From Myroides odoratus DSM 2801 (lineage in GTDB: Bacteria; Bacteroidota; Bacteroidia; Flavobacteriales; Flavobacteriaceae), in contig NZ_CM001437.1 of assembly GCF_000243275.1 (NCBI RefSeq), positions 1,008,019 to 1,072,018 of the forward strand: a stretch of 64,000 bases of DNA, given 5' to 3'. A program made the position numbers and the translations under genes. Of the stretch, positions 1 through 64,000 are shown piece after piece. Below the pieces are notes generated by a model. The model was not told the DNA's origin, ran no database searches, and saw nothing but the letters and a program-made list of their open reading frames with translations. Position 1 is the stretch's first letter. Each line of letters begins with the position of its first letter.

Positions 1-3000
1 TCTTTTAACTGTACATAGTCCATATCGCGATCTACGTTGATTTCTAAACGAACAGTTACTACATCGCCTACTTTGATTGGCGATTCATTCGTGATTTCAC
101 GCAATACTTGTCCTTTATCTGTATTGGCTTTGATAAACAATTGTTTATTAAACGTAATACCCGAACCTGATTTTGATACTTTATTCAAGTCTTCAAAATA
201 CTGCCAGTACATTGCTCCATACGCAACTCCTGTGGATTTTTTATCTAATTCAACGATTCCCATTTTTTCTTGAATAGCTGATCCATCCCATACTTTTTTG
301 TAGTATCCAGTATTGAACTGTTCTGATTTAGTAAAGGTCACAGGGTATCCTCCTACTTTCACTTCTACTCCTTGATCCGTATTCATCCAATTTTTACCTA
401 AATACAACAAAGCATATACTGCACGTGTTGTTGCTTTAGTTGAGTTCCATGCTACTGTTTGCTTGTTTTTCAACAACCATACTTTCATGTCCTCAATAGC
501 ATTGGCATATTTTACTGGATCTACTTCATATGCTGCTTCAATCAACATCACTTGGGTTTCGATTGGTGCATTATACCACAACCATCCTGCTGCATTTTCT
601 TTCCAGTACATGCCCATTTCGTCGCTCTTCACTGCCAATTCCATCACTGCTTTTACCAAGTTATTGGCTGCTTTAGTATCACCAAAACGCTGTAAAGTAA
701 CAGCTTTCATTGCTGTTACGTATAAATTGTCAATTGCTTTTTGATTGGCTAATTCTTTGCGGTAATCCGCAATCATTTTTGTGTATTTATCTTGTATTTT
801 CAGTTCATCTTTAAACAAACTACGCACGTATAAATAGTGCATATCTAATGCTGGTAAAGTTGTGCTGTTTTTGTCTTTTTGATAGCTTGCATAATGTTGT
901 TCATCTAAATAAGCTACTGCTTTTTTCAACATCGCCATTGCTGCTGGATGTAACGATCCTGCTTGCTTCATTTGACCAAATCCTTCTAGAATCGTCTGTG
1001 TAATGTACACATTCGACTGATCTCCACTAAACCAAGGGAAACCTCCATCGCTATTTTGTTGATTGCTCAAACGCTCCAATTCAGCTTCTAGTTCCATCTT
1101 CATTTTATTCAGATCAAACAAAACAGCTAAGCGCTTCATTTGTTCTGTTTCATCTGCTGCTTGACGAACCCAAGGTGTCTCTTCAATTAGAACTTGTTTC
1201 AATTCTTCATTTTGTTCTAATTTTGATTGGATTGCTCCTTGTTTAGACCAATATTCAAACACCGATTGAATACGCAAGTTGCTGTTTAATAATTGGCTGG
1301 CAATTGTATTCGCGAAAACTTTACTAAACGTTTGTTCCGTTCCGTTATACGGGTATTCTTTCAAATATGGCAAGGCTAAAAGAGCCGTCCACATTGGATT
1401 TGCAGTTACCTCTAGCGTTAACTTATAATTGTCGCGTAGTGCTGATCCTGGATGCTCTAATGATTCAAAAGTAAAGATTTTGTTTTGTCCTTCTTTGATG
1501 TACAATGGCATGGTTTCAGTCACTAATGTACGGTTTGACAATACTGGAATTGCTGATTCTTCTCCATCACTAAATGTTCCTGCTTTAGCCAATACTCTGT
1601 AACCTAAAGCAACGATGTTTTTAGGAACATTAATCGTCCAAGCTACTTCTGTATTTCCTTTTACCTCAACACTAAAGTTTTGTTTAGCTTGACTATTGTT
1701 GTCTAAAATAGTTGTAATCGGTGTTGAAGTTAATGCATCAAAGAATTGAATTTCTACTTCTCCACTTAACGCTTTATCGTTTAGATTGGCAATTTTCGTT
1801 GATACGATAATTTGATCCTCTTCACGTACAAAACGAGGCATATTTGGTTGAACCATTAATTCTTTTTGGGTGCGAACCACTTGCTCTACATAGCTACTTT
1901 CTAAGTTTTTTGTATGGGCAAATGCCATAAACTTCCATTGTGTCAATGCTTCTGGTGAAGTAAATGAAAAACTCACATTTCCTTTGTCGTCTGTATTTAA
2001 CACAGGGTAGAAAAAGGCTGTTTCTTTTAGGTTGGTTCTGATTTGAACGTCGTTTACTCCTTCTTCTTTATCATTTATTCGCTTTAATTCAGGTGAATAT
2101 AAAGTAGCAACAATTACATTTTCAGAACTGTTCACGCTATCTTCCATTACATTGTTGACTGAAAGTCCCGTGGCTTTACCTGCTACAGCTGCACTCATAC
2201 TCCTTTTTGCCATACTAGGAGCTGCTCCAAAAGTTGCTCTTACATTTCCATACATTGAAGTACTAAATCCAAATAGATTCAATTCAATTGGTGAATTATA
2301 TGAAACTAAATTTGGGTATGCGCTGCTATAAAGAATATTTTGAGCATAGCTCTTTCTGCTTAGGTTATACGTATTGAAATCTGAATCTTGACCATAGCTA
2401 AAGTTATAATCAAAACTCGTTTGGAAAGATGTATTTCTTCTAAATTGATCCAAAGAGGCGTCATACATCGCAGCTACTACCTCAGCAGCAAATTTATCTT
2501 TCGATATTCCCGATACTTTTAAACGCCAAGTTTCTTCTTGTCCTGGAGTCAATTTATCACGGAAAGTAACTAGTTCTAATTTCAAATCTTCTTGTGAAGC
2601 ATCTAGTACCAACTGTGCTAATTTTTGTGTCGCATAGTTGTGTTTAATGGCTGTAAAACTAACCCTTACATCCCCCATTTCTCCGCTCATTGGGTATTCA
2701 AAATAGCTTGCTTTTCGGTTTACTTCAAGCGTTTTCTTTTGTTTTAAGTGTCCATTTACAAAAACAGAAGCAATTACCGTTGTTTGGTTTTCACCACTTT
2801 GTAATCGGATTTTTGCTAAATCACCAACTTTGTATTTTTCTTTATCTGCTTTTACAGAGAGCAATTGGTAAATGATTCCTGGTTCTTCCTTGGTATTGTC
2901 ATAATAGAAATACTGTTCTTGCTCAACTTTTTCTCCTTGTTCCCAAACGAATACCTTTAATAAATAGAAACCAGATTTAAGCACTTTAGCATTTGGGAAA

Positions 3001-5702
3001 GCAATCGCATTGTCTTTTGCTGTATCAAAAGTTTTGGTGAATACTACTTTTCCTTGCTTCCACTTGGTGTGGTCCTTTTCATTTTCGTATGCAACATAAG
3101 GGAATTTTGTCGTAAATTCTTCATATGAATATAACTCATAGGCTTGTTTGCTTTGATAATTATCAAACAAGATCATTCGAGGTGTGTAAGGTGCTTCTAA
3201 CTCCACTATGCTTACTTCTCCTTTTGCAGCAAACTCCTCTCTATTTAAATTGGTCGTTTTTATCTTTATAGACTCTAAATCCTTGGTAACAACCTCATTA
3301 CCGTAAAAAATAGGCAAATCCAATAAAATATTTCTATCTCCTACCTGAATATGACTTTGTGTTGTATGAGTTTCCCCATTAACATCTTGCACCTCTACAT
3401 AAACAGTAAAAGTATCTGTTCGCAAATCATCTGCTTTGTATTCTTTTCGTTCAGGAATTGCTGTAAACTCAACGGCAAATTTTCCTTCTGCATCTGTCTC
3501 TACTTCACCTTGTGCTACTGTTACAGGCTGTCTTTCTACATGTTCAATATATCTACCTCTATCTATGTTTCGATTAGTTTCATTGCGAACAACGCGATAG
3601 CTTACCTTACTTTGTGCAACTGTTGCCCCTGAGTAATCTATTGCTTTTCCTTTTGCTTCTACTTTTTCATTGAAGTAATACACGCCTTTTACCGCATCCA
3701 TTGTCACCTCAAATTTCGGGCGTTTGTATTCTTCTACCGAAATAGAGGCATATTCTTCAATATTGCTGTCTTTTAAAAGTACTTCGAAATTAAAGTTCCC
3801 CAATAATCCTGCTGTAGGCAAAATAAATTCTCCTTGAACGGATCCAAACGCATTGGTTTTCAAGGTTAAATTCCCTACCTCTTGTTGGGTTTCTTGGTTC
3901 ATCAATTTAACTGTTATCAATTGATTTGCTCCTACTTGTCTTGTTTTTCCTTTTTGGCGGAATACAATCGACTTGAAGTACACGACTTGACCTGGACGAT
4001 AAATGGCGCGATCTGTTAACACCTTCGCATTCCAATTAATCGCTTCTACTCCTTCTTCCGTTTCTTTGTTTTTAGGATAAGCATATGTTGAATAGTAAAT
4101 CCCTTCTCCTTTTACACCATAAAATAAATTGGTGTTTTCTTTGACGAAATCAGTCGAGAACTCTCCATTTGCATCTGTATTTACTATGGTTTCCCAATAC
4201 GCTTTACTCAGATCTTTCTGTGGACCATTCGCCAAAAACACAGGTTGATTTGCTTTCGGTTGTCCCGTTTTACGATCGTATAGTCTAAACTTGTTACCGC
4301 TAGTTAAAAAAGCATTGGATGTAACATTAATCAAAGCCATGCTCACTACATCTTGTTCTTCTGTTAGGTAATCGAAATCGCGATTAGACAACAACACAAT
4401 ATAGCGACCTGGAGCTAGAGGTTTCAACTCTACATTGGTGGTATGAGATCGGTAATCCTCAAACGGTTTAAGGGCAATCGTATAATCGGTCACCTTTTCG
4501 TAATCGGATGCAATCTTTTTATAGCCTGCCAATGTATTCGGTTGGTTTACCTCGAATATCTTAGCATCCCCTTCATATTTTAAAACTTTAAAATGTAGGG
4601 TGTTTAAATTTTTATGTGTCACTGCCAAAATAGAACTTAAGTCAGGTAATTCATACGAATTATAACTCACTCCTAATCCTGGAGCTTCTACTACTTTCTT
4701 TAGTTCTAACAGGCGTTTTGCTGTTTCTGTCTCTGGGAATTTCTCAGCCGTTTGGTTGATAAAAGCTAATAACGTTGCCCCTGCAGTTTTTTCTAATTCT
4801 TTGTCTTGGGTATCACGATATGTATAGTACATAAATTGGGCAACAGCCTCGTGTACCAAAACAGATTTAGGGTTTTGTTTCAGCAGTTCTTGATAAATTT
4901 TATTCAATTCTGCCTCTCCTCGTTGTTCTTCAAAACTATTTAACGTGTAGATACGAACATACGCGGCCAATTCAGCCTGTCCTTTTTTCGTCAAGTCTTG
5001 GATAACCTGATTCATTAACTCTTTGGCTTGCGTTCTTTTTAGCTCTCTTTGCTCAGCAGAAGCGCGATATGAAAATCCATTGCTCAGGAAAAGAGCATGA
5101 TCTATACGCAAAGCATCATACACAGAAAATTTTGAAAAGTCTAAATTAAACGATTCAGTTGTTTGGAAAACTTCATTCCATCCCCCAACTGTAGTTGAAG
5201 CTTGTTTCTTAGCCGTTTCTAAAGCTGCTTCCCAATATTGTGTACTTTCTCTTTCAAAATCTTCTTTTGTCCAATAGCGAACATCCATTCCTTTTTGTTG
5301 TTCTACAGCAGTTCTATTGCTGATTTTATACGCATTTTCTTCATAGTATAATTGGTATAAATGAGCAATATAAGCTTGAACAATCGCTTTGTATTCTCCT
5401 GTTGCTGTGTTTAATTCTTTTTCAAAAGCTTGGAGTACTTGATTGATATCGTAGTCTTTATCTTCTTGGATTGTAATATTGATTTTTGCTTCATAAAACA
5501 TTCCTTTTAAGAGGCTCGCATACGCCTTTGATTGACGAGAAAGTGAAATCACCTCTTGTACTTCAGGCAACAGACTTCTCACTTCTTGTTGTTGCTCTTT
5601 ATGTTCGATACTCTTCCATAACTCCTGTATCTTTTTATTGGGTTGCTGAGCAAAACCTAAGATAGGAGCAAGTATCATTAAATACATATTTAATTTTTTC
5701 AT
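1..5702 (-). CDS. alpha-2-macroglobulin family protein (C-terminus cut by window edge)
   Basis: The frame is open from an ATG at 5702 to the window edge, giving 1900 complete codons; the C-terminus lies outside. It begins with a signal peptide (MKKLNMYLMILAPILGFAQ), then a helical TPR-like N-terminal region, macroglobulin MG domains (TDRAIYRPGQVVYFKS is the typical MG2 signature), an A2M domain near residues 1200-1300 (TQWKFMAFAHTKNL) and an alpha/alpha-toroid complement-like domain. At the position where bacterial macroglobulins carry the CxEQ thioester, this protein reads YPYNGTEQTFSK: Gly1454 replaces the cysteine, so no thioester can form. Bacterial macroglobulins are periplasmic or surface protease traps; a thioester-free form would act by conformational trapping only. 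The family assignment is firm; the role is inferred. Confidence 0.93.
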   Translation of the reverse strand, partial: MKKLNMYLMILAPILGFAQQPNKKIQELWKSIEHKEQQQEVRSLLPEVQEVISLSRQSKAYASLLKGMFYEAKINITIQEDKDYDINQVLQAFEKELNTATGEYKAIVQAYIAHLYQLYYEENAYKISNRTAVEQQKGMDVRYWTKEDFERESTQYWEAALETAKKQASTTVGGWNEVFQTTESFNLDFSKFSVYDALRIDHALFLSNGFSYRASAEQRELKRTQAKELMNQVIQDLTKKGQAELAAYVRIYTLNSFEEQRGEAELNKIYQELLKQNPKSVLVHEAVAQFMYYTYRDTQDKELEKTAGATLLAFINQTAEKFPETETAKRLLELKKVVEAPGLGVSYNSYELPDLSSILAVTHKNLNTLHFKVLKYEGDAKIFEVNQPNTLAGYKKIASDYEKVTDYTIALKPFEDYRSHTTNVELKPLAPGRYIVLLSNRDFDYLTEEQDVVSMALINVTSNAFLTSGNKFRLYDRKTGQPKANQPVFLANGPQKDLSKAYWETIVNTDANGEFSTDFVKENTNLFYGVKGEGIYYSTYAYPKNKETEEGVEAINWNAKVLTDRAIYRPGQVVYFKSIVFRQKGKTRQVGANQLITVKLMNQETQQEVGNLTLKTNAFGSVQGEFILPTAGLLGNFNFEVLLKDSNIEEYASISVEEYKRPKFEVTMDAVKGVYYFNEKVEAKGKAIDYSGATVAQSKVSYRVVRNETNRNIDRGRYIEHVERQPVTVAQGEVETDAEGKFAVEFTAIPERKEYKADDLRTDTFTVYVEVQDVNGETHTTQSHIQVGDRNILLDLPIFYGNEVVTKDLESIKIKTTNLNREEFAAKGEVSIVELEAPYTPRMILFDNYQSKQAYELYSYEEFTTKFPYVAYENEKDHTKWKQGKVVFTKTFDTAKDNAIAFPNAKVLKSGFYLLKVFVWEQGEKVEQEQYFYYDNTKEEPGIIYQLLSVKADKEKYKVGDLAKIRLQSGENQTTVIASVFVNGHLKQKKTLEVNRKASYFEYPMSGEMGDVRVSFTAIKHNYATQKLAQLVLDASQEDLKLELVTFRDKLTPGQEETWRLKVSGISKDKFAAEVVAAMYDASLDQFRRNTSFQTSFDYNFSYGQDSDFNTYNLSRKSYAQNILYSSAYPNLVSYNSPIELNLFGFSTSMYGNVRATFGAAPSMAKRSMSAAVAGKATGLSVNNVMEDSVNSSENVIVATLYSPELKRINDKEEGVNDVQIRTNLKETAFFYPVLNTDDKGNVSFSFTSPEALTQWKFMAFAHTKNLESSYVEQVVRTQKELMVQPNMPRFVREEDQIIVSTKIANLNDKALSGEVEIQFFDALTSTPITTILDNNSQAKQNFSVEVKGNTEVAWTINVPKNIVALGYRVLAKAGTFSDGEESAIPVLSNRTLVTETMPLYIKEGQNKIFTFESLEHPGSALRDNYKLTLEVTANPMWTALLALPYLKEYPYNGTEQTFSKVFANTIASQLLNSNLRIQSVFEYWSKQGAIQSKLEQNEELKQVLIEETPWVRQAADETEQMKRLAVLFDLNKMKMELEAELERLSNQQNSDGGFPWFSGDQSNVYITQTILEGFGQMKQAGSLHPAAMAMLKKAVAYLDEQHYASYQKDKNSTTLPALDMHYLYVRSLFKDELKIQDKYTKMIADYRKELANQKAIDNLYVTAMKAVTLQRFGDTKAANNLVKAVMELAVKSDEMGMYWKENAAGWLWYNAPIETQVMLIEAAYEVDPVKYANAIEDMKVWLLKNKQTVAWNSTKATTRAVYALLYLGKNWMNTDQGVEVKVGGYPVTFTKSEQFNTGYYKKVWDGSAIQEKMGIVELDKKSTGVAYGAMYWQYFEDLNKVSKSGSGITFNKQLFIKANTDKGQVLREITNESPIKVGDVVTVRLEINVDRDMDYVQLK

Positions 5703-5833
5703 AAGAAATAATAAATTGGGTGCATAAATATATGACTATTCGCAATGATATCTGTCGTTTCCTTGCTAAAAAACACAACGTTATAAAAAAACGAATTGAT
5801 CCCTTAACACCATTTTATATTATAGCGCATAAA

Positions 5834-5863
5834 AAAGGCTTTTACGCATTGTAAAAGCCTTTC
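5834..5863 (-). terminator. intrinsic terminator of the M28 peptidase gene
   Basis: A 12-bp perfect stem (AAAGGCTTTTAC and its complement) closes a 5-nt loop and, on the minus strand, runs into a T-tract. It lies just after the stop codon of the M28 gene. Confidence 0.85.
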
Positions 5864-5867
5864 TCTA

Positions 5868-7439
5868 TTAATACTGATCTGAATTTCGTTGTGGTTCTTT
5901 GGACACTGGCCATTGCTGTTGTTCTCCTTTGTCATTTCTTGGTAGAACAATTTTTTCTCTTGAAACCAATTCTGGTTCTTCACTTGCTTTATACACCATA
6001 ATTGCTAAAAGAATTGCATTGCTTTGTACATCGTCAAAGACAATTTTATCTGCTGTATCGCGGTTGGTATGCCACGTATAATTTCCATATCCCCAGCTAA
6101 GTGAACTCATCATGAAACCTGGAATATCATGACTCACAAAAGATACATGGTCAGATCCTCCACCTGATGGCGAACCTGGATAATGTGTTTTTAAGTCTTT
6201 TTTGTATGCATCAGGAACCGCAGACAGCCATCGCCCTAAAAAGTCATAAGCATGTAAAAATCCTTGACCTGTTATGTTAGCAATGCGTCCTGTTCCGTTA
6301 TCTTGATTAAAAACAACTTGTATTTTTTCTAGCAATTCTGGGTGATCAGCAACAAAAGCACGAGATCCGTTTAACCCTTGTTCTTCACTTCCCCAATTTC
6401 CGATTAAGATGGTTCGTTTTGGATTCGGCAATACTTGTTTTAAGATACGGGCAGCTTCCATCATGGTGATAATTCCTGTTCCGTTATCGGTTGCTCCTGT
6501 TCCACCATCCCAGCTATCTAAGTGAGCAGATAAAATCACATATTCATCTGCCTTTTCTGTTCCTTTTAATTCAGCAATGGTGTTATACGTTTGTGTGGTT
6601 CCCAGATTCTTCGATTGTACATTCACGTTAATTCGCGGTGCTTTTCCTCCTTCTGCCAAACGATATAATAGGCCGTAATCTTCCAAAGCGATATCAATGG
6701 TTGGCACTTGTGTTGTTTGTGCACCAAAGATTCTATTCGCCCCCATAATACCCGTCCAAAAAGACATCACTACACCTACCGCTCCTGCTTTTTCTAATAC
6801 TTTAGGCAATTCTTTTGCTGTATATCCGGTATTGGCCATGCGTTGATTCCACGCTTGTTCAATCGCTTCTCTTTCTTTTTTCATTTTCTCGTACGACTCT
6901 GGTGTGGCGTACTCTTTCCATTGGTAGTCTGGTCGTCCACTAGGAGGCAGTTGAGAAATCATAACATATTTTCCTTTTACCGTTGGTAGCCAGGCTTCGA
7001 AATCAGCTTTTGATTGCGCATCAACGAGTACAACTACTTCTCCTTCTACTCCATTTTTCTTTGTTGCTGGACTCCAAGCTAATTGGGTTCCTTCTAAAGA
7101 TTTCAGGCGAGGGGCAGTCATCGTGATTTGAGAGGTCCCTCTTTCCCAAGCTTTCCATGTTCCATACGCTTCATTACGCGCTTCTAACCCCATCTTTTGA
7201 TAGGTGTCTTTTACCCAATTGTGTGCTTGCATCATCTGAGGAGTTCCCACCAAGCGTGGGCCTATTCCATCTAATAATTCAAACGCATAGGTTTTGAGTT
7301 GTGAATTTGAGGTTCCTTCTTTGATTATGGCATCGACAATAGGATCTTGACTTTGCCCCATTGTTAAACTACTCGAAATAAGAGCAATTCCTATAAAACT
7401 ATGCTTTAGCGCTTGATTGAGCGAGGTGGTAAACTTCAT
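5868..7439 (-). CDS. secreted M28 family zinc aminopeptidase
   Basis: The product is a 523-aa exported metallopeptidase of the M28 family (aminopeptidase/carboxypeptidase Q-like), which releases amino acids from peptides. The start is the ATG of MKFTTSLNQALKHSFIG; the frame extends 19 codons upstream to a TTG, but the signal peptide begins at this Met. A PA-like insert covers roughly residues 130-270. The two-zinc site is complete: H306 in SAHLDSW, bridging D318 in ATDNGTG, the E352-E353 pair in GSEEQG, D380 in FNQDNG and H457 in WHTNRDT. It is transcribed alone, between the terminator of the upstream phosphoesterase operon and its own terminator. It probably degrades peptides outside the cytoplasm for nutrition; substrate specificity cannot be read from the sequence. 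Confidence 0.93.
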   Translation of the reverse strand: MKFTTSLNQALKHSFIGIALISSSLTMGQSQDPIVDAIIKEGTSNSQLKTYAFELLDGIGPRLVGTPQMMQAHNWVKDTYQKMGLEARNEAYGTWKAWERGTSQITMTAPRLKSLEGTQLAWSPATKKNGVEGEVVVLVDAQSKADFEAWLPTVKGKYVMISQLPPSGRPDYQWKEYATPESYEKMKKEREAIEQAWNQRMANTGYTAKELPKVLEKAGAVGVVMSFWTGIMGANRIFGAQTTQVPTIDIALEDYGLLYRLAEGGKAPRINVNVQSKNLGTTQTYNTIAELKGTEKADEYVILSAHLDSWDGGTGATDNGTGIITMMEAARILKQVLPNPKRTILIGNWGSEEQGLNGSRAFVADHPELLEKIQVVFNQDNGTGRIANITGQGFLHAYDFLGRWLSAVPDAYKKDLKTHYPGSPSGGGSDHVSFVSHDIPGFMMSSLSWGYGNYTWHTNRDTADKIVFDDVQSNAILLAIMVYKASEEPELVSREKIVLPRNDKGEQQQWPVSKEPQRNSDQY

Positions 7440-7521
7440 GGTTATTTGGTTTTCATTTGTTTCTGGCAAAATACTCGAATATCTGCTGTCATACAACTAT
7501 TTTTTCACCTCCTTTATCAAC

Positions 7522-7551
7522 AAAAAAATAGGCGAGAAAAATCTCGCCTAT
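7522..7551 (-). terminator. terminator of the sigma/FecR/SusCD/phosphoesterase operon
   Basis: A 10-bp perfect stem (ATAGGCGAGA and complement) with a 4-nt loop is followed by seven T on the minus strand. It separates the phosphoesterase operon from the M28 peptidase gene. Confidence 0.85.
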
Positions 7552-7625
7552 CTTAACCAAATTAACACATTCACTTCATGAAATTACTTTCACTTCACTT
7601 TTTACTTTATTTATTTACTTGAAAC

Positions 7626-9206
7626 TTATTGTTTAGCGCGAGCTTCTACTCTAAATGTCTTGACTGTAGAAAATACACGTTGAAACATATCTTTGGTTCG
7701 AACCTCCACTTGGTGAGTTCCTACACTTAAGTTAGATGGGATTCTCGCACTCCATAAATGCGGGCTGTCCACTGGATTAGAAGGTCTTTTTCCGTCCACT
7801 AAGGTTGGAGATAGATCGTATTTTTGCACTTTAGCATACAAAGCAGGATCCATCGTTACCGCTCGATTCATTTTTTTCCATTCTTGTCCATCAATGCGAT
7901 AATCCACCTCATCAAATTCAGTTCCCATAAATATATTGGCGTACACAAAAGAATTCCCTCCTTTTTTATCCGCAACGACCTGAGGCAAAAATACTTCCAT
8001 TCGATAGTCTTCTGGTTTTCCTGCCACTTTATAATCTAACTCGTACTTATTGTCTTTTACAGTTAAGATTGCGTATCCCTTTGGCGTACCATCACGCATG
8101 GTTGAAACAGGTACATTTTCTTCGTTGTATTCTCCAGAGTACCAATCACCTGAAGTAGTCCCTACATTGTATTCATGGAGTAATTTTGGTTTATTCCACC
8201 CTTGTTCTTTTCCATAAAACTGATGGGTTTGCGTATGCATATGAGCAGATAACAACAAGACATGATCAAATTCTGACAAAGCGTCTAATAGCTCTTGTCT
8301 AGCCTGAGCATCAAAGTGTTTTTCATCTCCTACATATAGTGGAATATGGAAAGAAACAACGATTAAGCGATCTTTATCCACTACTTTTAAATTGTTTCGA
8401 ACAAAATCCAATTGGTCTTTTCGAAACCCGCCCCAGTATCCTTTTTTGGTAATGGGATGAGGATAAAGTACATCATCCAATACAATGAAATGTGCTTTTC
8501 CGTAATTAAAAGCATAATTAGCAGGACCAAAATTGCGTTCAAAGGTTTCATCAGCAAAACGGTCTTCTTCCGCGTCATAATTCATATCGTGATTTCCCAA
8601 TACGTTATACCAAGGCAAGCCCATAGCTTTCATCACCTCTTTATACGGTTGATGCAGGCTTAAGTCATCGCCTACAATATCTCCCAAACTAATTCCAAAA
8701 GAGATTCCCGTTGTTTGTTGTTTCGCTTCATCTACAATGGCTCTTTTATAGTATTCCATTTCTTCCATTGTATAGGGCTGTGGATCGCCAAAAACGAAGG
8801 CTTTAAACTCGTCATTTTCTACTTGTGGAAGTAAGCCAAAATTGACTTCTTTGGGTAATTTTCCCGTAGGCTCTACTCCTTTATACTTCAAATGCTTGGG
8901 TGACCCATTGGGTTTATGCATATAATAGTATCGGGGTAAATTGTATTCATCTAATAAAAAGCCATACCCTGCAGGTTTGATTACAAATATGGGATTGTCC
9001 TCTGATACTGGCAATTCATATTTTCCTTGTGCATCAGTCAACACTACTTCTACCCCATTACTTACTGCCACATTGGCTATTGGTTTTTCTTTGTTCTCTT
9101 TTTTTCCGTTGGCATTGGTATCCTCAAAAACATAGCCTATTACTTTATTTTGAGCCCCTACTACCAAGAAAGACAAGAATGCAATACTTACTATAAAATT
9201 TCTCAT
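7626..9206 (-). CDS. secreted calcineurin-like phosphoesterase with N- and C-terminal beta domains
   Basis: A 526-aa exported metallophosphoesterase. A signal peptide (ending VVGAQ) is followed by an SdrD-B/carboxypeptidase-regulatory-like beta domain (about 20-100, with EDTNANGKKENKEKPI), the catalytic domain (about 130-345) and a C-terminal beta domain, the MetallophosN/Metallophos/MetallophosC layout common in Bacteroidota. Metal-binding motifs are complete: GDPQ (D141), GD at 175-176, GNHD (204-207), H287 and AHMH (321-324). It is the last gene of the uptake operon, 7 nt after the second phosphoesterase, so it probably cleaves phosphate esters outside the cell or in the periplasm to feed the SusCD transporter. 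The substrate is not known. Confidence 0.9.
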   Translation of the reverse strand: MRNFIVSIAFLSFLVVGAQNKVIGYVFEDTNANGKKENKEKPIANVAVSNGVEVVLTDAQGKYELPVSEDNPIFVIKPAGYGFLLDEYNLPRYYYMHKPNGSPKHLKYKGVEPTGKLPKEVNFGLLPQVENDEFKAFVFGDPQPYTMEEMEYYKRAIVDEAKQQTTGISFGISLGDIVGDDLSLHQPYKEVMKAMGLPWYNVLGNHDMNYDAEEDRFADETFERNFGPANYAFNYGKAHFIVLDDVLYPHPITKKGYWGGFRKDQLDFVRNNLKVVDKDRLIVVSFHIPLYVGDEKHFDAQARQELLDALSEFDHVLLLSAHMHTQTHQFYGKEQGWNKPKLLHEYNVGTTSGDWYSGEYNEENVPVSTMRDGTPKGYAILTVKDNKYELDYKVAGKPEDYRMEVFLPQVVADKKGGNSFVYANIFMGTEFDEVDYRIDGQEWKKMNRAVTMDPALYAKVQKYDLSPTLVDGKRPSNPVDSPHLWSARIPSNLSVGTHQVEVRTKDMFQRVFSTVKTFRVEARAKQ

Positions 9207-9213
9207 ATTATTT

Positions 9214-10188
9214 TTATAACTTAATTAATCGATCTGATATTTTAGCTGCTGAAATGTAGTTCCACGATACGATAGGTTCACCTAAATCGACCGGAGAATC
9301 CCCATACCAAGGTGATTCTTTTCCCGTTAACTTCAATTCGTCCGAAGTGATTTGCACCTGTGCCCATAGTGGTTCTTTGTAATATCCCATATTGCGCAAA
9401 TAGGGATACTTTTTATACGCTTCCGGAGGAAATGACGTATTATTATAGGGTTCTCCCAACCAACGATACACCGCACTGTTGATTTGTACATAGTGAATCC
9501 CATTAATAACATTGGTATAATCCATGTGATGATGTCCAGAAAAGACAACTTTCACCTTAGTATACCCCGCTTTTTTATTACAGTTATCTAATAAAATACG
9601 TACAGCTTCTCTGTTGTGCACTCCATTGTGATCTAACCCTTGATGAATAAACACAATAGTTGGTAGTAGCGAACTATTGATATCGTGCTCCATCCATTCC
9701 AATTGCGCTTTATGAAAATAGGACGGATAACGCGCTGCGTCATTTCCAGGTATTTTTCCATTGCCATCCAATACCACAAAGTGATATCCCTTGCGATCAA
9801 AGCTGTAGTAATTTTGCTTTAGTTCAAAAAAATCCATGATTTGTTCCAGCGATTTATTTTCGTCAAACTCATGGTTGCCAATCACGTGAAAGGCATCTCC
9901 TTGAAAGGAATTCCAAATATCTAAAATGACTTGATTCTCCTTTTTAGGCACACAAAAATCCCCCAATTGGATAATAAAATCGACTTGTTTCTGGTTCATT
10001 TCGTCTACAAAAGCCTGCAATCGCTGCGGAGCATCAAAGGTTAAATCTTGATGTAAATCGGTAATAATTCCAAAACTCAACGTTTCTTTTTTCTTTAGTA
10101 AACGGCTAGTATCCGCCTGAACATCAAAAGGAATTGCCGTAGCTAATGTTCCTAAAGCTACCGTTCGTAAAAACTCACTTCTTTTCAT
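9214..10188 (-). CDS. exported calcineurin-like phosphoesterase
   Basis: A 324-aa metallophosphoesterase with a hydrophobic export signal (MKRSEFLRTVALGTLATAIP, Tat-like in layout but with KR instead of RR). All metal ligands are present: DLH (D44, H46), GD at 76-77, GNHE (104-107), H182 and GHHH (218-221). This pattern fits the cAMP-phosphodiesterase/ADP-ribose-Mn phosphatase-like branch. It lies 4 nt after SusD and 7 nt before the second phosphoesterase, so it is translated from the same message and should act on the same imported or surface-processed phosphoester. Which ester (nucleotide, phospholipid head group, sugar phosphate) is open. Confidence 0.88.
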   Translation of the reverse strand: MKRSEFLRTVALGTLATAIPFDVQADTSRLLKKKETLSFGIITDLHQDLTFDAPQRLQAFVDEMNQKQVDFIIQLGDFCVPKKENQVILDIWNSFQGDAFHVIGNHEFDENKSLEQIMDFFELKQNYYSFDRKGYHFVVLDGNGKIPGNDAARYPSYFHKAQLEWMEHDINSSLLPTIVFIHQGLDHNGVHNREAVRILLDNCNKKAGYTKVKVVFSGHHHMDYTNVINGIHYVQINSAVYRWLGEPYNNTSFPPEAYKKYPYLRNMGYYKEPLWAQVQITSDELKLTGKESPWYGDSPVDLGEPIVSWNYISAAKISDRLIKL

Positions 10189-10192
10189 CTTA

Positions 10193-11623
10193 TTAATTGA
10201 TCCACCAAATTTTTGAATTCATTTTATCTCCTCCTATGCGCTGACTTGCTTCTGTATAATTCGTCGGATTATATACTTTTTGATCCGAATGATATAACAG
10301 TCGATACGGCATTTTCCCCTCATTTAACATGGAAGAAGTTGTCGGCAATACGGGTAATCCTGTACGTCTATATTCTGACCATTGTTGGTAATCTGTAAAA
10401 TATAACGACACGTATTTTTGCAACATAATTTGCGCTAAACTACCGTCGTACTTTGCTTTTTCTTGTTCAAAATAAGAAGAAGGGGCTTCTTTTCCTGTCA
10501 CAAAAAGAATGGCACTTTTTACTCCATTCATGTAATATTGGGCTGCATTACTACTGTTATAGTATCCGCGTTGTGCCAGTTCTGCTTTGATAAATTCTAC
10601 TTCTGAATGCATCAGGATGGGAATACTCATTGGCGCTACCACTTGCTTGTTATTCATATAAGACGGAGAGAATTTAAATTGAGAATTATCTCCCACATAA
10701 GCACTTGGTATTCCGACATGTCCTATTGATTTTCCTTCTAGATCTTTAGCTTCAGTCGCATAAACAGCAAGACGAGGATCTTTCAATTCATTTAAATGGT
10801 CTACAAAGAAAGCAGCTGTTGCTTGATTCGTAGAGAAATCCAAGGCTCTAGACCAAGGCGATAAATTAGGCGTGATTCCCGTTACTTTTAACGCCGCACT
10901 TTGTGTGAAATCAGTAATTACAGGGTATTTATCTTCTTGACTCAACATCGTTACCATGATTCCAAAAGCTTCTGGATATACATTGGAAATCCTCAATAAC
11001 AAACGCAAACGAAGAGAATTTGTGAATCGCTGCCAGTTTTTGGTATTGTTATCAAATAGGATTTCTTTTCCATACAACATGGGATTTTCATGGTTATACA
11101 ACGCATTAGCGTCTTCTAAATCCTGTAGCAACGTCATGTAAATCTCTTGTTGTGTATCATACTTCGGTTTTATCCCCCCTTCATCTCCTTTGGATGCTTC
11201 CGAAAAAGGAATATCTCCAAAAGAATCGGTCAAGTTGGAATAAATCCAAGCGCGTAAAGTCAATCCAATGGCTTTGTAATTTGCATCATTGGGATTGGCT
11301 TCCGAAACCGCTAGCATTTCACGGATATTTTTTGCCCATTTATAACTGGCATTCCACTGTGAGTTTCCAGTATTATCTAGGATTTCATAACGATGTCTAC
11401 CTCCATAAAAACTTGGGTAAGGCAGTTTTACCTGCATCAATTCTGCTGTAATATCGTAGTAGTTTCGCACGTTGTTATTTGCCATATTATAGATAATCTC
11501 ATTCACGAGTGTACCTGGGCTAATTTGATCGATAAGGTTGGGATTGGTATTCACTTCTTCAAAGTTTTCCGTACAAGAAATGAAGAAGAAAACCGAAGCT
11601 GCTATATAAATTATTCTTTTCAT
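10193..11623 (-). CDS. SusD/RagB-like surface lipoprotein
   Basis: A 476-aa lipoprotein with a clear lipobox (FFFISC at the N-terminus) and the TPR-rich SusD fold of the SusD-like_2 type (FEEVNTNPN after the lipid anchor, then IYSNLTDSFGDIPFSEA). SusD proteins sit as a lid over the SusC barrel and bind the substrate at the cell surface. It follows SusC by 15 nt and is 4 nt upstream of the first phosphoesterase. The substrate is likely a phosphorylated compound or one released by phosphatase action (inference from neighbours). Confidence 0.92.
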   Translation of the reverse strand: MKRIIYIAASVFFFISCTENFEEVNTNPNLIDQISPGTLVNEIIYNMANNNVRNYYDITAELMQVKLPYPSFYGGRHRYEILDNTGNSQWNASYKWAKNIREMLAVSEANPNDANYKAIGLTLRAWIYSNLTDSFGDIPFSEASKGDEGGIKPKYDTQQEIYMTLLQDLEDANALYNHENPMLYGKEILFDNNTKNWQRFTNSLRLRLLLRISNVYPEAFGIMVTMLSQEDKYPVITDFTQSAALKVTGITPNLSPWSRALDFSTNQATAAFFVDHLNELKDPRLAVYATEAKDLEGKSIGHVGIPSAYVGDNSQFKFSPSYMNNKQVVAPMSIPILMHSEVEFIKAELAQRGYYNSSNAAQYYMNGVKSAILFVTGKEAPSSYFEQEKAKYDGSLAQIMLQKYVSLYFTDYQQWSEYRRTGLPVLPTTSSMLNEGKMPYRLLYHSDQKVYNPTNYTEASQRIGGDKMNSKIWWIN

Positions 11624-11638
11624 GAGAGTTAAAGCGTA

Positions 11639-14600
11639 TTAAAATTCTACTTTTAGATTAAAACCGTAGGAAGCAGTAGAAGGCATTTGCCCTGTTTCCA
11701 TACCAGGTACAATGACACTTCCGTTCATTGTTGCTGCTTCTGGGTCATAGATTGGAAAGTCTGTAAACGTTTTTAAATCACGACCGTACACTGTTAGTGT
11801 CAAACTTTCTAATCCGATGCGTTTCAATTGTTTTTTAGCAAATGAATACGACAAAGAGAGTTCTCTAATTTTCAAGAAAGAAGCATCAAACGTGTTAGAC
11901 TCCACATTTTGGTATTCATAGTATTTTCTATAGTAATTGTCTACGCGAATTGGCGTTGTATTGGGCGTATAACTTCCATCTGCATTCAGTACTACTCCTT
12001 CTCCCACTAATTCTCCTTCTTCACGTCCTCTCAATGTATGTTTCAACTGTCCTGCTTCGGTTGCTTTGTGGTGAGTATGCGAGTAAATCTTTCCTCCATA
12101 TGATCCGTCAATCGTCAATCCAAAATTCCAATTCTTGTACTTCAAGTTATTGACCAATCCTGCTTTCCACTTAGGAGCAACATCGCCAATATATTCTGGA
12201 TCAGCGCCTAAAACAGGAACTCCATTGCTGTAAACCACTTGTCCTTCTGGGCTTCGAACAAATTTTCTTCCATATAATGCCGTTGTAGTTCCTCCTACTT
12301 TAGCAATTAATCGTCCATTTACAACAGTTGCTAATACTTGTTCTTCCAAATTGTCTTTTAACTCAAGTACTTCATTTTTATTCTTAGACCAATTGGCTGA
12401 AACATTCCATGTAAAATCACCTTGTTTAATTGGCGTTCCGTGTAAAACTAACTCCACTCCTTTGTTTCTCACTTTCCCTGCATTGATGACCTGAGAACTG
12501 AATCCTTCGGCAATATCCATTGGCAATACTAAGATTTGATTTTTCGTATCGGAATTATAGAAGGTAACATCAAATCCCAATCGATTCTGAAGCATTTTCA
12601 TTTCTACTCCTGTTTCCCAGCTTGAGGTAATTTCTGGTTTTAGATTGGCATTGTACAAGGTACTAGGCATAATAGCTGAACTTGGGAAATTACTTTGTGC
12701 ATAATACTTCGATATTTGATACGGATCTGTATCACTTCCTACCTTCGCAAAAGACACTCTGTATTTCAAGTAATCAATTACCGTCGGCATCACAAACATG
12801 TCTGATAAAATTGCACTGGCACTCACCGAAGGATAGAAATAGGAATTATTTCCACTAGGCAGTGTGCTAGACCAATCATTTCTTGCCGTAACATCTAAGA
12901 ATAAAAAGTTATTGTACCCAACAGTCATCATCCCGTAGGTACTGTTTACTTTTTTCAATGCATCGGATGTATTGACAATAGGATTATTCACTCCATTTGA
13001 CAATTTAAATACACCTGGTACTACTAAAGCATCTACAGAAGTTCTTAAGTTTCTATGGGTGTACGACATATGGTTTGCTCCCACCATCACCTGATAATCC
13101 AATGTTTCTGAAATTTTATCTTTATACGTCAATAAGAAATCTGCATTGATTTCTCTACTTGATATATCTTGACGTGCATAAAATCCTTCTGCGTGGCGCT
13201 TACTCGAAAATCCGCGTTTCGTTTCTCTGAACTGTGTCAAGTTATTAATAGCCAAACGTCCCATGAAGTCTAACTTATCAGTCAATTTAATATCTGCTTT
13301 TACATTTCCGATAAATTGATTGCTATCTAACGTATTTTGATCCACATTCGTGATATAGTATGGATTACTAGACCAAGGAGAGAAAGGGTTCAATTGTTCT
13401 CTATCTTCTTTTCCATTTTTCCAGATGGGTTTATACCAATTGATATCCACGTTAGGCAAAAGGAACATCATGAAATAAGCCAGGGATCCATTATTATACC
13501 CTAAGACAGGTAAGTTATCACTCTTGCGGTTGTTGTAATTCATCACCGCAGATAATTTGATGCGATCCGAGATTTGATAATTTCCATTAAAGGAAGCTCC
13601 GTATTTTTTGTATCCTGTATTCGGTACAATCCATTTATTATCGGTGTGTGAAATATTCAATCGCATCGATCCTTTGTCATTTCCCCCTTGAAAAGCAATG
13701 GCATTATTTACCGTTACCCCCGTATCAAAAAAATCTTTTCTGTTATTTTTATAGGGCCTCCACAACGTTCGTTCTGGTGTTTGTCCTTGAGTTGTGGGAT
13801 CATATTGATAAAAATACTGATCCGCAAACTTAGGTCCCCAAGCTTCTGGATGGTTTCCTGTATCTGGTCCATCTGCTGAGTTTCCAAACGAATAGTATGG
13901 GTTTCCATTCTTGTCAAAGTATCCCCCTGATCCTTGTCCGTACTCATATTGATAATCAGGCCATTTGTTAATCACATCAAAAGCTACGGAACTATTATAG
14001 GTAATCCCAAAACGATCGTTTTTCTTTCCTGATTTCGTCGTGATGATCAATGCACCATTCGCTGCTCTAGATCCGTATAATGCTGCTGCAGTAGGTCCTT
14101 TTAAAACGGTTACACTTTCGATATCATCTTGATTCAAATCTGAAATTGCGTTTCCATTATCGACTGGAGAATCATTTCCAAATGCTGCCGAATTATATCC
14201 ATTCGAATTAATCTCCTGATCCATAGGTACTCCATCAATAACAATCAATGCATAGTTTTTACTAGCATCTAATGAAGTATTTCCGCGCAATTGGATGCGT
14301 TGCGAATTGATTGGTCCCGTTCCTCCAGAGGCAATATTCAATCCAGCAACCTTTCCTTTTAACCCACTCGACCAGTTATTTGCTACAGCCGTGGCTAGTT
14401 TTTCTGCGTTTACGGTTTCTTGTGCATATCCCAATCGCTTTTCTTCGCGTTTAATTCCCAAGGCAGTTACCACAACCTCATCTAAACTTGTGTGATCCTC
14501 CTGAAGGATAATAGCTAAATTGGATGTTGCTCGAACGATTTGAGTTTTATAACCTATAAATGAAATTTCTAAATCATCTACCCCCACATTTGCTGTCAAA

Positions 14601-15058
14601 CTAAAAACTCCATTGCTATCTGTTGCTACTCCTTTATCTGTTCCTTTGATAGTAACGATCGCTCCTGGAATCGTATAGCCTTCTTTATCTTTTACCACCC
14701 CTTTAATTTGTTGGTGGTTTTGTTGTTCTTTTACTGAAATAGTTGTCCCTGAAATTTGATACGTCAATCCGTATTCATTGGAAACCTCATCGAGTACATC
14801 TGTAATTTTTCTGTCTTTTACTGCAATGGCAATTTTCTTATTGGTTTTCAATACTTCATCAGAGGCTACCACAGTATAGTTGGTTTGCTTCTTCACATCT
14901 TCAAACACTTCCTCTATCGATAATCCATCAGCATAACCTGGAAGAAACTTTGTTTCTTTTTGTGCGTGTACACCAAGGCTGAACGTGCTGCTCAACGTAA
15001 CGACATACATCCATTTAGGATAGGATTTCCTCCTACTTTTTACTAATTTTCGGTACAT
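11639..15058 (-). CDS. SusC/RagA-type TonB-linked outer-membrane transporter with STN domain
   Basis: 1139 aa. After a signal peptide (ends GVHAQ) comes an STN domain (about 40-110, GYADGLSIEEVFEDVKKQ), a carboxypeptidase-regulatory-like domain (about 115-185), a plug (VLKGPTAAALYGSRAANGA) and a long beta barrel ending in phenylalanine (FNLKVEF). The STN domain is the signalling module that contacts a FecR anti-sigma factor, and the upstream fecR and sigma genes match it. The SusC barrel forms the transport channel with the following SusD. An RNA stem-loop lies in its leader. Expression is expected to be switched on when ligand binds and the signal passes through FecR to the sigma factor. Confidence 0.95.
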   Translation of the reverse strand: MYRKLVKSRRKSYPKWMYVVTLSSTFSLGVHAQKETKFLPGYADGLSIEEVFEDVKKQTNYTVVASDEVLKTNKKIAIAVKDRKITDVLDEVSNEYGLTYQISGTTISVKEQQNHQQIKGVVKDKEGYTIPGAIVTIKGTDKGVATDSNGVFSLTANVGVDDLEISFIGYKTQIVRATSNLAIILQEDHTSLDEVVVTALGIKREEKRLGYAQETVNAEKLATAVANNWSSGLKGKVAGLNIASGGTGPINSQRIQLRGNTSLDASKNYALIVIDGVPMDQEINSNGYNSAAFGNDSPVDNGNAISDLNQDDIESVTVLKGPTAAALYGSRAANGALIITTKSGKKNDRFGITYNSSVAFDVINKWPDYQYEYGQGSGGYFDKNGNPYYSFGNSADGPDTGNHPEAWGPKFADQYFYQYDPTTQGQTPERTLWRPYKNNRKDFFDTGVTVNNAIAFQGGNDKGSMRLNISHTDNKWIVPNTGYKKYGASFNGNYQISDRIKLSAVMNYNNRKSDNLPVLGYNNGSLAYFMMFLLPNVDINWYKPIWKNGKEDREQLNPFSPWSSNPYYITNVDQNTLDSNQFIGNVKADIKLTDKLDFMGRLAINNLTQFRETKRGFSSKRHAEGFYARQDISSREINADFLLTYKDKISETLDYQVMVGANHMSYTHRNLRTSVDALVVPGVFKLSNGVNNPIVNTSDALKKVNSTYGMMTVGYNNFLFLDVTARNDWSSTLPSGNNSYFYPSVSASAILSDMFVMPTVIDYLKYRVSFAKVGSDTDPYQISKYYAQSNFPSSAIMPSTLYNANLKPEITSSWETGVEMKMLQNRLGFDVTFYNSDTKNQILVLPMDIAEGFSSQVINAGKVRNKGVELVLHGTPIKQGDFTWNVSANWSKNKNEVLELKDNLEEQVLATVVNGRLIAKVGGTTTALYGRKFVRSPEGQVVYSNGVPVLGADPEYIGDVAPKWKAGLVNNLKYKNWNFGLTIDGSYGGKIYSHTHHKATEAGQLKHTLRGREEGELVGEGVVLNADGSYTPNTTPIRVDNYYRKYYEYQNVESNTFDASFLKIRELSLSYSFAKKQLKRIGLESLTLTVYGRDLKTFTDFPIYDPEAATMNGSVIVPGMETGQMPSTASYGFNLKVEF

Positions 15059-15113
15059 TTTATTATCTTTGGTTTTTAGTTAATCAATATTATTTTGGAT
15101 AATTAATTGATAC

Positions 15114-15143
15114 ACCTGTTTATAGCTGCAACTATAGGCAGGT
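15114..15143. other. stem-loop between fecR and susC
   Basis: A 12-bp stem (two G-U pairs on the plus strand) with a 6-nt loop lies in the short gap between the FecR stop and the SusC start. The T-tract is on the plus strand (TTTTTTT after the stem), where no gene ends, so on the minus strand it is a leader or intercistronic hairpin rather than a terminator. It may set the relative amounts of FecR and SusC. Confidence 0.5.
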
Positions 15144-15153
15144 TTTTTTGTTC

Positions 15154-16086
15154 TTATTTTTGACTTATTACGATTGTTCCATCCGATTTTTTTTCATAGT
15201 CAATACCATATAAAAAGTTCAAACTGTTTAGTATTTCCTCTATCGAATTGTATTTAAAATCCCCTGATATCGTCAAGGTAGGTACTGCTTCTCCCTGCCA
15301 ACTCACTTTTGTGTTTAGCCTTCTGTTGAGTACGTGAATAACTTCTTGAATGGTCGCTTTTCTGAATTTCAGATGCCCTTTATGCCATTGATCTAGATCT
15401 TGCTTTTCTAATGCGTAGGCTACAAATTGGTGTTGGGTGGTTTGAAAATCGACTTTTTCATTGGCTCGTAAGATGACGTTCTTTGTTCCTTGCACATCAC
15501 TTACTTGTACCTTCCCTTCATGTACACTCACACTGATGGTTTCTCCTTTTACATCATTTACATTGAACTTTGTTCCCAACACTTGTACTTGCAAATTCTC
15601 ACTTTCCACCCTAAAAGGTTGTTGAGGATGGGTTCGTTTCACTTCAAAGAAAGCTTCTCCTTGTAAATGAACGATTCGTTCTTGTGCATCAAAATGAGTA
15701 GGGTATTGTATTGAACTTCCTCCGCTGAGGTAAACCACGGTGGAATCGCTTAATTGAAAAACAAGTTGTTCTCCTTTTTGTGCGTATTGGGTCACCCATT
15801 GTGGATCTGCCTTTACAGCAAGAAAAAAATACAATAAACCCACACCAGCCAAGCAAGCGGCCAATGCTGTATAGCGCACTACATGCGTTTTTAAAATAGA
15901 GGGTTTGGTTTTAGAAGAAATGGATTGATGTAAACGTTGGTACAACGCTGTATTGCGTTTTACTTCTGCTTCTGTGATTCCACCAACCTGCAGGGCATTA
16001 AAAAATTGGTCTACAACAGCTTCCTCTGTAGATGTAGCTGTTCCTTTGTAGTATTGCGCTAATAGAGCTTTGAATTTCTTATACAT
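15154..16086 (-). CDS. FecR family anti-sigma factor
   Basis: A 310-aa inner-membrane regulator. The cytoplasmic N-terminus (about 1-70) should bind the sigma factor; one membrane segment follows (TALAACLAGVGLLYFFLAV, about 75-93), then a periplasmic FecR domain (about 105-200, with SVHEGKVQVSDVQG) and a C-terminal STN-like domain (LKFRKATIQEVIHVLNRRL) typical of Bacteroidota FecR. I chose the ATG at MYKKFKALLAQYYKG; the frame extends to a TTG 13 codons upstream. It lies between the sigma gene and susC, the usual order for a TonB surface-signalling cascade. Confidence 0.92.
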   Translation of the reverse strand: MYKKFKALLAQYYKGTATSTEEAVVDQFFNALQVGGITEAEVKRNTALYQRLHQSISSKTKPSILKTHVVRYTALAACLAGVGLLYFFLAVKADPQWVTQYAQKGEQLVFQLSDSTVVYLSGGSSIQYPTHFDAQERIVHLQGEAFFEVKRTHPQQPFRVESENLQVQVLGTKFNVNDVKGETISVSVHEGKVQVSDVQGTKNVILRANEKVDFQTTQHQFVAYALEKQDLDQWHKGHLKFRKATIQEVIHVLNRRLNTKVSWQGEAVPTLTISGDFKYNSIEEILNSLNFLYGIDYEKKSDGTIVISQK

Positions 16087-16184
16087 TATAGTCTTGTGAT
16101 CTAATACTATAATGAAGTACGCCAAAAGGGTGCATTCCCCTATGCTAAAATTCAGGCTTAATCATTCCTTAAAATGGAAAACAT

Positions 16185-16727
16185 TTAGGTAACACTAAAC
16201 CATAGTAACAGCAAAAGAGCTCCTGCTCCATCAGCCACATAAGGTGTAGATTCTTTTAGAAGTCGCAACGCTTTATTGATTTGATTTTCAACCGTACTTT
16301 CTGTAATTCCCAAACATTGGGCAATATCTTTATAGGTGCGTTGTTCATAGAAACGCATTTTAAAGATCAACAAGCATCGATCGGGCAGAATAGCCAAGGC
16401 AGTTTTTTCGATTTCATCTAAAAGCATAGCTTTGACCTCATCGTATTGCACCTCTTCTAAATCGGGAATCAGGGTAGCTAGTTTTTCTACCTGAACAGCA
16501 TCAAAACGACGATTGCATAAAGCCTTTGCACATTGGTTTCTCGTTGCTTGAAACAAATACGCTCGTGGTAGTTCAACCACGACTTGTCTCTTCCAGAAGT
16601 CAATAAATACTTCTTGTACAATATCCTCTGCAACGGCTTTGTCCCGCATTACATTATAGGCAAAACTGTATAATTCAGCCCAGTGTTTTTGAAAGATCTG
16701 ATCAAAATCATGGTTATGGCTTACCAT
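16185..16727 (-). CDS. ECF sigma-70 family RNA polymerase sigma factor (FecI type)
   Basis: 180 aa with region 2 (AEDIVQEVFIDFWKR, about 33-47) and region 4 (RTYKDIAQCLGITESTVENQ, about 129-148). It ends with a strongly hydrophobic tail (GAGALLLLLWFSVT) that could touch the membrane or its anti-sigma factor. It is the first gene of the sigma-FecR-SusC-SusD-phosphoesterase unit and probably activates that operon. Only the -7 half of a general promoter is seen upstream. Confidence 0.92.
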   Translation of the reverse strand: MVSHNHDFDQIFQKHWAELYSFAYNVMRDKAVAEDIVQEVFIDFWKRQVVVELPRAYLFQATRNQCAKALCNRRFDAVQVEKLATLIPDLEEVQYDEVKAMLLDEIEKTALAILPDRCLLIFKMRFYEQRTYKDIAQCLGITESTVENQINKALRLLKESTPYVADGAGALLLLLWFSVT

Positions 16728-16756
16728 TTGTGTTTGAATTAAAAGATTTATTCAAA

Positions 16757-16764
16757 CAAATGTA
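16757..16764 (-). promoter_or_regulatory. -7 box (TACATTTG) for the sigma factor gene
   Basis: On the minus strand the box matches TAnnTTTG exactly and lies 30 nt before the ATG. No good -33 TTG is visible. Confidence 0.5.
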
Positions 16765-16826
16765 GGTGTAATGCGTGCATTGAATTTTAATTCACTGTTA
16801 AGTTTTAGTCGTTTCTACAGACCATT

Positions 16827-17534
16827 TTACTCGTAGTAAACATAATCAAAAACGGTGGTACTATACCCTTGATTATATTCATCACGTACCTCTTTTTCCA
16901 AAATATTCCCTTGAGAATCAAAGGTTTTATTTTTAAAGGTTAGTACCTGAGTATCTCCATAAGGCAGAAGGGTTTGTTGCTTAAATTGAATTTCGTATCC
17001 TTTTGCATCATATTGATGGAAAGATTTTGTTTCAAATTCAATAGTCTCATCTTCTTTATTTTTGATGATAAGATGTATTTCTTTCACTTGCGCTTGGGGA
17101 GTAAACAACAATTGCATTGTTCCTTTATTCTTCGGTTTATTAAAATAAGTGTATGTAAATTCACAAGTCGTAGGCTTGGGCCATTGTTGCATAATTTCAG
17201 TAGCCTTTGTTCCATCCGCATTTAAACTTATGCTGTGGCGTTTGTTATTTTGATACTCAAAAAACTGAAGCTCTCCTATTTTGGTATATACCATAGGAGT
17301 CTCCTCATCTCCTTCCTGTACACCAACGTAAATCTCCTTCAAAGTAAAAAAACCTCGTTCATCAAAATGTACAATTTGTTTTTTTGCTTCTTTTCCTTCA
17401 CTGGAATAGTCTATACTTATTAAGGTTTTTACTTTTCCTCTAAGGTTTTCTGTCTGCCAATCCGTCAAAACTTGTGCCTGACTTTGGTTATATCCCAACA
17501 ATACAAAAAGGAAGAGTAGGTAGTATTTCATCAT
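16827..17534 (-). CDS. exported protein with YD-like beta repeats, function unknown
   Basis: 235 aa with a signal peptide (LLFLFVLLGYNQSQAQ). The mature part repeats short strands around aromatic pairs and G-x-I/K turns (DERGFFTLKEIY, YDAKGYEIQFKQ, FDSQGNILEKEV), a pattern like the YD/RHS beta-hairpin repeats of secreted Bacteroidota proteins. No catalytic motif is seen. The gene stands alone upstream of the sigma operon on the same strand. Lipoproteins at 20851 and 61803 use a similar repeat style. I do not recognise a named family. Confidence 0.75.
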   Translation of the reverse strand: MMKYYLLFLFVLLGYNQSQAQVLTDWQTENLRGKVKTLISIDYSSEGKEAKKQIVHFDERGFFTLKEIYVGVQEGDEETPMVYTKIGELQFFEYQNNKRHSISLNADGTKATEIMQQWPKPTTCEFTYTYFNKPKNKGTMQLLFTPQAQVKEIHLIIKNKEDETIEFETKSFHQYDAKGYEIQFKQQTLLPYGDTQVLTFKNKTFDSQGNILEKEVRDEYNQGYSTTVFDYVYYE

Positions 17535-17784
17535 CGTTTATACGTATATCAAAACTCAAATTAACCGTTGTTTTTTTAGCTAACGCCGTAAAAATACGTT
17601 TTTTACTAAAAAAGGTAAACAGAAAAATAAGTCTTCTATTATCTGATTCGAACTTAATTGCAAAACAAATTAAAGAGTTGTTTTTTATTTGAAGGAATGA
17701 CTGTGGAGATTTTTAAGCAAAGGCATTTGAAATTACGATGTTAGCAATAGTGTCATACGGTTATCGCTCCCCAATTAGAAGCTG

Positions 17785-17792
17785 TATCTTTG
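17785..17792 (+). promoter_or_regulatory. -7 box (TATCTTTG) for the EamA transporter
   Basis: An exact TAnnTTTG match lies 28 nt before the ATG at 17821. No clear -33 TTG is present. Confidence 0.5.
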
Positions 17793-17820
17793 CGCGGAAT
17801 TTTTATAATTTTTATTTACA

Positions 17821-18723
17821 ATGAAAAACCTGAAAGGAATTTTGTTCGCATTAATTTCCTCTGGTACATTTGGATTGGTTCCGTTGTTTTCGTTACCACT
17901 ACTTGTACCGAGCTTGCGACCTGAAGGAGTGGCGGCTATCGGCATACCGACCATTCTATTTTATCGATTTTTGTTTTCATCAGCAACCATGGGAGCTGTT
18001 TGTATCTACAAGAAAACAAGTTTAAAAATTTCTATTCAGGATTTAGCAGTCGTCTTTTTCTTGGCTTTATTATATGCCGCTACCGCCAAGTTTCTAGTTG
18101 ACTCTTATGAATATATTGCTAGTGGATTGGCAACAACCGTCCATTTTTTATATCCGCTTTTTGTCAGCATTGTGATGATTGCGTTCTTCAAAGAAAAAAA
18201 ATCAATGGTATTGCTTATTGCTTCACTGCTTTCTCTTTTAGGAGTGGGGATGATGTGTTGGCATGGCGAAGCTTCTCCTGCATTATTCAGCGGATTGATT
18301 TTATCTGCGTTGACCATCTTTACCTATGGGCTTTATATCGTGGGATTAAACAAATCGAGAATTTCCAATATGAACTTTGATTCGTTGACTTTTTATGTTT
18401 TGCTCATGGGGTGTTTAATCTTTTTATTTTATGCCTTATTGACTACGGGTATTGATGCAATTACCTTAAAAGCCGATTGGATGAATTTAATTTTACTTGG
18501 GTTCTTCGCAACGTTTATTTCAGATTTGTGTTTGGTACTTGCTGTGAAACACGCCGGATCGACGATTACGTCCATTTTAGGATCCATGGAACCTGTGGTG
18601 GCTGTATTAGTTGGAACTTTATTCTTTGGTGAATACTTTGATTGGATGTCTGCCTTAGGGCTCTTTTTTGTCCTGCTCTCCGTCACCTTAGTGATTGTAT
18701 TTAGTAAACAACAGTCGATATAA
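17821..18723 (+). CDS. EamA/DMT superfamily transporter
   Basis: 300 aa made almost wholly of about ten hydrophobic segments in two repeated halves, the 10-TM EamA layout (second half: FFATFISDLCLVLAVKHAG, then ILGSMEPVVAVLVGTLFFGE, the usual EamA end motif). Such proteins exchange small metabolites across the inner membrane. It is a single gene with its own promoter and a terminator right after the stop. The substrate is unknown. A second, different EamA protein is encoded at 39178. Confidence 0.9.
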   Translation: MKNLKGILFALISSGTFGLVPLFSLPLLVPSLRPEGVAAIGIPTILFYRFLFSSATMGAVCIYKKTSLKISIQDLAVVFFLALLYAATAKFLVDSYEYIASGLATTVHFLYPLFVSIVMIAFFKEKKSMVLLIASLLSLLGVGMMCWHGEASPALFSGLILSALTIFTYGLYIVGLNKSRISNMNFDSLTFYVLLMGCLIFLFYALLTTGIDAITLKADWMNLILLGFFATFISDLCLVLAVKHAGSTITSILGSMEPVVAVLVGTLFFGEYFDWMSALGLFFVLLSVTLVIVFSKQQSI

Positions 18724-18726
18724 CAC

Positions 18727-18762
18727 AAAAAAGTCTTTAGCACAACGCTAAAGACTTTTTTT
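18727..18762. terminator. bidirectional terminator
   Basis: A 14-bp stem (AAAAAAGTCTTTAG and complement) with a 7-nt loop ends in T-tracts on both strands, serving the converging EamA gene (+) and the secreted-protein gene (-). Confidence 0.88.
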
Positions 18763-18776
18763 ATGTAGCAGAAAAT

Positions 18777-19289
18777 TTATTGCCAAGTAATTTGGTCATA
18801 AACCATACCAATCATTTCGGTACGAGTATGGCTAACCGTAACACCATTGTAAATTCTAGTCATTTTATAATCAATATGTCCATATCCCGATACCTCATTA
18901 GTAAACTTTGAAGCATAAAACTCTTTTTGTTCAGTTGGAGCTATATTTTGACTTAAAAAAGGTACAGATCCACCCGGAAATTTAAAGTGCCATTCGGCAA
19001 TAAATGGAACACTTGTAGGAGAATAATAAGGAAACTGTATTCCTGGACCAGTATTCATAAGTACATAGGTACCTCCTGGCTTAATTTCAATAAATTCTGG
19101 ATACCAAAAGGAAGGACTATAGATTTTAGCACTAGTTTCATCACCAGGAATCGAAAAATGAAAAGTATCGATATAATGTAGCGTTACTGGTGTACTTAAA
19201 TTATTAACGAAGGTGACTATGCGCGTAGCTGATGCGTTAATAGAAGTTAGCGCTAACACACCTGCTAGTATAAAATTACGTATTTTCAT
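18777..19289 (-). CDS. secreted protein of cassette 1, unknown function
   Basis: 170 aa with a signal peptide (LAGVLALTSINASA). The mature part is rich in beta-strand patterns (TRIVTFVNNLSTPVTLHYI, FIEIKPGGTYVLMNTGPG, EWHFKFPGGSVPF). It follows the small lipoprotein gene by 5 nt, so the two are one unit. The protein at 54982 (minus) has the same landmarks in the same order, and is also 3' of a small lipoprotein gene. I do not recognise a database family; a beta-sandwich fold is a guess. Confidence 0.75.
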   Translation of the reverse strand: MKIRNFILAGVLALTSINASATRIVTFVNNLSTPVTLHYIDTFHFSIPGDETSAKIYSPSFWYPEFIEIKPGGTYVLMNTGPGIQFPYYSPTSVPFIAEWHFKFPGGSVPFLSQNIAPTEQKEFYASKFTNEVSGYGHIDYKMTRIYNGVTVSHTRTEMIGMVYDQITWQ

Positions 19290-19294
19290 ATTCT

Positions 19295-19633
19295 TTAATT
19301 ATTAGATATTACTATTTCAAAATATTTTATAAAAGCTAATTCAATCATAGCATCTTCTCCCATACTCCATAACTCCTGTTGTGTGTATCCTAAAGAAAGA
19401 AGAAACTCGTATGAGGGTTTGTACATATGATGTTTTGTTTCTTTAGGAACCCAATTCTGTCCATTGGCAACCATATAATCTAAGGCCGCCTTGAAATTGT
19501 CAAATTCTACTGAATTGTTTGCTTGCACTGTTTGTGTCTTACTTGTCGTTTCCATTTCCTGAGATTCGGAACCACAGGAAGCTAAAAATAATGTGATGGA
19601 ACAACACATCACAACTCGCATTAATTTTTTCAT
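19295..19633 (-). CDS. small lipoprotein of cassette 1
   Basis: 112 aa with a lipobox (LFLASC) followed by a polar linker and a small alpha-helical domain (DNFKAALDYMVANG, YEFLLSLGYTQQEL, IELAFIKYFEIV). The C-terminal part matches the small lipoprotein at 55580 (LLYIGEYNLGGYTTQEDIV, FALTKYLEITNS). It is the first gene of a two-gene unit. Its role is unknown; pairing with a secreted partner suggests a lipoprotein anchor, chaperone or inhibitor (inference). Confidence 0.75.
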   Translation of the reverse strand: MKKLMRVVMCCSITLFLASCGSESQEMETTSKTQTVQANNSVEFDNFKAALDYMVANGQNWVPKETKHHMYKPSYEFLLSLGYTQQELWSMGEDAMIELAFIKYFEIVISNN

Positions 19634-19795
19634 AATTATAAAAAATTGGTTTCCACTAATATAAGATAAAAAACAATTTTAACAAAAAATTAAATTAAAA
19701 AAAACGCATATTAAGCTAAATAAAAAACAATAAAATAAATTAATTAAGTTAAAATCAACCTATACTTACGATCAATTATCTTAGTTACATAAAAC

Positions 19796-19831
19796 AAAAA
19801 AGTCTTTGGTTATTGACCAAAGACTTTTTTT
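19796..19831 (-). terminator. terminator of the HugZ-like gene
   Basis: A 15-bp stem (AAAAAAGTCTTTGGT and complement) with a 5-nt loop and T-tract on the minus strand lies 20 nt after the stop. Confidence 0.85.
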
Positions 19832-19851
19832 ATTTCAACAAGAAAGGTATA

Positions 19852-20400
19852 TTATTTTTTTACATCCACATTGTGTTGTCCGTGAGCTCCATGTCTGTGC
19901 TCCATCACTTGTAAATTCTCATCAATAAAGTAAGCACTTCCGAATCCATTTACATATGATCCTTTGATTGGTTTTAGGTTGAACATGATAAAGTCTTCTA
20001 AATTTCCTAAAACTTCAATTACTTTTCCATGTCTTTCTCTTAAATCAACCATTGCTTGATCGTATAACGGATTTTCTTTTCCGACCAATTCAGCTTCTGT
20101 TTCGATTGTTAAACGGTGTCTTGCATATAATTGTTTCGATGTACTTTCATCTTCTACAAACATAAAAGATACTTTTTTACGATCTCTCAAGTTCTTTGTG
20201 TGTTTAGCCATAAACGAAACTAAGATTTGAAAATCATTTCCTACTCTTGAATAAGGCGCTGTACTTACCAAAGGTGAACCATCTTCATTTAACGACGCAA
20301 TCATCACTGATTTACACTCGTTAATAAGCTCCTCTACTTTCGGTGCTTTTGGTTTTACTTTATGTTGGTCGAAGTTTGGATTGATTGTATCTGTACTCAT
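19852..20400 (-). CDS. HugZ/HutZ-like heme-utilisation protein (split-barrel FMN/heme fold)
   Basis: 182 aa with the pyridoxamine-phosphate-oxidase-like split barrel. The core reads CKSVMIASLNEDGSPLVST and AKHTKNLRDRKKVSFMF, and the C-terminal GFGSAYFID is characteristic of HugZ-type heme-degrading or heme-binding proteins. The tail is His-rich (MEHRHGAHGQHN), in line with heme or metal binding. HugZ proteins open heme to release iron in the cytoplasm. No heme transporter is adjacent, so the assignment rests on the protein alone. Confidence 0.8.
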   Translation of the reverse strand: MSTDTINPNFDQHKVKPKAPKVEELINECKSVMIASLNEDGSPLVSTAPYSRVGNDFQILVSFMAKHTKNLRDRKKVSFMFVEDESTSKQLYARHRLTIETEAELVGKENPLYDQAMVDLRERHGKVIEVLGNLEDFIMFNLKPIKGSYVNGFGSAYFIDENLQVMEHRHGAHGQHNVDVKK

Positions 20401-20464
20401 TGTAATTGTATTTATATTGTTGCGCTAAGATACTAAATTATTTAAACTAAATAAAAATAATAAC

Positions 20465-20581
20465 TCAATCTATTTCTTCTAATTCAAACAAATCTTCGAC
20501 CCTTACTTTTAGCGTTCGTGCCAGTTTTAAAGCTAATATCGTAGACGGAACATACCGATTCGATTCAATCGAATGAATTTC
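20465..20581 (-). pseudogene. C-terminal relic of an XRE-family HTH regulator
   Basis: Minus-strand frame reads EIHSIESNRYVPSTILALKL followed by ARTLKVRVEDLFELEEID and a stop. This is the typical end of an HTH_XRE regulator (helix 3, then LALKLA..L.V.VEDLF). A TAA stands just upstream in frame and the first HTH helices are missing, so the gene is broken. Confidence 0.75.
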
Positions 20582-20820
20582 TTAACCATTTAAAATCTAA
20601 TAACTAAATAGAGCTCATCTAATAGAGATTACGAATGATTCTTTTCTATTACATTATCTTGCTAAGTTTTAAACAGAATAGATACAAAATCGAAGGTGTT
20701 ATTCCATGTGCAACAATACGTTATCCATACGCTTGTTTCCTATTTTTAAAACGAATAATTGAATAGTGCAATACATCTCTTATATCGTATCATTTATTAT
20801 GTTTCTCTATTTATTATCGT

Positions 20821-20828
20821 TAATTTTG
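20821..20828 (+). promoter_or_regulatory. -7 box (TAATTTTG) for the YD-repeat lipoprotein
   Basis: Exact TAnnTTTG match 22 nt before the ATG at 20851. The remaining 20582-20820 stretch shows nothing I can call. Confidence 0.5.
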
Positions 20829-20850
20829 CAAAAATTTAAGCTAACAAAAT

Positions 20851-21750
20851 ATGAAAAAATACACTTTACTAACCCTTTTACTTTCTCTTGTCTTTTTATC
20901 ATGTGATAAATCGGATGACAACAACACACCAACCTTCGACAATGATTTTGTAAAACAAATAATCATTAAGACTGAAGATTACCAAGAATTACCGGAATTC
21001 GCTTTCTTTTATGATACCACTATTGATTTTGAATACAACAAGCAAAATAAACCAAGTATCATTCGTTCGGCTATTTCTTTTAGAGACAATTGGAGTAGTG
21101 AAGACACTGGTGAATTTGCAAATAAAATTATCAAAATCCAAGAGCAAAAGATGTTCACTTACGATAAGCAAACAAACTTACTACGAGAAGAAAAAACAAC
21201 AAGTGAAAGAGGAACTCGTATTAAAACCTTTCAATATGATAATTTTCAAAGAATTAAATCAATAAAAGAAGACGATAAAGAATCTATTTTTACCTATAAT
21301 CATGGTACTGGACAATTAGCTAGTATACAAACACAATATACAAACGCAGAGAGTCAACACCTGAACTCTATTCGATATTTTGATTTTAAAGCGAATCAAA
21401 ATTTAAATACAATGTTATACGAGAATAGTAATAAAGAGCAAGAAACTTTCTATTTCACCTATACTAGTACCAAAAGTCTATATGAAAATAATACAATCAA
21501 TTATACGTTAACTGATGGGCTTGATGGGAATATTTTAACTGGAACAAATGGGCAAGTAATAAAAAACCGTTATCCTGATTTTATGTCTAATTTAGAATAT
21601 AGCTACAAAGGAAATTTCTTATTGGATAATATTAAAATAGAAGCAAATCTACATTCAGATTTCTTTATGACCCATACCGAAGAAAATTCTTCTAACTCCT
21701 ATACAAGGGTTCTAAACGGTGAAGAATTCACCTTTTTCTCTACTTTTTAA
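20851..21750 (+). CDS. lipoprotein with YD-like repeats, function unknown
   Basis: 299 aa with a lipobox (LVFLSC) followed by a DKSDDNN linker. The mature part has repeated beta-hairpin units with FxYD/N and aromatic positions (FEYNKQNKPSIIRS, MFTYDKQTNLLREE, TFQYDNFQRIKSI, IFTYNHGTGQLASI). The lipoprotein at 61803 has the same length, order and repeat style and is probably a distant paralogue. No enzyme motif is visible. The gene is monocistronic, with a promoter box and a strong terminator. Confidence 0.78.
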   Translation: MKKYTLLTLLLSLVFLSCDKSDDNNTPTFDNDFVKQIIIKTEDYQELPEFAFFYDTTIDFEYNKQNKPSIIRSAISFRDNWSSEDTGEFANKIIKIQEQKMFTYDKQTNLLREEKTTSERGTRIKTFQYDNFQRIKSIKEDDKESIFTYNHGTGQLASIQTQYTNAESQHLNSIRYFDFKANQNLNTMLYENSNKEQETFYFTYTSTKSLYENNTINYTLTDGLDGNILTGTNGQVIKNRYPDFMSNLEYSYKGNFLLDNIKIEANLHSDFFMTHTEENSSNSYTRVLNGEEFTFFSTF

Positions 21751-21754
21751 ATAC

Positions 21755-21790
21755 AAAAAAAGCCTCAATCTTGTTATTGAGGCTTTTTTT
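21755..21790. terminator. bidirectional terminator
   Basis: A 15-bp perfect stem (AAAAAAAGCCTCAAT and complement) with a 6-nt loop gives T-tracts on both strands between converging genes. Confidence 0.9.
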
Positions 21791-21811
21791 GTATGAATAG
21801 CTGAATGTAAC

Positions 21812-22687
21812 TTACTTTTTATTTGAATTAAAATAATATGCATCAGCAAAATGCTTATTCTGTTGGATATAAGCAGTTCCACCTTTTACATCAATAATCC
21901 AATTGAAGCGATGAATAAGGTCTGCCCCCATATAACTAGTTGTTTGGTTTTTAATTTCTCCTGTAAAAACCTGAACAGGAGCTATCTCAAAGCGAATACC
22001 TCCTACCGTTATAGCTGGTATTTCGCAGACTAAACTCGTCAACTTTTGACCTGCTGAATTCATCATTGTTTTTTCCTCCAAACGAGGAAGTACTTCTGCT
22101 AAATGGTATTCATCTGCTAGTTGATTATTAAACAAAAGAGCGCCAGAAAAACCAGATTGTAACAACACTTTTGTCTGTATTTCTTTTTCTCCCACAATAC
22201 TAATTACCTCAACAAATAATTGTCCGTTTTTTTGCTCTAAAGGCAAAGCAATAAATCCCGTCGTATCTGGAAGTGATTGATATAGTTCAAACTGAGATTG
22301 ATCATAATTGATTTTGACAATTTGATTGCCAAATAATTGGGGACCAATTTTACCTTCTGCTCCATTCCCCGTGTATTCGTTATCCCAAATCCAAATAGGC
22401 TCCACTACAGTTTCACCTACTTGAATGTGATTAGACTTACTCAATCCTTCTGGAAACTCAGTCGTATCAAAGACCACAGATTTCACTGGATGTGTTCGAT
22501 TAGGTGCTAAAGAAGCTTCTCGCATTGCAAGTTGAAACATTAAATCAACCGTATCTTTTTGATTGATGATTCCCTCAACTAAGATATTGTAATGCCCATT
22601 CATTTTGAATGGGATAATTTCCTGCGCCTGACCTGTTGTATAGCATAACCAACCAATCAAAGCAACTAAGCATGATAAACCTCTCAT
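21812..22687 (-). CDS. retropepsin-like aspartic protease fold protein lacking catalytic aspartates
   Basis: 291 aa with a signal peptide (ending TTGQAQ). The layout is that of a two-domain retropepsin-like secreted protease: a first lobe at about 25-135, a second at about 145-275, and the typical end GADLIHRFNWIIDVKGG. The catalytic DTG positions are lost: the first reads DLMFQLAMREA (about 48-58) and the second reads VLLQSGFSG, with Gln177-Ser178-Gly179 instead of Asp-Thr/Ser-Gly. It is probably a non-catalytic binding protein. It lies 2 nt after the GNAT gene and is likely co-transcribed with it. Confidence 0.72.
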   Translation of the reverse strand: MRGLSCLVALIGWLCYTTGQAQEIIPFKMNGHYNILVEGIINQKDTVDLMFQLAMREASLAPNRTHPVKSVVFDTTEFPEGLSKSNHIQVGETVVEPIWIWDNEYTGNGAEGKIGPQLFGNQIVKINYDQSQFELYQSLPDTTGFIALPLEQKNGQLFVEVISIVGEKEIQTKVLLQSGFSGALLFNNQLADEYHLAEVLPRLEEKTMMNSAGQKLTSLVCEIPAITVGGIRFEIAPVQVFTGEIKNQTTSYMGADLIHRFNWIIDVKGGTAYIQQNKHFADAYYFNSNKK

Positions 22688-22689
22688 CT

Positions 22690-23193
22690 TTATAAACTCA
22701 ATTGATAGATATAATCATCCATCACATAGCCATTTCCAATATCAAATGTTTTAGACTCCATGCATTGAAATCCGTTGCGTTCATAAAACTCAATGGCTTT
22801 GGCGTTGTATTTATTCACCGTTAAATATACCGCATCTGCTTTGCTTTCTTGCGCAAAGCTGACAACATGTTGTAGCATAATCTTGCCTAATCCTTTTTGT
22901 TGCTGATCGGTATCCAAATAAATCTTAGACAAAAACACGCGATTGTCTTCCATCAATTTATAGTCTAGGTAACCAAAAACCTGTCCTTCAACCACAAACA
23001 ATTCCCAAAGATAGCCTTCCTTTATTTCATTGGTAATGCGTTCCTGACTGTACATCATCGGCAACATATAGTCAATTTGTGCCGGATCTAATATAGATCC
23101 AAATGTTTTCAGCCAAATTTTTTCAGCCAAAGGGCGAATGACATGCATATTTTCTATTGTAACTGCTTGATATTCTATTGAGATATTTTCCAT
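22690..23193 (-). CDS. GNAT family N-acetyltransferase
   Basis: 167 aa with a GNAT fold: strand beta-4 (RVFLSKIYLDTDQQQKGLG) leading into the acetyl-CoA loop (QQKGLGKIML), then LTVNKYNAKAIEFYERNGF, the usual motif B. It would transfer an acetyl group from acetyl-CoA to a small molecule or peptide amine. It is followed at 2 nt by the retropepsin-like gene. The substrate is unknown. Confidence 0.88.
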   Translation of the reverse strand: MENISIEYQAVTIENMHVIRPLAEKIWLKTFGSILDPAQIDYMLPMMYSQERITNEIKEGYLWELFVVEGQVFGYLDYKLMEDNRVFLSKIYLDTDQQQKGLGKIMLQHVVSFAQESKADAVYLTVNKYNAKAIEFYERNGFQCMESKTFDIGNGYVMDDYIYQLSL

Positions 23194-23286
23194 ATGTCTT
23201 TTTTAATTAAATAATGAACAACTGAAGACAAACAAAGGTACAGTATTTTTGTTTTTTATATTGTTGCACTAACGATGATCTCAAAC

Positions 23287-23316
23287 AAAAAAAGCAGTAA
23301 ATTTTCATTTACTGCT
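23287..23316 (-). terminator. terminator of the leucyl aminopeptidase gene
   Basis: A 10-bp stem (AGCAGTAAAT and complement) with a 4-nt loop is followed by seven T on the minus strand. Confidence 0.82.
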
Positions 23317-23340
23317 CTTCTATTTCTATCTCGTAAAGAA

Positions 23341-24726
23341 CTATGCTTTGTAATTAGTTAAGAAATCAACCAATGTACGAATTCCTGTTCCTGTTCCTCC
23401 GTTTCCTTTGTAATCTCTTGGAGCATCCATCCATGCTGGGCCAGCAATGTCAATATGAACATAAGGTGCTTTTGCAAAATGCTCTAGGAATTTTCCTGCT
23501 GTGATGGTTCCTGCGAAACGACCACCGATATTTTTCATATCTGCTACGCTTGATTTCAATAAATCTTTGTAGTCATCCCAGAATGGCAATTGAGCTAAAC
23601 GTTCGTGTACCTTGTATCCTGATGCTACAATCGCTTGAATTGTTTCTTCATCATTCCCCATAATACAAGAAGCTGTATCTCCTGCTACCACTAGAGCCGC
23701 TCCTGTTAAAGTAGCTGCATCAATAATAACGGCAGGATCATATTGTGTTGCATAAGCAATCGCATCTCCTAAGATCATACGTCCTTCTGCATCGGTATTC
23801 AATACTTCAACAGTTGTACCATCATACATGGTAATCACATCCCCAGGTGCATATGCATCTCCACCAGGGCGGTTATCTGTTGCTGGAATTAATCCAATTA
23901 CGTGAACGTTCAATTGATTCAAAGCAGCAGCATAAATTGTTCCTGCCATACAAGCAGCTCCTCCCATATCACTCTTCATTGAGTCCATTGATCCAGCTGT
24001 TGGTTTTAAACTCAAACCACCTGTATCATAAACCACTCCTTTACCAACCAAAACGATTGGTTTCTTGTTGATTGGATTTGCAGGTTTGTATTCCATGATT
24101 GTAAAAGTCGGTTGCTCAATAGACCCTTTATTTACTGCTAATAAACCACCCATTCTCAACGCTTCAATCTCGTTTTTGCCCAAAGCTTTTACAGCAAATT
24201 GCGCTTCGTTTCCTAAAAGTTCGATTTCTTTCGCTAATTGCGTAGCTGTTAAGAAGCTTACAGGTTCATTTACCATGGTACGCGCCCAATAAACTGCTTT
24301 GATTGTATGATTTAAATCACTGATTTGTTTTGCTTCAAAATTTCCTTTTACAGCAAGGTTCTCTAAAGCGTATTTCATCGTTTCAGCTTCTTTGAAATAC
24401 TTCAAGAACTGGTAGTTTGAAAGTGCAATCCCTTCTACCAAAGCCAAAGTAGAGTCTCCATTTCCTACAATGGTAAGGTTATCTGCTTTCTTATCTAATT
24501 GTTTGCGGACGTTGAATCCAGCCAAACGCATTTTCTCTAAATTCGTGTTCTCTTTTACAAAAAAGAAATATTGATTTCCAATTTTCGCAAAATCTTCTTC
24601 TTTTTCTCCTGTTTTAAAAGCTTGTACAAAATCATTTAAAAGAGCAGGAACTCCTACTGTATTATCATTTCCTAAAACGAAAACTATATTTCCGTTGGAT
24701 TGAACCTCTTGTATAAGTTGTATCAT
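23341..24726 (-). CDS. leucyl aminopeptidase family protein (M17)
   Basis: 461 aa cytoplasmic metallo-aminopeptidase. The catalytic domain carries VGKGVVYDTGGLSLKP (metal and catalytic lysine), KSDMGGAA and the signature NTDAEGRMILGDA, all intact, followed by DAATLTGA. It removes N-terminal residues from peptides during protein turnover. It is monocistronic, followed by its own terminator. Confidence 0.95.
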   Translation of the reverse strand: MIQLIQEVQSNGNIVFVLGNDNTVGVPALLNDFVQAFKTGEKEEDFAKIGNQYFFFVKENTNLEKMRLAGFNVRKQLDKKADNLTIVGNGDSTLALVEGIALSNYQFLKYFKEAETMKYALENLAVKGNFEAKQISDLNHTIKAVYWARTMVNEPVSFLTATQLAKEIELLGNEAQFAVKALGKNEIEALRMGGLLAVNKGSIEQPTFTIMEYKPANPINKKPIVLVGKGVVYDTGGLSLKPTAGSMDSMKSDMGGAACMAGTIYAAALNQLNVHVIGLIPATDNRPGGDAYAPGDVITMYDGTTVEVLNTDAEGRMILGDAIAYATQYDPAVIIDAATLTGAALVVAGDTASCIMGNDEETIQAIVASGYKVHERLAQLPFWDDYKDLLKSSVADMKNIGGRFAGTITAGKFLEHFAKAPYVHIDIAGPAWMDAPRDYKGNGGTGTGIRTLVDFLTNYKA

Positions 24727-24823
24727 TTCTGTTGTTTTTATACTTACAAATATACGGGTTTTTAGACACAGCTAAAAATTGACATCAAAAAGATTGCCGC
24801 ATCGGCTGTTATTTTATTTCGTT

Positions 24824-25642
24824 TTATCCTTCAAGAAGCACTAAGATCCACCAGTAAATGGGTACACTTTCCACCCAAAACAGACTAAAATACGAGCTGC
24901 GCTTCGGTGATGCCAATTGAATAAAAAGCAAAGTAATGCTCACTATAATTACATTATTCCACGCTTGAATGGGTTGAAAACCCAATTTAAAAAACTCAAT
25001 AACAAAAAAGGGAATTAACAAAAGGGCTAATAAAATCTTTGTTCTACGGGTACCCAGTAATTGGGGAATTGTCTTTAAATATTTCTCATCATATTGTAAA
25101 TCAACAATTTCAAATATCCCAATTAAAATCAGCACCAAAATAAATCGCTGTAAGAATTTAATCCAAATATCCAAGGACAGATCTATCCCTGCATTGAAAA
25201 CAGGAATGATTAGCGTTACTGTAGCCCAACACAGACAGACAATGTACACTTTTAGTCCGGACCAATTGCGCAAATTGGGAATTCGCTTGGAAATAGGGAC
25301 AGCATAGAGTACAGCTAGAACCAGTAAAGAGATGGTGACTAGTTGTGCGGCTGTGGTTAAAAAAAAGAAACTCACCATGCCAACGACTAAAGCAATTGTG
25401 CTCAATACGAGGATTGCCTTCATCTTTGGAGATAAGTTTTTGCGGTGAATTACAACATAATCGGCATACTTAATGAAATTATAGGAAAACAACGTTCCTG
25501 AAAATGCCAAAAGGGAAACCGTCCAATCGAAGGGTAAATGACAGAAATAAAACGTCATTTGCACCAATGCAAAAACTGCGAAAGAAACGTGAATACTCGC
25601 TTTCAGATAAAAATCAAATACTTTACCTAGGACTTTTCTCAT
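24824..25642 (-). CDS. UbiA-like prenyltransferase-fold membrane protein
   Basis: 272 aa with about eight or nine hydrophobic segments. The pair of polar loops (FIKYADY near residue 58 and EIVDLQYDEKYLKTIPQLLG near 183) resembles the two aspartate motifs of UbiA prenyltransferases, though the first is reduced. The second (DLQYDEKYLKTIPQ) matches the DxxxD loop well. It may transfer prenyl groups or be a degenerate relative. It is divergent from gcvP. Confidence 0.65.
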   Translation of the reverse strand: MRKVLGKVFDFYLKASIHVSFAVFALVQMTFYFCHLPFDWTVSLLAFSGTLFSYNFIKYADYVVIHRKNLSPKMKAILVLSTIALVVGMVSFFFLTTAAQLVTISLLVLAVLYAVPISKRIPNLRNWSGLKVYIVCLCWATVTLIIPVFNAGIDLSLDIWIKFLQRFILVLILIGIFEIVDLQYDEKYLKTIPQLLGTRRTKILLALLLIPFFVIEFFKLGFQPIQAWNNVIIVSITLLFIQLASPKRSSYFSLFWVESVPIYWWILVLLEG

Positions 25643-25726
25643 GCTAATTTTTTATACCTAAATCGGCTAGAAATTTACATTAACAAAATTACTAGGAATA
25701 TACTTAATTTATCTCAGATTTATGGT

Positions 25727-25734
25727 TATTTTTG
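25727..25734 (+). promoter_or_regulatory. -7 box (TATTTTTG) of gcvP
   Basis: Exact TAnnTTTG match. It lies inside the longer possible reading frame that starts at 25722, which supports the ATG at 25767 as the true start. Confidence 0.55.
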
Positions 25735-25766
25735 TATGCTTATACACAACTTATTATTTTGCCCAA

Positions 25767-28619
25767 ATGAAAACAAATGCATTTGCTTTAAGACACATTG
25801 GCCCTCGTGCTGAGGACATGGCACAAATGTTTAAAACTGTGAAAGTTGATAACATTGAACAATTAATCGATGAGACTTTTCCAACTTCAATTCGCTTAAA
25901 ACAAGATTTAGATCTTGCTCCTGCAATGACGGAATATGAGTATTTATCTTATATTCAGAACTTAGGCAACAAAAACAAAATTTTTCGTTCTTATATTGGA
26001 TTAGGATACAACGAATCTGTTAGCCCTGCTCCTATTATTCGCAACGTATTTGAAAACGCTGGTTGGTACACAGCTTATACTCCGTACCAAGCTGAGATTG
26101 CACAAGGTCGTTTAGAAGCTTTATTAAATTTCCAAACTACAGTAATTGAATTAGCTGGAATGGAAATTGCCAATGCATCTTTATTAGATGAAGGTACTGC
26201 AGCAGCAGAAGCAATGATGTTATTATACGATGTTCGTACAAGAGATCAAAAGAAAAACAACGCGTTAAAATTCTTCGTTTCTGAAGAAATTTTACCTCAA
26301 ACACTTTCAGTTTTACAAACTCGTTCGGTTCCTTTCGAAATCGAATTAGTTGTAGGAGATCACCAAACGTTTGATTTCTCAGAAGATTTCTTTGGAGCAA
26401 TCTTACAATACCCAGGTAAATACGGTCAAGTATATGATTATGCTGACTTCATCAATACAGCTAAGACAAAAGATATTAAAGTTGCCGTTGCAGCAGATAT
26501 CTTGTCCTTAGTAACATTAACTTCTCCAGGAGAAATGGGAGCTGACGTCGTAGTTGGAACAACACAACGTTTTGGTATTCCATTAGGATTTGGAGGACCT
26601 CACGCTGGTTTCTTCACGACAAAAGAAGAGTACAAACGCAGTATGCCAGGTCGTATCATTGGAGTTTCTAAAGATGCAGACGGAAACAGAGCGTTGCGTA
26701 TGGCTTTACAAACACGTGAGCAACACATCAAACGCGAGAAAGCAACGTCAAATATCTGTACAGCTCAAGTATTATTGGCTGTTATGGCTAGTTTCTACGC
26801 TGTTTACCACGGACCAAATGGTCTTCGTTTTATTGCAAACCAAGTACATGCAAAAGCAAATACAGTAGCAGAAAACTTAGCTAAATTAGGTATCGAGCAA
26901 ACAAATACAGCTTACTTCGACACCATCGTTGTAAAAGCTGATGCAGCTAAAGTGAAACCAATCGCTGAAGCTAATAAAGTAAACTTCTTCTATATTGATG
27001 CCAATACGATTTCAATCTCTTTAAACGAGACAGTAAATGTAAATGATATCAATACGATTATTGCTATTTTCGCTCAAGCAGTAGGAAAAGAAGCCTTTAC
27101 CATTACTGCATTAAATGAAGAAGCAGTAAACTACCCTGCTAAATTAAAACGTACTTCTAAATTCTTAGAGCATGACGTGTTTAATAGCTACCACTCTGAA
27201 ACAGAATTAATGCGTTACATCAAGCGTTTAGAGCGCAAAGATTTAGCGTTAAATCAATCGATGATTTCTTTAGGTTCTTGTACCATGAAGTTGAATGCGG
27301 CAGCAGAAATGCTTCCTTTAAGCAACGGTCAATGGAACAACATCCACCCTTTTGCTCCATTAGATCAAGCACAAGGTTACATTGAAATGTTGAAAGACTT
27401 AGAACATAAATTAAATGTTATTACTGGATTTGCTGGAACAACTTTACAGCCAAACTCAGGTGCTCAAGGAGAATATGCTGGATTAATGGCTATTCGTGCT
27501 TACCACCATTCAAGAGGGGATTTCCAAAGAACTATCGCGTTAATCCCTGCTTCTGCTCACGGAACAAATCCTGCTTCTGCAGCAATGGCTGGAATGAAAG
27601 TGGTAGTTACAAAAACTACACCTGAAGGAAATATCGATGTGGCTGACTTGAAAGAAAAAGCAGAATTACACAAAGACAACCTTTCTTGTTTAATGGTTAC
27701 TTATCCTTCTACTCACGGAGTATATGAATCAGCTATCATGGAAATTACACAAATTATCCACGATAACGGAGGACAAGTATATATGGATGGTGCAAATATG
27801 AACGCTCAAGTTGGTTTCACTAACCCTGCTTCTATTGGTGCTGACGTATGTCACTTAAACTTACATAAAACATTTGCTATTCCTCACGGTGGTGGTGGAC
27901 CTGGAGTTGGACCAATCTGTGTGGCTGAGCATTTAGTAGAGTTTTTACCTTCTAACCCATTAGTACAAGTAGGTGGTAAAAATGCAATTACCTCTATTTC
28001 ATCTGCTCCTTACGGTTCGGCTTTAGTGTGTCTAATCTCTTACGGTTACATCTCTATGTTAGGAACGGAAGGATTGAAAAAAGTTACACAAACAGCGATC
28101 CTGAACGCAAACTATATGAAAGCTAGATTAGAAGAACACTACGCTATTTTATATACAGGTGAAAAAGGACGTGCTGCACACGAAATGATTGTTGACGTTC
28201 GTGAATTCAAAGAAAAAGGAATTGAAGTAACAGATATCGCTAAACGTTTAATCGATTATGGTTTCCACGCACCAACCGTTTCTTTCCCTGTTGCAGGAAC
28301 TTTAATGATTGAACCTACAGAAAGCGAAAGCTTATCAGAGATTGATCGTTTCTGTGATGCGATGATCGCGATTCGCCAAGAAATTGAAAACGCAACGATT
28401 GAGAACCCAGTAAACGAATTAAAGAATGCTCCGCATACTTTAGCTCTATTAACTGCGGATAATTGGGATTTACCTTACTCAAGACAAAAAGCAGCTTATC
28501 CATTAGCATACGTAGCTGAGAATAAATTCTGGCCTACAGTACGTCGTATTGACGATGCTTACGGAGATAGAAACTTAGTTTGTTCTTGTGCTCCAATCGA
28601 AGCTTACCTTGAAAATTAA
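25767..28619 (+). CDS. gcvP: aminomethyl-transferring glycine dehydrogenase (glycine cleavage P protein)
   Basis: 950 aa full-length single-chain P protein that decarboxylates glycine and passes the aminomethyl group to the lipoyl H protein. The start at MKTNAFALRHIGPRAEDM agrees with the family N-terminus; the frame extends 15 codons upstream, over the promoter. The first half carries FGGPHAGFF, the second the PLP lysine motif HLNLHKTFAIPHGGGGPG. The H and T genes are not in the window, which is normal in flavobacteria. It is monocistronic, with a strong terminator. Confidence 0.97.
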   Translation: MKTNAFALRHIGPRAEDMAQMFKTVKVDNIEQLIDETFPTSIRLKQDLDLAPAMTEYEYLSYIQNLGNKNKIFRSYIGLGYNESVSPAPIIRNVFENAGWYTAYTPYQAEIAQGRLEALLNFQTTVIELAGMEIANASLLDEGTAAAEAMMLLYDVRTRDQKKNNALKFFVSEEILPQTLSVLQTRSVPFEIELVVGDHQTFDFSEDFFGAILQYPGKYGQVYDYADFINTAKTKDIKVAVAADILSLVTLTSPGEMGADVVVGTTQRFGIPLGFGGPHAGFFTTKEEYKRSMPGRIIGVSKDADGNRALRMALQTREQHIKREKATSNICTAQVLLAVMASFYAVYHGPNGLRFIANQVHAKANTVAENLAKLGIEQTNTAYFDTIVVKADAAKVKPIAEANKVNFFYIDANTISISLNETVNVNDINTIIAIFAQAVGKEAFTITALNEEAVNYPAKLKRTSKFLEHDVFNSYHSETELMRYIKRLERKDLALNQSMISLGSCTMKLNAAAEMLPLSNGQWNNIHPFAPLDQAQGYIEMLKDLEHKLNVITGFAGTTLQPNSGAQGEYAGLMAIRAYHHSRGDFQRTIALIPASAHGTNPASAAMAGMKVVVTKTTPEGNIDVADLKEKAELHKDNLSCLMVTYPSTHGVYESAIMEITQIIHDNGGQVYMDGANMNAQVGFTNPASIGADVCHLNLHKTFAIPHGGGGPGVGPICVAEHLVEFLPSNPLVQVGGKNAITSISSAPYGSALVCLISYGYISMLGTEGLKKVTQTAILNANYMKARLEEHYAILYTGEKGRAAHEMIVDVREFKEKGIEVTDIAKRLIDYGFHAPTVSFPVAGTLMIEPTESESLSEIDRFCDAMIAIRQEIENATIENPVNELKNAPHTLALLTADNWDLPYSRQKAAYPLAYVAENKFWPTVRRIDDAYGDRNLVCSCAPIEAYLEN

Positions 28620-28637
28620 TTCATTGTAGATAGAATC

Positions 28638-28671
28638 AAAAACGCCATCGACTTCGATGGCGTTTTTTTTT
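28638..28671. terminator. bidirectional terminator between gcvP and the TonB receptor
   Basis: A 13-bp stem (AAAAACGCCATCG and complement) with a 4-nt loop gives a T-tract of nine on the plus strand and of five on the minus strand. It closes both gcvP and the RiPP operon. Confidence 0.88.
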
Positions 28672-28702
28672 CACGTGATGCCGTGATGCAATACAAGTAG
28701 GT

Positions 28703-30634
28703 TTAAAATTTAAATTGTAAACCAAAATAGAATACCCTTTGTTGAAATTTTTGAAAATAAACGCGGGTATAATCTGCTGAATAATAAGGTTTCTGTTCGT
28801 TTTTTCGATTCAGTACATTGATAATTGAACCATATACAACCACATAAGAACGCCCAATAGGGAAAATCTTATTTATTGTAAAATCCACTCTAAAATAAGT
28901 ATTCAAATGGGCAGAAGTATTTGGTTCTACAGTAGGGATAAATACCGCTCGTTCTGTATCCCAAATCGTATTTTTGATAGGCGTGTAAGAACTACCAGGA
29001 TGTGTCGTCCCTACTAGAGAGGCAGTGAAATACTTCGGATGATTATACGTCCCTTGCATTTTAAAAAAATACAGCCAACGTTTATTTGCTTCCTTGTTGA
29101 TGTAATCGGTTTGGTGCAACAAGGTGTTGGATGCTATCAAAGAGAAATAACGTCCAAAATAATGCGTGTAAGACCACTCTGTTCCCACTAAGTCTCGCCG
29201 AGCAAGTTCTTCCAAAGCAGATAGTGATAAATATCCCCTATCCTTTTTATAATACACCGCACCCGTTATTGTTGTTTGTGTATTTTCACTGTAATAATCT
29301 AAAGCAATTTGTTTGCTGTTATATAGGCGTACATCGGGATTAAAATAATTCGGTGTGGTGTAACTATTGTAATTTCCCATGCCGAAAATAAAGCGATGTT
29401 GAGGGTTCATCTTGTAAAAAGCGGCTACTTGTGTACTTAAAAAGTCAAATGAACGACTTGGTGCAAAAATGCTTTTTCGCATGCCCAACGAAAGACCTAA
29501 GTGATTGGCGAACTTATATTCTGTATAGCCATACGCTTCCGTATAGGTAAATTGCTTCGTTGTTTGATCGTGAACCACGGGGTCTTGTGGACGCATGGCA
29601 TAAAAAAACAGAGGCAGTTGTTCTCGACTCTCATAGTTTGTGGTCGAAAAATCTATCCCATATTGTACCTGCCAACCATAAGCTAATGTATACTTGTGGG
29701 ATGCAGTCAAAAAATATTGGGTATACTTCGACTTAGCATTTATCGTTGCAAAAGTATAGGCTGTCACACTTTGATCGACTAACGCTGCCAACTTAACGAC
29801 AGAATGTGCCTTTGTATATTCCAAAGATTGAATCGTAAAAAAGCGCTTTTGCTTAGCAACAGCTTCTCCCGTATATTGCAACCGATAGTTGTGGGATTCA
29901 TACCCTTCATCAATATAATAACTGTAACTAGTAAAATTTGTATGCTTTGTTAGATTTGTTCGAAAATGCAGTCCCATATCGTTCGATTCAAATCGATGTA
30001 AATCCGTCAAGCTTTTGCGATTAATCGTTTGCAACGCATCTGAAAATTGAAGGTTAGCATAATACTGAACAAAAGCAGTTTGATCAAGTTTTTTATGTAC
30101 TTGTAATCCAACGTTCGATAGTCCTAAAGCCACTTGATACGAATCCTCCTCTAGTTGTTTTGTTGTTTCTATTTCAACGATTCCCGCTGTAGCATTCCCG
30201 TAATTCAATGGAGGGTTACTAGCATATACATATTGTTTATCTAGCAGTTCTGCATTGAAAATAGAAAAATTACCTAGACCATTATCTTGGGTATTCCGCA
30301 CGGGATTCACAACAGGTACCCCATTCAGGTATACCCTAGACTGATCAGCTAATCCTCCTCGAAGCACAGGATTTGCTGTTTCTGAGCTAGAGGTAGACAT
30401 CGGCAAAAGACTAATTGCTTTTAGTGGATCTCCACTAGAAGCAGGATTAAAATAAATATCCAGTCGATTCATCTTATTACTTGAAAATTTTTCTGCGATG
30501 GGATCTTGCCTCACAATGACAATTTCATGTAGGGCTTGCCTTGTAGAATCCAGTTCTCTTTCTTGCGCACAGGCTACTGTAGAGACAACGCTAAAGCTGA
30601 GAACGAATCCTAAACTTTTAAAACGAAAAAGCAT
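28703..30634 (-). CDS. TonB-dependent receptor at the end of the RiPP operon
   Basis: 643 aa outer-membrane receptor: signal peptide (STVACAQ), a plug (VLRGGLADQSRVYLNGVPVV, then NATAGIVEIETT) and a beta barrel ending in phenylalanine (FGLQFKF). It lacks the STN and carboxypeptidase-like domains of SusC proteins and is about half their length. It overlaps the M50 protease gene by 17 nt, so it belongs to the azol(in)e-peptide operon. No SusD partner is present. It may import the modified peptide (for example with a bound metal) or serve in its recognition; this is inference from position. Confidence 0.9.
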   Translation of the reverse strand: MLFRFKSLGFVLSFSVVSTVACAQERELDSTRQALHEIVIVRQDPIAEKFSSNKMNRLDIYFNPASSGDPLKAISLLPMSTSSSETANPVLRGGLADQSRVYLNGVPVVNPVRNTQDNGLGNFSIFNAELLDKQYVYASNPPLNYGNATAGIVEIETTKQLEEDSYQVALGLSNVGLQVHKKLDQTAFVQYYANLQFSDALQTINRKSLTDLHRFESNDMGLHFRTNLTKHTNFTSYSYYIDEGYESHNYRLQYTGEAVAKQKRFFTIQSLEYTKAHSVVKLAALVDQSVTAYTFATINAKSKYTQYFLTASHKYTLAYGWQVQYGIDFSTTNYESREQLPLFFYAMRPQDPVVHDQTTKQFTYTEAYGYTEYKFANHLGLSLGMRKSIFAPSRSFDFLSTQVAAFYKMNPQHRFIFGMGNYNSYTTPNYFNPDVRLYNSKQIALDYYSENTQTTITGAVYYKKDRGYLSLSALEELARRDLVGTEWSYTHYFGRYFSLIASNTLLHQTDYINKEANKRWLYFFKMQGTYNHPKYFTASLVGTTHPGSSYTPIKNTIWDTERAVFIPTVEPNTSAHLNTYFRVDFTINKIFPIGRSYVVVYGSIINVLNRKNEQKPYYSADYTRVYFQKFQQRVFYFGLQFKF

Positions 30635-31679
30635 ACATTACTAACACAAACAAAGGAATAGCAAAACAAGACCAAGCTATAATGACCGCTAGGCAACTGA
30701 ATAAAAAGTATAAACACAACAACAATCGCTTGGCTGTTATTCTCTCTTTTAAAAAGCGTTTAAAAACGAGGTAAGACTCCTGCCAAAGGCTTTCTTTTCC
30801 CATTAGTTCATTGAATATAAAATAACCATCCGTATAAGGCAGAAAGATATTTACATTAAACAGCGATCGTATACCGATGGAAATGAGCATAGTATAACCT
30901 ATAAAGGCAAGAGTGGGATGAGTATCTTTCCAAACCACCGTTCCCACAAGAATCAAGAGCACTGTTATACCATCAAAAATAGCTCCTCCAGCATAAGATA
31001 CCAAGCGATGTTTCTTCTTTGATATTTGTTGAATATACAACTTAGCATAAAATACAGGAATGATATACAACAGTAATCCAACCCCAAAGATGGAACATTT
31101 ACCACCGTATACCTTATAAAATAAATAGTGCCCCCATTCATGTATAACAATGCTAACAAATGCTCCCATATAGATAAAAACAATCAATTGTTTGAACGAA
31201 TAGGGTACCAGATATAACGTTGCTTTATAATTTTCAGCAAATGCTATAGGATGCAGATTTAAATAAAATAACGCGCCTAAAGTCAACCCAATGACCAGTA
31301 TAAACAACGCCAAAAGCACCTCCTTTTTTTCCAAGAAACGCTCCAATATCGTACACGTAAAATCCAATGAAAATAATTCAAGTATGGCTTTTCGTCTCTT
31401 CCATCGCAATTGAACAATGTATTGGCTCTTTGCCCCTACTTCCTGAACAATTATTTTCTTTTGTTCAGCCAAATCCAAGAGCAGATCCAATTGCTGCTCT
31501 CCAATTTCTACTTGTGTACTAAAAAAAGCAAGAACAGCCTCCTTGTTTAGCACCCGACAATAATAGGAGATAATATCATATTCCAGTTTAGACAGTTTCA
31601 CCAAATAATCAGCATCTTTAACTTTTAAAAGTAAATCATCTTGCTGTTCTGCTATACAAATGATGTGATTTAACTTCAT
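30618..31679 (-). CDS. M50-type membrane zinc protease with N-terminal PqqD-like domain
   Basis: 353 aa. The soluble N-terminus (1-95) has a winged-helix, PqqD/RRE-like pattern ending LLLDLAEQKKIIVQE. Several membrane segments follow, with the site-2-protease motif HEWGH (H180, E181, H184) and the third ligand D284 in PYTDGYF. It overlaps the SagB gene by 4 nt and the TonB receptor by 17 nt. In a RiPP operon such a protein is the best candidate for leader removal at the membrane. The PqqD-like part could hold the leader. This role is inferred. Confidence 0.82.
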   Translation of the reverse strand: MKLNHIICIAEQQDDLLLKVKDADYLVKLSKLEYDIISYYCRVLNKEAVLAFFSTQVEIGEQQLDLLLDLAEQKKIIVQEVGAKSQYIVQLRWKRRKAILELFSLDFTCTILERFLEKKEVLLALFILVIGLTLGALFYLNLHPIAFAENYKATLYLVPYSFKQLIVFIYMGAFVSIVIHEWGHYLFYKVYGGKCSIFGVGLLLYIIPVFYAKLYIQQISKKKHRLVSYAGGAIFDGITVLLILVGTVVWKDTHPTLAFIGYTMLISIGIRSLFNVNIFLPYTDGYFIFNELMGKESLWQESYLVFKRFLKERITAKRLLLCLYFLFSCLAVIIAWSCFAIPLFVLVMYAFSF

Positions 31680-32542
31680 ACTTCTGATTTAAGTTGGTGC
31701 CCAATAGCCATACAAAATAAGGGTTGATGTAGCGTATTTTTCAATGCTAACAACTGGTGCATTTCTTTATTTAAAAACCCTCCAAACGCACAACATCCCA
31801 GATCTAAAGCAGCAGCGGCTAAGTAAGCGGCATGTATGCAAGCTCCAACCTCAACAAGAGATAAAGCCACACCAAAATCCTGATATTTAAAGGAATGCTT
31901 GTTTAAAACTGAAGTAAAAACCACAAAGGCAGAAGCTCGTTCAAAATCAATAGAAGCAGCTGGTGTTTTTAGGATAATCTCATAAAAATTCGTCCAATCT
32001 GCTGAGGTATGAAAAGCAGTAATCAACTCTAAATTAAACTGAAATACATTATATCGATACACACCTAAGGGGAGTTCCTTGATGCGATGATTAATAAAAT
32101 AAAGTTCTGTAGGATACAACGAACCACCAGAGGCTATATTCCTCTTCTTTCGCATGAGTTTTGTTCCATCCAAATTCAATTCTTCTTGTCCCGTTAGCGT
32201 ATAACACAACTGAAAAAACGCACTGATATCAGCCAAAGAAAGTGGGACCTCAGTGAATTTCCGAACACTCTTTCTTTGTTGATTCAATTGATTTAAACTC
32301 CTAGCCCAATCAGAAGAATGCAAATTTGTATCCAAGGCATACGCGGTACAAAACCCCATTTCATACTGAGATTCAACTATTTTTTTTACCAATTTCGGGT
32401 TCTTATTGATATAGGCGATTCGCTTGAATTTATCCAAAGACTCCCTGTCGTATTTTTTAAACTTTATATGCTCTAAAAAATCCAAAGTTCCTTCACTTAA
32501 TCGATGCTCCGATAATACATTTAATAGCTCTTCTTGTGTCAT
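31676..32542 (-). CDS. SagB-type FMN azoline dehydrogenase (ThcOx family)
   Basis: 288 aa nitroreductase-fold protein with the SagB/McbC hallmark ASGGSLYPTELYF (137-149) after an arginine-rich FMN loop (QQRKSVRKF, 89-97). A helical extension of about 75 residues precedes the fold. Such enzymes oxidise thiazolines and oxazolines to thiazoles and oxazoles using FMN. It overlaps both neighbours by 4 nt, which points to tight translational coupling. Its presence predicts aromatic azoles in the product. Confidence 0.9.
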   Translation of the reverse strand: MTQEELLNVLSEHRLSEGTLDFLEHIKFKKYDRESLDKFKRIAYINKNPKLVKKIVESQYEMGFCTAYALDTNLHSSDWARSLNQLNQQRKSVRKFTEVPLSLADISAFFQLCYTLTGQEELNLDGTKLMRKKRNIASGGSLYPTELYFINHRIKELPLGVYRYNVFQFNLELITAFHTSADWTNFYEIILKTPAASIDFERASAFVVFTSVLNKHSFKYQDFGVALSLVEVGACIHAAYLAAAALDLGCCAFGGFLNKEMHQLLALKNTLHQPLFCMAIGHQLKSEV

Positions 32543-33330
32543 TGGTGTGATAGATTAAGTTGGTATTTTTTTCGAAGTTCATCTAGTTTCGTTTGCTTAC
32601 CTTCTTGTTCATAGTATTGAAGCAACAACTGATAAAGTTGCTTTCGCCCCCAAGTAGGTGCATAATCCTCAGATGTTAAAGCATCCGGGCAAGCCAATCC
32701 CTCTACAGCGTAGGTTTCTACTTTTTGCATGCCTCCAAACATTTTAGGTGTATGAAAATTATGAGACGCTAATACAAGATAAGCCCTGAGGTTCTCTTTA
32801 TTGAGTGCCAATGCATGTTTAGCAGCAGTTTCTGCGGCTGTCGATACCTTTGCCAATTGCGTAATATTGACAAATTGAATGGAAAAAGAAGTAACTTGAG
32901 CCAAAAGCGCATAATATTCCGAATTATCATATTCTTTTTTGTGCATCACTGCTAGGGATTGAGCAACAGCCTCCGCTGCTTTTGTATCATCAGCTGAAAT
33001 TGTTTTATAAAAAACGGCCGTGTAATAAAGTAAATACGCTTTCCAGTACATAGCATAAAAATCAGTACGCACCTCGGCTATATTTCTTAATTCCTCTTCT
33101 ATACCCTGCATATTTTTATCTTTAAATAGCTGTTCAACAATACGATCTATTCGAACTTGATAGGTTTGTTTTACAGCAGTATGAGGTGTTGTTCCGCCTA
33201 AGTATTCTATAGCTATATGATTGGGAATAAGTTCGCTATTCTCTTTGTTTTTGGAAGTATAACTACAACATACTTGGCTACAAACCATACTTAATACTAC
33301 ACTAATTTTTACGAGTTGTTTTATTTTCAT
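32539..33330 (-). CDS. exported helical-repeat protein of the RiPP operon
   Basis: 263 aa with a hydrophobic signal (VKISVVLSMVCSQVCC); the cysteines suggest a lipoprotein but the lipobox is imperfect. The rest is alpha-helical with TPR-like repeats (TAAETAAKHALALNKENLRA, then YLVLASHNFH; QLYQLLLQYYEQEGKQTKLD). It sits between the YcaO and SagB genes (11-nt gap and 4-nt overlap), which is unusual because it is exported while its neighbours are cytoplasmic. It may be an immunity, receptor-partner or maturation factor. No close family is recognised. Confidence 0.72.
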   Translation of the reverse strand: MKIKQLVKISVVLSMVCSQVCCSYTSKNKENSELIPNHIAIEYLGGTTPHTAVKQTYQVRIDRIVEQLFKDKNMQGIEEELRNIAEVRTDFYAMYWKAYLLYYTAVFYKTISADDTKAAEAVAQSLAVMHKKEYDNSEYYALLAQVTSFSIQFVNITQLAKVSTAAETAAKHALALNKENLRAYLVLASHNFHTPKMFGGMQKVETYAVEGLACPDALTSEDYAPTWGRKQLYQLLLQYYEQEGKQTKLDELRKKYQLNLSHQ

Positions 33331-33341
33331 TGTCTTATTTT

Positions 33342-34622
33342 TTAAGGGAAAGGATGCGGAAAAGAAGTGAATAGATTTTCTTGTGAATCAAATAATCCCA
33401 AATAAGGATAGTTAAAATCCCCAGTCAACAAACTAAGTTGGGGTGTTACCACTTTAATCACTTCAAACCCTAATTGCAACGTATCTTTAGTATTCAAATG
33501 GGCATAATACACCTCATTTATTCCTTTTTTCATCAATTCATGGGCGGTGAAATTCAGTACATGATGCGGGTGATACTCCACCCAAGTTGTCGTATAATTT
33601 ACTTCACTTCGTACATCTTGAAGAATCGGCACCTGTTGTACCAAATTTGGATAAAGATTGTACAAGGCATAGTGTTTCTTAAAGGAATCAATCTCCGAAA
33701 AATCAAAAGTCTCTATTTTTTCTTGCGTCAGTACTTCTTTATATTGCTCACAGGCAAAAGCAGTATATTCAATGCCTTGATAGGCTTCGATTGCTGCTTT
33801 CACTAAGGCTTCTTTTTGGTTGAATCGCGTAGCGGATCCTACACTTTGGTACACTTTATTTCCCTTTTTAAACAAAATAAAAACCACAAACGTTGGGCAT
33901 AAAGCATATTCACTCAAGTCATATGTTGTAATTTTCACGCGGTTCGTTGCAAACAATTGCTGAATCCGTTGGTCTGTCTTAAACTTTTCAAGAATAAAAA
34001 TTTGTGCATATTTCTTATGTTGGCGGCGATGTTGAAAGTACCAAAACTTAGCAAAAGCATCGCGTTCAATACACTCTAATAACCCTCCTTGAATGGCTTG
34101 ATCAACCTTCGTATGAGACGCAGTACCCGTAGATGTATTCTTATGGAACAATCCATCTCCTTTAATATTTTCAACATTAACCATGAAAAAAGGCAACCAA
34201 ATCTCTTCTTTTGTTATATAGTTCCATCCTTTCATCCAATGCGTCAGACTATTTTCTTGTAAACGATGCAGTTTAAACTTTGGATCGCAATATTGTGCTT
34301 CAGTAAAATAGTTAATTCGATGCGGAGGATAACAATGGCGTGTATTTTTTAATTCCTTATACGAACCATAGCACAATTGATCTTTCAGCTGAAAACTCGA
34401 AGCATATCGTTCCATATACTCTCCCAAGGCTGCCAAATCTGCTTCTTGTTCACTAAAAGCAATACCTCCGCCGTGAATACTTGTCCTATTGTTTTGCATC
34501 ACATATAAGTGATCCGAAAAACAGACTCTTTCACGTAAATCTGTAGGTAGATTTAAATTTCGAGGAACCTTTAATTTAGGCTTATTAATAAAACCAAATG
34601 CTCCATGTAACGTACGCATCAT
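33342..34622 (-). CDS. YcaO cyclodehydratase (TOMM, SagD-like)
   Basis: 426 aa YcaO protein. ATP-binding elements are present: EYMERYA (68-74) and the region STGTASHTKVDQAIQGGLLE followed by CIERDAF (ExxER at 184-188). It ends FPHPFP, which gives the C-terminal PxPxP motif that marks azoline-forming YcaO enzymes. With the E1-like partner it would use ATP to cyclise Cys/Ser of the precursor to thiazolines/oxazolines. It overlaps the E1-like gene by 4 nt. It is the core enzyme of the cluster. Confidence 0.93.
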   Translation of the reverse strand: MMRTLHGAFGFINKPKLKVPRNLNLPTDLRERVCFSDHLYVMQNNRTSIHGGGIAFSEQEADLAALGEYMERYASSFQLKDQLCYGSYKELKNTRHCYPPHRINYFTEAQYCDPKFKLHRLQENSLTHWMKGWNYITKEEIWLPFFMVNVENIKGDGLFHKNTSTGTASHTKVDQAIQGGLLECIERDAFAKFWYFQHRRQHKKYAQIFILEKFKTDQRIQQLFATNRVKITTYDLSEYALCPTFVVFILFKKGNKVYQSVGSATRFNQKEALVKAAIEAYQGIEYTAFACEQYKEVLTQEKIETFDFSEIDSFKKHYALYNLYPNLVQQVPILQDVRSEVNYTTTWVEYHPHHVLNFTAHELMKKGINEVYYAHLNTKDTLQLGFEVIKVVTPQLSLLTGDFNYPYLGLFDSQENLFTSFPHPFP

Positions 34623-35497
34623 AGTGGATTATAAATAGAAAGATTCGCACAAAACCCACAAGAAGGAGAACTTAACACAGTAAAATACTGGTTGTGATAC
34701 CGATTAAAATCAATAAATACCGCCTTATTATACAGCGATTTATCGCGTTGAACCATAATTTTATACAGCTCATTGTAGAGCAAAGATGCATTAATTGTAA
34801 ATGCGCCTATTTCTAGTACAGAAAGGGCGTGATCCTTGAGTCTTTCTATATCCCAAAGGTGGTCGATGAGCATATCTGGAGCAGTAGAATTAAATATTTT
34901 TCTAGTTTCAATACAGTTGAGACAAACCGTTCCTTTATGACTGTTCATCAAAGGCCCTAATAATAAACCATTCTCATATAACTCAACAAATAAAAAATCA
35001 GAAGATGTCGTTTGCTGCCAAGCACTTATATGTTGAATCGTAGTAGTATTATAGAAATAAGGTCCAACAAGAAGCGTCAATACAACGGGATATTCCGAAG
35101 ATTGAAACACAGGCTGTTCCTCCATCGATAAATTATAAATAGTTGCGACCTTGATTTGTTCAGGTAAACCCGTCATAAATGCATGCAACAAAGTTAAATC
35201 AGTTCCAAACTCACCAATAATATCCAAATACAAAGGGGTAGGTACTTCCCTATCGGGTACTATAAATTGGTGTAGCGTCAACCAAGAAAGCAGTTCTTCC
35301 ACTCTATTTTGCTGTAAAATAGAGGCATCAGAAAAGAACAAATCTGGTGGAATAGGCAATTGTTCTTGTACTAACGCAAGAACAGCAATCATATCAGAAG
35401 CATCTTTACCTGTAATCTTCTTGATGGAATTAGAATCAGATAATAAGATATACTCCTTGGGATTCGTTTGAATAATTTTCCATTTTTTCTTTTTCAT
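34619..35497 (-). CDS. E1-like TOMM cyclodehydratase partner (leader-peptide-binding, Ocin-ThiF-like)
   Basis: 292 aa. The first 80 residues form a PqqD/RRE-like winged helix (IQTNPKEYILLSDSN, then LLSWLTLHQFIV) that binds the leader. The middle is a reduced ThiF/E1 fold with no ATP-binding glycine motif. Two CxxC pairs (CLNC at 192-195, CGFC at 280-283) supply the structural zinc site of this family. It is separated from YcaO as an independent protein, as in SagC/SagD. The start is 63 nt after the precursor stop, beyond a hairpin. Confidence 0.85.
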   Translation of the reverse strand: MKKKKWKIIQTNPKEYILLSDSNSIKKITGKDASDMIAVLALVQEQLPIPPDLFFSDASILQQNRVEELLSWLTLHQFIVPDREVPTPLYLDIIGEFGTDLTLLHAFMTGLPEQIKVATIYNLSMEEQPVFQSSEYPVVLTLLVGPYFYNTTTIQHISAWQQTTSSDFLFVELYENGLLLGPLMNSHKGTVCLNCIETRKIFNSTAPDMLIDHLWDIERLKDHALSVLEIGAFTINASLLYNELYKIMVQRDKSLYNKAVFIDFNRYHNQYFTVLSSPSCGFCANLSIYNPL

Positions 35498-35510
35498 AAA
35501 AACATAGGTT

Positions 35511-35549
35511 AAAAACTAGTAATATCAATCGGTTTCAATTGATATTACT
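35511..35549 (-). terminator. partial terminator/processing hairpin between precursor and biosynthetic operon
   Basis: A 12-bp perfect stem (AGTAATATCAAT and complement) with an 8-nt loop is followed on the minus strand by AGTTTTT. Its place between a RiPP precursor and its enzymes is typical of a leaky terminator that yields excess precursor message. Confidence 0.75.
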
Positions 35550-35560
35550 AATTTGAGTTA

Positions 35561-35680
35561 CTAACAGCAACAGCAACAACTGCAACAAGCGTAGACATCC
35601 ATTTCTTGAGACATTGGGATACCTAAAGAGGATACTTCTTTCGTTTCAATTGTTTCGATTGTAAGTTCTAATTGTTTCAT
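35561..35680 (-). CDS. TOMM precursor peptide with polycysteine core
   Basis: 39 codons, ATG to TAG. The leader begins MKQLELTIETIETKEVSSLG, is Glu/Thr/Ile-rich and acidic, and is followed by IPMSQEMDVYA. The core is CCSCCCCC at residues 32-39 (seven Cys, one Ser), ending directly at the stop. The composition resembles SagA-like cytolysin precursors but the core is shorter and nearly pure cysteine. It is the first gene of the cluster, 63 nt upstream of the leader-binding protein, with the same strand. If all residues cyclise, up to seven thiazoles and one oxazole would form. It is far too Cys-rich to be a chance open frame next to YcaO and SagB. Confidence 0.93.
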   Translation of the reverse strand: MKQLELTIETIETKEVSSLGIPMSQEMDVYACCSCCCCC

Positions 35681-36204
35681 GTGTACTAACGTTTAATTGA
35701 TTACATACAAGCCTAGTTTTAAGACATTACTTGTTAGCCTTGGTCTGTTTCTTGATCAAGAGATTAGTTAAAGATTAACCTTTAAATTGTTGCTTTTTAC
35801 GATGAACCATCAGTTGTAAACGTCCCAAAAACAGGACAAAAACAACTAATTGGCTTTACGAAATATTAGATTTTTTTGTGTATGATTATACCAAAGATTG
35901 CTCCGATTGGGAGATAGAAGAACTACAATATGCAAGATATACATCCGCAACTTGAGTAGTTGAGCAAGTCAATTTGATATAGAATAGAAAACTGCCTATT
36001 GACAGTAATCGCTATGTATATTGGTAAAAATGGGAGAATTTAATTGCATTTACCCTAGCGATAAAATAAAAGTAAGCAAAAAAAAGATACATTCCCCTAG
36101 TAATCCTTTGAAATACTTGATATTATAACGAAAAAAGATAAAATAAATTGATTTTTGAATGTAATCTTGGGAAGAATAATAAATATGTTATGAACTAAGT
36201 ATCC
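35681..36204. other. leader/regulatory region upstream of the RiPP precursor
   Basis: No supported gene. It must hold the promoter of the RiPP operon: the nearest -7 candidate on the minus strand is TAGGCTTG at about 35708-35715, one base off consensus. A 10-bp palindrome CTTGATCAAG lies at 35751-35760. A short stopless plus-strand frame at about 35806-35955 has no ATG (see rejected list). Confidence 0.4.
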
Positions 36205-36378
36205 TTACCCATTCGACTCATCTCTAAATCGATATTTTTTAACCAGAAAATATGCTCCACTTAAAATTAAGAGTGCATAACAAACTAAATCCGCATGATT
36301 ATAACTAAAAAAATCAAACAAATTCAATACAAGTCCCATGGTGGTTATGAGCACCAACCCTTTCACTAATTTATCCAT
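36205..36378 (-). CDS. small membrane protein (57 aa)
   Basis: ATG to TAA, 57 residues with two hydrophobic segments (LVKGLVLITTMGLVLNLFDF and LVCYALLILSGAYFLV) and a basic C-terminus (KKYRFRDE). Its ATG overlaps the stop of the short frame upstream (ATGGATAA), a coupling pattern seen in real operons. Function unknown. It is too short for most gene callers. Confidence 0.6.
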   Translation of the reverse strand: MDKLVKGLVLITTMGLVLNLFDFFSYNHADLVCYALLILSGAYFLVKKYRFRDESNG

Positions 36379-36484
36379 TTTTATAAAATTTGAAATTAAT
36401 TTCCCCTTTATCTGAACTAACTTCTACTGCAAACATCGATCTAAATGCCGCTTGTTCAATGACTAAAAAACATTCAATTAATTT
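36371..36484 (-). pseudogene. short coding-like fragment upstream of the small membrane protein
   Basis: A stop-to-stop minus-strand frame reads ...LVIEQAAFRSMFAVEVSSDK then GEINFKFYKNG and a stop. The residue pattern looks like protein, but no ATG lies before the internal methionine and the upstream sequence is full of stops. It may be the tail of a lost gene or a small protein with a non-ATG start. Confidence 0.35.
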
Positions 36485-36852
36485 TTAATCTTATATCAAC
36501 AAAAAACATTCCACTTTTAAAAACTGTTATCAAAACCAACCCCTTGACTAATACAGTTTTACAAAAATTAAAACAAATACACTAAACGGAATACAACACA
36601 AATCAGAAAAACGTTACGATTAAATCAAAATAACCAATAAAATAAAACTATTTTAATTCAAATTTTAAAATACAGCATAGGAGAAAAAAATTCAACACCC
36701 TTCTTTTTTTCCTTTTAATTGAAAAAAAGGAAGATAAATTGATACACAAACTGCACAAATTGATATAGGCTTCGTAAGGAGCTGCTAATTCTATTCTTAC
36801 TTCTTAATTTTATTTGATTTTTGTAATTTTATACCCTGAAATAAAACGTCCT
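36485..36852. other. AT-rich intergenic region upstream of the AraC regulator
   Basis: Very A/T-rich. Nothing beyond the likely promoter of the AraC gene can be supported; no exact TAnnTTTG box at a good distance is present. Confidence 0.4.
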
Positions 36853-37776
36853 ATGAGTAAAGATTTAGAAACCATTGCCGATTATTACAAAGAGAGATCT
36901 TCCTCTTCGCTCTCTCAAAATTATGCGTTTAGTATCAACGAATACAAGACAGGGACATCGCATTTTAATATCAATATGCGCAAATATTGTAGTTTTACAA
37001 CGCCTTATAATCGCCGTGATTTTTATAAAGTAGGGTTAATTATTGGTCGAGGAGAATTGCATTATGGCTCGCATTCTATTACTATTGACCGACCTGCTTT
37101 GTTTTTACCTTGTCCAACAACGCCATACTCTTGGACGTGTATTGAAAAAAAACAAGAAGGGTACTTTTGCTTATTCAATTACGAATTTTTTACCGAAAAC
37201 AGAAATCTAGAATCCTTTAAAAAAACGTCTTTATTCAAAGAATGGGGAAAGCCACTCATCTTTTTAACTCCCGCTCAATTGGATATTGCTCATACCTATT
37301 TTCAGCAAATGTACACCATGGCACAGTCGGATTACCCTTTAAAATACGAGGTAATTCGAAATCTATTGGCCTTGTTACTTCATCAAGCCTTACAGCTTAA
37401 AGTAGAGGATATTTCTCTCGATGAACAAAATGCATCCATGCGTCTATTTCGCTTATTTGACCAATTATTAAATAAACAATTCCCTTTAGACTCACCTGCT
37501 TATCCACTGGTCTTACGCCGTCCTATTGATTATGCTAATAAACTCAATGTACATGTGAATCACTTGAATTCCTCCATCAAATCTGCTACTGGAAAAACGA
37601 CTTCTCAACATATTACAGATCGCATTTTATTAGAAGCGAAAAATTTACTCATCAACACGGATTGGGATATTGCACAAGTGGGCTATACCCTCGGCTTTGA
37701 TCAACCGTCTCATTTTACACATTTCTTTAAAAAGCACCTGGAACAAACTCCTTTACAATTTAGAAACCACAATTAA
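36853..37776 (+). CDS. AraC family transcriptional regulator
   Basis: 307 aa. The N-terminal half (about 30-160) is a sensor with cupin-like strands (VGLIIGRGELHYGSHSITID). The C-terminal 100 residues hold two HTH motifs, the second reading DIAQVGYTLGFDQPSHFTHF followed by FKKHLEQTPLQFR, the classic AraC signature. The start chosen is ATG at MSKDLETIADYY; the frame runs upstream only to a TTG. It precedes an MFS pump by 95 nt and may control it. Confidence 0.92.
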   Translation: MSKDLETIADYYKERSSSSLSQNYAFSINEYKTGTSHFNINMRKYCSFTTPYNRRDFYKVGLIIGRGELHYGSHSITIDRPALFLPCPTTPYSWTCIEKKQEGYFCLFNYEFFTENRNLESFKKTSLFKEWGKPLIFLTPAQLDIAHTYFQQMYTMAQSDYPLKYEVIRNLLALLLHQALQLKVEDISLDEQNASMRLFRLFDQLLNKQFPLDSPAYPLVLRRPIDYANKLNVHVNHLNSSIKSATGKTTSQHITDRILLEAKNLLINTDWDIAQVGYTLGFDQPSHFTHFFKKHLEQTPLQFRNHN

Positions 37777-37838
37777 AATTCTTTGATTTATACAATTATA
37801 CCTTTGTCTTTTTTAAGATAGCTGCTGCGTTGTTCTTT

Positions 37839-37846
37839 TACTTTTG
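37839..37846 (+). promoter_or_regulatory. -7 box (TACTTTTG) of the MFS transporter
   Basis: Exact TAnnTTTG match 25 nt before the ATG at 37872. A second exact match, TACCTTTG, lies at 37799-37806. Both lie upstream of this ATG, and the first lies inside the longer frame, which supports the later start. Confidence 0.5.
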
Positions 37847-37871
37847 TGTCCATAAAACAACAATTCACTTT

Positions 37872-39068
37872 ATGCTTAGAGAAGCTACAAACCAAAGAAA
37901 AAAGCTAGCCACTATTCTGGCTTTTAGTTCAATTCCCCTATCTGGATTTGTAACGGACATCTACTTACCTTCCTTTCCTTCTATGGCGAATGATTTAGCC
38001 ATTACAGAGAAGGAAGTACAACTTACTTTAACCTGTTATTTATTGAGTTATGGTATTTCACAGCTCTTCGTTGGTAGTGTTCTCGATAGTATTGGACGTT
38101 ATAAGCCCCGTTTAATTGCGCTGCTTTTTATTGCTTTATCCAGTACCTTAATTGCACTTACCAATGATATTTTCTTGATTTGCCTGTTGCGCATTGTGCA
38201 AGGAATTGCTATTTCGATTTTAGTTGTGGCAACCCGAGCCATTTTCATGGACATTTATGAAGAAAAACAACGCATTCATTACCTGAGTTATTTCACCGTC
38301 GTTTGGTCCTGTGGTCCAATCCTCGCTCCATTCTTAGGAGGATACCTCGATGCTATGTTTTCTTGGCATGCGAATTTTTATTTTCTTTCAATTTACGCTG
38401 TAGTACTCTTCATTTTAGATCTAGTCATCAGTGGTGAAAGTATTCCAGAAAAGAAAAAATTCAATTTAAGCCAGACTCTTCAAGTGTATAAAACCATGTT
38501 GAGCAACCAAAACTTTATCATGGGAATCTTCATTCTTGGGATGAGTTACTCCATCGTGATGATTTTCAATATTGCAGGTCCCTTTTTAATTGAAAACACC
38601 TTCAATCAAAATTCCATTGTCATTGGCTACTGTACCTTACTCTTGGGATTTTCTTGGATGTTAGGAGGACTTATTGGCAAAAGAAGGATGCACCTCTCAT
38701 TTGAGCAACGCACCACACAACCCATCTATATTCAGTTGATTTTGTCTCTTGTTTTATTAGGAGTGAGCTATTATGTTGAAAACTTATCCCTTTTAATGGT
38801 TGGTTTATTTTTCATCCACATTTGTTCAGGTACGTTATTCAACAATTTTTTCACCACTACAATGTTGGCCTTTCCCAATAATTCAGGAACAGCAGGAGGA
38901 TTGATGGGCGGATTGACCTATGTCATTACCTCTCTAACTAGCTTCATCATTTCATCGTCTGGCGCTATTAATACTCAATTTCAATTGAGTACGCGTTATA
39001 CAGCACTGATTATTTGTCTTTTATTCTTGATTTTATACATCGTACAACTCAATAAAAAAACACACTAG
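37872..39068 (+). CDS. MFS multidrug transporter, Bcr/CflA type
   Basis: 398 aa with twelve predicted membrane helices. The first helix pair reads FVTDIYLPSFPSMA, typical of Bcr/CflA drug:proton antiporters, and the loop 2-3 motif SVLDSIGRYKPR is the MFS motif A. It would export drugs or metabolites. The start is the ATG of MLREATNQRKK, not the upstream TTG at 37830. The AraC gene just upstream is a likely regulator. Confidence 0.92.
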   Translation: MLREATNQRKKLATILAFSSIPLSGFVTDIYLPSFPSMANDLAITEKEVQLTLTCYLLSYGISQLFVGSVLDSIGRYKPRLIALLFIALSSTLIALTNDIFLICLLRIVQGIAISILVVATRAIFMDIYEEKQRIHYLSYFTVVWSCGPILAPFLGGYLDAMFSWHANFYFLSIYAVVLFILDLVISGESIPEKKKFNLSQTLQVYKTMLSNQNFIMGIFILGMSYSIVMIFNIAGPFLIENTFNQNSIVIGYCTLLLGFSWMLGGLIGKRRMHLSFEQRTTQPIYIQLILSLVLLGVSYYVENLSLLMVGLFFIHICSGTLFNNFFTTTMLAFPNNSGTAGGLMGGLTYVITSLTSFIISSSGAINTQFQLSTRYTALIICLLFLILYIVQLNKKTH

Positions 39069-39107
39069 TCAGACCTAAAAAAAGAAGTCAATTTCCATTG
39101 AAATATG

Positions 39108-39115
39108 TACCTTTG
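39108..39115 (+). promoter_or_regulatory. -7 box (TACCTTTG) of the second EamA transporter
   Basis: Exact TAnnTTTG match 62 nt before the ATG, leaving a leader that contains the hairpin at 39119-39149. Confidence 0.5.
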
Positions 39116-39118
39116 CCG

Positions 39119-39149
39119 CCGCTTCCCTCAGCTTGAAGGAAGCGGTTTT
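39119..39149 (+). promoter_or_regulatory. attenuator-like hairpin in the EamA leader
   Basis: An 8-bp GC-rich stem (CCGCTTCC and complement) with an 11-nt loop followed by TTTTA lies between the promoter box and the start codon. It could be an attenuator or the expression platform of a small riboswitch; no known aptamer is recognised. Confidence 0.45.
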
Positions 39150-39177
39150 ATCATCTAAATAATTTGTATTACCTATT

Positions 39178-40089
39178 ATGGGACTAAACAATAAGTTTCT
39201 AGGTTTTTCAGCAGCTATCTTTGCTGCTGCACTTTGGGGTGTATCAGGAGCATTTGCTCAATTCTTATTCAATGAGAAAAATTTCAACGCCGAATGGCTA
39301 GTGACTGTCCGCCTTTTAATTTCAGGTAGCATTATGCTTTCATTAGGCATCCTCAAAGGCGATAAAGATGTATGGCATATCTGGAAAAATAAAAAATACG
39401 CCTCTCAATTGGTTGTTTTTAGTTTTTTGGGCATGCTATTAGTCCAATACTCCTATTTTATTACCATTTTTCACTCGAATGCAGCAACAGCCACCGTACT
39501 TCAGTATATTGGCCCTGTTTTTATTGCCATTTACTTAGCTCTTCGCTTGAGAAAATGGCCCAAACCTATTGAAATATTAGCGATTGGTTTAGCGATGTTA
39601 GGTACCTTTTTATTGGTTACACATGGAGATATTAATAGTTTAACCATTACCCCTACAGCTTTGATTTGGGGAATTATCTCTGCGATTGCACTGGCAGCCT
39701 ATACGATTTTACCCGTGCATTTATTGAAAGAATACAGTCCCATTGTCATCATTGGATGGAGTATGTTAATTGCAGGCACGGGAATGGCCCTTGTCTATCC
39801 CCCTACGCATTTTCCTGGAATATGGGATATGGAAACGTTTTGGGCAGTTGCTTTTATTATCCTATTTGGTACGCTGATTTCTTTCTATATTTTCTTGGAT
39901 GCCATCAACAATATTGGTCCGCAACGCGCTAGTTTACTCGCTTGTGCAGAACCTTTATCCGCAACGTTAATTGCTGTTTTTTACTTCGGTGTTCAATTTG
40001 AATTTCTAGATTGGTTAGGAAGTAGTTGTATTATTTTCACCATCTTATTATTGACGAAAATAAAGAAAAAGGAAATTCCAGAAAATTAA
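39178..40089 (+). CDS. EamA/DMT superfamily transporter
   Basis: 303 aa, ten membrane segments in two EamA repeats (AAALWGVSGAFAQFLF at the start; PQRASLLACAEPLSATLIAV near the end). It exports or exchanges a small metabolite. It ends head-to-head with the flippase gene: the two stop codons overlap in TTAA and no terminator lies between. Confidence 0.9.
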   Translation: MGLNNKFLGFSAAIFAAALWGVSGAFAQFLFNEKNFNAEWLVTVRLLISGSIMLSLGILKGDKDVWHIWKNKKYASQLVVFSFLGMLLVQYSYFITIFHSNAATATVLQYIGPVFIAIYLALRLRKWPKPIEILAIGLAMLGTFLLVTHGDINSLTITPTALIWGIISAIALAAYTILPVHLLKEYSPIVIIGWSMLIAGTGMALVYPPTHFPGIWDMETFWAVAFIILFGTLISFYIFLDAINNIGPQRASLLACAEPLSATLIAVFYFGVQFEFLDWLGSSCIIFTILLLTKIKKKEIPEN

Positions 40090-41555
40090 CGCCAATAGCG
40101 TTTAAGTAACATAATAAAACGCTGTTGGATTAAAAACACCCACGGCGTTTTAAAAATTAAAACCCCACCACACATCAAGATAAATCCTACGCGAACAACT
40201 AAAGTAAGCCAATAGCTGTGATTGAGAACCGGGATATAAAACCCAATCCCCAACACCAATAACATACAAAGGAATAACTTACCAAATTGTACGTCAAAAG
40301 GCCATAGTTTCATTTTGAGGTAGATGTAAATCACCTTTCCTACATTAAATAGAGTTAAACTAAGTAAGGAAGCTAATCCAACACCAAAAATACCATAATC
40401 CGTTTGGGTTAGAAACCAAAGATTCATACCGACATTCAGCACCATTAAAAACAGAATGGAAATTAAATTAAAACGATAGTATTTGGAATAGGAAATAATC
40501 TCTGAATTAAATCCTGTCGACATATTGATTACCCCATTGACGCCTAATAAATAGATAATTGGAATAGAAGGAGCCAATTTATCATAAGTGGGCAATACGC
40601 GAAACAAGGGATCAATCCCTACAGCAACGCAAGAGAACAATAGCATCCCGATAAAAAACATGACACGGGCTACCTCTTTGTATTTCTCATTGAGCTTTTT
40701 GAGCTGTACATTTTTAATCAAATCTGAGATAACAGGCGCGTACAACGCAAAGACACCTGTAGCTGGAATTGCTAAGGTTGAGGCTAAAGTTACTCCAATA
40801 TTATAGGTTCCATTTGCCTCATAAGAAATGAAATAGGGAATCATCAACGAGTCCACGCGAAACGCAAAAAAAGAACCAAAACTACCCGCAAAGGCAAATA
40901 AACTATAAGCGTAATAGTCCCTTTTTTTTACCTTATCGAATAAGTCATCGTACTTTTTACTAAGGTGATAAGGATATAACTTATAAATATAGATTCCTAT
41001 TACAGCGGTGATTAACCCATAACTCACAATATACAAAACCAAACCTTGATCGATTGTCGTTGTCGTATACAACGCTAACAAAAAGATACTGGGTAATGTA
41101 ATTTTGGGAATAATCTTCTCAAAGAAGGTAGGAAATGATATCTTTTGCAGGTTTGTTGCTTGTCTGCGAAATAGCTCAATATAAGCCATTGCAATAGCTA
41201 ATGGAAAGGCAAAAGCCACATATTTAAACGAGGCATCTGCATAAAAGAATCGGATAACAACCAAAGAAATTCCAACCCAACCAGCCAATTTTGCTAAAGA
41301 AATCAAGCTATAACTAAAGAGTTTATGCTGTAATTTTTCTGTCAATTGAGGATAGAAGTTAATCAATGCATGCGTACTTCCCAAAACAATAATAGGGTAC
41401 ATAATTTGGGCACAGGCATCCACAAAACGGATAATCCCCAGCATTTCTTTGTCTTGTGGATAGATTAAAATCGTTGAAACAACGCCAATCAATACGCCTA
41501 AATAATTAATTAGCGTAAATAAAAAAGCTTGTTTGGTTGAAATACCATTCCCCAT
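40086..41555 (-). CDS. polysaccharide flippase, Wzx/MATE-like
   Basis: 489 aa with about fourteen membrane helices in the MurJ/Wzx (MOP) layout, starting STKQAFLFTLINYLGVLIGV. Such proteins flip lipid-linked saccharides across the inner membrane. A family-2 glycosyltransferase is encoded divergently at 41680, which fits a role in surface glycan building. Confidence 0.88.
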   Translation of the reverse strand: MGNGISTKQAFLFTLINYLGVLIGVVSTILIYPQDKEMLGIIRFVDACAQIMYPIIVLGSTHALINFYPQLTEKLQHKLFSYSLISLAKLAGWVGISLVVIRFFYADASFKYVAFAFPLAIAMAYIELFRRQATNLQKISFPTFFEKIIPKITLPSIFLLALYTTTTIDQGLVLYIVSYGLITAVIGIYIYKLYPYHLSKKYDDLFDKVKKRDYYAYSLFAFAGSFGSFFAFRVDSLMIPYFISYEANGTYNIGVTLASTLAIPATGVFALYAPVISDLIKNVQLKKLNEKYKEVARVMFFIGMLLFSCVAVGIDPLFRVLPTYDKLAPSIPIIYLLGVNGVINMSTGFNSEIISYSKYYRFNLISILFLMVLNVGMNLWFLTQTDYGIFGVGLASLLSLTLFNVGKVIYIYLKMKLWPFDVQFGKLFLCMLLVLGIGFYIPVLNHSYWLTLVVRVGFILMCGGVLIFKTPWVFLIQQRFIMLLKRYWR

Positions 41556-41679
41556 TGTACTTGTTTCCTTGATTCGTATCTACAAATATACTGGCTATTC
41601 AATGCTTAACTACATTTTTTTATATTTTTGTGTGATTGCATGCTAAAAGATTTCATTTTAGAAAAAACTGCAGTTGTAA

Positions 41680-42546
41680 ATGTCCTATTTCATGAAGTAT
41701 ATCGTTATTATTCCCGCTTACAATGAAGCCTCTTATATTGCAAAAACCCTGCAGAGTTTAGCGGCTCAAACCTTACTTCCTGAATGGGTGCTGGTGGTCA
41801 ATGATAACTCCACAGACCAAACAGCATCCCTTGTAGAATCATTTACTACACAATATCCTTGGTTACACTTAACCACGAAATCATCCGCAGCGATCCATTT
41901 ACCGGGAAGTAAAGTGGTTCAAGCCTTCAATTATGGTTTATCCCTACTACCTGAATCGATAGCCTATGATATCATCGTAAAATTGGATGCCGATTTAATT
42001 CTTCCGCCTGATTATTTTGCTTCTATTGTATCTGCCTTTCTAGACAATTCCAAACTCGGTATGGCCGGAGGTATCGCATTAATCGAAAAGAACAACAATT
42101 GGGTTGTTGAGAACTTAACGGACAAAGACCATATTCGCGGGGCATTCAAAGCCTATCGAAAGGCGTGTTTTCAGCAAATTGGTGGACTCAAACCAGCGAT
42201 GGGGTGGGATACGGTTGATGAATTACTCTGCCGATATTATCATTGGGAAATTCTTGTGCGTCAAGATTTACAAATCAAACACCTCAAACCAACAGGAGCT
42301 CAATACGACCAAACGGCTCGTTATAAACAAGGAGAAGCCTTTTACCGCTTGCACTATGGTTTATTGATTACGCTCATTGCTAGTTTAAAATTGGCTTCCA
42401 AAAAAGGAAAACCCCTGTTATTTCTCGATTACATCAAAGGGTATTTTAAAGCAAAAGCAAAACAAGAACCCTATTTAGTCACGGAAGAACAAGGAAAATT
42501 TATTCGTCAATACCGCTGGGCTAAAATAAAGTCCAAGTTGTTTTAG
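41680..42546 (+). CDS. family 2 glycosyltransferase
   Basis: 288 aa GT-A fold enzyme: VIIPAYNEASYIAKTLQSL at the N-terminus, the sugar-nucleotide site VVNDNSTDQTASL, and the DxD-type motif KLDADLILPP. A second ATG four codons later (MKYIVIIPAY) is an equally good start. The product is likely an inverting transferase of surface polysaccharide or lipid glycan synthesis. It is divergent from the flippase. Confidence 0.9.
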   Translation: MSYFMKYIVIIPAYNEASYIAKTLQSLAAQTLLPEWVLVVNDNSTDQTASLVESFTTQYPWLHLTTKSSAAIHLPGSKVVQAFNYGLSLLPESIAYDIIVKLDADLILPPDYFASIVSAFLDNSKLGMAGGIALIEKNNNWVVENLTDKDHIRGAFKAYRKACFQQIGGLKPAMGWDTVDELLCRYYHWEILVRQDLQIKHLKPTGAQYDQTARYKQGEAFYRLHYGLLITLIASLKLASKKGKPLLFLDYIKGYFKAKAKQEPYLVTEEQGKFIRQYRWAKIKSKLF

Positions 42547-42613
42547 TAGATTTTTGACCTTATAAACCTAAAAACTCAATTGTAATTGGTAATTTAGCCG
42601 ATATTTATTTTTT

Positions 42614-43360
42614 ATGATAAAAACTGGATTAACAAATATTGGTCAGTACTTTATTATGCTAAAAGAAATTTTTAGCAAAATGACTAAGTGGAAAGTAATG
42701 AAGGAGCTCATATTCAAAGAAATAGACGATTTAATCATTGGTTCTTTGGGTATTGTGTGCTTCTTATCTTTTTTCGTTGGAGGTGTTGTTGCCATTCAGA
42801 CAGCCTTAAACTTAACCAATCCTTTAATTCCTAAATATCTTATTGGATTTGCAACCAGACAATCGGTTATCTTAGAATTTGCCCCTACGTTCATCTCCAT
42901 CATTATGGCGGGAAAAATGGGATCTTTTATCACATCGAGTATTGGTACCATGCGTGTTACGGAACAAATTGACGCTTTAGAAGTAATGGGAGTTAGTTCA
43001 TTAAACTACCTTGTTTTCCCTAAAATGGTTGCTGTTTTGTTATATCCTTTCGTTATTGGTATCAGTATGTTCTTGGGTGTTTTAGGTGGATGGTTCGGTG
43101 GTGTTATGGGTAACTTTGTATCTTCAGAGCAATTTATCACTGGATTACAAGATAGTTTTATTCCGTTTCACATTACGTATGCGTTTATCAAAACAACTCT
43201 TTTTGGTTTCTTATTAGCGACTATTCCTTCTTACTTTGGATACTACATGAAAGGTGGTGCACTAGAAGTAGGAAAAGCAAGTACCACTGCTTTCGTTTGG
43301 ACGAGTGTGGCGATTATCCTAACAAACTATATATTAACCTCTCTCCTTTTAAGTAATTAG
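42614..43360 (+). CDS. MlaE-type lipid ABC transporter permease
   Basis: 248 aa permease with five membrane helices and the MlaE signature (MAGKMGSFITSSIGTMRVTE, then QIDALEVMGV). It forms the inner-membrane channel that moves phospholipids between inner and outer membrane. The ATPase gene follows after 4 nt. An MlaD (MCE) subunit is not in the window. Confidence 0.93.
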   Translation: MIKTGLTNIGQYFIMLKEIFSKMTKWKVMKELIFKEIDDLIIGSLGIVCFLSFFVGGVVAIQTALNLTNPLIPKYLIGFATRQSVILEFAPTFISIIMAGKMGSFITSSIGTMRVTEQIDALEVMGVSSLNYLVFPKMVAVLLYPFVIGISMFLGVLGGWFGGVMGNFVSSEQFITGLQDSFIPFHITYAFIKTTLFGFLLATIPSYFGYYMKGGALEVGKASTTAFVWTSVAIILTNYILTSLLLSN

Positions 43361-43364
43361 CAAG

Positions 43365-44138
43365 ATGATTGAAGTAACAAACATAGAAAAGTCTTTTAAT
43401 GGCAATAAGGTTTTGAAGGGAATTACCACGACGTTTGAAACAGGAAAAACCAATTTAATCATCGGACAAAGTGGTTCAGGGAAAACGGTTTTCTTGAAAA
43501 CACTTTTGGGTATTCATGCACATGACAACGGACAAATTCTATTTGATGGAAGGGATTATGCCGATATGAATAAACACCAACGCCGTGATTTGCGTACGGA
43601 AATTGGAATGGTATTCCAAGGAAGTGCTCTTTTTGATTCCATGACAGTGGAAGAAAATATTGCTTTCCCTTTGCGCATGTTTACCAAAAAAAGCGATAAA
43701 GAAATCATGCATCGTGTAAATGAGGTAATTGACCGCGTCAAATTAATCAATGCCAATAAAAAGAAACCTTCGGAAATATCTGGAGGAATGCAAAAAAGGG
43801 TAGCCATTGCTCGTGCAATCGTAAACAACCCTAAATATTTGTTCTGTGACGAACCAAACTCTGGATTAGATCCAAAAACAGCAATCGTCATTGACAACTT
43901 GATTCAAGAAATCACCCACGAATACGATATTACAACTGTAATTAATACACACGATATGAACTCGGTGTTGGAAATTGGAGAACACATCGTATTCTTAAAA
44001 AATGGGGTATTGGCTTGGTCAGGAAATAATAAAGAGATTATCCAAACAGACAATGAAGATGTTGTGGATTTCGTTTACTCTTCTGAACTCTTTCAGATGG
44101 TTCGAGATGCAATGCGACACATTGGTTCTAAAAAATAA
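43365..44138 (+). CDS. MlaF-type lipid ABC transporter ATP-binding protein
   Basis: 257 aa ATPase: Walker A GQSGSGKTV, signature SGGMQKRVAIARAI, Walker B YLFCDEPNSGLDP and H-loop NTHDMNS. It drives the MlaE permease encoded 4 nt upstream. A perfect palindromic terminator follows at once. Confidence 0.94.
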   Translation: MIEVTNIEKSFNGNKVLKGITTTFETGKTNLIIGQSGSGKTVFLKTLLGIHAHDNGQILFDGRDYADMNKHQRRDLRTEIGMVFQGSALFDSMTVEENIAFPLRMFTKKSDKEIMHRVNEVIDRVKLINANKKKPSEISGGMQKRVAIARAIVNNPKYLFCDEPNSGLDPKTAIVIDNLIQEITHEYDITTVINTHDMNSVLEIGEHIVFLKNGVLAWSGNNKEIIQTDNEDVVDFVYSSELFQMVRDAMRHIGSKK

Positions 44139-44168
44139 AAAAAACCGAAGCTTAAGCTTCGGTTTTTT
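44139..44168. terminator. terminator after the MlaE-MlaF pair
   Basis: A 15-bp perfect palindrome (AAAAAACCGAAGCTT and complement) with a T-tract on the plus strand. Confidence 0.88.
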
Positions 44169-44248
44169 TTATTTTCAATCTTGAAAAATCTCCATTTGAC
44201 CTTCTCCCGTTCTTGTTTTAGATTAAGTAATTTTCATTCATAATGAAG

Positions 44249-44256
44249 TAACTTTG
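44249..44256 (+). promoter_or_regulatory. -7 box (TAACTTTG) of the pirin gene
   Basis: Exact TAnnTTTG match 18 nt before the ATG at 44275. Confidence 0.5.
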
Positions 44257-44274
44257 AGTATAAAATAAAAGGAT

Positions 44275-45147
44275 ATGAAAACAAAAAATATTGAACAAAT
44301 CGCAGCACCAAGACCTGCACATTTTGTAGGAGATGGTTTTAGAGTACACAATTTTATTCCAGGGGTTCCAGGAATGAGTATGCAACGCATGGATCCCTTC
44401 ATTATGTTTGACTACAACTCCAAATACCACTTTGGACCGAGTGAAATTCCAAGAGGGGTTGGTGTCCATCCACATAAAGGTTTTGAGACCGTAACAATCG
44501 CTTATAAAGGACGTGTGGAACACGGCGATAGCAGCGGTGGTGGTGGAATCATTGGAGAAGGTGATGTACAATGGATGACTGCTGCATCCGGTGTTTTACA
44601 CAAAGAGTTTCACGAAACAGAATGGAGTAAAACAGGAGGTGAATTTCAGATGGTTCAATTGTGGGTTAACCTTCCTGCTGAAGCAAAAAAAGGACAACCA
44701 CAATACCAAGCGATTGAAAATGCACAAATGCCCCATTATACGCTTGAAAATGGACAAGGATTTATCGAAGTAATCGCAGGTGAATATCAGGGAGTAAAAG
44801 GCCCTGCTACAACCTTTACTCCCATCCACATGTCTAACTTAAAAGCAAAAGCAGGTGCACAGGTTACTTATGAATTCCCTACTACCTATAACACGCTATT
44901 GTTAGTATTAGAAGGAAGTATTAAAGTAAACGGATCGGATGTACAACAAGATCACGTTGCCGTTATGGCACATGATGGAGAGCAATTCACTGTAGAAGTA
45001 ACAGCAGATGCTGTTGTATTAGTTCTGGCAGGCCTTCCAATCAAAGAACCTATCGCGCACTATGGCCCATTTGTAATGAATACTCAAGAAGAATTACTAC
45101 AAGCTTTTGACGATTTCAACACAGGGAAATTCGGAACTTGGAATTAA
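44275..45147 (+). CDS. pirin family protein
   Basis: 290 aa bicupin. The N-terminal cupin carries the metal site: GVGVHPHKGFETVTI (two His) and VLHKEFHETE (His and Glu), all conserved. Pirins are iron-binding proteins, some with quercetinase activity and some regulatory; which applies here cannot be told. It is monocistronic with its own promoter box and terminator. Confidence 0.93.
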   Translation: MKTKNIEQIAAPRPAHFVGDGFRVHNFIPGVPGMSMQRMDPFIMFDYNSKYHFGPSEIPRGVGVHPHKGFETVTIAYKGRVEHGDSSGGGGIIGEGDVQWMTAASGVLHKEFHETEWSKTGGEFQMVQLWVNLPAEAKKGQPQYQAIENAQMPHYTLENGQGFIEVIAGEYQGVKGPATTFTPIHMSNLKAKAGAQVTYEFPTTYNTLLLVLEGSIKVNGSDVQQDHVAVMAHDGEQFTVEVTADAVVLVLAGLPIKEPIAHYGPFVMNTQEELLQAFDDFNTGKFGTWN

Positions 45148-45156
45148 TTGATAACG

Positions 45157-45186
45157 AAAAGGTGTTGCTGAGCAGCACCTTTTTTT
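45157..45186 (+). terminator. terminator of the pirin gene
   Basis: Stem AAAAGGTGTTGC with GCAGCACCTTTT (one G-U) around a 3-nt loop, followed by a T-tract. Confidence 0.85.
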
Positions 45187-45219
45187 GTGTATTTTATTTT
45201 CTCATTTTGTGAATTCTCC

Positions 45220-45227
45220 TAATTTTG
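45220..45227 (+). promoter_or_regulatory. -7 box (TAATTTTG) of the downstream lipoprotein
   Basis: Exact TAnnTTTG match 12 nt before the ATG at 45240. It rules out the TTG at 45225 as a start because that codon lies in the promoter. Confidence 0.5.
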
Positions 45228-45239
45228 CAAATAAAAACT

Positions 45240-45836
45240 ATGCGCAAAAGAATCGCAACAATAAGCCTACTTCTGGGTCTATTTCTTGGTTTATGCTTGG
45301 CATGTACTTCCAAAAATACGGTTGAAGTAGAACAGCCCGTTACCCATACAACAAGCGTAGAAAACAAGGAAACAACACAAGTTGAAACCAAAACAGAGGA
45401 ACAGGAAGAATTGAAACTCAACGGTACGAATCCTGAATTATACGCGGCTTCAGAAGAAACAATGCTGAATATGCTCAATGAACCTGATCAACAGCGTTTG
45501 CAAAAAGCAATTCAAATTGTATCAAATAAAATCGCTGAAACTGTCGATTTATATACAGAAGATGATGAAATTAATTTTGATGAATGGCATGCCGTTTATT
45601 GTGAAAAAGTAAATGGACTAACCTTTACGGGGATCCTCCAATTAGCGGAACAATTATTGGTAGAAACGAAACAGCGTGCACAAGCTAGTTTGAAAGAAGA
45701 GATAGCCGACTTGAAAGCCAACCCGACAGACGACCAGGAAGAGTCTTTGTCATTTTTGCAAGAAGAACTTAAAAAAACAAAGAATTTACCTACAACCATT
45801 GACACTTATGTGTATAATGAGGAATGCTTTCTCTAA
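45240..45836 (+). CDS. lipoprotein of unknown function
   Basis: 198 aa from the ATG of MRKRIATISLLLG, with a lipobox LCLAC, then a Thr/Glu-rich linker (about 20-55) and a helical, Glu-rich domain (NEPDQQRLQKAIQIVSNKIA, QLAEQLLVETKQRAQASLKE). No known family is recognised. It could be a periplasmic binding or structural lipoprotein. The gene is monocistronic. Confidence 0.72.
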   Translation: MRKRIATISLLLGLFLGLCLACTSKNTVEVEQPVTHTTSVENKETTQVETKTEEQEELKLNGTNPELYAASEETMLNMLNEPDQQRLQKAIQIVSNKIAETVDLYTEDDEINFDEWHAVYCEKVNGLTFTGILQLAEQLLVETKQRAQASLKEEIADLKANPTDDQEESLSFLQEELKKTKNLPTTIDTYVYNEECFL

Positions 45837-45923
45837 AAACAGAAATCATTTAACTATTTTTTTATAATTTACAATCCATTATAAAAACGATCAAATCAGA
45901 ATTGATGATTTTTTTCTTTTTTA

Positions 45924-45955
45924 TTTGTTAATAAATTAGTTTTTACTTATATTTG
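45924..45955 (+). promoter_or_regulatory. complete promoter (TTTG-N20-TATATTTG) with no gene downstream
   Basis: A -33 TTTG at 45924-45927 and a -7 TATATTTG at 45948-45955, spaced 20 nt, match the Bacteroidota housekeeping promoter fully. No plus-strand reading frame follows before the terminator at 46097. Confidence 0.65.
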
Positions 45956-45960
45956 ATTTA

Positions 45961-46131
45961 TAGATTTAACCTAAAAAGATATTTACCTCGTTAAATCTTC
46001 CTTCTCGCTGTGTTTTTAACAAGAGAAATAAAACAAAAAGAAATCCCTTAGGGATAAAAGATAAGTTGAAAAAAGAAAAGTGATGTTGTTAAGTGTAAAA
46101 AAGAGTTCCCAATTTTTAGGAACTCTTTTTC
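45961..46131 (+). ncRNA. candidate small RNA (about 170 nt)
   Basis: Starts at the expected transcription start of the promoter above. It opens with a hairpin (AGATTTAAC at 45962-45970 with GTTAAATCT at 45990-45998), has a small hairpin ATCCC-TTA-GGGAT at 46043-46055, and ends in a terminator. No start codon opens a useful frame inside. No known RNA family is recognised; 6S RNA has a similar length but its secondary structure was not established here. Confidence 0.5.
46097..46130. terminator. bidirectional terminator of the candidate sRNA and the M3 peptidase gene
   Basis: Stem AAAAAGAGTTCC/GGAACTCTTTTT (12 bp) with a 9-nt loop gives T-tracts on both strands. Confidence 0.85.
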
Positions 46132-46143
46132 ATTTTATATCAT

Positions 46144-48174
46144 TTATGCTAATAAACCAGCTCTTCGCAATAAAGCTTCTGGTGTTGGCTCTTGTCCTCT
46201 AAACTTTATATATAAGGTCATCGGATGATCTGTTCCTCCTTGTGACAGTACATGATCTTTAAATGCAGTAGCCACTTCTTTATTAAAAATCCCCTTTTCT
46301 TTGAAGTACGCAAATGCATCTGCATCTAAAACTTCTGCCCATTTGTAACTGTAGTATCCCGAAGAATACCCTCCTTGGAAAATATGCGAAAAAGAAGTAC
46401 TCATTGCATTTTCTGCCACATCTGGGTATTGTTGAGTCGCTTTAAACTGTTCTACTTCGAATGCTTTTAAATTCGTGATTTTAGTCGGATCTTGTCCATG
46501 CCACCCCATATCAAGCAAACCAAAACTCAATTGTCGTACCGTTGCCATTCCCTCTAAGAAAGAAGCACTTTCTTTGATTTTCTCTACGAATTCCATCGGA
46601 ATCAATTCTCCTGTTTGATAATGTTTTGCAAACAAGGCTAAGGTTTCTTTTTCGTAGCACCAGTTCTCTAAAATCTGACTTGGTAATTCTACGAAATCCC
46701 AATATACATTTGTTCCTGATAAAGACGGATAGGTTGTATTAGCAAGCATCCCGTGTAACGCATGACCAAATTCATGGAACAAAGTTGTCACTTCATTAAA
46801 CGTCAATAAAGACGGCTTAGTTGCTGTTGGTTTGGTGAAATTACACACAATAGAAATATGCGGTCTTTCATTGATTCCTTGTTTGATGTACTGATTTTTG
46901 AATGACGTCATCCAAGCTCCGTTGCGCTTTCCTTTACGCGGAAAGAAATCAGTATAAAAAACAGCGACAAATTCTCCTTCTTCATTGGTAACTTCAAACG
47001 TGCGCACCTCATCGTGGTATTTTTCAATATCAAAAACTTCTGTAAAAATAAGTCCATACAGTTTATTGGCTACTTGAAAAGCACCATCTAATACATTTTC
47101 TAATTGAAAATAAGGTTTTAAGATTTCATCATCTAAATTAAAGCGCTCTTGTTTTAATTTTTCTGCATAATAGCTCCCATCCCATTTTTCTAATTGATCA
47201 AGCCCATCTAATTGTTTCGCAAAAGCTGTTAACTCCTCAAATTCTTTATCCGCAGCAGGTTTTGCTTTTAATAATAAGTCTTCTAAAAAAGTATTCACCT
47301 TCATTGGCGATTGTGCCATACGCTCCTCTAATACAAAATCAGCATGGGTGGCATACCCTAAAATAGTAGCGCGTTCATGTCTTAATTTTGCGATGGTTAA
47401 CACATGCGTTTCATTGTTAAATTCATTTGCTTTAAAGGCTTTTGTTCCCGCTGCGATTGCCAACTCTTTACGCAATGCTCTATTTTCTGCATACGTCATA
47501 AACGGAATATAACTTGGATAATCCAACGTAAAAATCCATCCGGTTTTATTTTCTTGTTTGGCTAATGCTTGTGCTTCCTCAATTGCTCCTTCTGGCAATC
47601 CTTTTAAATCGGCTTCATCCGTGATATGCAACTGATAATTATGCGTTTCTGCCAATACATTCTCCCCAAATTTTAAAGAAGTCGTCGCTAATTCTGCATC
47701 AATTGCTCGTACTCTATTCTTTTCCTCTTCTGACAGTAGCGCTCCATTGCGTACAAAGTTCTTGTAATTCTTAGTCAACAAGGTTTGTTGTTCCGTAGTC
47801 AGTTCCAACTGATTCAATTGTTCATAAACGGCTTTAACGCGCAAAAACAATTGTTCATTCAACAAAATATCGTTGCCTAATTCAGCAAGTAAAGGCGCAA
47901 CTTCCTGTGCAATTTGTTGCATCTCATCATTGGTTTCAGCTGAATTTAAGTTGAAGAAGATACTCGCTAAAATATCCAACTCCATACCAGAGAATGCCAA
48001 TGCTTCTATTGTATTTTCAAATGTTGGAAGTTCCGGATTCGAAGTAATCGCTTCGATATCAGCTTTTGACTTTGCAATAGCTTGATCGAATGCGGGTTTA
48101 TAATCCGTAATTTTTATCTGTGAGAAAGGTGCTGTACCGTATTTTGTTGTAAATGGTTTACTAAAAATAGTCAT
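46144..48174 (-). CDS. M3 family oligopeptidase (oligopeptidase A / peptidyl-dipeptidase type)
   Basis: 676 aa cytoplasmic zinc peptidase. The active site HEFGHALHG lies about two thirds along, followed by ENWCYEKE, the third-ligand region. It degrades short peptides made by protein turnover, including signal peptides in the oligopeptidase A group. The start MTIFSKPFTTKYGTAPF matches the family. It is monocistronic. Confidence 0.95.
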   Translation of the reverse strand: MTIFSKPFTTKYGTAPFSQIKITDYKPAFDQAIAKSKADIEAITSNPELPTFENTIEALAFSGMELDILASIFFNLNSAETNDEMQQIAQEVAPLLAELGNDILLNEQLFLRVKAVYEQLNQLELTTEQQTLLTKNYKNFVRNGALLSEEEKNRVRAIDAELATTSLKFGENVLAETHNYQLHITDEADLKGLPEGAIEEAQALAKQENKTGWIFTLDYPSYIPFMTYAENRALRKELAIAAGTKAFKANEFNNETHVLTIAKLRHERATILGYATHADFVLEERMAQSPMKVNTFLEDLLLKAKPAADKEFEELTAFAKQLDGLDQLEKWDGSYYAEKLKQERFNLDDEILKPYFQLENVLDGAFQVANKLYGLIFTEVFDIEKYHDEVRTFEVTNEEGEFVAVFYTDFFPRKGKRNGAWMTSFKNQYIKQGINERPHISIVCNFTKPTATKPSLLTFNEVTTLFHEFGHALHGMLANTTYPSLSGTNVYWDFVELPSQILENWCYEKETLALFAKHYQTGELIPMEFVEKIKESASFLEGMATVRQLSFGLLDMGWHGQDPTKITNLKAFEVEQFKATQQYPDVAENAMSTSFSHIFQGGYSSGYYSYKWAEVLDADAFAYFKEKGIFNKEVATAFKDHVLSQGGTDHPMTLYIKFRGQEPTPEALLRRAGLLA

Positions 48175-48261
48175 CGTAATCTAATTTTGATTTGTTCTAT
48201 AAATTTACAAATTAATTAAGCGTTAGAACATAAGAAGTCTAGTCTTAACATCCTCTTACCA

Positions 48262-48291
48262 TAAAAAAAGGGCTCTTATAGTAAGAGCCCT
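48262..48291 (-). terminator. terminator of secA
   Basis: Stem AGGGCTCTTA and complement (10 bp) with a 3-nt loop and a T-tract of seven on the minus strand. Confidence 0.85.
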
Positions 48292-48312
48292 ATTGTATGA
48301 AATAAGCTAAAA

Positions 48313-51300
48313 TTATGCTTGTGCTTCCTCTTGTGTTGGCTGAACTGGTAAGTCCGCTTTCGTCAAGAATGAAGTAATTTCTGCATCCATTTCAGCAATT
48401 GTTTTCTTAAACAATTCGAATGCTTCAAACTTATAGATCAACAATGGATCTTTTTGTTCGTGAACAGCTAACTGAACAGATTGTTTCAATTCGTCCATTT
48501 TTCTAAGGTGTTTCTTCCACGCCTCATCTAAAATTGACAATACAACATTCTTTTCAAAATCGTCAATTAGACTCATTCCTTGTGTGCTGTATGCTGTTTC
48601 TAAGTTTGTCACGACGTTCATTGTTTTCATACCATCTGTAAATGGAACAACAATACGCTCAAAATTATTATCTTGATTCTCGTATACGTTTTTAATTACC
48701 TTGAACGCTTCAGCAGCACTGCGCTGTCCTTTTTCGCGGTAAGAAGTAAACGCTTTATCGTATAATCTATTTGCTAATGTAACAACATCGTCTTTATTGA
48801 ATTGATCTTCTGTTACAACATCGTTAATACCGAAGTTGCGGATCATATCCATATCTAAGTTTTTGAAGTCATTCGCCAATTTGTTTGTTTCGCTAATACG
48901 CTCACATAAATCGTACATCATATTCGCGATATCCACTTTTAGACGATCTCCAAACAACGCGTGCTTTCTACGTTTGTAAATTACCTCACGTTGTGCATTC
49001 ATCACGTCATCATATTCTAATAAACGCTTACGAATACCGAAGTTGTTCTCTTCTACTTTTTTCTGTGCTCTTTCGATTGATTTGGTCATCATCGAATGTT
49101 GGATTACTTCTCCTTCTTCTAATCCCATTCTATCCATAATCTTCGCTACACGCTCTGATCCGAATAAACGCATTAAGTTATCTTCTAATGACACATAGAA
49201 TTGAGAACTTCCTGGATCTCCTTGACGTCCTGCACGACCTCTTAACTGACGGTCAACACGTCTTGAATCATGACGCTCTGTACCAATAATTGCTAAACCT
49301 CCCTTGTCTTTTACTTCTTGAGAAAGTTTAATATCCGTACCACGACCAGCCATGTTAGTTGCAATTGTTACAATACCTGGTTTTCCAGCTTCTTCAACAA
49401 TTTGAGCCTCTTGTTTGTGTAATTTCGCATTCAATACGTTGTGTTGAATACCACGCATTTTTAACGATCTACTCAATAACTCAGAAATCTCAACTGAAGT
49501 AGTACCAATTAATACAGGGCGACCTGCTTGTGATAATTCTACTACATCGTCAATAACTGCTTTATATTTTTCACGTACTGAACGGAAAATTTTATCTTCT
49601 TTATCTTTACGAGCAATTCCTCTGTTTGTTGGAATTTCAACTACGTCTAATTTATAGATTTGCAAGAACTCTCCTGCTTCTGTAATAGCCGTACCAGTCA
49701 TCCCTCCCAACTTCTTGTACATACGGAAGTAGTTCTGTAACGTAATCGTTGCAAATGTTTGTGTAGCTGCTTCGATTTTCACGTTTTCTTTCGCCTCGAT
49801 CGCTTGGTGTAATCCGTCTGAATAACGACGTCCATCCATGATACGACCAGTTTGCTCATCTACAATTAAAATCTTATTGTCGATTACAACATATTCTGTA
49901 TCTTTTTCAAACACAGTATAAGCTTTCAACAATTGATTTAACGTATGAATACGCTCGCTCTTTACTCCAAAGTCTTGGAATAAACGCTCTTTTGCAACCG
50001 CTTCTTCTTCTCTTGATAGATTTTGGCTTTCAATACGAGCTACTTCTGTTCCAATATCTGGTAATACGAAGAAATGCTCATCTGTATCTTGCGATAAGAA
50101 TTTGATTCCATTATCTGTCAATTGCACTTGATTGTTTTTCTCTTCAATCACGAAGTACAGAGCCTCATCCACTTTATGCATTTCTCTATTGTTGTCCTGC
50201 ATGTAGTGGTTTTCTGTTTTTTGAAGCAATTGCTTTACCCCTTCTTCACTTAAGAATTTAATTAGGGCTTTATTTTTAGGTAAGCTTCGGTATGCTCTTA
50301 ATAATAAGAATCCACCTTCTTTTGTATTTCCTTCGCGGATTAATTTTCTCGCATCTGCCAAGAAGTTATTCGCTAATTTACGTTGGATTTCAACTAGGTT
50401 AGCTACTTTTGGTTTTAGCTCATTAAACTCGTGGCGATCTCCTTGAGGAACTGGTCCAGAAATAATCAACGGCGTTCTAGCGTCATCCACTAATACTGAA
50501 TCGACCTCATCGACAATAGCATAGTTGTGAACGCGTTGCACTAATTCTTCTGGCGTATGTGCCATATTATCTCTCAAGTAGTCGAAACCAAATTCATTAT
50601 TAGTTCCGTACGTGATATCAGCAGCATAAGCCGCTCTTCTACCTGGAGAGTTTGGTTGGTGGTTATCAATACAGTCAACTGTCATACCGTGGAACTCAAA
50701 TAAAGGTGCTTTCCACTGACTATCCCTTTTAGCAAGGTAGTCATTCACGGTAACTAAGTGTACTCCGTTTCCAGTTAATGCATTTAAGTATAAAGGCAAG
50801 GTTGCTACTAATGTTTTACCTTCCCCAGTTTGCATCTCTGCAATTTTACCTTGGTGTAATACGATACCTCCGATTAACTGAACATCGTAGTGGATCATAT
50901 CCCAAGTTACTTCCTTCCCTGCAGCAGACCATTTATTTGCCCAACTTGCTTTTCCGTCAGCAATGGTAACATACGGCTTGTTTTGTGCAAATTCCATGTC
51001 TTTTTCTGAAGCCGATACCACAACCGTTTCGTTTTCTTTGAAACGCTTTGCTGTTTCTTTCACTACTGCAAAAGCTTCTGGTAAGATGTCCATCAATACT
51101 TTTTCAGTATTGTCGTACGCTTCTTTTTCTAAGCTATCAATACTTGCGTAGATTGCTTCTCTTTTATCGATATCTTGAGTCTTCTCGATTTCTTCTTTGT
51201 ACGAAGCAATCTTAGCATCTTGACCGGCTCTAGATTGTTGAATTTTCTCTTTAAAATAGATAGTCTTCGCTCTTAATTCGTCATTTGACAAACCAGATAA

Positions 51301-51408
51301 AGACGATTCATACGTTTTAATTTTTTCAATTAGAGGTTTTATTTCTTTGATATCTCGTTCAGATTTATCGCCGACAAAAACCTTTAATATGGTATTTATA
51401 AGACTCAT
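48313..51408 (-). CDS. secA: preprotein translocase ATPase SecA
   Basis: 1031 aa motor of the Sec export channel. Visible elements are MQTGEGKTLVATLP (Walker A), the DEVDSVLVDDARTP DEAD-type motif (Walker B) and GRGTDIKLSQEV with QLRGRAGRQGDPG (motifs IV-VI). As in other flavobacteria a large insertion lies between the halves of NBD1. The protein ends ITSFLTKADLPVQPTQEEAQA with no C-terminal CxC...C zinc motif and is shorter than the flavobacterial SecA proteins I recall. It is monocistronic. Confidence 0.97.
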   Translation of the reverse strand: MSLINTILKVFVGDKSERDIKEIKPLIEKIKTYESSLSGLSNDELRAKTIYFKEKIQQSRAGQDAKIASYKEEIEKTQDIDKREAIYASIDSLEKEAYDNTEKVLMDILPEAFAVVKETAKRFKENETVVVSASEKDMEFAQNKPYVTIADGKASWANKWSAAGKEVTWDMIHYDVQLIGGIVLHQGKIAEMQTGEGKTLVATLPLYLNALTGNGVHLVTVNDYLAKRDSQWKAPLFEFHGMTVDCIDNHQPNSPGRRAAYAADITYGTNNEFGFDYLRDNMAHTPEELVQRVHNYAIVDEVDSVLVDDARTPLIISGPVPQGDRHEFNELKPKVANLVEIQRKLANNFLADARKLIREGNTKEGGFLLLRAYRSLPKNKALIKFLSEEGVKQLLQKTENHYMQDNNREMHKVDEALYFVIEEKNNQVQLTDNGIKFLSQDTDEHFFVLPDIGTEVARIESQNLSREEEAVAKERLFQDFGVKSERIHTLNQLLKAYTVFEKDTEYVVIDNKILIVDEQTGRIMDGRRYSDGLHQAIEAKENVKIEAATQTFATITLQNYFRMYKKLGGMTGTAITEAGEFLQIYKLDVVEIPTNRGIARKDKEDKIFRSVREKYKAVIDDVVELSQAGRPVLIGTTSVEISELLSRSLKMRGIQHNVLNAKLHKQEAQIVEEAGKPGIVTIATNMAGRGTDIKLSQEVKDKGGLAIIGTERHDSRRVDRQLRGRAGRQGDPGSSQFYVSLEDNLMRLFGSERVAKIMDRMGLEEGEVIQHSMMTKSIERAQKKVEENNFGIRKRLLEYDDVMNAQREVIYKRRKHALFGDRLKVDIANMMYDLCERISETNKLANDFKNLDMDMIRNFGINDVVTEDQFNKDDVVTLANRLYDKAFTSYREKGQRSAAEAFKVIKNVYENQDNNFERIVVPFTDGMKTMNVVTNLETAYSTQGMSLIDDFEKNVVLSILDEAWKKHLRKMDELKQSVQLAVHEQKDPLLIYKFEAFELFKKTIAEMDAEITSFLTKADLPVQPTQEEAQA

Positions 51409-51450
51409 AAGTTTATATATTTTTACTCTTTTTTACTTGCTAAAATAAAC

Positions 51451-51479
51451 AAAAAAAAGCCTTGAAGAAGGCTTTTTTC
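51451..51479 (-). terminator. terminator of the DUF2795 gene
   Basis: Stem AAAAAAGCCTT with AAGGCTTTTTT around a 4-nt loop, T-tract on the minus strand, 5 nt after the stop. Confidence 0.82.
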
Positions 51480-51483
51480 TATA

Positions 51484-51705
51484 TTAATACTCATCCTCGT
51501 TCCAAAGATAATCTTCGTCCGTAGGATAGTCTGGCCAAATTTCTTCCATAGATTCATAGATTTCTCCTTCATCTTCGATGGATTGTAAATTTTCTACTAC
51601 TTCAAGGGGTGCGCCTGTTCTAATAGCATAATCTATCAACTCATCTTTAGTAGCAGGCCATGGAGCATCACTTAAATAAGATGCCAATTCTAATGTCCAA
51701 TACAT
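51484..51705 (-). CDS. DUF2795 domain protein
   Basis: 73 aa, all one small domain: YWTLELASYLSDAPWPATKD, ELIDYAIRTGAPLEVVENL, then an acidic tail (EEIWPDYPTDEDYLWNEDEY). The pattern fits DUF2795, a small conserved protein of unknown role. Its sits immediately upstream of secA on the same strand but with a terminator between. Confidence 0.88.
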   Translation of the reverse strand: MYWTLELASYLSDAPWPATKDELIDYAIRTGAPLEVVENLQSIEDEGEIYESMEEIWPDYPTDEDYLWNEDEY

Positions 51706-51837
51706 CTCTTAACCTTTTTTAAATTTTATTGCAAAAATAAATTTTATTATGAAATAAGCAAGCTTTTTTCATAGTATTTCACTAACATTAAAGAACGTCT
51801 TGCTTAATCACAACAAAAAACGACTGATTTTACTGGG

Positions 51838-52413
51838 TTATTTCAACTTTTCAGGTATCCATTTAATCTCATCCGCTTGTAAATCAAAAGTCAACTTTCG
51901 TGCCAATACAAATAGATAGTCAGAAAGTCGGTTTAAGTACATCAAAACTTCGGGGTCTACAGCTTCTTCTTGATCCAATTGTACTGACAAACGCTCTGAT
52001 CTACGACAAACACAACGTGCAATATGACAGAATGACACCGTTGTATGTCCGCCAGGCAGAATAAAATGTGTCATAGGAGCTAAATTTTCTTCCATTCGAT
52101 CAATTTCATCTTCTAAAAAAACGAGGGTGTCGGGTGTGATTTTAGGAATATTCAATCGCTCTTTTCCATTTTTCAACACGGCTTTTTCTGGATCTGTCGC
52201 TAAAATAGCCCCTACCGTAAACAAGTGATGCTGAATAGCAAGTAAGGTTTGCTTTTCCAATGCTGGAATTTCCTGATCGCGAATCAATCCGATATAGGAA
52301 TTTAATTCATCCACCGTTCCATACGCTTCTATTCGCACATGATTTTTGGGTACTCGTGTACCTCCAAATAAAGCTGTAGTACCTTGATCGCCCGTTTTAG
52401 TATATATTTTCAT
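51838..52413 (-). CDS. PduO-type ATP:cob(I)alamin adenosyltransferase
   Basis: 191 aa enzyme that makes adenosylcobalamin from cob(I)alamin and ATP. It opens with the family signature IYTKTGDQGTTALFGGTRV and holds ARCVCRRSERL and the C-terminal YLNRLSDYLFVLAR, all typical. It is followed by a noncoding gap before the DUF2795 gene. It probably supports a B12-dependent mutase elsewhere in the genome. Confidence 0.94.
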   Translation of the reverse strand: MKIYTKTGDQGTTALFGGTRVPKNHVRIEAYGTVDELNSYIGLIRDQEIPALEKQTLLAIQHHLFTVGAILATDPEKAVLKNGKERLNIPKITPDTLVFLEDEIDRMEENLAPMTHFILPGGHTTVSFCHIARCVCRRSERLSVQLDQEEAVDPEVLMYLNRLSDYLFVLARKLTFDLQADEIKWIPEKLK

Positions 52414-52486
52414 CGTTGCCTTTGTAATCTGTCTTGTTTTGTTGAAGCAAAATACAATACTTTAGGCAGAATCCAATCGTTTCTTT

Positions 52487-53179
52487 TTATTTTATTCGTT
52501 CATCACTTTCGATTATCCCATCGCGCAAACGAATAATACGATGTGCGTGTTCGGCAATATCTTCTTCATGCGTAACGAGGATAACAGTATTGCCTTTGCG
52601 GTGAATTTCATCAAACAACCCCATGATTTCAATCGATGTTTTGGTATCTAAATTTCCTGTAGGTTCATCCGCTAGAATAATAGAGGGATTATTGACCAAT
52701 GCACGCGCAACTGCCACACGTTGTCTTTGTCCCCCTGACAATTGATTGGGATGGTGATCCATTCGATCTCCTAATCCCACCATATGCAATACATCAGAAG
52801 CCCTTTGGTTGCGTTCTTCTTTTGATTTTCCAGCATAAATCATAGGTAAAGCTACGTTGTCTAAAGCCGTGGTACGTGGCATAAGATTAAAGGTTTGAAA
52901 GACAAAACCAATGTCTTTGTTTCGAATTTCTGCCAATTGATCATCGTCTAATCGACTGACATCCTTCCCATTTAAACTGTAATACCCAGAGGTTGGGGTA
53001 TCCAGACAGCCTAAAATATTCATCAAGGTCGATTTACCCGATCCGGAAGGTCCCATCAGCGCGACGTAATCTCCTCTTTCAATTTGCAAATCCACGCCTT
53101 TTAAAACCTTTACCGTTTCCGATCCCATTTTAAAATCGCGCTTAATTGCTTTGATATCAATAATTAACTCTTTAGACAT
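52487..53179 (-). CDS. ABC transporter ATP-binding protein, LolD/MacB type
   Basis: 230 aa ATPase with Walker [10 protein letters not shown], signature [15 protein letters not shown], Walker [13 protein letters not shown] and H-loop VTHEED. The sequence is closest in pattern to LolD/MacB/FtsE-like ATPases that pair with FtsX-fold permeases. No permease gene is adjacent; in flavobacteria these genes are often separate. It could serve lipoprotein release or export. Confidence 0.92.
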
Positions 53180-53224
53180 AATACTCGTATTTCTTTCTTA
53201 TAAGTGTCCCAATCAGTCCATTTG

Positions 53225-53764
53225 TTACACGCGAAGCAAACGGAATACGCGATCTGGTTGTAAACGCAGTTTAAAATGCTGCTTTAACTGCTCTTTTCGC
53301 TTAAAAGCAACTCCAAAATAATAGAAATCTAAAGTTACAATCATTTCGTTAGATGCTACCACCTCTTGCCAATATTTTTCAATCGATTCAGCCTTGCTTC
53401 TGCGATCAATTATCCAAATCGAATCATTGTGCATGGTTGACGCAACTTTTTCTACGGTAGGCCATGAAATTGCCTCCTTCCCCTGAAAGAGAATACAGTC
53501 GTAAAGATGTATTGGATGCGTATGATAGGATTCGACCAAAATAGCTGTTCTCAGTTCCTTTGGACGTTCACCATTCAATGTAGCCAATTGTTGTGGAGTA
53601 TAGTAGGCCAACAACCGATCAATGAACTGATTTTTTCTCGATAGTCCCTTCCAACGAATATCAGCAGGGTAAAGTCCACGGGTCAATAAATTAAACACAA
53701 AAGGCGAATGAATGCCGTGTTCATTATAAGCAGAAAACCAGAATTGGAGGTAATCGAAAATCAT
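53225..53764 (-). CDS. SAM-methyltransferase-related protein lacking the SAM-binding core
   Basis: 179 aa. The N-terminus (FWFSAYNEHGIHSPFVFNLL) and C-terminus (YYFGVAFKRKEQLKQHF) match the ends of a flavobacterial class I methyltransferase family of about 230-250 aa that I recall, but the middle lacks the glycine-rich SAM motif. The central part still shows a Rossmann-like strand pattern (RTAILVESYHTHPIHLYDC, DSIWIIDRRS). It lies 45 nt upstream of the ABC ATPase on the same strand. Either a divergent non-enzymatic homologue or a deletion form. Confidence 0.6.
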   Translation of the reverse strand: MIFDYLQFWFSAYNEHGIHSPFVFNLLTRGLYPADIRWKGLSRKNQFIDRLLAYYTPQQLATLNGERPKELRTAILVESYHTHPIHLYDCILFQGKEAISWPTVEKVASTMHNDSIWIIDRRSKAESIEKYWQEVVASNEMIVTLDFYYFGVAFKRKEQLKQHFKLRLQPDRVFRLLRV

Positions 53765-54007
53765 GTGTATTTTTGTTGTTATTTGGTAGACAAAAATACG
53801 AGAATAAAAGTGTTTATACAGAGCAGCAACTTGACTTTTATACCTTAAAGTGAAAGGTATCGATTTTTATTCTTCGCTTTAACCCAAAGCTACCCACTGC
53901 TAATTATTTTATTCAATCCTCCATAAACAATCATTAAAAACAAATAAACACTTATACAGAAAAACTACCAATTAAGTTAAATACATAAATGTTAATATTA
54001 AAATAAT

Positions 54008-54025
54008 TTAACATTTACTATCTTA
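54008..54025 (+). promoter_or_regulatory. shared promoter/operator motif upstream of the lipoprotein gene
   Basis: TTAACATTTACTATCTTA lies 30 nt before the ATG. A near copy (TTAACATTTATTATATTTA) stands at the same distance before the minus-strand lipoprotein at 55924. An 8-bp inverted repeat, AATGTTAA...TTAACATT, overlaps it. The rest of 53765-54007 shows nothing callable. Confidence 0.45.
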
Positions 54026-54055
54026 CAAGTAACAAAAAACTTAAATTATTGTATT

Positions 54056-54706
54056 ATGAAAAAATTAGTATTACTAGCCTTAGCGCTAACCTTATTTTCT
54101 TGTACACAAGAAAGTAATTCTCCCCTTGAACCCACTTTAGAAAAAGATGTTCAAGCTTTCACCTATACAGATGGTGTAACAGTCTATTTTGAAAATAACA
54201 CGAGTTACAATTTACATTTACAACTGAATATCAAACCAAGATACATGGATCTTTCTACTGGTATTTTGAATGATACTGAAAATTTAATGCCTAATGGATT
54301 ATGGATTGGCAATTCTATTTCAAGCAATACGAATAAATACTATAACTATGGTCATTGTTATCCTTTCAAAGATTTACTTAATGAAGCTGGAATATCAGAT
54401 AGCTCAATTGATTATTTGAACGTTATCCGACGCTATTTAATTTCTTCTATTAGGCTTAAACACCCTGTAACAGGAGAAATTATTCAATTATCACCTTTTG
54501 ACTCTCAATATAACAGCTCGTCTTCCCTACTAAGTGGCGTTATTTTCACCAATAATACCTTGTCTTCTCCTTGGGGAAAAGAAGTATTTTACAAAGAAGG
54601 TCCTCAAGATTATACTGTTCTTTTGCCTAATGGGCTTACACATCGATTTAGATTAACTTTGGATACTACTTCTTATAAACTAGTATTAACTGTTGATGAA
54701 TATTAA
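54056..54706 (+). CDS. lipoprotein of unknown function
   Basis: 216 aa with a lipobox (LTLFSC) and a beta-rich mature part (VTVYFENNTSYNLHLQLNI, SSIRLKHPVTGEIIQL, YTVLLPNGLTHRFRLTL). The opening strand pair recalls the secreted proteins at 18777 and 54982 (NNLSTPVTLHYI, RNLSNETKYFYAL), so all three may share a fold, but the match is weak. It is divergent in promoter motif but near the second copy of the cassette. Confidence 0.72.
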   Translation: MKKLVLLALALTLFSCTQESNSPLEPTLEKDVQAFTYTDGVTVYFENNTSYNLHLQLNIKPRYMDLSTGILNDTENLMPNGLWIGNSISSNTNKYYNYGHCYPFKDLLNEAGISDSSIDYLNVIRRYLISSIRLKHPVTGEIIQLSPFDSQYNSSSSLLSGVIFTNNTLSSPWGKEVFYKEGPQDYTVLLPNGLTHRFRLTLDTTSYKLVLTVDEY

Positions 54707-54749
54707 GCTAAACGATAACAAGTATTTTTTTTTTACAAGAGTACACAAG

Positions 54750-54789
54750 ACCGGCATTTACAAGCTTTACTATTTTAAATGTCGGTTTT
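54750..54789 (+). terminator. terminator after the lipoprotein gene
   Basis: An 11-bp stem (ACCGGCATTTA with TAAATGTCGGT, one G-U) around a 15-nt loop, followed by TTTT. Confidence 0.6.
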
Positions 54790-54872
54790 GCTGTATGTAC
54801 AAGAAATCCAGATCTATAATTATCTTACAAATGATAGGTATCAGAGATGTAGTATTATAAAAGAGTTCTTAA

Positions 54873-54920
54873 ATAAATCCAATTAATGCGATTTAAGAAA
54901 ACCGCATTAATTGGATTTAT
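54873..54920. other. 18-bp perfect hairpin in the intergenic region
   Basis: ATAAATCCAATTAATGCG and its exact complement flank a 12-nt loop. There is no T-tract of terminator type. It lies between two terminators, so it is an extra element: a small palindromic repeat, an mRNA structure or a binding site. Confidence 0.55.
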
Positions 54921-54945
54921 ATTTGGTTTTATAAACATAACTTAT

Positions 54946-54981
54946 AAAAAAACCTTTCTAAAATTTAGAAAGGTTTTTTTA
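54946..54981 (-). terminator. terminator of cassette 2
   Basis: A perfect palindrome CCTTTCTAAATTTAGAAAGG flanked by seven A and seven T, directly after the stop of the secreted-protein gene. Confidence 0.88.
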
Positions 54982-55575
54982 TTATTGGAATATAACTTCA
55001 TGTATTTCTACAGTATATGGTGGTAAAAGAGGAAGCTGTAAAAAAGTTTCTCTGATATTATATGGGTGATTATAACCTTGAAATCGTGGTATAAAATAAT
55101 CTAACCCGTTAAGTCGTTCTGAAACAGGATCCTTTACCGCTATTTTAAATCCTCTGAATGAAAGATGCGTTCCAAGTGTAGCAGGTAATTGAGGAAATTG
55201 ATCACAATCGATAGGGATATGTGGTGGATAGCCATTTGGATAAAACCATCTAAATGTAGATGTTAAAGGGGGAAGACCTGGATATTCATATGGAATTACT
55301 GAATAAGCTGTTGCAGCAGGACAAAAATTAAATGTTTCTACATCTCCTATATTATTTTGGCTGAATGTAATAGTTTGTCCAGGATCTAACATAATATAAT
55401 CTCCTATAAAAGCATATGTACTAGATCCTCCTAATCCGTCAATTCGCATAAATTCCATTTCTAACGCATAAAAATATTTAGTTTCATTAGATAAATTTCG
55501 TACGGTTAAAACTCTATGCGCAAAAGTCGTAGTAGCGAATGCACAAATAAATAATAGTGTTATAATTTTTTTCAT
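54982..55575 (-). CDS. secreted protein of cassette 2, unknown function
   Basis: 197 aa with a signal peptide (LFICAFATTTFA). Landmarks parallel the protein at 18777: HRVLTVRNLSNETKYFYALE at the mature start, DYIMLDPGQTITFSQNNIG in the middle, and TFRWFYPNGYPPH. It differs by a longer C-terminal half (residues about 125-197). It lies 4 nt after the small lipoprotein gene. Function unknown; probably exported beta-rich protein. Two Cys (FCPAA and DCDQF) may form a disulfide. Confidence 0.75.
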   Translation of the reverse strand: MKKIITLLFICAFATTTFAHRVLTVRNLSNETKYFYALEMEFMRIDGLGGSSTYAFIGDYIMLDPGQTITFSQNNIGDVETFNFCPAATAYSVIPYEYPGLPPLTSTFRWFYPNGYPPHIPIDCDQFPQLPATLGTHLSFRGFKIAVKDPVSERLNGLDYFIPRFQGYNHPYNIRETFLQLPLLPPYTVEIHEVIFQ

Positions 55576-55579
55576 GTTA

Positions 55580-55924
55580 TTAACTGTTTGTGATTTCTAA
55601 ATACTTTGTCAAGGCAAAGGTTACAATATCTTCTTGAGTTGTATATCCTCCTAGGTTATACTCTCCTATATAAAGTAAAAAGGTTACTGCAGTATTGAAG
55701 CTATCAGTAGAGTGTAAGAATTCTTTAATATCAGTTTTACCTAGTATAAGATCCATATAAAGCTCATCAAATGCTTTATATTCTGAACTCTGTCTTATAC
55801 TAGAATTTGTGTTCAATTCAGTTTTAGTATGGTTATCATTTAGATTACCATTGTTTTCAGTTTCATTACTACAACTAATAGTAAAAAACGCACATCCTAT
55901 GGCTAGGAATAAGATTTTTTTCAT
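55580..55924 (-). CDS. small lipoprotein of cassette 2
   Basis: 114 aa with a lipobox (FFTISC), an Asn/Thr-rich linker and a helical domain (FDELYMDLILGKTDIKEFL, FALTKYLEITNS) that matches the end of the lipoprotein at 19295. It is first in the two-gene unit. A promoter motif like that of the gene at 54056 is upstream. Confidence 0.75.
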   Translation of the reverse strand: MKKILFLAIGCAFFTISCSNETENNGNLNDNHTKTELNTNSSIRQSSEYKAFDELYMDLILGKTDIKEFLHSTDSFNTAVTFLLYIGEYNLGGYTTQEDIVTFALTKYLEITNS

Positions 55925-55950
55925 AATAAATAATTTTAAAGTTGGTTAGC

Positions 55951-55969
55951 TAAATATAATAAATGTTAA
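55951..55969 (-). promoter_or_regulatory. shared promoter/operator motif upstream of cassette 2
   Basis: On the minus strand it reads TTAACATTTATTATATTTA, 26 nt before the ATG, and nearly repeats the motif at 54008-54025. TATATTTA inside it is one base from the -7 consensus. The remaining 55970-56191 shows nothing callable. Confidence 0.45.
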
Positions 55970-56191
55970 TTTAACTTAAAAAAACAAATGTAATAATTAA
56001 CATTAAATACACTTTAACTACACTATATCAAAAAAACATACTTAACAACTACTCTCGAACTTCATATCTCAGAAATCCCCCCATTTGTTTAATCAGATAG
56101 AACATACAAATCTTAAATCATTTAATATAGCCTATAAGTCCTTTATACAGCATTATTGCATATCCAAGTGATATATAAATTCTATAAGGAT

Positions 56192-56687
56192 ATGGCAAAA
56201 TCATCAGTAAATCGTGTGGTAAAACAAACCTCAGAATACAATCACAGAATCGGAAACAAAGAAAAGATAAAAGAAGCAGTTGAAGAAATTGAAATCAATC
56301 AATTGAAAACTAAACTAAACTAAACTAAACTAAACTAAACTAAACTTCAACACGCTTGTATCTGATTTAAAAGAAGGAAAAATCACACAGAAGGAAATAG
56401 ACAAAGAACTTGATAAGTTAGCAGAAACCGAACCATTTGAAGTTAAAAGAGTATCTAACCGAATTAGTGATCAATTGAAAAATAAAAAAACACCTGCTTT
56501 TGTATTTGAAGTAAAATACGCGCGTTCAGCAAAAGAGAAAGCTGTTTTACTTGTAGATAAATTCGGAGATGCTTTAAAGTATCCATCTAAACTTCAAGAA
56601 AAGGAAAAAGAAATAATGACTTTGCTTAGAAGAAACAGTGCAGTTAATAGTGAAGTATGGTTTGAATATGAGAAGTTAGTGAAGTAA
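56192..56687 (+). pseudogene. gene broken by a (TAAAC)7 pentamer array
   Basis: From the ATG at 56192 (MAKSSVNRVVKQTSEYNHRI) the frame meets TAA inside the repeat at 56321. After the array the rest continues in another frame (NTLVSDLKEGKITQKEID to VWFEYEKLVK) and ends at 56687. With exactly two TAAAC copies the whole 496-nt gene would be one open frame (through LKTKLNFNTLVSDLK); any frame through three or more copies contains TAA. The protein is helical and charged; no family is recognised. Confidence 0.7.
56311..56345 (+). repeat. seven tandem copies of TAAAC
   Basis: Perfect pentanucleotide repeats, preceded by AAAAC. The unit contains a stop in every frame when repeated three or more times. 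Slipped-strand changes would alter copy number. Confidence 0.95.
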
Positions 56688-56768
56688 ATTACTCAATTTT
56701 AAATAAAGTGTCTATTTTCACTTGGAGCGACACAAATATTATCATAATTTCACAGAAATAAAAGTATT

Positions 56769-57170
56769 ATGAATTTAAAAGAAAAACACTTTATTACTCT
56801 AAAGAGAGAGAAATTAACAGAAATTGGTTACCGAAGAGATACAATTTTCGAAATTGACACAATAGACAAAGATATTATTACTATTAGTGATGCTGCTTCA
56901 CCTTTTTATACTTATAAAGTAAATATAAATGACATTGAACCGATAGAAGCAAATAGTGATTTAGCTAAAAATTTAGCTTTAGATGTAATTATTATGGCTT
57001 CTTTTATTCCAGATGGACATTCATCCAAAGATATTAAAAGAAATAAAGAGCCTTTTATGGAGTATCTGACAAGAAACAATCATGATATTTCAAAGTTTAA
57101 ATATGTTCATGAGTTCCAAGATAATATACCAACTAATATATCTCATAGTGGCTTGAGATTTATTGATTAA
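56769..57170 (+). CDS. hypothetical protein (133 aa)
   Basis: Starts MNLKEKHFITLKREK. N-terminal half is beta-rich (RDTIFEIDTIDKDIITISDA), C-terminal half helical (NLALDVIIMASFIPDGHSSK). No signal peptide. The region is AT-rich and contains broken genes, which suggests acquired DNA. It is 22 nt before the next gene on the same strand. It could be an immunity-like or defence accessory protein, but nothing in the sequence proves it. Confidence 0.65.
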   Translation: MNLKEKHFITLKREKLTEIGYRRDTIFEIDTIDKDIITISDAASPFYTYKVNINDIEPIEANSDLAKNLALDVIIMASFIPDGHSSKDIKRNKEPFMEYLTRNNHDISKFKYVHEFQDNIPTNISHSGLRFID

Positions 57171-57191
57171 ATTAATGTCTAATAATAGTAT

Positions 57192-57635
57192 ATGGCAATC
57201 TATAAAGCATCTGAAGAGTTAGTAAATATTTTACTTAAAAATGGACTTGAGGAAACTACCGAAAAAAACCTGCCTGTTCATTACAAAAATATGGTTGAAA
57301 ACGGATATGATCCGAATAAAGTTAAACGAGATTTTTCGTATAATGGCAAACGTGTTCTTATTTTTGATTATGTTGTAATAAAACCTAAAATTAAAGGTTT
57401 TACTTCAGGAAGAGATATGAAAACAGAGTTAACTATTGATGAATTAAAATCTATAATAGTATTTTCAAAATTACCATATCAAACAGTAAATGGTTTGTAT
57501 CGAAATAATCATAATTATGTAACACAATTACATAATTTGTATTTTTATATAAAAGAACATCCTGATTTTACTAAATCAAAAAATAAATTTAGAAATGAAT
57601 TAATTACAAAAGAATTTGAAAATATTCAGATATAA
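57192..57635 (+). CDS. hypothetical protein (147 aa)
   Basis: Starts MAIYKASEELVNILLKNGLE, a cytoplasmic, basic, alpha/beta protein (KRVLIFDYVVIKPKIKGF, LTIDELKSIIVFSKLPYQTV, then helix YFYIKEHPDF). No known motif. It follows the previous gene by 21 nt and ends in a strong terminator, so the two are probably one unit. Confidence 0.65.
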   Translation: MAIYKASEELVNILLKNGLEETTEKNLPVHYKNMVENGYDPNKVKRDFSYNGKRVLIFDYVVIKPKIKGFTSGRDMKTELTIDELKSIIVFSKLPYQTVNGLYRNNHNYVTQLHNLYFYIKEHPDFTKSKNKFRNELITKEFENIQI

Positions 57636-57662
57636 AAAAAGCCCCAGTTAAGGGGCTTTTTT
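57635..57662. terminator. bidirectional terminator
   Basis: Stem AAAAAAGCCCC with GGGGCTTTTTT around a 6-nt loop, shared by the converging genes at 57192 (+) and 57661 (-). Confidence 0.88.
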
Positions 57663-57951
57663 AGTAATAACCATTTTCTATGACGCCTATGTTTCTAAAG
57701 CTTTTTAAATAACCTATTAGTTGTATTTCACAAGACTCTAAGGTATCAGCATGCATATTACTTGGAGTATAGGTTGTGCCAGCAGTTTCAGTTTGTTTAC
57801 AATAATGACTAATTTGCCATTCGTAAGGATGAATAATTTCTGTTCCTAAATTTAGTATTTTAACGATTCTAGCACGAATACTTATATCTAAATCATCAAC
57901 TTCTAAAATGTATTCTTTTACAACTTCTTGAATTCTATTATTTTCGTCCAT
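57661..57951 (-). CDS. hypothetical protein, member 1 of an inverted duplicate pair
   Basis: 96 aa from the ATG of MDENNRIQEVVKEYILEV. It aligns with the divergent neighbour at 58177 over its length: EVVKEYILEVDDLDISIRAR / EIVRIFEVHIENYNEVIKAK, IVKILNLGT / IVKVLDHDT, ISHYCKQ / ISHFCKK, ESCEIQLIGYLKSF / ELCSAGVLNYLERF. The shared Cys and IVK pattern suggests a conserved small fold; no family is known to me. It is transcribed away from the IR at 57995. Confidence 0.7.
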   Translation of the reverse strand: MDENNRIQEVVKEYILEVDDLDISIRARIVKILNLGTEIIHPYEWQISHYCKQTETAGTTYTPSNMHADTLESCEIQLIGYLKSFRNIGVIENGYY

Positions 57952-57994
57952 TTTTATATTTTTAAACTTGGTTAATATAGATATTATATTCGTC

Positions 57995-58127
57995 AATAAA
58001 TTAAATGCCACTCAATAAAATAGCTGGTTCACTAAATTTAGTATTAGAATGTATGTTTTTTTAAACCTATTCACTATACTATCAATTTAGTGAAGTTATT
58101 GTTTTATTGAGTGGCATTTAATTTATT
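57995..58127. repeat. inverted repeat between the duplicate genes
   Basis: Perfect 26-bp arms at 57995-58020 and 58102-58127 (AATAAATTAAATGCCACTCA followed by ATAAAA, and its complement) flank an 81-nt centre that is itself partly palindromic (TTCACTAAATT...AATTTAGTGAA). It is the junction of the inverted gene duplication and carries the leaders of both genes. Confidence 0.9.
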
Positions 58128-58142
58128 AATAACTACAAGCTA

Positions 58143-58150
58143 TATATTTG
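58143..58150 (+). promoter_or_regulatory. -7 box (TATATTTG) of the duplicate gene 2
   Basis: Exact TAnnTTTG match 26 nt before the ATG at 58177. The equivalent position on the other side reads TATATTAA. Confidence 0.5.
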
Positions 58151-58176
58151 CTTCTAAATTAGAAAAAAATAAAAAA

Positions 58177-58464
58177 ATGGAAAAAATTTTAAAAGTAACT
58201 GAAATTGTGAGGATTTTTGAGGTTCACATAGAAAACTATAATGAAGTTATAAAAGCTAAAATAGTTAAGGTTTTGGATCATGATACTAAGTATTTATATG
58301 AGGGGACTATTAGTCACTTTTGTAAGAAAAAAGACGAAATGGAACCATATAAAAAAGGCCTTTTTTTGGGAGAAAATTTAGAATTATGTAGTGCTGGAGT
58401 TTTAAATTACTTAGAGAGATTTAATGATGCTGAAAGCATTGTAGCTAATAATGATTACAAATAA
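58177..58464 (+). CDS. hypothetical protein, member 2 of the inverted duplicate pair
   Basis: 95 aa from the ATG of MEKILKVTEIVRIFEV. Paralogue of the gene at 57661 with the same length and order of motifs (IVKVLDHDT, ISHFCKK, LNYLERF). Translation could also begin at a GTG within the repeat at 58111, but that codon lies before the promoter box. A hairpin with five G-C pairs follows. Function unknown. Confidence 0.7.
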   Translation: MEKILKVTEIVRIFEVHIENYNEVIKAKIVKVLDHDTKYLYEGTISHFCKKKDEMEPYKKGLFLGENLELCSAGVLNYLERFNDAESIVANNDYK

Positions 58465-58472
58465 AAGAATGA

Positions 58473-58504
58473 GCCCCCATCTAAAAGATTACTTAAATGG
58501 GGGT
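58473..58504. terminator. hairpin after duplicate gene 2
   Basis: Stem CCCCCATCTAAA with TTAAATGGGGG (one mismatch). The T-tract is weak on the plus strand, so termination is likely but not certain. Confidence 0.5.
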
Positions 58505-58531
58505 TATATATTATATGTTAACAACTAAATT

Positions 58532-58716
58532 TTATTTCACTTCTTTATTGTAGTAACATAAATAATAGTACATATGTCTTTCCTCATCCCATCCTTTTTC
58601 TACAAGTTTATCTGCACTTTCAGGATTCACGAAATCAAATTTGATTGTGATATTCGTATCCAGGTTGATTACGTTTTTAAATTTCTTGCGCGCCTCGTTT
58701 ACGGCTTTGTTTGAAA
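58532..58716 (-). pseudogene. C-terminal fragment of a nucleoid-associated (NdpA-like) protein
   Basis: Minus-strand frame reads ISNKAVNEARKKFKNVINLD, TNITIKFDFVNPESADKLVE, KGWDEERHMYYYLCYYNKEVK and a stop. The pattern (KxFKNVINLDxNIxI ... EKGxDEExxMxYY) matches the C-terminal end of Bacteroidota NdpA-like proteins as I recall them. The N-terminal bulk is missing and the 5' end abuts the transposase relic, so it is a truncated gene. Confidence 0.6.
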
Positions 58717-59088
58717 TTGGACATTGGATCAGCAAAACAGAGCTAAACTGTTATTTGAACTATATCCCGAAATTGAGCAAGCTTACAAATTAACCAATAA
58801 ATTAAGGAGTATATACAATCAACTTATCCCTAAAGAAGTGGCAATGACAAAACTAGCCTATTGGTTTAATCAAGTAGAAACACGAATCTCAAACAATTTA
58901 ATACGGTAGTTAAGACCTTTAACTTGCATTATGCAGATATACTAAACTATTTTAATGATAGAAGTACAAATGCTTCTGCGAAGTCTTTTAATGCTAAAAT
59001 TAAATACTTTAGAATGATGTACAGAGGAGTTAGAGATAAAGCATTCTTCCTCTTTAGATTGGCTAAATTTTTACCTAATAAAATTTAA
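58715..59088 (+). mobile_element. relic of an ISAon1-like (ISL3-type) transposase, frameshifted
   Basis: The frame opens NWTLDQQNRAKLLFELYPEI and EQAYKLTNKLRSIYNQLI, AMTKLAYWFNQVE, then shifts near 58897 to TFNLHYADILNYFNDRSTNA, SAKSFNAKIKYFR, RGVRDKAFFLFRLAKF and a stop at 59088. This is the C-terminal third of the flavobacterial ISAon1-type transposase; the usual NASAES acidic position reads NASAKS. The element is dead and lacks its 5' two thirds. Confidence 0.75.
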
Positions 59089-59101
59089 GTGGAATAGGAT
59101 G

Positions 59102-59175
59102 CATAGAATGCGCCCCTTCTCCTTCCTTCGTCAGGATGACAAAAATAGAAGAGATTTTTTATTTTTCAGGGTGAC
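59102..59175. repeat. REP-like element
   Basis: Contains CCTTCGTCAGGATGAC and, 26 nt later, CAGGGTGAC on the same strand: two copies of a TCAGGxTGAC core. On the minus strand this reads GTCATCCTGACGAAGGAAGG, the look of a dispersed small repeat. The following CTGTCCCCCAAGTTTTG (about 59220) may be an IS end. Confidence 0.5.
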
Positions 59176-59318
59176 ATACGAACCGGAAAAGTCTACTTAA
59201 AAAAAACACCCTTTTTTATGCTGTCCCCCAAGTTTTGTACTTGATCCCACAATACTTGCTTTGGTTATTTTATATAACTATATAAAATATTTTATACAAT
59301 TAGATTAAATAGCATAAA

Positions 59319-59346
59319 AAAACCCTACACAAATGTGTAGGGTTTT
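59319..59346 (-). terminator. terminator after tRNA-Arg copy 1
   Basis: Stem AAAACCCTACAC and complement (12 bp), 4-nt loop, T-tract of seven on the minus strand, 9 nt past the tRNA end. A separate A/T palindrome (ATTTTATATAACTATATAAA with flanks) lies at 59257-59280. Confidence 0.85.
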
Positions 59347-59354
59347 CATTTTTG

Positions 59355-59428
59355 TGACGATGACAGGATTCAAACCTGTAACCTTCTGAGCCGTAATCAG
59401 ATGCGCTATTCAGTTGCGCCACATCGCC
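59355..59428 (-). tRNA. tRNA-Arg (anticodon ACG), copy 1
   Basis: 74 nt: acceptor GGCGATG/CATCGTC with one G-U, anticodon stem TCTGA/TCAGA with loop TTACGGC (anticodon ACG), T-arm ACAGG-TTTGAAT-CCTGT, discriminator A. CCA is not encoded. It differs from copy 2 only by paired stem changes, so both look functional. Confidence 0.92.
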
Positions 59429-59432
59429 TTAA

Positions 59433-59453
59433 TTTTGTGACCACGGCAGGATT
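59433..59453 (-). repeat. 21-bp repeat of the tRNA-Arg copy 2 3' end
   Basis: Exact copy of 61368-61388 (TTTTGTGACCACGGCAGGATT on the plus strand), i.e. the 3' end plus part of the T-arm of tRNA-Arg copy 2. No tRNA body is attached. It is either an att site of a lost integrative element or the stump of a decayed tRNA gene. Confidence 0.85.
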
Positions 59454-59547
59454 ACTTTTAATTCTGCAATGGAAAACAATTAGCTATCATACTTTTACTT
59501 GTGTTTTGCACAACTATTGTACAGCAAACTGTTTGTTTAACTGGGTG

Positions 59548-59578
59548 CAAATATAGGTAAATAGATACAACTAGCAAA
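59548..59578 (-). promoter_or_regulatory. complete promoter upstream of the tRNA stump and tRNA-Arg copy 1
   Basis: -33 TTTG (59575-59578), 19-nt spacer, -7 TATATTTG (59548-59555) on the minus strand. The architecture and the TATATTTGCAC context are the same as at 61466-61496 in front of the intact tRNA-Arg copy 2. Confidence 0.65.
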
Positions 59579-60143
59579 ACTATATTGTAAATTTTATAGG
59601 TCTTACAAAACAAATTAAAGCATACTTACTAATTTACAGATACTTAAAATATTTTTTTTTTTTTAGATTATCTGTTTCTTCTATCTAAATCGCATTGCAA
59701 AGATTCAAAAAACAAATTCCAAACCTACAGAAATTAGTTTCTTTTCTTATAATTATGTCATTACCCTTTAAACACAAAAATAAAGAGGGTATCCCAACAA
59801 GGTCACCCACTTTGTTTTTATCCTTTTTAGACAATTTCTTCTTTTTACTAGGAAATTAATATTAATCAGCAATTACCAATCACTTAACAAAAGTACGAAA
59901 TACCATATATTTTAGCACTTAAACATATATTATCATTTAATAAAACAAACACATTACGTATATATTTTAAATATTTTTTTACAAACTATTGTAAATTAAC
60001 TTTATTTAACTAAATTTATAATACTGTAATATCTTTTGAAAATTAGTCCGGAATACTTTATGAGATATAATAGCTGATTTTACTTATTGAAAAGTAGAAT
60101 TGAAAGAAGAATTAAAAATAATTACCAATTTAAATTTTAAATT
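59579..60143. other. AT-rich gap upstream of the 60144 lipoprotein
   Basis: No gene. At about 59786-59812 it holds GAGGGTATCCCAACAAGGTC then ACCC, a hairpin-like sequence related to the terminator at 62696. A run of twelve or more T lies near 59650. No exact promoter box precedes the gene at 60144. Confidence 0.45.
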
Positions 60144-61160
60144 ATGAAGAAAATTTTATTTATGTTATTGACTTTGTCATTAACGCTTGCTTCTTGTAGT
60201 TCGGATTCAGTTAATACTGACAGTGAAAATCCAAATTTAAACACAACATTAAGAGTTAATGATAACCTAAGAAATCTTAGAAAAAATGCTTTGGTTGACC
60301 TTAACCGAGGAGGTAGAATTTATTATTATGCAGAAAGAGGTGCTATTTTTCATGCAGACAATAATTCTAATATTGTAATTCCACCTTATTCAATTAAAAC
60401 TAGAAACGGTGAAGATATTAATGGTATTTTAGATATAGATTATATAGAGATTTTTGAGAAAAGTAAAATGGTAGTAGCTAATACACCAACAATGGCTTTA
60501 ATCAATGGAGAAAAAGACCTATTGGTTACAGGTGGCGAGTTTTATATAGATATTAGATATGAAAGAAAACAAGTAGAAATAGTTCGCCCTATTAAAGTAA
60601 ATATTGATGCACAGAATTCAGATGCAGATCCTCGAGGTATGGTTTTATGGAATGGGGATATTGATGATAATGGTGATTTAACCTGGCTACCAGCAAATCC
60701 AAATGATTTAATTTTCGAAAATGATGGAAAAGTCTTTAATGGAAGAGAAAAGGAGCCGGTATATGATATATTAATTAATAACTCTCGTAGTTTAGGATGG
60801 TGTAATGTTGATAAATTAATTAATTTCCCAGGAGACAAAACCAATGTAAAAGTAATTGTACCATCAAATTTTGATCAAACAAATTCTTCTGTATATGTAG
60901 CGGTTGAAGGGCAAAATAATATGATTTTTCAATTGGATACATTTAATTCAGGAACAAATTCATTTAAATTTTCTTCAGATATAGCATCTGTAGGTTTAAA
61001 CGTTCATCTTATTTTTGTAGCTGAAATGAATGGAAATTATGTTTATAGTATTTTCTCTACAACTCTTGGAAATAATTCAAGTTATGTAATACCGAATAAT
61101 AGTTTGATTTCTACAACAAACTATCAACAACTAGAAGCAGCAATAATGGCTTTACCTTAA
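60144..61160 (+). CDS. lipoprotein of unknown function (between tRNA repeats)
   Basis: 338 aa with a lipobox (LTLASC) and an Asn/Ser-rich linker. The mature part is beta-rich (GRIYYYAERGAIFHADNNSN, IVIPPYSIKTRNG, LLVTGGEFYIDIRYERK, GWCNVDKLINFPGDKTNVKV). No known domain. It is the only gene between the 21-bp tRNA-derived repeats at 59433 and 61368, so it may be the remaining cargo of an integrated element. The AT content is high. Confidence 0.75.
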   Translation: MKKILFMLLTLSLTLASCSSDSVNTDSENPNLNTTLRVNDNLRNLRKNALVDLNRGGRIYYYAERGAIFHADNNSNIVIPPYSIKTRNGEDINGILDIDYIEIFEKSKMVVANTPTMALINGEKDLLVTGGEFYIDIRYERKQVEIVRPIKVNIDAQNSDADPRGMVLWNGDIDDNGDLTWLPANPNDLIFENDGKVFNGREKEPVYDILINNSRSLGWCNVDKLINFPGDKTNVKVIVPSNFDQTNSSVYVAVEGQNNMIFQLDTFNSGTNSFKFSSDIASVGLNVHLIFVAEMNGNYVYSIFSTTLGNNSSYVIPNNSLISTTNYQQLEAAIMALP

Positions 61161-61182
61161 AATACTAAATTAAAAATACCAC

Positions 61183-61223
61183 AAAATCCTACTTTGATTA
61201 CTCTTAGTAGGATTTTTTTGTAT
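61183..61223 (+). terminator. terminator of the 60144 lipoprotein gene
   Basis: Stem AAAATCCTACT with AGTAGGATTTT around a 12-nt loop, followed by TTTT. Confidence 0.85.
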
Positions 61224-61309
61224 TACGAACTAACGAATAATGTTTCGTATATATTGATTCAAATTGTTTTGTACTTGATTCGATATAATGAGGCTGTCTA
61301 AAAAAAAGT

Positions 61310-61338
61310 AAAACCCCGTCTAAAAAAGACGGGGTTTT
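61310..61338. terminator. terminator after tRNA-Arg copy 2
   Basis: Stem AAAACCCCGTCT and complement (12 bp) with a 5-nt A loop; on the minus strand it is followed by T-rich sequence. Next to it lies GAGGCTGTCTAAAAAAAAG (61290-61308), a small repeat-like sequence often seen at IS ends. Confidence 0.75.
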
Positions 61339-61367
61339 GTTTTTAGGCTTTTTAATAGCCTCTTGCT

Positions 61368-61388
61368 TTTTGTGACCACGGCAGGATT
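61368..61388 (-). repeat. 21-bp repeat at the 3' end of tRNA-Arg copy 2
   Basis: Second copy of the repeat at 59433-59453; here it is part of the intact tRNA. Confidence 0.85.
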
Positions 61389-61446
61389 CAAACCTGCAAC
61401 CTTCTGAGCCGTAATCAGATGCGCTATTCAGTTGCGCCACGTGGCC
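61373..61446 (-). tRNA. tRNA-Arg (anticodon ACG), copy 2
   Basis: 74 nt: acceptor GGCCACG/CGTGGTC, anticodon loop TTACGGC (ACG), T-arm GCAGG-TTTGAAT-CCTGC, discriminator A; CCA not encoded. It differs from copy 1 only at paired positions of the acceptor and T stems. A complete promoter lies 20 nt upstream. Confidence 0.95.
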
Positions 61447-61465
61447 TTGTTGCTCATTGCGAGTG

Positions 61466-61496
61466 CAAATATAAGACGATATTCTGTAAAACCAAA
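61466..61496 (-). promoter_or_regulatory. promoter of tRNA-Arg copy 2
   Basis: -33 TTTG at 61493-61496, 19-nt spacer, -7 TATATTTG at 61466-61473 on the minus strand, 20 nt before the tRNA 5' end. Confidence 0.75.
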
Positions 61497-61802
61497 CTGG
61501 AACAAGGAAAAAATAGATATTTTTTTAAAGCTATTTATTAATTATTTAATTGAGAGAGGCTTAGCGTAAAAATTTTTTTATTTATTTTTCCTCCTCCACT
61601 CTCTATTAAAGCTCCTCACACTATATTTAATGGTTAATCGTATTTCGTTTTCTTTTCTTTCGGATTATATTGACTGTATCCTTCTATGGGAGGCACTATA
61701 AAAAAAGTTAAAAAAATTCAATCTAAATCCCAACCTTTTACTTTTATTTGCGTCTATACTCTATAACATCTTAAAAAAATCACCAATTAATAACCTAAAA
61801 AT
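61497..61802. other. intergenic region upstream of the 61803 lipoprotein
   Basis: About 306 nt without a gene. No exact TAnnTTTG box for the plus-strand lipoprotein was found. Nothing else supported. Confidence 0.4.
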
Positions 61803-62690
61803 ATGAAAAAACTAGTACAACCTTTAGCTTTATCGAGCTTATTCCTTCTATTCATGAGCTGTACTTCTGATGATAGTAACCTTACTGATCCTATTATTTG
61901 CCCACCCGTTTTCCCTACACCAGAAAATCACTACTATGTATCAGATATTAAAGTTACTTCATTTGATTTTAATTTTGAACATAATGAAAATGGATCCTAT
62001 GAGATTAAAACCCATCCCGATCAAGGTTTAACTTTTGATTTTTCCTACACAGAAGATTTTAAGTTAACTGGAATTAACAACAGTATTTTACTTTATGAAA
62101 ATAATGAAGTTATCTATACTGTTAATACCATTTTCGATTATAACTTCAATGAAAAGAACCAATTAGCCAACTTTGGTATTTTTGTAGAGAATACACTTTT
62201 ACGTTCCCAAAGCTATACGTATAACGATGATTTAGTAGCCTCAACGGTTACTAGAGACCCTGATGGTACTCAAACGCAAACCTTTACCTACAACGACAAA
62301 AAACAGTTTATAAGTTCTCTACTTCAACCCGAAAATGCAAGGCTTACGTATTCTTATAATGGAAATGATCAATTGAATAGCCTATCTATAAACAATGAAA
62401 AATTAGAACTTACTTATGATGACAAAAAGAATCCATTTGCTACTTTGCCATTTGATTTTACAACCATTATACACGATGAATTAGAATTCATTCCATTGAC
62501 ATATCGATTTGCTAACAATATCAATTTCATAAAAAACCCAGATCAAGAGGTATTTACTATTGAATATCAATATAACACAGATAATTACCCTACAAAAGCA
62601 ACAATCTATCAAACCATAAACAAAACAAAGGTTATATATAAGACAATTGATTTTACTTATCAAGTACAAAAAGTAGAAATGGAAAAATAA
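61803..62690 (+). CDS. lipoprotein with YD-like repeats, function unknown
   Basis: 295 aa with a lipobox (LFLLFMSC) and a TSDDSN linker. Repeated hairpins with FDYN, YTYN, FTYN and LTYD turns (IFDYNFNEKNQLANF, SQSYTYNDDLVAS, TFTYNDKKQFISSL, RLTYSYNGNDQLNSLSI). Same length and layout as the lipoprotein at 20851, so probably a distant paralogue. No catalytic motif. It is monocistronic with a terminator. Confidence 0.78.
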   Translation: MKKLVQPLALSSLFLLFMSCTSDDSNLTDPIICPPVFPTPENHYYVSDIKVTSFDFNFEHNENGSYEIKTHPDQGLTFDFSYTEDFKLTGINNSILLYENNEVIYTVNTIFDYNFNEKNQLANFGIFVENTLLRSQSYTYNDDLVASTVTRDPDGTQTQTFTYNDKKQFISSLLQPENARLTYSYNGNDQLNSLSINNEKLELTYDDKKNPFATLPFDFTTIIHDELEFIPLTYRFANNINFIKNPDQEVFTIEYQYNTDNYPTKATIYQTINKTKVIYKTIDFTYQVQKVEMEK

Positions 62691-62695
62691 AATTG

Positions 62696-62725
62696 AAGAG
62701 GGTGTCCCAAAAAGTCACCCTTTTT
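62696..62725 (+). terminator. terminator of the 61803 lipoprotein gene
   Basis: Stem AAGAGGGTG with CACCCTTTTT (one G-U) around an 11-nt loop, then T-rich. A related hairpin sequence without a gene is at 59786-59812. Confidence 0.65.
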
Positions 62726-62726
62726 C

Positions 62727-63130
62727 TATTCTATTTTTTACACCTCCCCTCCTACACATAGGAGTCCTCAAATATTCAAATTCTAGAAGGCTTGTTTATC
62801 TTATTAGACAGTCGGTTTGTTCATTTAAAGCCTTATCTACTATTACCTCCACTAAAATAGGAGAAGACATTGTTTAATCCACGAGATTAAAAACTTACAT
62901 AACATTTAATACACGCTGTTTTTAAAGGAACAGAAAAACTGTACATTATATTAAAAAATAGAATTTCATATCGTATCAATTTTAATTGTTTTACCTTGTC
63001 TATAACAATTTAAAAACTCTTCTTTTTCTATTGAATTAAAAAAGCGATTATTTGTGAGCAAGTAATAAAATTCAGTGTATTTAACAGAGTAAAATAGAGT
63101 TATAAAAAAGCTAACTAATCAATTGAAATA
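62727..63130. other. AT-rich gap
   Basis: No gene, no exact promoter box and no clear hairpin in about 400 nt. Confidence 0.4.
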
Positions 63131-63225
63131 CCTGTATTAGGCATCATCTCCTAATACCAGCATCTAAAAAGTTTATCCTTGAGTGAAGAACACAATGTTC
63201 TCCTCTTGGATAAACTTTTTGTTTT
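63131..63225 (+). ncRNA. structured leader or small RNA end with terminator
   Basis: Two hairpins in a row: GTATTAGG/CCTAATAC (63134-63157), then AAAAAGTTTATCC/GGATAAACTTTTT (63166-63220) enclosing an inner AGAACA/TGTTCT helix, followed by GTTTT. The second is terminator-like yet no gene ends before it. It may end a small RNA or control the gene at 63320. Confidence 0.4.
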
Positions 63226-63319
63226 CTACGCTATTTTGTTTCTTTTTTTACCTTACTTTAGTGCTGAACACCAATCATATCGACAAAAAAAGTATTCCTT
63301 TCATCTACTTACAACCAAA

Positions 63320-64000
63320 ATGAATAAATTTCACACGCTGCTACTATTTTTTCTTTTTAGTACTTTGGGATTTTCACAACATGTACTAAGTGCATGGAGT
63401 CAACAAACCATAGAAAACTACACTAAAGCTATGTATGATGAAGCACAAACACGAACTCCTACTCAACTGTTAGTTCAAAATAAAGAAGCAGTTTATTGGA
63501 GTGAAGTTTTCCTTACTTTAAATGCTTCCCTCAATAACTATAAAGAAGACCAAAACTACATGCTCGCATTGGTGCATCAGTTGACAGATCAAACAGAAAC
63601 AAAGCTAAAAGGAACAAGTCGCTTAATTATTTGGGATAGAATTATTAGTGGTGATCTTATTTTTGAAGGAAAAGGTTTAGTCTTTGAAAATGACTTGTAC
63701 ACCACAGCAGGTAGAGCCAATCAAATTCTTCAAAATATGACCAATGAAAATTTTGGTTTAGTTGAGTTACATACAACCTCAGAAGAATTAACTGCAATCC
63801 AAGCACGATGGTTTGATTATTTACAACATCATACAAAACCTACAAATAGCATAATTCCACGAAATCAAAATGCAAAAATTCCTGAGATTGCAAGTTTAAA
63901 AGCAATGGAAGCACTGATTATTTCCTTACAAGACCATCCAATTAAACGCATTCGAATAAAAAATTGCTTACAAAATGTCTATAATTTAGAGGTTATGCCT
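63320..64000 (+). CDS. exported protein of unknown function (C-terminus cut by window edge)
   Basis: 227 codons, still open at the window end. It begins MNKFHTLLLFFLFSTLGFSQ, a clean signal peptide. The mature part has an alpha/beta mix (LIIWDRIISGDLIFEGKGLV, FENDLYTTAGRANQILQ) and no recognised motif. The upstream double hairpin may affect its expression. Confidence 0.75.
   Translation, partial: MNKFHTLLLFFLFSTLGFSQHVLSAWSQQTIENYTKAMYDEAQTRTPTQLLVQNKEAVYWSEVFLTLNASLNNYKEDQNYMLALVHQLTDQTETKLKGTSRLIIWDRIISGDLIFEGKGLVFENDLYTTAGRANQILQNMTNENFGLVELHTTSEELTAIQARWFDYLQHHTKPTNSIIPRNQNAKIPEIASLKAMEALIISLQDHPIKRIRIKNCLQNVYNLEVMP

Follow-up and report, generated by a model that had tools for sequence, protein, structure and literature searches.

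A YcaO/SagB operon in Myroides odoratus with a nearly all-cysteine precursor core, a HusA-like protein and a TonB-dependent receptor

Our analysis of a 64,000-nucleotide stretch of the Myroides odoratus DSM 2801 genome (contig NZ_CM001437.1; hereafter the window) indicates that an operon on the minus strand, spanning 35680-28638, probably makes a thiazole-rich peptide and encodes a HusA-like protein and a TonB-dependent receptor as a pair that may handle it. The best reading is a Bacteroidota variant of the streptolysin S-like thiazole peptides with a carrier-receptor pair, to which we give a probability of about 0.6. The order of the operon is precursor, C, YcaO, HusA-like, SagB, M50-type protease, TonB-dependent receptor and terminator-like hairpin (Table 1). 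From the C gene onward, each gene either overlaps the next or is separated from it by 11 bases, and the operon is presumably co-transcribed. Less expected in this operon are the M50-type protease, the TonB-dependent receptor and the HusA-like protein, none of which the preliminary description discussed below mentions.

Table 1. Features of the operon and its upstream region, in window positions
Feature	Position	Strand	Basis
Conserved block upstream of precursor	35699..35735	-	Alignment of five Myroides-type sequences
Precursor peptide gene	35561..35680	-	30-aa acidic leader and core ACCSCCCCC at stop; putative leader/core border
Hairpin of 19 bp with T-run between precursor and biosynthetic genes	35513..35554	-	Fold -20.3 kcal/mol, z -7.8
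C protein, predicted leader-binding E1-like scaffold	34619..35497	-	TIGR03882-like, 31.8 bits, below cut-off 36.9
D protein, predicted YcaO cyclodehydratase, C-terminal PHPFP	33342..34622	-	PF02624, E 4e-48
HusA-like TPR protein, 263 aa	32539..33330	-	Homology to HusA
B protein, predicted SagB-type dehydrogenase with Lys-Tyr pair	31676..32542	-	TIGR03605, 119.3 bits, over cut-off 78.4
Predicted M50-type membrane zinc protease (HEWGH)	30618..31679	-	PF02163; window member below cut-off
Predicted TonB-dependent outer-membrane receptor	28703..30634	-	Plug domain
Terminator-like hairpin, 13 pairs, probable operon end	28638..28667	-	Terminator scan

The precursor gene is real, and its core is under purifying selection. 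A preliminary description of this DNA had proposed a 39-codon gene with an acidic leader and a C-terminal ACCSCCCCC, and translation bears it out. The 120 bases encode 39 amino acids (MKQLELTIETIETKEVSSLGIPMSQEMDVYACCSCCCCC*), the first 30 residues include six acidic and two basic ones, and the core, with seven Cys and one Ser, runs to the stop codon. The gene order given there was also correct: the precursor gene lies directly upstream of a leader-binding-like gene and YcaO, with SagB two genes further, all on the minus strand. The window has 795 ORFs that reach 20 aa; at least five Cys among the last nine residues were found in one of these and in none of 151,529 ORFs from 150 simulated windows of equal dinucleotide make-up, and a chance ORF was therefore ruled out. 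A search of the 4.30-Mb genome for the core DNA pattern, allowing up to two mismatches, gave one exact occurrence and one other that differs at two bases. The nine core residues are common to the window, Myroides odoratus XSfan (L012) and three loci of Myroides spp. (L013, L014 and L015). Six of the nine core codon columns vary among these five Myroides-type sequences and every change is synonymous, which gives 26 synonymous and 0 non-synonymous pairwise differences, compared with 58 and 20 in the first 17 leader codons, where L014 was shifted for its two extra codons. An identical core with synonymous codon changes only is what one expects of a peptide that is translated and under selection. 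The window precursor had no family match at E 0.1, TIGR03602 included. Among 5.8 billion proteins searched with a profile of the small gene, two entries matched at E <= 1, and the same gene is visible in the DNA of the five Myroides-type loci and L016, so it seems to be poorly listed in protein collections. In all probability the peptide is the substrate from which a YcaO/SagB pathway of the azole-forming (TOMM/LAP) kind starts.

Biosynthesis of an azole peptide is well supported by homology, and all testable features of a TOMM/LAP system are present, namely YcaO, C, SagB and an adjacent precursor with a leader and a Cys/Ser/Thr core. The profile of the C protein matches TruD, MusD, LynD and MccB, and its AlphaFold model (mean pLDDT 79.2) matches LynD, chains of the McbBCD complex, TruD and MccB. 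Sequence and model both point to the E1-like scaffold of TOMM/LAP systems, and leader binding is predicted. The acidic motifs and the PxPxP C-terminus of YcaO proteins have known roles. In the 38 sequences compared, E68, E71, R72, E183, E186, R187, E279, Q282, P422 and P426 are invariant, P424 is conserved at 90% or more, and the PHPFP end is conserved; by these motifs the protein qualifies as a TOMM/LAP D protein. Its match to TIGR03604 (179.2 bits) is below the cut-off of 219.25, and its family profile matches MusD, TruD, LynD and McbD. It is 87% identical to the YcaO of L012, and a search of the genome at E 0.001 found no second YcaO of this kind. The Lys-Tyr pair of SagB-type dehydrogenases is catalytic. 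This pair in the window SagB could be aligned with CyaGox, and the protein is predicted to be the SagB/McbC-type dehydrogenase of a TOMM/LAP system. PF02163 was found in 15/15 members of the M50-type family at E <= 0.01, the HExxH motif and a distal Asp are invariant in 15 sequences, and the protein is the probable leader protease.

The same gene set, from precursor and enzymes to HusA and TonB receptor, recurs in other Bacteroidota, some lineages of which come from gut samples. With the YcaO as query against 5.8 billion proteins, 65 relatives were obtained at E <= 0.001, with names including Myroides, Pedobacter, Flavobacterium branchiophilum, Chryseobacterium and Elizabethkingia, and a species-genome scan with a 38-row YcaO profile gave 28 loci. 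YcaO was found in 8/398 genomes sampled from the genus, 9/397 from the family, 3/395 from the order and 16/395 from the phylum, in samples that overlap, with few candidates scored per genome and with remote YcaO proteins and the window's own genome counted. A further sample gave 2/100. We examined 22 Bacteroidota loci (the window, L012-L020, L035, L058-L065, L075, L076 and L099). Seventeen genomes with remoter YcaO matches (best E 2e-17; five in the family sample, 11 in the phylum sample and one in the genus sample) were left out, and L068-L071, whose match positions equal those of L012, L013, L015 and L016, were taken as the same records.

The preliminary description had made its proposal depend on related short Cys-rich peptides in sister clusters; such relatives are present, and the proposal was not refuted on this point. 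A short Cys-rich precursor ORF was at the expected place in 17/22 loci. Contigs end too near to show it in L017, L075 and L099, and none was found in L060 and L062. The precursor leader is conserved across genera, and the precursor sits before the C gene in the sister clusters. SagB is present in 21 of the 22 loci and missing in L016, where the contig ends. It is split in two ORFs in L014 (12139-13010) and L017 (2865-3702), by a sequencing error or a break in the gene. A HusA-like gene was found in 19/22 loci and a TonB receptor gene in 16/22; the contigs of L016 and L075 end soon after the HusA-like gene. No HusA-like or TonB gene was found in 17 non-Bacteroidota or unplaced loci, among which L027 had no closed ORF matching the models.

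The cores are of several types: ACCSCCCCC-stop in Myroides, MCCCTCCC-stop in F. branchiophilum, PGACCCTCCCCF with a tail in Bacteroidales, and AAAGCCCSCCCTCCF. Precursors of the Bacteroides type (L020:8739-9074, P0069-P0073, P0075 and P0077) carry a tail of roughly 55 to 75 residues after the Cys core, in which they differ from the Myroides type. A protein search with the Bacteroidales-type precursor alignment gave 26 relatives at E <= 1, of which 23 have a Cys-run core, and P0074, P0076 and P0078 lack all or most of it. The precursors of relatives were scanned 16 times, covering 15 distinct sequences, and TIGR03602, the streptolysin S family, matched in 11 of these scans, with E values between 6e-7 and 1.2e-3 and 18.7-29.2 bits, all below the 35-bit cut-off. 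It did not match P0067 (Myroides type), P0068/L016 (same sequence), P0094 or L035. PF27786.1 was precomputed for four of the 26 relatives, and three of these gave no match when re-scanned. Matches below cut-off were obtained for the L035 precursor with TIGR04135 and TIGR03892, two other Cys-rich RiPP models, and for the L063 and L064 precursors with the listeriolysin S and BorA models.

Judged by gene order, transport and protease genes vary among these loci. The Myroides, Elizabethkingia and Bacteroidales loci have a long M50-type protein and an operon without ABC genes; among the ORFs of the window operon (35680 to 28703) we found no ABC transporter gene. ABC genes accompany a long M50-type protein in L035 and L075 and a short one in L059 and L063-L065. 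In L060 the ABC genes adjoin the cluster; neither L060 nor L058 has an M50 match. An MFS transporter next to the window operon (37830-39068) was dropped as exporter because it is absent from the L013 stretch, in which the cluster is complete.

The hairpin between the precursor and the biosynthetic genes occurs at the same place in 5/5 Myroides-type sequences, at -17.7 to -21.7 kcal/mol and with differing stem bases. It was not among the sites of the terminator scan of the window. It is probably an attenuator or a partial terminator, and an attenuator would fit the production of more precursor than enzyme. The hairpin at 28638..28667 is the probable end of the operon; it comes from a scan that gave three sites against a shuffle mean of 4.9 and is by itself not above chance. 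The conserved block upstream of the precursor is a possible promoter or 5' untranslated element. The consensus of the Bacteroidota-type promoter box is TAnnTTTG. The 400 bases upstream in the window contain no such box, and in L012 and L013 one lies near -290. A scan for sigma-70 type promoters (19 sites, shuffle mean 34) was not used. A structured RNA family was ruled out, as no Rfam match was found over 28500-37000. The operon has a G+C content of 0.35-0.38, like its flanks, blastn of the precursor found no match in plasmids or phages, and no YcaO relatives were found in viral contigs with six query patterns. Together these results ruled out a mobile or plasmid origin.

The HusA-like protein belongs by sequence and fold homology to the family of Porphyromonas gingivalis HusA. 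It matches HusA at E 2.5e-13 and has the same TPR-like fold, the motifs yTP..FGG and P.WG are common to both, and relatives of the HusA-like protein adjoin a TonB receptor. From a signal judged by eye, it is probably secreted or a lipoprotein. Unlike HusA, it is embedded in a peptide-modification operon and falls in its own clade among the rows compared. When the HusA groove was mapped by hand from the alignment, the position of Ser119 was Ser and, in sequences of the Myroides type, that of Tyr164 was His. The MbnB/HvfB models gave weak matches to one or two of the HusA-like proteins, which we took as chance. In the receptor family the Plug domain was found in 16/16 members at E <= 0.01, the window receptor scoring 20.1 bits, below the cut-off of 23.9, and a beta-barrel model matched 1/16. 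The family profile matched SusC-type chains in its N-terminal part alone, no further than position 112, and its positions 434-661 matched an iron-transport receptor (E 0.0083).

HusA-TonB pairs are also found without peptide clusters. HusA-like genes occur in 43/277 Bacteroidota genomes at E <= 1e-8, the window's own genome counted, and we took the stretches round 14 of the better matches. One of them, L099, carries two HusA-like genes in a YcaO/SagB cluster. In each of the remaining 13, a same-family TonB receptor lies next door, and the profiles found no YcaO/SagB within the stretch. In the receptor tree, one branch with support 100 separated 16/16 cluster receptors and that of L091 from 13 other standalone receptors, and the split was the same with three long rows removed. 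In the HusA tree, 18/20 cluster rows and L091 group together with support 99, and the two L099 copies fall with the standalone rows. These trees carry warnings for long branches and for uneven sequence composition, and P. gingivalis HusA and its receptor are not among the rows. Therefore, the HusA-TonB pair is a general Bacteroidota transport module, one lineage of which is tied to peptide clusters. Pairwise distances correlate with those of YcaO at 0.97 for SagB, 0.87 for HusA and 0.77 for TonB (120 pairs), and at 0.97 for C and 0.96 for M50 (91 pairs each), so that HusA and TonB follow YcaO less closely than SagB, C and M50 do. L091 (G657:C11:105000-124500) has a cluster-type HusA-TonB pair, and genome G657 (98% complete) gave no YcaO match at E <= 1. 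The pair is a possible orphan receiver; its nesting inside the cluster clade was not significant (AU p 0.241).

We propose the following scheme for the operon, in which the chemical steps are assigned from the homologies of the enzymes encoded. The C protein would bind the acidic leader, and YcaO together with the C protein would cyclodehydrate the core ACCSCCCCC at its seven Cys and perhaps also at its Ser. SagB would then oxidise the azolines to azoles, and the M50-type membrane protease would cut off the leader. The expected product is a flat, very hydrophobic and nearly continuous polythiazole. The calculated mass is 4320.83 Da for the unmodified full-length precursor, 4160.62 Da for the same peptide with eight azoles and 736.93 Da for the core alone with eight azoles. 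HusA, a relative of the HusA-like protein, binds flat porphyrins in a hydrophobic groove. In our proposal the HusA-like protein would bind the polythiazole, or a complex that contains it, outside the inner membrane, and the TonB-dependent receptor of the same operon would pass it across the outer membrane. By analogy with streptolysin S, the most likely role of the product would be membrane activity against other cells, the HusA/TonB pair serving as carrier, for re-uptake or for self-protection. Streptolysin S is said to depend on carrier molecules for its activity, and a carrier encoded in the operon would fit such a dependence. Should the HusA-like protein bind the product, this would help to explain how insoluble polyazoles are moved and kept in solution, and what cargo the many standalone HusA-TonB pairs have.

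The main rival to binding of the product by HusA is haem import after lysis, which we regard as a minority possibility. A streptolysin S-like lysin would free haem from other cells, and HusA/TonB would import the haem as in P. gingivalis, leaving the peptide untouched. Strong homology to HusA, the binding of haem and porphyrins reported for HusA (PMC6173696), the many standalone HusA-TonB pairs and the streptolysin S-like cores of the relatives agree with this. However, most cluster-type pairs fall in clades separate from those of the sampled standalone pairs, which suggests a special ligand. In addition, Tyr164 of the groove is His in Myroides-type sequences, and the core is shorter than in the definition of streptolysin S-like peptides (PMC4603692).

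A further view, which we likewise regard as a minority possibility, is that Bacteroidota polythiazoles are taken back up as metallophore, porphyrin carrier or signal, and that non-producers with an orphan pair eavesdrop. The porphyrin-like groove of the HusA-type protein would grip the polyazole, alone, with metal or with porphyrin, and the dedicated TonB receptor would import it. In its siderophore-like form, a secreted peptide takes up metal through thiazole nitrogens and remaining thiols, or acts as a messenger, and is re-imported by HusA/TonB. This form appears unlikely to us. One TonB receptor lineage does go with the biosynthetic genes, the Myroides operon lacks ABC genes, and G657, with a cluster-type pair and no YcaO match, looks as a non-producing receiver should. 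But the nesting of the orphan in the cluster clade is not significant, the cores of relatives resemble lysins, and we know of no polythiazole metal ligand of this kind.

It is likewise rather improbable that the TonB-related and HusA-like proteins serve outward passage or self-immunity only. TonB-related proteins have been suggested to export graspetides in Bacteroidetes (PMC8939145). In the Myroides operon we recognised no second outer-membrane protein besides the TonB receptor, which would agree with such a role. However, TonB-dependent receptors with a plug work, to our knowledge, inward. That the small ORF is spurious, or encodes a metallothionein-like Cys tail that holds metal unprocessed by YcaO, would agree with its shortness and lack of family matches, but is very improbable given a core under purifying selection, a leader conserved across genera and a location that, in sister clusters too, is ahead of the C gene.

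The proposed carrier-receptor variant of the streptolysin S-like peptides can be compared with known systems. The streptolysin S-like TOMM cytolysins (SagA-B-C-D; TIGR03602, TIGR03603-5) have, as here, C, D and B proteins as separate enzymes and a short precursor whose core is an unbroken run of heterocyclizable residues, and the cores of the relatives match TIGR03602 weakly. Cox 2015 (PMC4603692) defines such clusters, in the text available, by a Gly followed by at least 10 heterocyclizable residues, ABC transporters and a CaaX-like protease. The window has Ala and eight such residues, no ABC transporters in the operon, an M50-type protein as the only recognised protease, and a precursor that does not reach the 35-bit cut-off of TIGR03602. 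For these reasons we do not file the cluster in this group, although its peptide may, by analogy, work like these cytolysins. Molloy et al. 2015 (PMC4513790) report much of the haemolytic activity to be retained with 11 core residues, note that Borrelia has precursors that are truncated by nature, and describe such clusters from Firmicutes, Spirochaetes and Actinobacteria. In comparison, the window cluster adds a Bacteroidota host, a HusA-like protein and a TonB receptor. The Bacteroidota sister clusters would extend the range of streptolysin S-like systems, and the window core is a minimal one, seven Cys and one Ser, with a carrier-receptor pair.

The preliminary description also considered a nearly continuous polythiazole unusual. 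It is unusual, but contiguous polythiazoles already have a precedent in Lap-1 of Enterococcus caccae, an extremely hydrophobic peptide (PMC9576775). Since eight thiazol(in)es were formed from the nine Cys in Lap-1, the chemistry proposed here is plausible by analogy. Lap-1 resembles the window precursor in its Cys-rich core (PMC9576775), and the faecalisins do so in the Cys repeat of their cores (PMC4603692). They differ in coming from Bacillota; the faecalisins have a Gly linker and ABC transporters (PMC4603692), and the available text of both papers mentions neither HusA nor TonB with them. Bacteroidetes graspetide clusters (PMC8939145) resemble the window in their TonB-related and TPR genes and, in some, SagB-like enzymes, but they use ATP-grasp chemistry where the window has YcaO and a Cys-run core.

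A coupling of HusA/TonB to YcaO or azole peptides was not found in open-licence papers, and no title or abstract on Bacteroidota streptolysin S-like clusters was found among open-licence PMC papers. Words beginning with Bacteroid or Myroides are absent from the main texts of PMC4603692 and PMC4513790. A BAGEL4 survey of 1,136 Bacteroidales genomes lists in its Table 1 ten areas with a ThioE-type dehydrogenase and YcaO (PMC10352776). Some of these may be clusters of this kind, so that a number of relatives may already have been counted but left undescribed; that survey nowhere uses the words TOMM, streptolysin or TonB.

Several side observations were made. Two Bacteroidota YcaO clusters without HusA have Cys/Thr-rich cores (L061:9469-9777, SCCCTCTPACCC; L076:3941-4129, TTTCMGCTCTSCCC) and probably belong to different azole peptide types. 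Near a standalone HusA-TonB pair, with no YcaO in the stretch, a 68-aa ORF (L098:9907-10113) ends in WCTCTCCWCNFEIEIDL; its genome, G704, also has the L099 cluster. The Myroides odoratus DSM 2801 genome has a second HusA-like and TonB receptor pair (L079, G000:C1:1419500-1427500), with neighbours that, judged from sequence starts only, are LytTR-type regulator- and sensor-like genes. In L063 and L064 (genomes G132 and G357), six Cys-rich ORFs each lie upstream of one enzyme set, several of them as identical copies, with the core AAAGCCCSCCC[ST]CCF.
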